Part shown: positions 1 to 22,910 of the stretch, piece by piece
Layout: every line of letters starts with the position of its first letter
Numbering within the stretch: the first letter of the stretch is position 1
Source of the DNA: a virus
Length of the DNA stretch: 22,910 bases
Direction: 5' to 3' (one strand)
IMG/VR virus record: IMGVR_UViG_3300006790_000121
Coordinates: 1-22,910 of that record
The notes under the pieces: generated by a model
Databases searched by the model: none
What the model was told of the DNA's origin: nothing
What the model saw: only the letters and a program-made list of their open reading frames with translations
Position numbers and translations under genes: made by a program

Positions 1-3000
1 GAGACCGCCATACTTGGCACGTTCAATCATGAGCTAACTCACGCTATCCGGGCGCTAGACCTGATTACTCAGGAGGAGCTTGAGCTTCTTGAGCGAGCTT
101 CTCGCAAATATCGGCCCGCGCAAGCCGAGGGGTATGAAGCCGGCGATAGCTTTGTAACCTACACGCAGAGGCAATACGGGGACCGTAGCCCTGTTGTTCA
201 GGCAGAAGAGGCGGTTGCTGAGCTAATTAAGTATGGCTACCAAAACAGGCTCATTGACGAGCGCGGGAATCTTGTCAAGCTGAGTGGCAAGCCAAGAAGC
301 CTGATGCGCCGCATCATGGATTTCTTTAAGCAGATGATTGGCTTTACCCGAGGCGTTGAGGCCAACAACTTCAGCGATTTCCTGAGACGGCTTGAATCTG
401 GCGAGGTGGGGGCTAGAGAGCGCGGCGAAATACGCACCCTATACCGGAGGGAGCGCGAAGCTAAGGTTGTGCCAGAGCGCGGCATAACGGCCAAGGCAGT
501 TGCCGCTGACACGTCACAGAGAAGGCCGCAAGAGATAAGCGACCAGCCGGTGATCGTTGACGACGAACAGCTTTTTGATCGGCGCAGTGATGCAGGCGGG
601 GCATCTGCTAGAGACATGTTCAACGGGACTGACCCCGACATGTTTAACCGCGAGACGGGAGAGGTTGATTACCGTCTGCGGCACAAAAGCCGCAAGGTCG
701 TGGTGGACATGCCTATTGACATGTTTTTGCATTTGGCCGCCTCAATGGAAGGCCCCCGCGCCGACAGTCAAGCCCTAGTGAGAGAGCTGGCCGAAAGCGG
801 CAAAAAGTTCGACAGGATACCACTGCTGGCGCTGTCGTTTGAATCCGGAAAGCCCGAGCATAGATATGTATACGATCACGATGGTCGCCATCGCGCTCGC
901 CAGTTAAAAAGCATGGGTTATGACACGGTCCCAGTGATGATTATGGACGCCTCCATTCGCTGGGACTCTCAGTCTGAAGGCGACTACGACAGAGTAAAAA
1001 CATGGCCCCAAAGCATTCTTAATCAGGACGGGGATTTCGTTTTCCCAATGTTTTTGGATAGGAGTGCGAACGTCAGGTATGGAAGGTTTGGTCCGCAAGA
1101 GGAGACCCTGCTTGACCGTTCACCTATAGAGGCGCCTGTTGACATCACCGATATCGTTTCTGGCGTAGAAAAGGCGCCAAGGCTGAAAGGAAAAAAGGCT
1201 GTTGCTGGATACCTGCAACAACGCACTTTAGAGAAGCTCGGTGGCGTGCCTCGGAATATCGCCAGAGAGGCAGACCGCGAGGCCATCGCGGATGATCTGG
1301 CGCGTGAGGCGATCTTTGAGTACGAGAACCAAGAGAGCGCCGTAGAGTGGTACAACGAGACCATCGACAAGACGATTGAGATGCTTGCCGAGGTGCACCC
1401 AGAGATCAAGACAGACCCCGGATCTAGGGCGGCATTCTTGATGTCGTTAGCCATAACATCGCAGAACCTAGCTGTTCCTGACAACTTGGCCTTAGCAGAG
1501 CAGTCATACAACTACTACAAGAAGAACGGCAAGTTCAAGGTCGAAGGCAAGGGCGACAAGAAGAAGTCGATGGAGTCAAACTTCAAAAAAGCGAACAAGC
1601 TATTTGCAAAGATGACGCCAGTGGAGATTGAGCAGTTCTTGCGAACAGAGTTTGTCGTTAGCGACTTGAACAAGGCAAGCAAGGCGCTGTTGGGTGAGCA
1701 GGCGGACACCGGAGAGCTGGCCGCAAACACCGTGTATGGTTCAGCCATATTCGGACCAAAGATTGGCAACGGCTTCTACACCAATCTGCGGGGCGATTTC
1801 AGTCCTGTCACGATGGATATGTGGTTCATGCGTACTATGGGACGCCTTGCGGGCACCCTCACCGGCACATCCAAATCCAAGCTCGACGGCGCTTACAAGC
1901 GACTTGCAACTGCGGTTGGCAAAAAGCGGGTATTCAAAGACGCCATTGAGCGCCAAGCCAGAGAGATCAAGCGACAGCACGAAAGCGACTACAGGAAGTA
2001 TGCGGCTGAATTTAAGTCAGGCAAGCGGGAGAAGAGCGAGAAAACGCTGGCGGCTGAAAACCTGATCAAGCTGTTGGACGGCACAAACGACGTGCCAATG
2101 AACGGCACTCATCGGAACCAGCTCAGAGATATTACATACAGGGCAATACGCAAGTTTGAGGAAGCCACGGGCGTGTCGATTGAGCCGGCGGCATTCCAAG
2201 CGCTGATATGGTATCCTGAGCAGGATTTATACAAATCACTGGGAGTGAACCTCCGCCATGTTAGACAAGACTATGCAACCTCAACAGAGCAATACCTTAC
2301 CAAGCTCGGAGTTGACCGAGGCAGAATCAAGCGAGCCAAGGATCGGGTTCGGCGCCGCGCAGAGCGAGGACCAGATGGAGTTCGACGCGGCACAGGCGCA
2401 GATGTCCGAGGCGCAGATCGACGCGGGGCTGGACGACTTGATAGCGATCTTTCGGCAACAGAACAGCTAGAGGATCGCTCGGCTCGCCAAATCGACCCCG
2501 TCAAGGTCGAGAAAGCGGTACAGCAAAATCTAGACGCAATCAATCAGACTCAGGGGGCGCCTCGCTTTAGCGTTAAAGCGTCCCCAGAAGCGCAGTACAT
2601 TGGGAGAAACCCCGAAGCCGCGCTGGATCCTGATGATCGGCTTTACGACCAACCAGCACACTCCCCTGAAGCCCAGTCTGCTATTGACAAGTTAACAACA
2701 GGACCGGACCGGGAACAGGCAAATGGCAAGGTGTTCATGGAGGCCACAGACACTGGTCCTCTCGGCACTATGCTGACAAGGTTCAAGCAGTTCGCACTTA
2801 ACCGCTACGCTGGTCTAGAGAAGTACTACCAAAAGAATCCAATGTTGCGCGAGCTTGAGGCTGACTCCAGCGCAATAGCCGCCGCCCTTTTTGCTGATCG
2901 CTCTAGGGGGATTCTGGCGTCTGCAATCAAATACGGCGTACCCGCCTATGAAAACGGGCTGACCAAGGTTGTTGACTTCTACCACAAGAACAGGAAGTAC

Positions 3001-5295
3001 AACGGCTTGATTGACGTAATGTCGCTCATCTACAACAAGGAGGTGGGCGACCTACGCAAGCTGGCGCAGGCATACGCAATCGTCAAGCGTTCTGAATACC
3101 TAAAAACAGTTGAGTACAAGAAGAAGGTGGCGGGGAAGGTCAAGACTCTGGTCGGTAAGGAGACGCCGGTAGACGAAGGGACTCGCGCAGAGATACTCGC
3201 CGCAGTTGACGCCCTGACGGATGCCAATGGGTACAACCCTGTCACCGCGTGGCACGATGTATGGCAGGCGTACAACGACAAGACGATTGATTTCCTCAAA
3301 AACACCGGCATCCTCAATGATGAAACTGCTGATGTATGGAAGGCGTCTTCGTACATACCCTTTTACCGTCAGGCGCAGGGAGACCAGAATGTACCAAAGG
3401 TGGCCTCTGGCGTGTTCGGCGACTTGACCCACCTGTCCAGCTTTAAGAGCTACAAGGGTAGCGAGAAGGCTGTTGACGTGGGCATCATAGAGGCGGTGTC
3501 CCTTAACCTCAGCGCGGCAATAGAAATGGGCATGAGAAATGTGGCCCAGCAGAGAATTGCTCGGGACATGCAGGCGCTTGGCCTTGCAAGGCAGGTTGGG
3601 CTAAAGCAAAGCGTGCCAAACGGAGTGAAGTTTAAGGTTAATGGCAAGCCGGTTCAGTTTGAGATAGATGACAATCTGATCTACAGCTCAATGGAAACGC
3701 TGGGCGGTGGCGCTGTCACTGACATCTTAACAAAAACACTTGGCTTACCGAGCACCATCCTCCGCGAGACCGTTACCCGCGATCCGGGGTTTATGATTGC
3801 CAACATACTAAGGGATACCCTGTCTACATTCGTCACCTCCGGCGCAAATTTTGTGCCAGTTCTGGGCAGTTTGAGGGGGCTGAGCGATGGGGTGGAGCGG
3901 CTGGAGCGTGTCGGCGTGGTCGGTGGTTATGACTACTCGCGAGACCCCGACAACGTTGTTAAGTTTTTTGGAGACGAGGCTACCCGCAGAGGGATTGGGC
4001 CTGAAGGGAAGCGAGGCAGTCCATTCGGGATGTTCACCACGGTATGGAGGTGGGCAGGGGACGCCACAACGGCTTCTGATGCCGCCACAAGAAACGCTGT
4101 TTACAACGATGTTCTTGCCAGAACGGGCAATGAGGCAGAAGCCGCATTCCAAGCAATGGAAATCATCAACTTCTCAAGAAGAGGCGGGCATCCACTGGCG
4201 AGGGTGATCACAGCCGCTATCCCGTTCCTGAACGCCAGATTCCAAGGTCTTGATGTTTTCGTGCGAGCCGCCTCCGGAAACTATTCAGCAGTAGGCGACC
4301 CCAAGGGTCGGGCGCTACAGAAGTTTGCCACAAGAGCGCTGTTGCTCTCTGGTTTGACCGGCATCTACTACATGCTGGTTAGTGATGATGACCAGTATAA
4401 AGAGCAGTCAGATGAGGTGCGAGACAACAACTGGCTCTTGCCGACATCTGCGGGCGTGCCGGTCAAAATCCCAATTCCCTTTGAGGTTGGCTTACTGTTT
4501 AAGACGTTGCCGGAGACAATTATTGCCGCGACCTACGGCGAAAAAACCGCCCCGGAGGTTGCCGAAACCCTGAGAAGAGGCGTTGTTTCCACGCTTGAGA
4601 TAAACCCGCTCGGGGCGCAAGCGTTTGCTCCAGTGGTCGAGGCCGCACTTAATCATAACTTCTTCACTGGAAGGCAGATTGTGCCGTATTACATCGACCA
4701 GAAGATCACTGCGGGATTGCAGGATTCTGCTGGTTCCACCGAAATTGGCAAGTTTGTCGGTCAGGCGCTGAACGTCAGCCCAATGAAGGTGGATCATGTG
4801 ATGTACGGATACACAGGGACTCTCGGCGCCTACGTTCTTGACCTTGTGGATCGCGGCATGAAGACAGAGTTCGTCAAGGGTGAGGGCACTCCCCTGCCGC
4901 CCGCAAGGAATGTGTTTGAGTTTCCCCTGTGGAAGCGGTTTTTCGGTCAGAAAGAGGGGTCTGGCCTCAGAGAGGACGCCTACGATCTGTACAATGAAGT
5001 TTCCACGGTAGTCAACACAGTGAACAGGCTTAAACGGGATGGCCGGAACGATGAGCTAATCGCCTACCTTGCCACGCGCAGGGAGCTATACAGCCTGAAA
5101 GAACCTGTTTATTCCGTAAAGAGAAGGCTTGATGATATCAGGGACCAGAAGAGAAGAGTCACGGCATCAAGCCTAAATCCGGAATTAAAGCGAGAGATGA
5201 TCGACGATCTTGACGCCAAGCTCAACGAGTACCTCAAGGTCATGCCGTTATTAAAAGAAAAGGCGGATTTGCCGTTTATGGAAACAACATTCTAG
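1..5295 (+). CDS. Giant polyvalent phage protein, C-terminal part (zincin, ParB-like, LPD38-like)
   Basis: The frame is open from the first base, so the gene starts upstream of the window and at least 1764 residues are present. Numbering from the window edge, HELTH at 10-14 with a downstream EEAVAE at 69-74 matches a zinc metallopeptidase (HExxH plus a third Glu ligand), common in MuF/polyvalent phage proteins. DGRHRA at about 294-299, followed by a hydrophobic VPVMI strand, resembles a ParB-like domain. A WYPEQ motif lies near nt 2210. Nt 3760-4280 (ending IPFLNARFQGLDV) resembles large polyvalent protein-associated domain 38 (LPD38). Such proteins are thought to be packaged and injected with the DNA. 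The C-terminus is helical and charged. Family assignment is by recognition of motifs, not a search. Nt 2340-2465 encodes an odd Arg/Gly-rich linker, treated separately. Confidence 0.88.
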   Translation, partial: ETAILGTFNHELTHAIRALDLITQEELELLERASRKYRPAQAEGYEAGDSFVTYTQRQYGDRSPVVQAEEAVAELIKYGYQNRLIDERGNLVKLSGKPRSLMRRIMDFFKQMIGFTRGVEANNFSDFLRRLESGEVGARERGEIRTLYRREREAKVVPERGITAKAVAADTSQRRPQEISDQPVIVDDEQLFDRRSDAGGASARDMFNGTDPDMFNRETGEVDYRLRHKSRKVVVDMPIDMFLHLAASMEGPRADSQALVRELAESGKKFDRIPLLALSFESGKPEHRYVYDHDGRHRARQLKSMGYDTVPVMIMDASIRWDSQSEGDYDRVKTWPQSILNQDGDFVFPMFLDRSANVRYGRFGPQEETLLDRSPIEAPVDITDIVSGVEKAPRLKGKKAVAGYLQQRTLEKLGGVPRNIAREADREAIADDLAREAIFEYENQESAVEWYNETIDKTIEMLAEVHPEIKTDPGSRAAFLMSLAITSQNLAVPDNLALAEQSYNYYKKNGKFKVEGKGDKKKSMESNFKKANKLFAKMTPVEIEQFLRTEFVVSDLNKASKALLGEQADTGELAANTVYGSAIFGPKIGNGFYTNLRGDFSPVTMDMWFMRTMGRLAGTLTGTSKSKLDGAYKRLATAVGKKRVFKDAIERQAREIKRQHESDYRKYAAEFKSGKREKSEKTLAAENLIKLLDGTNDVPMNGTHRNQLRDITYRAIRKFEEATGVSIEPAAFQALIWYPEQDLYKSLGVNLRHVRQDYATSTEQYLTKLGVDRGRIKRAKDRVRRRAERGPDGVRRGTGADVRGADRRGAGRLDSDLSATEQLEDRSARQIDPVKVEKAVQQNLDAINQTQGAPRFSVKASPEAQYIGRNPEAALDPDDRLYDQPAHSPEAQSAIDKLTTGPDREQANGKVFMEATDTGPLGTMLTRFKQFALNRYAGLEKYYQKNPMLRELEADSSAIAAALFADRSRGILASAIKYGVPAYENGLTKVVDFYHKNRKYNGLIDVMSLIYNKEVGDLRKLAQAYAIVKRSEYLKTVEYKKKVAGKVKTLVGKETPVDEGTRAEILAAVDALTDANGYNPVTAWHDVWQAYNDKTIDFLKNTGILNDETADVWKASSYIPFYRQAQGDQNVPKVASGVFGDLTHLSSFKSYKGSEKAVDVGIIEAVSLNLSAAIEMGMRNVAQQRIARDMQALGLARQVGLKQSVPNGVKFKVNGKPVQFEIDDNLIYSSMETLGGGAVTDILTKTLGLPSTILRETVTRDPGFMIANILRDTLSTFVTSGANFVPVLGSLRGLSDGVERLERVGVVGGYDYSRDPDNVVKFFGDEATRRGIGPEGKRGSPFGMFTTVWRWAGDATTASDAATRNAVYNDVLARTGNEAEAAFQAMEIINFSRRGGHPLARVITAAIPFLNARFQGLDVFVRAASGNYSAVGDPKGRALQKFATRALLLSGLTGIYYMLVSDDDQYKEQSDEVRDNNWLLPTSAGVPVKIPIPFEVGLLFKTLPETIIAATYGEKTAPEVAETLRRGVVSTLEINPLGAQAFAPVVEAALNHNFFTGRQIVPYYIDQKITAGLQDSAGSTEIGKFVGQALNVSPMKVDHVMYGYTGTLGAYVLDLVDRGMKTEFVKGEGTPLPPARNVFEFPLWKRFFGQKEGSGLREDAYDLYNEVSTVVNTVNRLKRDGRNDELIAYLATRRELYSLKEPVYSVKRRLDDIRDQKRRVTASSLNPELKREMIDDLDAKLNEYLKVMPLLKEKADLPFMETTF
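2258..2470 (+). CDS. Possible embedded out-of-frame ORF inside the polyvalent gene
   Basis: A 70-residue ORF in the +1 frame relative to the host gene. From about nt 2341 its product is acidic and protein-like (QMEFDAAQAQMSEAQ, GLDDLIAIF), with G or C at nearly every third codon position. The host frame over the same bases gives a strongly basic Arg/Gly-rich linker with poorer codon choice. A GGGAGTGA lies about 11 nt before the ATG, rather far for a Shine-Dalgarno. It could be an overprinted gene, a frameshift product of the large gene, or a chance consequence of codon bias. It is listed because the signal is visible; expression is unproven. Confidence 0.25.
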   Translation: MLDKTMQPQQSNTLPSSELTEAESSEPRIGFGAAQSEDQMEFDAAQAQMSEAQIDAGLDDLIAIFRQQNS

Positions 5296-5307
5296 CGGGG
5301 GCATAGA

Positions 5308-6471
5308 ATGCAGTTAGGACAGTTTGCCGAGAGCAAGGCTCAGGCTGAGGTCGCGGCCCTGCTGGACAGTGGCCTCACAAAGAAAGAGGCGGCTCATAAG
5401 CTGGGCATCGGAGAGCGTAATGTCTACCGCACCGTAACCCGTATTAAGGCAAACGCGGCGAGGCGAGGTTACAGCCCAGACCACGATATGACGCATGTTG
5501 TGCCCGAAGGGTACAAGATCAAGGGCGTATCCACCTACTACAATGAAGACGGCAAGCCAACCGGCCAGTGGGTTAAGTCTGCCACCGACGAGCAACAAAG
5601 AGTAGAGGCCCTGCTCAAGGCCGTTGAAGATGCGGCAACTGCGCTCCCGAAGTTCAAGCCCGCCAAGCCTCCAAGGCAGTCCGATTCAGATCTCGCCTCT
5701 CTCTTGACCATCACTGACTTTCATCTCGGCATGAAGGCGTGGCGAGCTTCTGATGGTGACGACTGGGACGTAACGATTGCTAGAGACGTGTTCATGAACG
5801 CTGTGCATGACATGTTAAAGGCATCGCCTAACTCCGAAGTCGGCATTCTTAACCAGCTTGGCGACTTTCTCCACTGGGACGGACTTGTTCAGGTTACGCC
5901 CACCTCCGGGCATCACCTTACCGGGGACGACCGCTATTCCAAACTTGTTGAGCTTAGCATCAATGTAATGACCGAAGCCGTGCATCTGATGCTAAAGAAG
6001 TATCAGCGCGTGGTAGTGGTTCAGGCCGAAGGCAATCACGACCTCGCCTCCAGCGTCTGGATGCGTAAGTTCCTAAAGCACAGGTTTCAGGACGAGCCGC
6101 GTGTCGAAGTAATCGACAACGAGTTTCCTTACTATGCTTACTTGCATGGCAAGATCATGCTTGGTTTCCATCACGGCCATAAGCTACGCATGGCGCAACT
6201 GCAAAAGCTGTTTGCTTCCGAGCCAAGGTTCAGAGAGATGTGGGGCGCCTCGGATCATGCGTATTTACACTGCGGCCACCTGCATCATGAGCGGGTTCTG
6301 GATGATGCTGGGTGTACCGTGGAACAGCATCCAACCCTGTCTGCCAGAGATAATTATGCAAGCTCCAATGGCTATGTCAGCCAGCGTGGTGCTAAGATCA
6401 TTACCTATGACAAGTCAGAGGGAGAAGTCCACCGAGTAACAGTGAGGCCAAGGCATGACAAAAGTTCTTGA
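5308..6471 (+). CDS. HTH-metallophosphoesterase fusion protein
   Basis: 387 residues. The N-terminus (about 11-50; GLTKKEAAHKLGIGERNVYR) is a helix-turn-helix that should bind DNA. After a Lys/Pro linker (112-124) comes a calcineurin-like metallophosphoesterase with all signature motifs: DFH (137-139), GD (185-186) with a following HWDG, GNHD (242-245), HHGH (288-291) and GHLH (323-326). These residues bind two metal ions and hydrolyse phosphodiester or phosphomonoester bonds; relatives include Mre11/SbcD-type nucleases. The substrate cannot be read from the sequence. The gene begins 12 bases after the giant gene's stop and overlaps the next start by 17 bases, so it belongs to the same rightward unit. 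Upstream Shine-Dalgarno is weak (GGGGGCA). Confidence 0.9.
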   Translation: MQLGQFAESKAQAEVAALLDSGLTKKEAAHKLGIGERNVYRTVTRIKANAARRGYSPDHDMTHVVPEGYKIKGVSTYYNEDGKPTGQWVKSATDEQQRVEALLKAVEDAATALPKFKPAKPPRQSDSDLASLLTITDFHLGMKAWRASDGDDWDVTIARDVFMNAVHDMLKASPNSEVGILNQLGDFLHWDGLVQVTPTSGHHLTGDDRYSKLVELSINVMTEAVHLMLKKYQRVVVVQAEGNHDLASSVWMRKFLKHRFQDEPRVEVIDNEFPYYAYLHGKIMLGFHHGHKLRMAQLQKLFASEPRFREMWGASDHAYLHCGHLHHERVLDDAGCTVEQHPTLSARDNYASSNGYVSQRGAKIITYDKSEGEVHRVTVRPRHDKSS

Positions 6472-6724
6472 TTTTAAACGCCCCACTGCGTGGGAGTCGG
6501 CGCAGGAAATGGCAGAGGCTTTTGCAGAAAGGCTTAGTGATGATGATGACGGACTTGCATCAAACCTTCACAGTGCGATCATTGTCTACCGACTAAAAGA
6601 TGGTAGCGTCACCTTTGAGTGTAGCGGCCATGCCAACGTGCTGGATGTCGGCATGATGGCCTCGGCGGTCCACTTAGCTTGTATCTACGAGTTGACGGGC
6701 GCCGAAGACGAGGTCATACACTAG
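6455..6724 (+). CDS. Small phage protein of unknown function
   Basis: 89 residues, not recognised. It has an acidic patch (LSDDDDGL, about 28-35) followed by alternating strands (AIIVYRL, SVTFECSG) and a C-terminal hydrophobic helix (VGMMASAVHLACIYEL), suggesting a small alpha/beta fold. The ATG lies inside the end of the phosphoesterase gene (17-base overlap) and follows GAGGCCAAGGC, an acceptable ribosome-binding site. Its last 11 bases overlap tail-to-tail with a leftward gene, with no terminator between the two transcription units. Confidence 0.7.
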   Translation: MTKVLDFKRPTAWESAQEMAEAFAERLSDDDDGLASNLHSAIIVYRLKDGSVTFECSGHANVLDVGMMASAVHLACIYELTGAEDEVIH

Positions 6725-6881
6725 AAAAAAGAAACGCCGCGCCAGACATTAACAGCACCACCACAAACGGAACCAGCCATTCGGCGCAGGTTAATTCCCT
6801 CAGCATCTCCTCTTTACATCTTTCGCACAAAGCGTCCTTGATTGGGACGCCCGACTTGTTACATCTATAGCAGTGTCTCAT
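6714..6881 (-). CDS. 55-residue zinc-ribbon membrane protein
   Basis: A short leftward ORF. The product starts MRHCYRCNKSG and carries two CxxC pairs (C4/C7 and C19/C22), the pattern of a small zinc ribbon. It then has one transmembrane helix (about 35-52, WLVPFVVVLLMSGAAF) and a short tail. The ATG is preceded by GAGGG with 6 bases spacing. It is the last gene of the leftward recombination operon and overlaps the convergent rightward gene by 11 bases. Zinc-ribbon plus single-helix proteins of this size are frequent in phages but their role is not known. Coding status rests on the coherent motif order and good start context. Confidence 0.72.
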   Translation of the reverse strand: MRHCYRCNKSGVPIKDALCERCKEEMLRELTCAEWLVPFVVVLLMSGAAFLFSSV

Positions 6882-6897
6882 AAGTATCCCTCAGTCC

Positions 6898-6917
6898 TGT
6901 AACTAAATTTAGTTACA
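6898..6917. promoter_or_regulatory. Perfect 20-bp palindrome between operon genes
   Basis: TGTAACTAAATTTAGTTACA is a perfect inverted repeat without a spacer, in the 47-base gap between the zinc-ribbon gene and the upstream nuclease gene. It is AT-rich and lacks a T-tract, so it is not a terminator. A dimeric repressor operator is the simplest reading. No protein partner can be assigned. Confidence 0.5.
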
Positions 6918-6928
6918 ACAAGCCATCC

Positions 6929-7450
6929 CTACAGGTAGCTCTCAAACCGCTCCCATAGCTGATTCATCGGCATCATCTCGGAGTATTTTATCTTGCCAGC
7001 ATCGGCTTCTTCTGCGTAGCCGTCTTTATCTAGGTCGCCAGCAGACACAATCCTTGCGTTTTCCCAGAACCATCGCTTTGTACACCAAGACAGTAGCTCA
7101 ATGCTGTTGCTGTCTCGCTCATTCATGCTGGCAAAAACATAAACGTCTACGTCATAATCTTTTTGACTAAGCGTAACGTGGGCGTCGTAGTATGGCTTGG
7201 CTGTTACTGTCCGACGCTTAGTCTTGACATCCACAGTGACCGACTTGTCGCCATTCAGGCGAACGATGAAGTCTACAGGGCCGGCCTGCCCACCCATCCA
7301 TGAGAAGCTGGGCGAATGAAGGCAAAGTAGCTTGGCGAATTCAGCCTCCCCGAACCTGCCGGCGATCTGGCCTTCCCCGTTCTCGCATATCGTGTGGCGG
7401 TTGAACCTTGACCCAGTGTAAAAGGCTTCAGTCTGAGATCTCATCTGCAT
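6929..7450 (-). CDS. PD-(D/E)XK-type nuclease-like protein
   Basis: 173 residues with the start at ATG 7450 (a TTG one codon earlier and an ATG two codons later are alternatives). The core of a PD-(D/E)XK nuclease is visible: a Glu in an N-terminal helix (GEAEFAKLL, E35/E37), then PVD (D60), a strand, and VDVKTK with D74 and K76 as the acidic/lysine catalytic pair. Such proteins cut DNA in restriction, repair or phage recombination. The rest of the protein is not recognised. It overlaps the upstream coiled-coil gene by 23 bases, within the recombination operon. It might alternatively be an inactive nuclease-fold protein, but the key residues are intact. Confidence 0.72.
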   Translation of the reverse strand: MQMRSQTEAFYTGSRFNRHTICENGEGQIAGRFGEAEFAKLLCLHSPSFSWMGGQAGPVDFIVRLNGDKSVTVDVKTKRRTVTAKPYYDAHVTLSQKDYDVDVYVFASMNERDSNSIELLSWCTKRWFWENARIVSAGDLDKDGYAEEADAGKIKYSEMMPMNQLWERFESYL

Positions 7451-7658
7451 CAAGCGACTCTTTCGCCTTGTTCAACCTTCGCATGGCATCCCTCAGGACA
7501 TCCAGTGTGTCTGCGTTAGCGCCAGCAATAGAGGCTATGCGGTCCAGCGACGCCTCGATCTCCTCTATTCTGTCTAAAATGTCCTGAGTAAAATTGTTCA
7601 TGGACGTAAGCACGTCTGCGTAGGCTTCGCCCTCTAGCTCCACCTTAATCTTGGTCAT
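7428..7658 (-). CDS. Small coiled-coil protein
   Basis: 76 residues. After a short beta-like start (KIKVELEGEAY) the protein is almost entirely helical and heptad-rich (about 20-70; DILDRIEEIEASLDRIASI, LRDAMRRLNKAKESL), so it probably forms a coiled coil or oligomer. The ATG overlaps the stop of the upstream NinB-like gene as ATGA and follows GGAGGGCGATAG, a strong ribosome-binding site. No family is recognised. Its place among recombination genes suggests an accessory role, but nothing in the sequence proves it. Confidence 0.75.
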   Translation of the reverse strand: MTKIKVELEGEAYADVLTSMNNFTQDILDRIEEIEASLDRIASIAGANADTLDVLRDAMRRLNKAKESLDADEISD

Positions 7659-8077
7659 CTATCGCCCTCCGCAGGCGGTATGTAATAGCCAATTTCTGCG
7701 GCTACACGACAAAGCGTTTCAATTAAATCTGAATAGTCGCCTCTACTGGCGTCCCCGCTCCGCTTTGCCGGCCTCCTTCGCATGCCAAACTTGGTCGCAT
7801 GCTCAGTGGATCCGTAGCACTGGCACAGCATTTCTTCGTGCATCTCGTCGGGCGTCATACCGCAGAATCGGGCGAACTCAGCGCACTGCTTCCGGTAGTA
7901 ATTCTCTTGAGGGCGCGTTCTGGCGCTACGCAGTGGCTTGATCTCAATGGTCACGCCGTGAGGCGCCTGTTTGTTGGTGTCAACCAGATCCCGAACCGCA
8001 TCGGGAAAAGCGGAAGACAGGAACTGAAAGACATTCATCAGTTGGATGGATTTATTGCGCGGTATGTGCAACTGCAT
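7655..8077 (-). CDS. NinB-like recombination accessory protein (probable)
   Basis: 140 residues. The order of elements resembles the NinB/Orf family of phage recombination mediators: a beta strand ending in a basic R-S-A-R-T-R-x-Q-N-x-Y segment (about 50-60), a helix with a Cys (CAEFARFCG), the segment GMTPDEMHEEMLCQCYGS (73-90), then a Ser/Arg turn and a C-terminal helix (DYSDLIETLCRVAAEIGYY, 114-132). NinB proteins bind single-stranded DNA and help load recombinases. Start context is good (GGAGCAGAAAA-ATG). Its position between ERF/SSB-type and nuclease genes fits. Similarity is to the pattern, not strong identity, so the name is provisional. Confidence 0.6.
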   Translation of the reverse strand: MQLHIPRNKSIQLMNVFQFLSSAFPDAVRDLVDTNKQAPHGVTIEIKPLRSARTRPQENYYRKQCAEFARFCGMTPDEMHEEMLCQCYGSTEHATKFGMRRRPAKRSGDASRGDYSDLIETLCRVAAEIGYYIPPAEGDR

Positions 8078-8273
8078 TTTTCTGCTCCTTGGTCTGGAAT
8101 GGGCGGTACTGATAGAGGGGGCACTTGTGTGATGTGCATTCTCTAATCAAGCGCTTGAATCCTGACTCCATGTGGTCATCAGTGCACCCCATGCAGTGGG
8201 CGCACATGGCATCAATCGCCTTCTTTCTGGTTGGGTGAGCCCTTAGTCTCACAATGGGGTTGTGCTCAGGCAT
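8052..8273 (-). CDS. Cysteine-rich zinc-binding phage protein
   Basis: 73 residues with a phage-typical cysteine pattern: CAHCMGC (C24, C27, C30) and C46 followed by CPLYQYRP (C51). The CPLxxxRP ending is a recurrent motif in small proteins of Mu-like and other phages. Four of the five cysteines could bind one zinc ion. The function is unknown; a nucleic-acid or protein-binding zinc domain is the obvious guess. ATG follows AAGGGAGATAAAA, a good ribosome-binding site, and overlaps the end of the HNH gene by 8 bases. Confidence 0.78.
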   Translation of the reverse strand: MPEHNPIVRLRAHPTRKKAIDAMCAHCMGCTDDHMESGFKRLIRECTSHKCPLYQYRPFQTKEQKNAVAHTAQ

Positions 8274-8589
8274 TTTTATCTCCCTTGATTACGATAACGC
8301 CTTGGTCGATCCTTCTGATTATTGTCTGAATAATCAGGAATAAAAACTGCTCGCTTTGGTCTATCTTCTTGTCGAAAGATGAGCCATCAAACGCCACATC
8401 AAACTTGTGGTGGCACCTATGACAAAGGTCGGCGATGCACAAGTCATGAGGCTTGTGTCCGGTCCCTTTGCCTAGCAGGTGGCTCCGCAAGCCAGTGTAG
8501 TGCGCCGCAACCACAGTCCCATCTCTGGCACCGCAGTTGAGGCACGCCTGATCCTTGGCCGCGTCGAGCAGTTTCTTCGAGCGAATCAA
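8266..8589 (-). CDS. HNH-type nuclease, YbcO/DUF1364-like
   Basis: 107 residues. A C16-x2-C19 pair, AHY (H30), a G-x-G-x-K-x-x-D segment (42-49) and CHRCHH (C56, C59, H60, H61) follow the layout of YbcO/DUF1364 phage nucleases, a beta-beta-alpha-metal HNH fold. The family is found beside recombination genes of lambdoid phages and probably cleaves branched or structured DNA. The C-terminal third (LFLIIQTIIRRIDQGVIVI) is hydrophobic and unlike the family core. The start is TTG at 8589, overlapping the upstream stop as TTGA; no ATG is available in frame before the first Cys. A GAGGA lies about 12 bases upstream. Confidence 0.75.
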   Translation of the reverse strand: MIRSKKLLDAAKDQACLNCGARDGTVVAAHYTGLRSHLLGKGTGHKPHDLCIADLCHRCHHKFDVAFDGSSFDKKIDQSEQFLFLIIQTIIRRIDQGVIVIKGDKNA

Positions 8590-8897
8590 AACGGAATGTC
8601 ATCCTCTTCATACAGGACCGGTTGCGGCTGAGGTGGAGGTGGAGGTGGAGATGCGGCTTCCTCACCATCCCAGTAAACCTCACCTGTTACATACTGGTAT
8701 GGCTGTCCGGTGTCCTGTGCTTTTCTGTCCCACGCCGCAATCTTAATCTTGACCGGCTCGCCCTTCTTGCCCATAGCAATCAAGCCCTTGAGCTGTTCGC
8801 GAGAAATAGCGAGCGTCCCTGTGCGGTCTGGGTGGTTCGCCTTGTTTTTCTCTGAGTTGACCCAGAGGCCCCCTTCGGTCTTATGATACTTGCTCAT
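8586..8897 (-). CDS. Small SSB-like single-stranded DNA-binding protein
   Basis: 103 residues. The C-terminus ends EEDDIPF, the acidic tip that bacterial SSB proteins use to recruit partner enzymes. It is joined by a proline linker (PPPPPPQPQP, 84-93) to a compact beta-rich domain (about 8-78) with strands around GTLAISREQL, VKIKIAAWDR and YVTGEVYW. The domain is shorter than the OB fold of E. coli SSB, so it may be a minimal or divergent OB domain. The linker is encoded by a GGAGGT-type repeat on the opposite strand. It sits directly after the ERF gene (TGATG overlap) with a strong AAGGAGG, as expected for a protein that coats ssDNA during annealing. Confidence 0.7.
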   Translation of the reverse strand: MSKYHKTEGGLWVNSEKNKANHPDRTGTLAISREQLKGLIAMGKKGEPVKIKIAAWDRKAQDTGQPYQYVTGEVYWDGEEAASPPPPPPQPQPVLYEEDDIPF

Positions 8898-9625
8898 CAG
8901 TTAGCCTCCTTTAGCTTTGATCTGGCCGCTGTGAAATGCGACCTGAGTGTTTCGTAGTGTTCATTGAAGTTGCTGTCCAGCAGATCAATCACCTGCTTGT
9001 TCTGCTTCCAAAAATCAATCAGCTCGCCCTCAGACCCTGACGCGAAAGTGTCCACGGTCTCCTTCATAAACGCCACGACGTTAGCGGCCTCTTCTGCCGA
9101 ACCAATGCTCGGGGATATCGCGCCATCACTGCCGGCCTTTATGGGCGTAACATTGCTTGGCTCTTCTATCTTTTTGGGAGCGGCCTTTTTGGCTGGCGGC
9201 GCCTTTGTGTTCTTCCCTTTGAATCCGTCCTCTGCCGCATTGGCGTCATCATCTTCGTCAGACTCAATACCAAACGCGCTACAGATGCCGTACCGCTTTG
9301 CGTAGGTGCAGGCGGATCCGGTGCCCTGTGCTGTGAACTTGTCAATGAGAACGTGCGGCCCATCTAGCGTCATCGTTTCGCCAGAGCGGTGAATGATGAT
9401 CGTTTGAGCCATGATTGACTTCTCGCCATTCACGATGTTCTGAACAAAGGTCAGCCCGTGAGTAGAGAGCGGCTCCCTGATGTGCGAGATCAGATCTTCC
9501 AGCTTGCAATACTTGCTCTTGAAATGCGGGTTGATTGAGTTTTTCTCTGGGTTAGCAAGAACGCCTCTCAAGGTAACAAGGGCGCTGTGCAACGTGTCAG
9601 AGGAGGTATCCTTTTTTGTAGACAT
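8897..9625 (-). CDS. erf: ERF-family single-strand annealing protein
   Basis: 242 residues. The N-terminal ~130 residues match ERF recombinases: NPHFKSKYCKLEDL (32-45), a strand-rich middle, and the hallmark TGSACTYAKRYGICSAFGI (102-120) followed by an acidic ESDEDDDANA. ERF proteins form rings on ssDNA and anneal complementary strands, allowing circularisation or recombination of phage DNA. A Lys/Ala/Pro linker (about 137-155) leads to a C-terminal helical domain (about 175-242). Start ATG follows CTAGGAGTAAGCA. The neighbours (exonuclease upstream, SSB-like downstream) complete a classical exonuclease-annealase-SSB recombination set. Confidence 0.92.
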   Translation of the reverse strand: MSTKKDTSSDTLHSALVTLRGVLANPEKNSINPHFKSKYCKLEDLISHIREPLSTHGLTFVQNIVNGEKSIMAQTIIIHRSGETMTLDGPHVLIDKFTAQGTGSACTYAKRYGICSAFGIESDEDDDANAAEDGFKGKNTKAPPAKKAAPKKIEEPSNVTPIKAGSDGAISPSIGSAEEAANVVAFMKETVDTFASGSEGELIDFWKQNKQVIDLLDSNFNEHYETLRSHFTAARSKLKEAN

Positions 9626-9827
9626 TGCTTACTCCTAGTGCTTTCCAAACTTCGTTAGGTTTCATTTTGTAGAACTCGGCGGTTGTCAGCTCACCGATAT
9701 ACTTGTCGGCCAAATAAAACAACAGCCGGTTTCCATTGACAGTGATCTGCAATTTAGGCGTGGACGCCTGCATCATGCCTACCACTCTCGTATAGAACTC
9801 AGGGTCAGTGCCCAGCGGGTCGCTCAC
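9597..9827 (-). CDS. Small phage protein between exonuclease and annealase
   Basis: 76 residues with GTG start at 9827, chosen because it overlaps the exonuclease stop as GTGA and follows GGAGAGGAAGT. A longer in-frame reading would overlap the exonuclease by 46 bases without a better site. The product has beta hairpin-like segments (LQITVNGNRLLFYL, KYIGELT) and a helix (FYKMKPNEVWKALG). No family is recognised. It ends 29 bases inside the ERF gene, so the three genes are translationally linked. Confidence 0.7.
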   Translation of the reverse strand: MSDPLGTDPEFYTRVVGMMQASTPKLQITVNGNRLLFYLADKYIGELTTAEFYKMKPNEVWKALGVSNVYKKGYLL

Positions 9828-10696
9828 ACTTCCTCTCCGTATTGATCGCAGAATTGCGCCACTCGGCACCAGTTATCCTCGCAACGAGTGCACTTTCCCA
9901 CTCGTTCCTCGACGCTAAGCCCCGCGCCTGACTGCTGGGCAATGTAGTCTTCAGCAGACTGCCGGTCAGAAAAGACGCGCTTGGCGCGCTTCTGGCCTTT
10001 TGCCATTACCGCGAATGAGCTGTCCTTTTTCCAGCGCTCTTCATCTGAGCACAGTGGCAGGTTGCCTCCGGTCAATCGCTCAAACTCGGCGTCCTGATGG
10101 AGCTTGACTCTGCCACGAACATACTTTTCCCTGACTTGTTGAGACCAAAGAGGAATATCCACGATCACCAAAGGGGCTTTCGGATAATTCTCCTCAAATG
10201 CGGCCTTGGAGCGTTGCCAATCTCGCAGTACCGCAACGACCTGTAGCTGGTTCACCTCAATGTCTTTTGACTGCTCAACAAGCCAAGCATAGAAATTGAG
10301 CTGGTTGTGCCACTCTTTCTTGCCATAGATCACAGACCAGACCGACGTGCATTTGTAGTCGAGAACGGTAACTGAACCATCGTCCTCTGATCGCTGAACG
10401 TCAATCGCCCCGCTGATCACCCAGTTGTCCACCTCTGCGTACAGGCGCTCCTCGACAATGTGCCCCTCTGACTGGTGTTGCTCGAACATGTGATGCACCG
10501 AGGTGCCCAACACTGACCACAACATGTCCGACGCATCCTCGAAGATCTCGTCGTCGTGCTCTTTCCTGAGTATGCGAACCCGTGGCGAATCTATGAGCTG
10601 AGTGACCGAGCGGTTGCTTGATCCTCGACTGTAGTCGCTGTGCGTGAGCGCCTTGAATACAGGCTCAGGAAGATTGTGCTGGTTGGTGACGATCAT
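9824..10696 (-). CDS. RecB/Cas4-type PD-(D/E)XK exonuclease
   Basis: 290 residues. The RecB/Cas4 nuclease motifs appear in order: LGTSVHHMFE (H68 or H69), SGAIDV (D99), VLDYKCTS (D113, K115) and NQLNFYAWLVE (Q132, Y136). The C-terminus has four closely spaced cysteines (C269, C272, C277, C283). Some Cas4/AddB relatives bind an Fe-S cluster with three C-terminal cysteines plus one N-terminal cysteine; here all four are C-terminal, so either a different cluster geometry or zinc is possible. It likely resects DNA ends to give ssDNA for the ERF protein. The ATG overlaps the previous stop as ATGA. Confidence 0.88.
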   Translation of the reverse strand: MIVTNQHNLPEPVFKALTHSDYSRGSSNRSVTQLIDSPRVRILRKEHDDEIFEDASDMLWSVLGTSVHHMFEQHQSEGHIVEERLYAEVDNWVISGAIDVQRSEDDGSVTVLDYKCTSVWSVIYGKKEWHNQLNFYAWLVEQSKDIEVNQLQVVAVLRDWQRSKAAFEENYPKAPLVIVDIPLWSQQVREKYVRGRVKLHQDAEFERLTGGNLPLCSDEERWKKDSSFAVMAKGQKRAKRVFSDRQSAEDYIAQQSGAGLSVEERVGKCTRCEDNWCRVAQFCDQYGEEV

Positions 10697-10929
10697 ATAA
10701 CTCTAAACACCCTCATCTGTTCGCCGTCCTGAACGACGCTGAACTTCTTCGGTGGGTTCTGTTTCTGAAAGCGGGTCACCCTCTGCCTGAGAGCTTGGAT
10801 TGATCTGGCGTCGCTCGAAAGTACGGGCGCCACGAAGGAGTCCCCTATCTCCATCGCCGTAAATGGTAACTCTGGCAAGTGGGTGCGATTCGGCATCGGT
10901 ACACCCTTCTCTATCTGGATAGTTGTCAT
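10693..10929 (-). CDS. DUF7303-like small phage protein
   Basis: 78 residues. It follows the pattern of a widespread phage family (DUF7303): IEKGVPMP near the start, LPFTAMEIGDSFVAP (about 18-32), a helix (IQALRQRVTRFQKQN), then KKFSVVQDGEQMRVFRV at the C-terminus. The function is unknown; the fold is probably a small beta-alpha-beta unit. ATG 10929 is preferred because AGAGGAG lies 9-10 bases upstream; an ATG 33 bases earlier lacks a site. It overlaps the exonuclease start as ATGA. A second ORF in another frame covers almost the same bases. Confidence 0.75.
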   Translation of the reverse strand: MTTIQIEKGVPMPNRTHLPELPFTAMEIGDSFVAPVLSSDARSIQALRQRVTRFQKQNPPKKFSVVQDGEQMRVFRVI

Positions 10930-10981
10930 ACTGCTCGTTCTCCTCTTGCAGTCGATAAACATAACGGCCCATCTTGCTCAC
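10703..10981 (-). CDS. Possible first gene of the leftward operon, overlapping the DUF7303-like gene
   Basis: 92 residues from GTG 10981, which has an excellent ribosome-binding site (AGGGAGG, 7-base spacing) and is the first start after the consensus promoter. The N-terminus (MSKMGRYVYRLQEENEQ) looks like the start of a normal small phage protein. From about residue 30 the product becomes Arg/Gly/Ser-rich and shares its bases with the DUF7303-like gene in another frame. It may be a real overlapping gene, a leader whose translation feeds the next start at 10929, or the remnant of a longer gene. The start signal is firm, the full-length product is not. Confidence 0.4.
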   Translation of the reverse strand: MSKMGRYVYRLQEENEQYDNYPDREGCTDAESHPLARVTIYGDGDRGLLRGARTFERRQINPSSQAEGDPLSETEPTEEVQRRSGRRTDEGV

Positions 10982-11012
10982 GATCGAACCTCCCTGCTAA
11001 TGTTCGGACTCA

Positions 11013-11040
11013 ATTATATGACGGGCTGTAGCTATGTCAA
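11013..11040 (-). promoter_or_regulatory. Consensus sigma70 promoter of the leftward recombination operon
   Basis: Read leftward, TTGACA (11040-11035), 16 bases, TATAAT (11018-11013). Both hexamers are perfect. Transcription should start near 11006 and run into the GTG at 10981. The -35 box lies inside the first codons of the divergent RusA gene. Confidence 0.85.
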
Positions 11041-11387
11041 TAAGTATTGTTGTAACTGGGGAGCCGTGTAGCAAGGCAAATAGTCGTAGGCTTGTCAAGA
11101 GTAAAAGTGGGCGCCCGCTGTTCATCAAATCGCAAAAAGCACTGGACTATGTCAAGTCTTTTAGTCAGCAATGCCCACAGCTTGATGAGCCATTCACTGA
11201 GGACGTTGCCGTAGACATCAAAATCTTTTACGCCAGTCGCCGACCTGACCTTGATGAGTCGTTAATACTGGACTGCTTGCAGGGACTGGTGTATAAGAAT
11301 GATCGTCAGGTGAAAGAAAAACATATCTATTGGGGCGGGGTTGACAAGGAAAACCCTCGGGCAGAAATACATGTCAGACACCTATAA
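11034..11387 (+). CDS. rusA: RusA-family Holliday junction resolvase
   Basis: 117 residues. RusA features: GEPCSKANSRR near the N-terminus (9-19), then RRPDLDESLILDCLQG (69-84) and VYKNDRQV (86-93), with acidic residues D72, D74 and D90 in the positions of the metal-binding aspartates of E. coli RusA, and a C-terminal strand (RAEIHVRHL). RusA dimers cut four-way junctions symmetrically; in phages they resolve recombination intermediates or debranch DNA before packaging. The usual DLDN reads DLDE here. The ribosome-binding site is weak. The gene is divergent from the recombination operon and its 5' end overlaps that operon's -35 box. Confidence 0.92.
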   Translation: MSISIVVTGEPCSKANSRRLVKSKSGRPLFIKSQKALDYVKSFSQQCPQLDEPFTEDVAVDIKIFYASRRPDLDESLILDCLQGLVYKNDRQVKEKHIYWGGVDKENPRAEIHVRHL

Positions 11388-11613
11388 GATGGTCTACGGG
11401 AAGGTGATATTCCAAGCCATCCGCGACTTGATCGGTAGCCAGCCTCAAGAAAAAGCGGACGCCATCAGGTACTTGCAGTCCCCCGCCTTTCTTTCCCATT
11501 GCGAAATTGCCGGTTATCCGGTGGGCCTCCAAGACGCCCTCGACGAAATGCTTCTGCTCAGTCAAACCGAACAGCAGGTAGTCGCGAGGATGGTGATGGA
11601 GGAGTTGCGGTAA
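11371..11613 (+). CDS. Small phage protein following RusA
   Basis: 80 residues from ATG 11371 (an upstream TTG would add ten residues but deepen the overlap with RusA). The segment AIRYLQSPAFLSHCEIAG followed by LQDALDEML resembles a small, widely spread phage family in which an aromatic and Cys-containing helix precedes a Gly turn. No function is known. It overlaps RusA by 17 bases and is followed within a few bases by a G/C-rich stem-loop, so it seems to end the short RusA unit. Confidence 0.7.
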   Translation: MSDTYKMVYGKVIFQAIRDLIGSQPQEKADAIRYLQSPAFLSHCEIAGYPVGLQDALDEMLLLSQTEQQVVARMVMEELR

Positions 11614-11640
11614 AAAAAGCCCCCTGTGGCGGGGGCTAAG
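11612..11640 (+). terminator. Stem-loop after the RusA unit
   Basis: AGCCCCC-TGTGGC-GGGGGCT forms a 7-bp stem with a 6-base loop, starting 4 bases past the stop codon. Seven A residues precede it and a modest T-containing stretch follows (AAGTTTGGACTTT). The best U-tract would be on the leftward transcript, so this may work in both directions or mainly as an mRNA end stabiliser. Confidence 0.55.
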
Positions 11641-11790
11641 TTTGGACTTTAGGAGTGTTTCATCTAGGACTGTTCTAGTCTAGGACATTACTAATTGTTA
11701 AAAATAGTAATGAACTAAGCTGTTTCTTTCCTAGTCTAGGACAGTACTAGAGTCTACCAATATCACAAAAATAGGAGGTAGGCAAGTGCT
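11641..11790 (+). promoter_or_regulatory. Repeat-rich regulatory gap before the primase-helicase
   Basis: An AT-rich gap with three copies of TCTAGGAC (11663, 11679, 11735). The last two sit in an identical 13-mer, CTAGTCTAGGACA, at 11675 and 11731. The third copy lies in a 13-base palindrome, TCCTAGTCTAGGA (11729-11741). Between them ATTACTA/TAGTAAT (11687-11711) forms an inverted repeat. No consensus sigma70 promoter is visible, although AGGACA in copies two and three lies 17 bases before weak -10-like hexamers. AGGAGGT (11774-11780) is the primase ribosome-binding site. Probable operator or promoter region. Confidence 0.5.
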
Positions 11791-13533
11791 ATGAGTTTGG
11801 ACGAGTATGTGCTGGGGCACCAAAGTGACTCAAGGGTCAAGTGCCCAGAGTGCGGCGATCAGCGCAAAAAAAAGAATCAAAAGACATTTTCAATCACAAT
11901 TAAACCAGACCACTCACTGTACCACTGCCACCACTGTGGCCTGTCCGGTGCGGTAAAGCGGCGCAAATTTTACGAGGCTCACATGGAGAAGGTTGTCAGG
12001 ATACCCACGCAATTAAATTACAACGTCGATCTTATCAGGGGATTTTTTGAGGGGCGCGGCGTACATCTGGATACTCTTGACAACTTACCAGCAATGACCA
12101 CTGGAACCCGACATTTCCACGGCGAAATGAAGGAAGCAGTCGGATTCATTTATGGCCCACGGGAAAACCCCACCGCAATCAAGTGGCGATCCGTTGACGG
12201 GAAGGCATTTTCCTGTGATGGGGCGCCCCGATCTTTTTACGGCATCGAAAACGTGGAAGATAGCGACGAGGATTTAACGATAGTCGAGGGCGAGTGTGAT
12301 GTTATTGCCTTGGCGAGCGTCGGAATTAGAGCCGTGTCATGCCCGAATGGGGCGCCGGCGAAGGTAAGCCAAAATCGGGTCTCTCCGGAGGAAGATAATA
12401 AATTCTCTTACATCTGGGAGGAGCGTGAGCGTCTGGAGCGATGCAAGAAGATTGTTCTTGCGACTGACAACGATCAGGCTGGAGAGGCGCTTGCAGAGGA
12501 AATAGCGCGTCGGGTGGGTCGAGCCAAGTGCTGGCGGGTCAAGTTTCCGGAGGAGATCAAGGACGGGAATGATGCGGTACAGCGTCTTGGCCCAGAAGAA
12601 ACCCACAATCTATTCGATAACCCTGAGCCGGTTCCTCTCTCTGGGGTGTATGGTGCAGTGGATTATTTTGATGACGTGCGTGAGATTTATGCCAATGGGC
12701 ATGGTCGGGGCGCGTCCACGGGGATGCCTGCTATAGATGACTTGTTCACAATAGCTGAGGGACAGCTTTCCATCGTGACGGGCATGCCCAGTTCGGGTAA
12801 GTCTGAGTTTATAGATCAGATCATGGTAAACCTAGCTCAGCGTGAGTCATGGAAGTTTGCGGTTTGTTCGTTTGAGAACCCGCCCCACATGCACATCGCC
12901 AAGCTGGCAGAGAAAGTGACGGGCAAGCCATTCTATGATGGCCTTGGCCCCAGAATGACCGAGGAAGATCTCGCTGATGCAGTCGAGTTCATTAATGATC
13001 ACTTTGTCTTCCTTGAATCCAAGGACGGCGGCATGAGCACCATTGAGAGTGTGATTGACAGAACAAAGCAGGCAGTGATGCGGCTTGGAGTGAGAGGTCT
13101 CGTCATTGACCCGTATAACTACATAGAACAGACCGGTGCAGAGGAGCATTCTGGAATCAGCTATATGCTCAGTAAGATCACTTCATTTGCCAAGGCCCAC
13201 GGCATCCATGTCTGGTTTGTCGCCCACCCGCAGAAAATGTACCCGAAAGAAGATGGCACCTACGCCGTACCCAAGGGGATGAATATCTCTGGATCTGCGG
13301 CATGGTTTGCCAAGGCAGATCTGGGCATCACTGTGCATCGGGCAGAAGACTGTGTCGAAATTCACTGCTGGAAGTCGAGGTTTAAGTGGGTTGGCCAGCA
13401 GGGTATGGCCTGCCTTACATATAATTTGTCAAACGGCAGGTATGAAGGATTCAATCCGCCCGAGCCGGCAGTCAATTTAAGCTCCTTAAAGGGAGTGAGC
13501 CGGAGCTGGGAGGACTTCGATGATGAGTTCTAA
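11791..13533 (+). CDS. Bifunctional primase-helicase (T7 gp4/Twinkle type)
   Basis: 580 residues. The N-terminal zinc-binding domain has C18, C21, C46 and C49 (CPECG and CHHCG). A TOPRIM primase core follows, with EGE (166-168) and DND (226-228). The C-terminal helicase domain (about 305-545) has Walker A GMPSSGKS (331-338), Walker B-type LVIDP (437-441) and the downstream VAHPQK (478-482). Such proteins unwind the fork and make primers for the phage polymerase. Length and domain order match T7 gp4-like enzymes. AGGAGGT lies 11 bases before the ATG. It follows a repeat-rich control region and heads a run of overlapping small genes. Confidence 0.95.
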   Translation: MSLDEYVLGHQSDSRVKCPECGDQRKKKNQKTFSITIKPDHSLYHCHHCGLSGAVKRRKFYEAHMEKVVRIPTQLNYNVDLIRGFFEGRGVHLDTLDNLPAMTTGTRHFHGEMKEAVGFIYGPRENPTAIKWRSVDGKAFSCDGAPRSFYGIENVEDSDEDLTIVEGECDVIALASVGIRAVSCPNGAPAKVSQNRVSPEEDNKFSYIWEERERLERCKKIVLATDNDQAGEALAEEIARRVGRAKCWRVKFPEEIKDGNDAVQRLGPEETHNLFDNPEPVPLSGVYGAVDYFDDVREIYANGHGRGASTGMPAIDDLFTIAEGQLSIVTGMPSSGKSEFIDQIMVNLAQRESWKFAVCSFENPPHMHIAKLAEKVTGKPFYDGLGPRMTEEDLADAVEFINDHFVFLESKDGGMSTIESVIDRTKQAVMRLGVRGLVIDPYNYIEQTGAEEHSGISYMLSKITSFAKAHGIHVWFVAHPQKMYPKEDGTYAVPKGMNISGSAAWFAKADLGITVHRAEDCVEIHCWKSRFKWVGQQGMACLTYNLSNGRYEGFNPPEPAVNLSSLKGVSRSWEDFDDEF

Positions 13534-13720
13534 GGAGTCGGTCGAGGATTTTATCAGGCGGGGAGGTGTTATTCAGGTGTGTGATCCTGAGCCAGAACCG
13601 CCGGTTTTGATTAAGCCGCGCTATGGCAACGCCCAGAAAAAGCATTTTTTGGAGGGCGATAAATCTAGATCTCAACAGGCGAGTCGGAAAGGTGCTGTTC
13701 GATATGGCCGTTGCAGTTAA
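13520..13720 (+). CDS. Small phage protein overlapping the primase end
   Basis: 66 residues. The start (MMSSKESVEDFIRRGGVIQVC) matches a common phage small-protein opening with a helix ending in RGG and a short strand. The central part is Pro-rich and Lys/Arg-rich, and the end (RYGNAQKKHFLEGDKS onward) is basic. ATG 13520 lies 6 bases after GGGAGG and within the last codons of the primase-helicase, so translation is coupled. The last third overlaps another frame that is also open. The product is not recognised beyond the N-terminal pattern. Confidence 0.65.
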   Translation: MMSSKESVEDFIRRGGVIQVCDPEPEPPVLIKPRYGNAQKKHFLEGDKSRSQQASRKGAVRYGRCS

Positions 13721-13823
13721 GTTGTTGAGCGCAGTCAAGAAACAGCGTTCCAATCCCTACGTTGCCGTTGGTGTCGATACTCGCTCAGGGAAAATTATCC
13801 GGGGACAATTCTATTATGTCTGA
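13704..13823 (+). CDS. Very small phage protein, start uncertain
   Basis: 39 residues from ATG 13704 (MAVAVKLLSAVKKQRSNP). In-frame alternatives are GTG 13692 and ATG 13623; the latter would overlap the preceding gene by 98 bases. The C-terminal half (YVAVGVDTRSGKIIRGQFYYV) is strand-like. It bridges the preceding gene and the next one, whose ATG overlaps its last codons. Ribosome-binding sites are weak at all starts. No family is recognised, and the coding call rests on the tight gene packing and protein-like composition. Confidence 0.5.
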   Translation: MAVAVKLLSAVKKQRSNPYVAVGVDTRSGKIIRGQFYYV

Positions 13824-14295
13824 CAAGTCACACACAGACCTTGGCACCAGTGAGATTTACAAGCGCCACAGCGTGATGGTGGAGGGCGGTAAGATGCCCC
13901 GCGCCAAGGTGATGGATCAGACGCTGATCGACAGGTATCTCATTGATGGGATTTTGACATTACAGGAGCATCAGGCTGGAGAATATATTCTCAGTCAAAG
14001 CGCGCAGGCGGGGATGTATGTGAGGCCGCTTAGATTTGAGGCGAGCACAGGAGGGAAGCGTGCTGAAGATCCTATGGCCAATGACAGTCTGATGCGGTTT
14101 GGGCGCACCATGAAGCTGATCTCAGATCGCTACGGGCCATATCACAGGTATTTGGTGGAGGAGGTGATTATCCACGGCTGGGATGTATCTCAGGATCCCA
14201 AGAAGCTGAAGGCGCTCAAGGAGGGTCTATCTTGGGTCGCTGAAAGAAGGATGGCAGGGGGGAGAAATCCGGTGAGGCACTTGCGTGGGAAATGA
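13816..14295 (+). CDS. Conserved-type phage protein of unknown function
   Basis: 159 residues from ATG 13816; an in-frame ATG 54 bases upstream is inside the previous gene. Recognisable pattern: VMDQTLIDRYLIDGILTLQEHQAGEYI, a helical region ending in an H-Q-A-G turn, then RFGRTMKLISDRYGPYHRYLVEEVIIHGWDV, and a C-terminal KALKEGLSWVAERRM helix. This helical arrangement recurs in hypothetical phage and prophage proteins, some grouped near DUF6456-like regulators, but I cannot assign a function. It lies in the early-type rightward cluster with HTH-like and primase genes, which suggests a DNA-binding or regulatory role as an inference. Confidence 0.75.
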   Translation: MSDKSHTDLGTSEIYKRHSVMVEGGKMPRAKVMDQTLIDRYLIDGILTLQEHQAGEYILSQSAQAGMYVRPLRFEASTGGKRAEDPMANDSLMRFGRTMKLISDRYGPYHRYLVEEVIIHGWDVSQDPKKLKALKEGLSWVAERRMAGGRNPVRHLRGK

Positions 14296-14545
14296 GAACA
14301 AGAACGCTCCGGATCTTATCCATGACTTGTTGGAGATACCGACAGTTAGCTTCACTATCGAAGACGTTGAAGAGTTTTTGGGGGTAAGTAGGCTGAGAGC
14401 GAGGGCGGTTTTGGTGTATGCCCTGCAAGAGGAAAAGATCAGAACTGTGATTGATCACAACAGCGATGAAAGTCGCAGGCTGTCCCTTTATGACAAGGCA
14501 AGCTGGCACCGCGAGTGGGTGACAAAGAAATGGTGCGGCGGTTGA
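14285..14545 (+). CDS. Small winged-helix-like protein
   Basis: 86 residues from GTG 14285, overlapping the previous gene by 11 bases, with GAGG 7 bases upstream. The stretch FTIEDVEEFLGVSRLRARAVLVYALQEEKIRTV (about 23-56) reads as helix-turn-helix followed by a third helix and a strand, then a short wing (DESRRLSLYD). The end is aromatic (WHREWVTKKW). This suggests a small DNA-binding regulator; no named family is recognised. It is the last gene of the rightward unit. The 91-base gap to the convergent leftward gene has some inverted GC-rich sequence but no clear terminator. Confidence 0.68.
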   Translation: MGNENKNAPDLIHDLLEIPTVSFTIEDVEEFLGVSRLRARAVLVYALQEEKIRTVIDHNSDESRRLSLYDKASWHREWVTKKWCGG

Positions 14546-14636
14546 GGATATCTCGGTCATGAGTCGGCCCCCCGAAATACCATCTAGCCACGCCGCCGCT
14601 CGCGGAGGGAGTGATGGGGCCTGAATTACTATACCA

Positions 14637-14834
14637 CTAATCTTCTCTCGGATAGCTAGTCCAAAACGAATAGCCATATTTCTCCGCGTTGCGGATGTAG
14701 CGCATGAGGGTGGATTGACTCACCCTCATCATGATGGCGATCTGCCACCAGCAGTTGCCTTCCTCATAAAGCTCTAGGGCCTCTGCGACCTGCTCTTTGC
14801 TGAGGGCGTGCTGGCGACCCGCAATGGCGCCCAT
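14637..14834 (-). CDS. Small resolvase-type helix-turn-helix protein
   Basis: 65 residues. Positions 13-50 (KEQVAEALELYEEGNCWW, then IAIMMRVSQSTLMRYIRNA) form a helix-turn-helix of the Hin/resolvase or homeodomain-like type. No catalytic recombinase domain is attached, so the protein is probably a small DNA-binding regulator. The ATG overlaps the upstream stop as TAATG. It is the last gene of the leftward small-gene cluster. Its target is unknown. Confidence 0.75.
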   Translation of the reverse strand: MGAIAGRQHALSKEQVAEALELYEEGNCWWQIAIMMRVSQSTLMRYIRNAEKYGYSFWTSYPRED

Positions 14835-15187
14835 TAGGACGCCAATACCGCGATGGCGAACATGACCATCGTGGAGAACGAGCACATTGCGGATATGACT
14901 GCGGCTAGAAATAAGCGGTCATATTGGCTCGCAATCTGGGTCATGTCGGGCAGAACATACTGGTGCTTGATAACCGGTTTTTCCTGCGGTTTCGGGACGG
15001 CTTTCTTTGCCGGCCTGTATTTGGCGAAACGCTGGGATTTTTTCCTGAGCACAAACGCCCGCATCTGCACTGACTTCTCAGTGCGGCCCAGTGCGTTGGC
15101 GATACTCAGGTAGGACGTGTTTTCTTTTATGCCCTGAGCGAGCACATCATCCTCTGTTTTTGACCATCTTTTGTTTGCGGTACTCAT
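14834..15187 (-). CDS. Myb/SANT-like protein with C-terminal membrane helix
   Basis: 117 residues. RWSKTEDDVLAQGIKENTSY followed by SIANALGRTEKSVQMRAF (about 7-45) is a Myb/SANT-like three-helix DNA-binding domain of the type seen in phage proteins. A Lys/Pro-rich linker (54-75) follows. The C-terminus (about 92-115; LFLAAVISAMCSFSTMVMFAIAVL) is a single strongly hydrophobic helix. A DNA-binding domain tied to a membrane anchor is unusual. The start at 15187 follows GAGGAG, which also forms the end of the upstream gene. Stop overlaps the next ATG. Confidence 0.75.
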   Translation of the reverse strand: MSTANKRWSKTEDDVLAQGIKENTSYLSIANALGRTEKSVQMRAFVLRKKSQRFAKYRPAKKAVPKPQEKPVIKHQYVLPDMTQIASQYDRLFLAAVISAMCSFSTMVMFAIAVLAS

Positions 15188-15191
15188 GTCA

Positions 15192-15362
15192 CTACTCCTC
15201 GCAGTTGGTTTCAGGTTTGAAATCAGGCCATGATTTGGCCTTAACTTGTTCACAGTAAAACTGTGCGTCAGCAACGGCATCCTCGTAGTCGAGGGATGAC
15301 GCGGTTAAAAATAGGATCGTAGCGGCCAAAACGATAAGGGCCTCTCTGGCGTTGTCAGTCAT
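15192..15362 (-). CDS. Small single-span membrane protein with two cysteines
   Basis: 56 residues. A short charged N-terminus is followed by one hydrophobic helix (about 8-23, ALIVLAATILFLTASS), then a soluble tail with C37 and C54 around a WPDF segment. The tail pattern (AQFYCEQVK, WPD, terminal Cys) recurs in small phage inner-membrane proteins; the cysteines could form a disulfide outside the cytoplasm. The role is unknown. ATG 15362 follows AAGGAGG with ideal spacing and lies in the last codons of the upstream gene. Confidence 0.72.
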   Translation of the reverse strand: MTDNAREALIVLAATILFLTASSLDYEDAVADAQFYCEQVKAKSWPDFKPETNCEE

Positions 15363-15579
15363 CACCCACCTCCTTTTTGCCGCTTTCGTTGACTGCGGCG
15401 ATAATCTGCACCCAGCCACGATCAGCTCCGGTCTCGCCGTTCGGGGAGTACCAGATCTCCAGCTTGTGATCTTCGTTGGCGCACTGGATTACCAAGCACC
15501 CCCCGAAATCCGGTTGGTAGCCATCGGTCATTTGAGAAACTTTGAATTTTTGAGACATCCATACTGGCTTTTCTCTCAT
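15355..15579 (-). CDS. Small phage protein of unknown function
   Basis: 74 residues, not recognised. The middle is beta-rich (GCLVIQCANEDHKLEIWYSP, WVQIIAAV), with a Gly/Asp-rich turn, suggesting a small beta sandwich or hairpin protein. ATG 15579 overlaps the DUF3310 gene stop as ATGA and follows GGGAGG. The C-terminus is charged (ESGKKEVGDD). Position in the leftward accessory cluster gives no further clue. Confidence 0.7.
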   Translation of the reverse strand: MREKPVWMSQKFKVSQMTDGYQPDFGGCLVIQCANEDHKLEIWYSPNGETGADRGWVQIIAAVNESGKKEVGDD

Positions 15580-15791
15580 TTGCACGCCTCCCGCTCAATC
15601 AGTATGTCGAGGTAGTGGCGAGCCTTCCTGAGGTCTTCCACGCCATCAGCATGCTTGTATTTCCATCGGGTTATGTACTTGATAACGGCGTGCTCACAGA
15701 TCCCCAGACCGTTCTCCAGCGCATATTCCAGCGGCTGGATTTTCATCTGCTTGTAGTGGTCGCCGCCCACTTGGGTGTCGAGGCTAGACAT
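15576..15791 (-). CDS. DUF3310 protein (T7 gp1.7-like nucleotide kinase family)
   Basis: 71 residues from ATG 15791, preceded by GGAGG. The family signature is clear: VGGDHYKQMKIQPLEY (8-23), ENGLGICEHAVIKYITRWKYK (26-46) and GVEDLRKARHYLDILIE (50-66). DUF3310 includes T7 gp1.7, a nucleotide kinase acting on dGMP and dTMP, and many short phage homologues like this one. The short form may bind nucleotides without being shown to be a kinase. It sits among small early-type genes, in keeping with a role in nucleotide metabolism. Confidence 0.88.
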   Translation of the reverse strand: MSSLDTQVGGDHYKQMKIQPLEYALENGLGICEHAVIKYITRWKYKHADGVEDLRKARHYLDILIEREACK

Positions 15792-16047
15792 AAGCATCCT
15801 CCTCGGCGTAGCAACCACCGACGATGACGCCGTTACCGTCTAACATGTCAACCTCACCGAATCGCAAAACGTCGTCCGCACTAAACCCGTACTGGTCTGC
15901 GGCTCGGCGCATAGCAGATTCGCTGGAGAAATGTTGCCGTGGGCCACCGTTAAACCAGAGAACAAACTCCTGATCTGGCATGTCATCGGCGTTTGGGCAG
16001 TTGGGGTGGTGGCCGTTTACCACCAAACATTCTCTACATAACATCAT
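15784..16047 (-). CDS. Small protein with N-terminal zinc-finger-like motif
   Basis: 87 residues. The start MMLCRECLVVNGHHPNCPNA has C4, C7, H13/H14 and C17, a compact zinc-knuckle pattern frequent in phage proteins. The rest contains an alpha/beta region (EFVLWFNGG, AMRRAADQYGF, EVDMLDGNGVIVGG). The start at 16047 is chosen because GAGGAG is 5 bases upstream; an adjacent ATG (16044) or GTG at 16053 is also possible. The last gives a GTGA overlap with the upstream stop. Function unknown. Confidence 0.72.
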   Translation of the reverse strand: MMLCRECLVVNGHHPNCPNADDMPDQEFVLWFNGGPRQHFSSESAMRRAADQYGFSADDVLRFGEVDMLDGNGVIVGGCYAEEDAYV

Positions 16048-16049
16048 GC

Positions 16050-16241
16050 TCACTCCTCATCTGATGTGACTGGCTTTAATTCTGGCCGCATCCACTTCTC
16101 GCAGGCCACGCATCTGTGCTCATGCTCACGCACAAATTCTTCATCCACGACAAAGACCTGCCGCCCAATGTCCCAATGGACAGGACTGAATATGTCTAAA
16201 CGGCTAGATCCGCATCGCGTACAAACAAGATCTGATCGCAT
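16050..16241 (-). CDS. Small zinc-ribbon protein
   Basis: 63 residues from ATG 16241, which follows CAGGAG by 6 bases. Two CxxC pairs (C7/C10 in CTRCG; C44/C47 in CVACEKW) separated by about 33 residues form a zinc-ribbon pattern. The middle (RQVFVVDEEFVREHEH) is strand and helix. Small phage zinc ribbons often bind nucleic acid or RNA polymerase, but nothing specific is visible. The tail is acidic. It lies between an acidic helical protein and the zinc-knuckle protein in the leftward cluster. Confidence 0.75.
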   Translation of the reverse strand: MRSDLVCTRCGSSRLDIFSPVHWDIGRQVFVVDEEFVREHEHRCVACEKWMRPELKPVTSDEE

Positions 16242-16312
16242 CTGATACTCCTGAATCAAACACGATTTGAAGATAACACCCCATGACGATTACGTCTATG
16301 GATTTTTACGAC

Positions 16313-16606
16313 TTAACTCTCCTCGCTACTATCATCTGCTTTTTGCTCAGCTATTCTTCTGGCCTCCTTAATCAGTTGGATGGCGTCCTCTCGGCTCGGA
16401 GAACAGTCCATCGCGCACCACATCAGGATATGCAGGGCGCCGACAATCGAGCCGGTCATCTCCTCATAAGTGTCATCCATCTTTTTGGCGTGCAGTGCAT
16501 CAATTAGATCCAGCGCACGATCGCCGCCAAATTCAAACGCCGCCTTGAATCTCTGCTTGACCTTGTCACTAGAATCAAAAGGGCGAAACTCAACAACCTT
16601 ACCCAT
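16313..16606 (-). CDS. Small helical phage protein
   Basis: 97 residues from ATG 16606, with GAGGT 8 bases upstream; an in-frame GTG at 16621 would place that site inside the gene. The product is mainly helical (VKQRFKAAFEF, ALDLIDALHAKKMDDTYEEMTG, IVGALHILMWCAMDC, DAIQLIKEARRIAEQKA) and ends in an acidic/Ser tail. No family is recognised. It is the first gene after a strong leftward terminator, and I see no consensus promoter in the short gap, so it is probably served by readthrough or a non-consensus promoter. Confidence 0.72.
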   Translation of the reverse strand: MGKVVEFRPFDSSDKVKQRFKAAFEFGGDRALDLIDALHAKKMDDTYEEMTGSIVGALHILMWCAMDCSPSREDAIQLIKEARRIAEQKADDSSEES

Positions 16607-16626
16607 CACGAAATACCTCACTTAAC

Positions 16627-16654
16627 TTGTTAAAAATAAGGGGGCGAACCCCCT
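16627..16654 (-). terminator. Rho-independent terminator with TTCG loop
   Basis: On the leftward transcript AGGGGG-TTCG-CCCCCT forms a tight stem with a UUCG loop, followed by TATTTTTAACAA. It begins at the stop codon of the 16654-16866 gene. Stem and U-tract make this a strong intrinsic terminator. Confidence 0.85.
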
Positions 16655-16866
16655 CAGTGAATTATCCGGACGCCTTGCTCTGCCCAGAATGCGATCAACT
16701 CCGCAACAACCTCGGGAGGCCATACGGAATCGACTGACCCGTCTGGGCCAGCCATCTCTGCGGCCATAGCGAGCGCCGCGTTTGCATCGTGAGGTTGCCC
16801 TATCGGGACAACGTCATCGTCAATAAGAGCAAGCCACTGCTCAGATACTGGCGTTGGTTTCTGCAT
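16654..16866 (-). CDS. Small acidic phage protein flanked by terminators
   Basis: 70 residues, not recognised. N-terminal EQWLALIDDDVVPIGQPHDANAAL is followed by helices (AMAAEM, VVAELIAFWAEQGVRII). The pattern of WLALIDD with a later GPDG and WPPEV may mark a small alpha/beta domain. ATG 16866 follows GGGGAGGAATAG, a strong ribosome-binding site. Near-identical intrinsic terminators lie immediately upstream and downstream, so transcription depends on readthrough or on a promoter hidden within the first terminator. This isolation is unusual. Confidence 0.72.
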   Translation of the reverse strand: MQKPTPVSEQWLALIDDDVVPIGQPHDANAALAMAAEMAGPDGSVDSVWPPEVVAELIAFWAEQGVRIIH

Positions 16867-16883
16867 CTATTCCTCCCCTTTAC

Positions 16884-16913
16884 TTGTTAAAAATAAGGGG
16901 GCGCGTGGCCCCC
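16884..16913 (-). terminator. Rho-independent terminator after the vWA gene
   Basis: On the leftward transcript GGGGGC-CACGC-GCCCCC is followed by TTATTTTTAACAAG. It lies 6 bases after the vWA gene stop and should close the vWA-MoxR operon. The tail sequence is identical over 15 or more bases to that of the terminator at 16627. Confidence 0.88.
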
Positions 16914-16918
16914 GTGGA

Positions 16919-18322
16919 TTACGCCGCCTGAGCGACGATGGTGTCGGCACCGGACTCGGCGATCATGCGTCGAATGTAGGGCACCGGCTCACTGTCGAGC
17001 ACGACAACCAGATTGTCGCGCTGGGCGAGAGACTGCCAGTCATCGTCGCCCATCTCGCCATCGGTGAACACGATAACCAGATCAGACTCCAGACCGTTGT
17101 GCTCAAGCCACTCGACACCAGCGGTCATGTAGGTGCCACCGCCGCAGGGCGCCTCAAGGTCGAGCAGGTCTGCACCGGAATGCACCTCGTCGGAGCTGTG
17201 GAAACGATGATTAGTCCAAGCAACCACAACACCGTCACGCGGCTGGAGCGTGTCGATCAGTGACGCAGACTCGATCATGAATTGATTGAGCATGTCGCGG
17301 CTGACTGATGACGAGATGTCAACCACAATGGAAACGCGCCCGATCTGACCGATTGACGTGGGGCTGATCACGCCCAGCGTCGAGAACCGGCGGCGGTGGA
17401 TGCGAGACCATGTAGTCTGACCGCCATTGCCGGCACGATTGAACCGGTCGGCAAGCTCTGCACGCCAGTCGGTGTCGGATGAATGACTGGGTCGGTAGCG
17501 GTGCGAACCCTCGCGGATAGACTCGGGGAGTCGCGCAGGGTCTCGACCATCTTTGCCAAGCTGTTCGATGCCATCGTCCACTGATGAGCGGATGTCGTGC
17601 TCATCTTCGCGTGCGGCGGCTTCCTGCTCCTCATCGGTGCCCTCATACTCAGGCGTCAGATGATGATCGTGACCGGCAGGTTCAGGCAGATCGGACGGCT
17701 CGCCGGGGTCGCCGCTTGTGTCTGACTCGTCAGCAGTAACAGACTGGTCGCCGTCGTCGCTAGACTCGGGGGCAGAGTCGCCGCCAGACTGGTCGCTGTC
17801 GTTGGAGTCTGCACTGGGGTCGCCCTTGATGTCATCATCGTCATCCTGCTTCTGGTACAGGTCGGCATAGACCGAATCGACAATGTCATCGCGCCCGTAG
17901 TCATCGGAGTAACAGCCCTGCGGGATAGGCTCAAAACCCATCGCTTTGCAGTCGGAGTTGATAACGTAGTCAGCGGCGCGATTGTAGAGCCGGTGATCGA
18001 ACGAAACGCTGGGTCGAAAGAATCCGCGATCCTGATACGCCTTGCCGCGCTGGGGGTGCCGCAGGATTATATGTGACACCTCATGAGCAAGCAGGAACGC
18101 CCGCTGTGAGTCCGACTCAAGCCCGCGAAAGAACTCAGGGCTGATGTAAACATAGACGCCGTCAGTGGCGGCGGTGCTGATCTTGTCGGTCCAGATCACC
18201 TCAGTGGCGAGGAGCACGCTGTAGTGAACGGGTGCTTTGGTTTGCAGGCTGATCAGCGCCGCAATGTAGCGGCGCGAGTTGGTGAGATCAGCAGTGGGCG
18301 CGAACAGTTTTTTGGCTCGCAT
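16919..18322 (-). CDS. vWA protein with N-terminal metallopeptidase-like domain (DUF2201/CobT-like)
   Basis: 467 residues. The N-terminal domain (1-150) carries LLAHEVSHIILRH (H80, E81, H84), the HExxH zinc site of the DUF2201 N-terminal putative metallopeptidase. The middle (about 158-250) is a long Asp/Ser/Glu-rich linker like that of CobT-type proteins. The C-terminal von Willebrand A domain (about 328-460) has the MIDAS signature DISSS (335-339), a Thr in GGGTYMT (395-400) and FTDGE (419-423), so it should bind a divalent metal and a protein ligand. It follows the MoxR ATPase with a 2-base gap and GGAGGT. MoxR-vWA pairs remodel or activate protein complexes; the target here is unknown. 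No sign of a cobalt chelatase setting. Confidence 0.9.
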   Translation of the reverse strand: MRAKKLFAPTADLTNSRRYIAALISLQTKAPVHYSVLLATEVIWTDKISTAATDGVYVYISPEFFRGLESDSQRAFLLAHEVSHIILRHPQRGKAYQDRGFFRPSVSFDHRLYNRAADYVINSDCKAMGFEPIPQGCYSDDYGRDDIVDSVYADLYQKQDDDDDIKGDPSADSNDSDQSGGDSAPESSDDGDQSVTADESDTSGDPGEPSDLPEPAGHDHHLTPEYEGTDEEQEAAAREDEHDIRSSVDDGIEQLGKDGRDPARLPESIREGSHRYRPSHSSDTDWRAELADRFNRAGNGGQTTWSRIHRRRFSTLGVISPTSIGQIGRVSIVVDISSSVSRDMLNQFMIESASLIDTLQPRDGVVVAWTNHRFHSSDEVHSGADLLDLEAPCGGGTYMTAGVEWLEHNGLESDLVIVFTDGEMGDDDWQSLAQRDNLVVVLDSEPVPYIRRMIAESGADTIVAQAA

Positions 18323-18324
18323 GG

Positions 18325-19476
18325 TTACACCTCCATGCCGGCGGTCTGTGCCAGCGGTAGCAGATCATGAAATTTCTGGATGAACGCAACAGCGACATCC
18401 GACGTGAGCACCCAGCCGTTTCGGGCTGAGGCGCGGAGCAGTTTGGAACCCAGCGACACCTGCAAGTCGGGACGCAGGCGCGTGACATAGGCCAGTGCCG
18501 CCTCGCCGGTATCGGCGTCGTGGGCCGAGTTGATGGCGCGGTTGGCGGCCAGCAGTTGGTAGCCCGTTGCGTCTGGCACGTTGGCACCAGTGGGGTCGGC
18601 GAATATCTCAGCCGCAGTCGGCACCTGATCAGCCATCGCAATGTGGCGGGACAGCATGCCAGCGGCGCGGTTGCCAATGTTGGCGGCGAGCAGTGACTCG
18701 ACATATGACGGGATGGCCATGCCGTCGAAGTCAGCCGAATCCATAAACGCCGTCAGGTGTTGAGCGGCGCGTACCAGCGAGCGCGGGGTGCAGAATGGCC
18801 CGTCTTCAGTGGGAACGCAGTCGGCGAAAAAGCCGTCATCTGCATAGGCCAGCGCGCAGTCGATAGCGAGCGGGTTGACGCCATTATCAGCGGCCCATTC
18901 GGCCCACTGTTGGACGGCTCCACTCTTGACATCAAACCGAAGCTCAAACACCGCGCACCGATTGAGCAGGTGCGAGAGCATGCGGGTAGCACCTGACTTG
19001 TCAGAGGTACGGTTGCCAGTGAAACAAACGATCCAGCCGTCAGGGATGGGGTGCCCACCGATAGTGCGCTCAGCGGGGTCGAGCAGGTCGGCCAGCACCT
19101 TCTGAACATCAGCGGTTGCCTGCATCAGCTCGTCGATCAGGATGATGCCGTATTCCTTGCCGGTCTCCCTGATCTTGGTGATCAGCGGCGCGACAGTGAA
19201 GGTGGTGCGGAGATTGCCGTCTGCATCCTTGGATGGCAGTGCGACACCAGCAATCTCAGCGGAGTCGCGATTGGCAACGCGCTCCTGAATGAAGCCCAGT
19301 TGATCGGCAGAAACGCCGACATGCTCCGCGTACAAGTCGCGGAACCAGCCTTTGAAGTACTGGGTCTTGCCGACACCCACGGGGCCGATCAGGCCCACGG
19401 GTTGCTGATTGCCGCTGGCGAGCACCAGCGGGACGATCTGTTGAAATTGAGCGATAGTGGTTTTAACGTGTGCCAT
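18325..19476 (-). CDS. MoxR/CobS-type AAA+ ATPase
   Basis: 383 residues from ATG 19476, preceded by AGGGAGGGATT. Walker A is GPVGVGKT (31-38), Walker B IILIDE (111-116), sensor-1 Asn in FTGNR (152-156) and a probable Arg finger in LLNR (170-173). The insert between Walker A and B and the C-terminal helical domain fit MoxR/CobS-type AAA+ proteins, which form hexamers and act on partners through vWA proteins. An upstream in-frame TTG gives eight more residues but no ribosome-binding site. The gene stands between the DUF3150-like gene (24-base gap) and the vWA gene (2-base gap), so the three products probably form one complex. Confidence 0.92.
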   Translation of the reverse strand: MAHVKTTIAQFQQIVPLVLASGNQQPVGLIGPVGVGKTQYFKGWFRDLYAEHVGVSADQLGFIQERVANRDSAEIAGVALPSKDADGNLRTTFTVAPLITKIRETGKEYGIILIDELMQATADVQKVLADLLDPAERTIGGHPIPDGWIVCFTGNRTSDKSGATRMLSHLLNRCAVFELRFDVKSGAVQQWAEWAADNGVNPLAIDCALAYADDGFFADCVPTEDGPFCTPRSLVRAAQHLTAFMDSADFDGMAIPSYVESLLAANIGNRAAGMLSRHIAMADQVPTAAEIFADPTGANVPDATGYQLLAANRAINSAHDADTGEAALAYVTRLRPDLQVSLGSKLLRASARNGWVLTSDVAVAFIQKFHDLLPLAQTAGMEV

Positions 19477-19500
19477 GTTGAATCCCTCCCTAGAGATCAA

Positions 19501-20478
19501 TTAGTCGATAAGGTCAGCGAGCAGTGAGTCGCCGACGATCACGTTGGATGCCGCAGGTGCGACGGGTGTTGCGGTTGATGGTGCCTTTGCCACAGCGGCA
19601 AGTGCCTTGCTGGCAGTGCCAGCGGCGCGGATCGCTTGGTTGCGGCGAGTCGCGTTGTGCTTGACCTGTTCAATGTTAGGTATCGAGCCGATACGCTGGT
19701 CGATCAGGTCAGCAACCTCCAGCACGCGGGGGTCGTTGTCATAGCCCTCGACCATACCGCGCAGTAGCGTGGCGTGGCGCTTGGCATTGTCGAGCAGTGA
19801 CTGGTGCAGGCGCTTGCCTTCAGTCAGTTGCTTCTCGACAACATCCATGTGCTTCTGAGCGCCTTCGATAGCGGCCTGTTTCGCGCCGTCGAGTTGCTTG
19901 CTGAGCCGGTCATGATGACGCTGTGCAATGTCAGCGGCGAGACCGGCAGGCAGTGCGAGGCTGTCGACATTGAACACGGGCAGAGGCTCAGGCGCGCCGA
20001 TATTCACGCGGTACTTGCCAGCTAACACGTCAGGATCAGGCATATCCACGTCGGACACGCGGCCCAGATCAAGGCGGTTGCGAGCCGCATAATACCCGCG
20101 ATAGTCGGGCATGAATGCGTCGAGCGCGGCGAATGCCTCAGCCTTCAGCTCTGCCAGCTTGGTGATCACCTCAGGCACCCGTGACACGGGCACCAGCCGC
20201 TTGCCACGTTTCTGCTGGCCGTCCTCAGCGTCGGTGAATGGCAGGGTGTTTTCGTAAAGCCAAGTGCGGACGCTGGCAAACTTGCTGTTGACTTGTTTCA
20301 AGTCGGTAGTGAGTGTGCCCAGCGATCCCACGCGGGTCCGTACTGGCACAGTGTGATTTACCTTGCACTCGCTAGCGGCGGCATCGGATGCCACTGCTGA
20401 GTGCTTCATTGGGTCGGCGCGTCCGATACTGATGTCGAGCACCATGAAATTGTTGGCGATAGATTGTTGCATGTTCAT
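19501..20478 (-). CDS. DUF3150-like coiled-coil partner of the MoxR/vWA pair
   Basis: 325 residues. N-terminal segment with KFASVRTWLYENTLPF, then a basic KRGKRLVPVSRVPEVITKL and LKAEAFAALDAFMPDYRGYY; this order resembles DUF3150 proteins, which often lie beside CobS/MoxR and vWA genes in phages and plasmids. Residues about 185-245 form a helical/coiled-coil stretch rich in Gln, Lys and Ala. The Ala/Pro/Thr tail (about 285-315) is low-complexity. The ATG follows GGGAG in the loop of a small hairpin and overlaps the stop of a 24-codon leader ORF. A structural third subunit of the complex is the likely role; the family name is by pattern. Confidence 0.75.
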   Translation of the reverse strand: MNMQQSIANNFMVLDISIGRADPMKHSAVASDAAASECKVNHTVPVRTRVGSLGTLTTDLKQVNSKFASVRTWLYENTLPFTDAEDGQQKRGKRLVPVSRVPEVITKLAELKAEAFAALDAFMPDYRGYYAARNRLDLGRVSDVDMPDPDVLAGKYRVNIGAPEPLPVFNVDSLALPAGLAADIAQRHHDRLSKQLDGAKQAAIEGAQKHMDVVEKQLTEGKRLHQSLLDNAKRHATLLRGMVEGYDNDPRVLEVADLIDQRIGSIPNIEQVKHNATRRNQAIRAAGTASKALAAVAKAPSTATPVAPAASNVIVGDSLLADLID

Positions 20479-20549
20479 ATTGATTCACTCCCTTGTGAAA
20501 GTTGGGTTTGAGCGGGAACGCTCACAAATGCCCACCGTGAGATGGGCAT
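20475..20549 (-). CDS. Possible 24-residue leader peptide coupled to the DUF3150-like gene
   Basis: ATG 20549 follows AGGGAG with 8-base spacing. The 24-codon frame (starting MPISRWAFVS) ends in TGA that overlaps the next gene's ATG (ATATGA). Its first codons form one arm of a hairpin (ATGCCCA/TGGGCAT). The arrangement is that of a translationally coupled leader controlling access to the downstream start. No conservation test was possible. Confidence 0.4.
   Translation of the reverse strand: MPISRWAFVSVPAQTQLSQGSESI
20484..20499 (-). promoter_or_regulatory. Hairpin-looped ribosome-binding site of the DUF3150-like gene
   Basis: On the leftward mRNA TTCAC-AAGGGA-GTGAA places the Shine-Dalgarno in the loop of a 5-bp stem, 5 bases before the ATG. 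Confidence 0.6.
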
Positions 20550-20564
20550 GGTGAAAGCTCCCTG
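20510..20564. repeat. Leader repeat, copy A
   Basis: Shares its layout with 21429-21486: a GAGC...GCTC element, ATGCCCA/TGGGCAT arms and the string TGGGCATGGTGAA followed by GCTC. Arms can form two hairpins, GAGCG/CGCTC and ATGCCCA/TGGGCAT. It lies between the gene at 20565 and the DUF3150-like gene. Confidence 0.65.
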
Positions 20565-20831
20565 CTATTGCAGTCCCTTGCCGATTAGCTCGCCGCGAAA
20601 CATTCCTGCGCGGCGGCTGGGGAAGATGCGGCGTTGCTTGAACCGTTGCCGCACCTGTTGTGAGCGCAATTTGGTACAGCGGCGCGCCTGTTTGATGTGC
20701 CGCTCAAATCGCAGATTGAGTATCGGGCTGTTGCCAGCCGCGTGACACTCGACGTGGATAACCCGCCAATCCCACTGCGCGGGGTTGCGAGCCTCACGGC
20801 GAGACTGCAACTGCTCTAGATGTATTGCCAT
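20565..20831 (-). CDS. Small Arg-rich basic protein
   Basis: 88 residues. The N-terminal part is HLEQLQSRREARNPAQWDW with a strand (VIHVECHA). The second half is very basic (ERHIKQARRC, LRSQQVRQRFKQRR), ending RAGMFRGELIGKGL. The charge suggests nucleic-acid or ribosomal interaction; no family is recognised. The ATG overlaps the upstream stop as TAATG and GGGAGA is nearby, which supports it being translated. A second ORF in another frame covers part of the same bases but lacks a start context. Confidence 0.62.
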   Translation of the reverse strand: MAIHLEQLQSRREARNPAQWDWRVIHVECHAAGNSPILNLRFERHIKQARRCTKLRSQQVRQRFKQRRIFPSRRAGMFRGELIGKGLQ

Positions 20832-21094
20832 TAAAATTCATCTCCCTCAATTCTTGCTTCGATGTTGGGCAAGTGCCTGCCCACCCGATCAAGCTCTTCC
20901 TGAGCGCGTTGCAGTGCCTCTTTCGCACCCAGCTTGGTGACAGACCATGCATGCCCCATAACGAATGGCTCATCAGTGCCGCGCATTCGGTGGGTGACCA
21001 TAATCCATTGCTCCTTGCTACGGGCATCGGGATTCAGCTCATCGAGAACGTAGGTGCCTGACTGGTTAAGCATTTTGGGTTTGGTGTTACTCAT
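20831..21094 (-). CDS. Small phage protein of the vWA module
   Basis: 87 residues, not recognised. N-terminal GTYVLDELNPDARSKEQW, then strands (WIMVTHRM, PFVMGHAWSV), then a helix (KEALQRAQEELDRVGRHL) and an acidic end (IEGDEF). It may be a small alpha/beta domain. The start at 21094 has a Shine-Dalgarno within a 6-bp hairpin loop, like its module neighbours. It probably belongs to the same transcript as the MoxR/vWA genes. Confidence 0.7.
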   Translation of the reverse strand: MSNTKPKMLNQSGTYVLDELNPDARSKEQWIMVTHRMRGTDEPFVMGHAWSVTKLGAKEALQRAQEELDRVGRHLPNIEARIEGDEF

Positions 21095-21098
21095 AGTG

Positions 21099-21116
21099 AT
21101 TCACTCCCTAGTGAAT
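21099..21116 (-). promoter_or_regulatory. Hairpin-looped ribosome-binding site
   Basis: ATTCAC-TAGGGA-GTGAAT on the leftward mRNA: a 6-bp stem with the Shine-Dalgarno in the loop, 4 bases before the ATG at 21094. Same design as at 20484 and 21402. Confidence 0.65.
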
Positions 21117-21146
21117 TGGTTTCGGCCAGCATCAGGCCATCATCAG

Positions 21147-21187
21147 TGCCACTGCTATGTGGCAGACCTCGGGGGCACATGGCCCCC
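21147..21187. repeat. Two adjacent stem-loops
   Basis: TGCCAC-TGCTAT-GTGGCA (21147-21164) and GGGGGC-ACATG-GCCCCC (21171-21187) lie between two module genes. The second has the same stem as the operon terminator at 16897 but no U-tract on either strand, so it is more likely a processing or stability element than a terminator. Confidence 0.55.
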
Positions 21188-21193
21188 TGTTAA

Positions 21194-21397
21194 TTAGAAC
21201 TCATCCTCGCGCCTTCGTATTTCCATCGCGCAGTAGTGAGCCTCGTCAGCGTATTGATCGCATTTTGGGTTATCCGGATTTGCGGCCATCGCCCTGCGAC
21301 AGTCGCCCAGCGCATAAAACAGCGCATCCAAATCACGCTTTCTGCACAGCTCTTGATACTCGCTGTGCCACTGATGTTGCCCGTAGGTGTATTGCAT
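21194..21397 (-). CDS. Small phage protein, first gene of the vWA module
   Basis: 67 residues. Aromatic/Gln-rich N-terminus (MQYTYGQHQWHSEYQELC), then helices with the segment DALFYALGDCRRAMAANPDNPKC and DEAHYCAMEIRR, ending acidic (EDEF). Cysteines at positions about 18, 33, 46 and 56 might bind metal but are not in a standard pattern. ATG 21397 follows AGGGAGTGATCAC with the Shine-Dalgarno in a hairpin loop. A second ORF overlaps in another frame but lacks this start. Function unknown. Confidence 0.68.
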   Translation of the reverse strand: MQYTYGQHQWHSEYQELCRKRDLDALFYALGDCRRAMAANPDNPKCDQYADEAHYCAMEIRRREDEF

Positions 21398-21401
21398 GTG
21401 A

Positions 21402-21415
21402 TCACTCCCTAGTGA
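21402..21415 (-). promoter_or_regulatory. Hairpin-looped ribosome-binding site
   Basis: TCAC-TAGGGA-GTGA on the leftward mRNA, 4 bases before the ATG at 21397. Shortest of the three related hairpins. Confidence 0.55.
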
Positions 21416-21428
21416 ATGGGTTGGTATT

Positions 21429-21486
21429 GAGCAGAGCGCTCAGGCATACCCAACGCGCAGTGCGGTGGGCATGGTGAATGCTCTGG
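21429..21486. repeat. Leader repeat, copy B
   Basis: Related to copy A at 20510-20564 (GAGC, ATACCCA/TGGGCAT arms, the shared TGGGCATGGTGAA string and GCTC). It lies upstream of the first gene of the module. Confidence 0.6.
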
Positions 21487-21499
21487 TGTTACTCGTCAC
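21440..21499 (-). CDS. Possible 19-residue leader peptide
   Basis: GTG 21499 lies 5 bases after TAGGGAG, the site used by the module genes. The frame runs through repeat copy B, includes an internal ATG that corresponds to the leader start in copy A, and ends at TGA 21440, 42 bases before the next ATG. Product starts MTSNTRAFTM. Evidence is limited to start context and similarity of the setting to copy A. Confidence 0.3.
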   Translation of the reverse strand: MTSNTRAFTMPTALRVGYA

Positions 21500-21869
21500 G
21501 GCCACTCCCTACCTGCCTCCGCTGTACCCGTTTTATTGCTTCCTGCAATCCAGCATGGTTATGCACTGCCCTTCGCGAGGGAGAGGGGGTCTCGGTGCGC
21601 TAGTGGATTAGTCAACACGGTGGTGGTGGGGGAATAGCCGCCATACCAATGCGGGGATAGTGGTATGCCTATCTGTCACCGTTCTCGCCGTCGCCTATCC
21701 CTATGGGGGTCTCTGGATCTGTTTGGGTCATCGAATGCGGTGCCGCTCGTTTGCTCAGAACAGGATGGCTTGAATCACCCCGATGCTGGCCGCTCAGGTT
21801 GGGAAGGGTTGAGGCCCTGCGGGATTGGGTGCCGGCTCCCCGTCGCCGGTACTACAAACTACAAAGCGA

Positions 21870-21897
21870 ATTATGCCGACCCTGAGCATAGTGTCAA
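21870..21897 (-). promoter_or_regulatory. Sigma70-like leftward promoter for the vWA module
   Basis: Read leftward, TTGACA (21897-21892), 16 bases, CATAAT (21875-21870). The -35 is perfect and the -10 matches five of six. Same spacing as the recombination-operon promoter. Confidence 0.7.
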
Positions 21898-21917
21898 CAT
21901 GTCTGAGATAAATAATT

Positions 21918-21969
21918 GTCACAATGTCACATCCCCCAGAAACAGGTCAGATAGGTCAGGTTCGGTCAG
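21918..21969. repeat. Short direct repeats GTCACA and GGTCAG
   Basis: GTCACA occurs at 21918 and 21926. GGTCAG occurs at 21945, 21954 and 21964, i.e. 9-10 bases apart, about one helical turn, just upstream of the leftward promoter. The layout is that of an activator or iteron-type binding site. Confidence 0.5.
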
Positions 21970-22211
21970 GGAAGTCTTGGTGCCTTCTATAGCAAAAAAA
22001 AATTAGGTGTCTGGGGGTGGGTTCGTGGGGTGCTGGCGCCTTGCTGTTAACAAATCACAGAAAAGACTTGACACGCTCAGGAGGCTCTCAGAGGCCCTGT
22101 GAGCGATTTTAGGCTCAGGTAATGCCAGCGTATGGGGTAGGTGCTTAAAATGCCGTGACGGGCCATTTAGGGGCCTGTATGTATGTACAGCAATTTTTGG
22201 TAAAAACGACT

Positions 22212-22240
22212 TTGTCAAGACTTTTTATTTCTTTGTATAT
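22212..22240 (+). promoter_or_regulatory. Possible rightward promoter upstream of the terminase gene
   Basis: TTGTCA (22212-22217), 17 bases, GTATAT (22235-22240) in an AT-rich stretch 131 bases before the terminase start. The -10 is a poor match, so this is tentative. Confidence 0.35.
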
Positions 22241-22371
22241 CAATGACTTATGAGACTTGTATTCGCAATCATATTCTAGACATATAGTCAACACCTTTAT
22301 CGAGATTATTTTCATTCGGTTTGACCTTCCGGTATGATCGCTCCGTTGCTACTGACAAGTGAGAGGCAGAG

Positions 22372-22857
22372 ATGGGCAAGACAAGGGACGGGCTGACAGC
22401 CAAGCAAATGCACTTTGCGCGGTGCGTGGCATCAGGCATGCCGCAGGCTGAGGCGTATCGGGAAGCGTATGACGTGACAGCGGAGGGCAAGACTGCAACG
22501 CATCGTGAGGCGGCGAGCCGATTGATGGCGAGGGCTGACATCAAGGCAAGGGTGGATGCGCTGATAGCGCAGAGGGAGCGGTCGATACTAGCCTCCTCGC
22601 TCTCAGACCGTGAGAGAGTCCTGAGCAAGCTACGCCACTGGGTGGACCATGCAGAGGCCGGGGACAGCAACCGCATCCGCAGTGCTGAGCTATTGGGCAA
22701 GTCAGTGGGCCTGTTCAGGGATGTTGTAGAGACCAGCGAGAGCAAGACCAGCGACGAGTTGCTCGCTGAGCTGGAGACCATGCTGGAGTCGGTCGCAGAT
22801 GATGCCGAAACGCCAGACGAATCCGAGCAAATGCCAGAACAAACTATCATGCACTAG
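22372..22857 (+). CDS. terS: Terminase small subunit
   Basis: 161 residues. LTAKQMHFARCVASGMPQAEAYREAYD (8-34) followed by the helix THREAASRLMARADIKARVDAL is the classic N-terminal helix-turn-helix region of Terminase_2-type small subunits, which recognise the packaging site and regulate the large subunit. A central helical part (about 75-115) supports oligomerisation, and the tail is acidic (VADDAETPDESEQ). ATG 22372 follows GAGAGG with 5-base spacing. The large subunit would be expected downstream, beyond the window; after the stop only a C-rich tract and 53 bases remain. Confidence 0.9.
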   Translation: MGKTRDGLTAKQMHFARCVASGMPQAEAYREAYDVTAEGKTATHREAASRLMARADIKARVDALIAQRERSILASSLSDRERVLSKLRHWVDHAEAGDSNRIRSAELLGKSVGLFRDVVETSESKTSDELLAELETMLESVADDAETPDESEQMPEQTIMH

Positions 22858-22910
22858 CCGACCCCCACCCCCCCCTGACAGAGCGCGGGTACCTGCATCG
22901 TATATACATA

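Follow-up and report, generated by a model that had tools for sequence, protein, structure and literature searches.

What does a phage do with an operon that joins a MoxR-like ATPase to a protein carrying both a zinc peptidase site and a vWA domain? The question is raised by positions 16919-21397 (minus strand) of a linear IMG/VR virus record of 22,910 bases, referred to here as the window, where six ORFs are confirmed, three of them large and three small, the small ones lying upstream. The large genes encode a DUF3150-family protein of 325 aa (19501..20478, minus strand), an AAA+ ATPase of 383 aa (18325..19476, minus strand) and a DUF2201 protein of 467 aa (16919..18322, minus strand), together termed the trio. 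The module lies on the strand opposite the terminase small subunit gene (terS; 22372..22857, plus strand; phrog_51, E=5e-15), a conserved neighbour that bounds the slot, and within a segment of early/replication-type genes. The terminator originally predicted at its end is real (16897..16913, minus strand), though a near copy (16637-16656) also follows the next gene, a 70-aa acidic ORF past the terminator (16654..16866, minus strand) which is 96-97% identical in two relatives (L003 and L007).

The DUF2201 protein contains both domains expected of a peptidase fused to a vWA module, as it matches PF13203 (E=1.5e-25, 90.7 bits against a cut-off of 23.2) and PF09967 (E=1e-8, 35.7 bits against a cut-off of 26.4) in the Pfam scan, as well as phrog_1314 (E=7e-61). 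Its N-terminal zincin motif HExxHxxxxH (residues 80-89; 18056-18085, minus strand) is followed by an acidic linker (17633-17848, minus strand), whose roughly 70 residues (159-230) include 25 D/E and a single K/R, and by a C-terminal vWA domain with the metal-dependent adhesion site (MIDAS) motif DISSS (17306-17320, minus strand). H80, E81, H84 and H89 of the zincin, the residues N114, D118 and N122, and D335, S337, S339, T397 and D421 of the MIDAS are invariant in eleven homologues down to 18% identity. Because these catalytic and MIDAS residues are invariant, both sites look active, as judged from the alignment. The domains, motifs and linker composition bear out the description of a vWA protein with an intact HExxH site and an acidic linker; the AlphaFold model of this protein is poor (pLDDT 53.6) and was left unused.

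The ATPase scores exactly at the AAA_5 cut-off (22 of 22) in the Pfam scan and matches phrog_1297 (E=2e-45), while a profile of fifteen homologues compared with solved structures finds midasin first (E=2e-26) and NorQ at 4e-6. K37, D115, E116, N155 and R232 are invariant, with Walker A (19363-19386, minus strand), Walker B and sensor 1 in place, and the protein is assigned on these sequence features to the helix-2-insert (MoxR/midasin-like) class of AAA+ ATPases. Together with PF13203 and PF09967 in its partner, these matches support the MoxR-vWA reading with which the analysis started. A TTG at 19500 was considered as the start of this gene and is wrong; the ATG at 19476 directly follows a Shine-Dalgarno (SD) hairpin and is in register with the relatives.

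The third large protein is placed by way of its relatives. The window protein alone reaches E=0.0024 and 17.6 bits against DUF3150 (PF11348), under the cut-off of 24.9; the domain is matched by seven of ten members of its family (best 1e-6), and profile comparison links it to the annotated DUF3150 protein of phage MinM2 (E=3.5e-10). Its AlphaFold model (pLDDT 79.5) finds a DUF3150 protein as the second-best viral fold match (E=2e-8), the first and third being unnamed phage proteins, while a fold search of the PDB returned generic helical bundles only, none at E<=0.001, and a search of phage records by sequence gave no match. The protein belongs to the DUF3150 family by profile and fold homology of its relatives, not by its own Pfam score, so the DUF3150-like call made earlier stands at family level and not for the window protein taken singly. 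Its last ten residues, GDSLLADLID (19504-19533, minus strand), are invariant in close relatives, and distant relatives keep the form of the tail (GGLLxDLID, GGLLQDIL) after a variable linker. This invariant acidic tail is a new observation. A MIDAS metal usually takes its sixth ligand from an acidic side chain. It is the target that supplies this sixth ligand (PMC13036017). The LLADLID tail, from its sequence, could be a docking tail and a candidate ligand for the MIDAS of the DUF2201 protein.

Relatives of the module were sought among viral contigs, and 41 terS loci were fetched. The three large genes occur together in nine further phage lineages at 29-93% identity, nearly always by a terS gene. 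The order DUF3150-ATPase-vWA beside terS is found in the window and in seven loci (L005, L006, L007, L032, L038, L045 and L056), and probably in L025 and L035, both of which end within the DUF3150 gene, while in L008 the trio is accompanied by a terS that is only partial. In four more loci beside terS (L037, L040, L042 and L043) the ATPase comes first and the third protein lies between it and the vWA protein; the one in L037 is DUF3150-like (E=7e-9). A genome scan with the vWA protein gave four loci, one of which, a 5.4-kb contig (L068) from a MAG labelled Propionibacterium, carries the trio. A DUF3150 partner was considered for N4-like LIT1, Vequintavirus CM1, Aeromonas PAc and a Rhizobium phage and rejected, the neighbouring ORFs all giving E>0.1. 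Many phages have the ATPase/DUF2201 pair, and only some of them add the DUF3150 gene; that the trio is conserved as an operon in this lineage is new.

Co-occurrence, proposed for all six genes, is confirmed for the three large ones and fails for the small ones. The 67-aa ORF at 21194..21397 (minus strand) has no homologue in any locus surveyed; the 87-aa ORF at 20831..21094 (minus strand) has homologues only in L007 and L008/L017; and the 88-aa basic ORF (pI 11.9) at 20565..20831 (minus strand) has one only in L007, at 97% amino acid identity. The last pair differs by 8 synonymous and 3 non-synonymous codon changes, and this gene is therefore coding. The original prediction of a cassette with private small genes that moved as a unit is not borne out, as the trio keeps its place by terS and the small genes are mostly missing from relatives. 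The high GC of the trio, considered as a mark of foreign origin, was likewise rejected: the same rise recurs in every relative against its own background (41-53%) and does not point to recent transfer. The module is a lineage-maintained operon and not a mobile cassette.

Some relatives fill the slot with another gene. In L018, L028, L031 and L051 an ArdC-like ORF lies beside terS in place of the trio. The L018 ORF matches ArdcN (2e-15), MPTase-PolyVal (1e-38) and the antirestriction family phrog_7245 (4e-67), and the other three are called ArdC by a sequence start common with the L018 ORF, each being over the MPTase-PolyVal cut-off. In L051 ardC is flanked just as the trio is, with terS on one side and, on the other, homologues of window ORFs 15784-16053, 15192-15419 and 13762-14295 and the primase, in that order. 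The window trio contains neither ArdcN nor MPTase-PolyVal, and trio-bearing contigs are without MPTase-PolyVal. Of 17 contigs searched, 12 contain DUF2201_N, 4 contain MPTase-PolyVal and none contains both; this should be read as a pattern rather than a statistic, as the contigs are mutually related fragments and exclusivity rests on few independent events. In L057 the slot holds a SprT-like protein (below its cut-off), an AAA_5/CbbQ_C ATPase and a CobT_C vWA protein. The exchange of the trio with ardC in one slot is new.

The two operons also have a leader in common. In the window, transcription of the module may begin at a sigma70-like promoter (TTGACA-16-CATAAT; 21870..21897, minus strand), which at 11/12 is the best match of a region whose total of promoter-like sites is that of chance; sites of at least 9/12 (9-10/12 in L024 and L027) recur at the same place in these two relatives, 38-63 nt upstream of the leader. 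The promoter is separated from the first gene by a leader RNA of about 200 nt (21604..21821, minus strand), which precedes both trio and ardC operons and is scored at 173 bits by the covariance model CM R1, the window copy belonging to the model's own alignment. The six divergent copies, four before the trio and two before ardC, are related sequences from whose alignment RNAalifold itself proposes the structure, with 36 pairs, 10 of the 36 changed on both sides; 97.7% of cells are paired, against 34-46% with partners slid, and the observed scores exceeded those of every shuffle. Neither the leader in Rfam nor the window in tRNA and Rfam scans gave a match, and the covariance model found no copies beyond its six building sequences (a match in L052 is the contig of L018). 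Two pattern-scan matches, in L016 and L019, were rejected as leaders, being coding sequence. On this alignment the leader is a conserved RNA of predicted structure within this lineage, and no more.

Four start codons of the module are each preceded by a hairpin that places the SD sequence in or beside its loop. A type A hairpin leader (21395..21483, minus strand) precedes gene 21194 and ends in an SD hairpin at 21402-21415; a type B leader (21095..21187, minus strand) has the SD hairpin ATTCACT-AGGG-AGTGAAT at 21099-21116; a second type A leader (20476..20560, minus strand) has TTCAC-AAGGGA-GTGAA at 20484-20499; and the ATPase gene follows ATCTCT-AGGG-AGGGAT (19482..19497, minus strand). None of the 16 other window genes scores as high as these four. 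Over 31 instances, some of which came, outside the window, from a scan requiring pairing, the arms covary beyond shuffles (148/155 cells paired, shuffle mean 101). Type A leaders precede the DUF3150 gene in the window and ardC in L028, and the type B leader type also precedes the DUF3150 gene in L005 and L008. The module had been credited with a promoter, leader and ribosome-binding design of its own, and the covarying leader RNA and SD hairpins make that case stronger than it was stated. A leader RNA common to trio and ardC operons, with SD hairpins, is new, and it shows shared regulation, not shared function. On the plasmid pLS20, ardC and further establishment genes are preceded by repeated structured untranslated regions (PMC8708921). 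These EGeRS1 regions resemble the leader in being repeated, structured, untranslated and upstream of ardC and other early genes (PMC8708921); pLS20 is, unlike this phage, a conjugative plasmid of Gram-positive bacteria, and the likeness drawn here is one of arrangement. The leader RNA and SD-presenting hairpins form a separate lead on how phages time their first genes.

With gene content, motifs, co-occurrence, slot exchange and covarying RNA elements as the observed basis, a possible course of action can be outlined. The operon would have a promoter to itself, its timing or yield would be set by the leader RNA and SD hairpins, and its three large products would form one machine. The AAA+ ring would work on the DUF2201 protein, whose vWA domain would bind an acidic residue of a partner or target at the MIDAS, while the N-terminal zinc peptidase domain would cut or trap the remodelled protein. 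The DUF3150 protein may be a dedicated adaptor or target arm, docked by its LLADLID tail at the MIDAS. Such a machine would be directed early on at some assembly of host proteins, the likeliest being one that is bound to DNA and serves in defence or restriction. What suggests early anti-host action is that in relatives this leader is followed, at the place of the trio, by ardC, an antirestriction gene. In phage EcP1 the ATPase/DUF2201 pair is directly followed by a Lar-like restriction-alleviation gene, and relief of type I restriction by an AAA+ protease has a precedent in the degradation of HsdR by ClpXP (PMC11109961). On the other side, the trio's place beside terS may be only inherited genome order. 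An early anti-host remodelling peptidase is tentatively favoured over the published proposal of virion assembly, with confidence somewhat short of even.

That proposal, in which the trio would be a chaperone-peptidase machine processing structural (tail or internal) proteins during virion assembly or maturation, is nonetheless possible, though on balance unlikely. In jumbo phages, a MoxR ATPase and a vWA protein fused to an N-terminal metallopeptidase were proposed by Iyer et al. 2021 to act in virion assembly (PMC7824862), and p618/p892 of ATV offer a precedent by acting in tail development (PMC4124505). Virion genes lie near gp24/gp25 in some N4-like phages (PMC4193335), the ATPase of PA5oct carries an ESI-MS/MS note, and terS is the neighbour in this lineage. 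However, the trio runs opposite to terS in a segment of early/replication-type genes, with no recognisable virion gene in the window from terS to primase; the N4 homologues, gp24/gp25, are middle, not late, transcripts (PMC4193335); and in relatives the shared leader is followed by ardC in place of the trio. The exchange also bears on a machine for loading proteins onto phage DNA or clearing them from it (helicase, polymerase or terminase), since relatives with the same primase carry ArdC instead and the trio is therefore not needed for replication itself; a role of this kind is improbable, even with the pair adjoining helicase and DNA polymerase genes in N4-like phages and the window trio lying between terS and primase/recombination genes.

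The layout of MoxR, vWA and third component resembles the ternary systems of PMC7159879, and the trio might accordingly be read as a cargo conflict system for protecting the host or keeping other phages out. The vWA protein lacks a variable effector domain, the third component is DUF3150, and neither PADLOC nor NCBIfam gave a defence match; general Pfam, NCBIfam and PADLOC scans, in which the models were not sought by name, gave no match to VMAP-C, iSTAND or a like third component of the VMAP, iSTAND and FtsH types of system. The operon is moreover lineage core and not patchy cargo, so that this reading is very improbable and the suggested link to bacterial ternary conflict systems is reduced to a loose analogy. 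Insertion of metal in the manner of the cobaltochelatase CobS/CobT can practically be set aside: AAA_5 with vWA is loosely similar to it and L057 has a true CobT_C vWA protein in the same slot, but the window protein matches DUF2201, not CobT_C, and neither CobN nor a cobalamin gene is found among the window proteins scanned, in agreement with the absence of a chelatase context noted at the outset. Returning to early anti-host action, its most specific form, an AAA+ machine that uses a zinc peptidase and a DUF3150 adaptor docked at the MIDAS to take apart a restriction or defence complex of the host early in infection, as ArdC's functional substitute, both being under a new class of leader RNA with SD-presenting hairpins at the terS-side genome end, is speculative and rather unlikely to hold in every part. 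The exchange of trio and ardC behind one regulatory RNA gives a testable early counter-defence hypothesis to set against published virion assembly.

Among known systems, ArdC of R388 (PMC7213743) is the counterpart by position, since in relatives its gene stands where the trio stands here, preceded by the same leader RNA, and it too is a zincin. It differs in being a single gene with a ssDNA-binding domain, without ATPase or vWA, in a domain architecture unrelated to the trio. As the metalloprotease activity of ArdC is dispensable for antirestriction (PMC7213743), the common zincin fold is no argument for proteolysis by the trio. The closest counterpart by content of the ATPase and DUF2201 genes is the gp24/gp25 pair of N4 (Schitoviridae core), with the same adjacent genes and motifs, and the assignment of the window genes to PHROGs 1297 and 1314 identifies them as a pair of this type. 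N4-like phages differ in genome position and, in the one candidate tested (LIT1), in having no DUF3150 partner. The pair, part of the N4-like phage core, is already known there, in Vequintavirus, in jumbo phages and in many others too; no function for it was found in the literature examined, and it is widely mislabelled 'HNH endonuclease'. Jumbo-phage group 2.2 has a MoxR ATPase and a vWA protein with N-terminal metallopeptidase, as here, described as a pair without mention of DUF3150 in the portion of that paper drawn upon (PMC7824862). NorQ-NorD, RavA-ViaA and midasin share the logic of ATPase and MIDAS, midasin being the nearest solved ATPase. None of these three is known to have a peptidase domain or DUF3150. 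A MoxR/DUF3150/VWA-like cluster is also present in Planktothrix phages Pag-Yong1 and Pra-JY27. The trio with DUF3150 is itself not new, as all three components are present, partly annotated, in one operon of the cultured cyanophage MinM2, where the order is ATPase-DUF3150-vWA with small genes between, the LLADLID tail is absent and, unlike the window lineage, the stretch viewed has no terS beside the cluster.

The operon encoding the trio (a DUF3150-family protein, a helix-2-insert AAA+ ATPase and a DUF2201 metallopeptidase-vWA protein) is preceded by a leader RNA of ~200 nt (21604–21821, minus strand), supported by covariation and lying between the promoter and the first gene. This leader is common to the trio operons and to the operons carrying the antirestriction gene ardC, and covarying copies were located in related contigs (L007:5901–6102, L005:5962–6164, L018:7660–7841 and L008:788–1016). 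An Rfam scan of the leader matched no family. Covarying hairpins presenting the Shine-Dalgarno sequence before gene starts are likewise found in both kinds of operon, at 21402–21415, 21099–21116, 20484–20499 and 19482–19497 (minus strand) in the window, and at gene starts in L005–L008, L025, L028, L031, L051 and L052.

A GC-rich leader of another kind (CACGGGGTG...CGTGCGGGACTGCGTCAAGTCCGCC) stands in place of this leader RNA 5' of the first gene in L006 and L025, which retain the trio and terS (the adjoining terminase small-subunit gene) despite the swap. The leaders of L032, L035, L038 and L057 are also long, untranslated and rich in repeats.

Downstream, two near-identical 44-nt copies (16621–16664 and 16878–16921) each comprise a terminator hairpin and, beyond it, the region in which the following gene starts; expression of the operon may require terminator read-through. 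Elsewhere, the plus strand (304–5295) encodes a protein of 1,663 aa in which an LPD38 domain was matched.

The L007 ATPase (L007:8001–9158) probably reflects an allele exchange within the operon, as it shares only 67–69% identity with the window ATPase, while its operon neighbours share ~88–92% with their window counterparts. A small gene of phrog_3754, a family of unknown function, lies 5' of the trio in L005 (6547–6918) and L042 (4522–4965), which represent two divergent lineages.

In L057, SprT-like, AAA_5/CbbQ_C and CobT_C genes occupy the position beside terS, and probably constitute a further metallopeptidase-ATPase-vWA set; L059 resembles L057 there, judging by its ORFs. PHROG 1314, the DUF2201 metallopeptidase-vWA family, carries the label 'HNH endonuclease', which has been copied into hundreds of phage records; members of the family bear the motifs of a zincin plus vWA protein.
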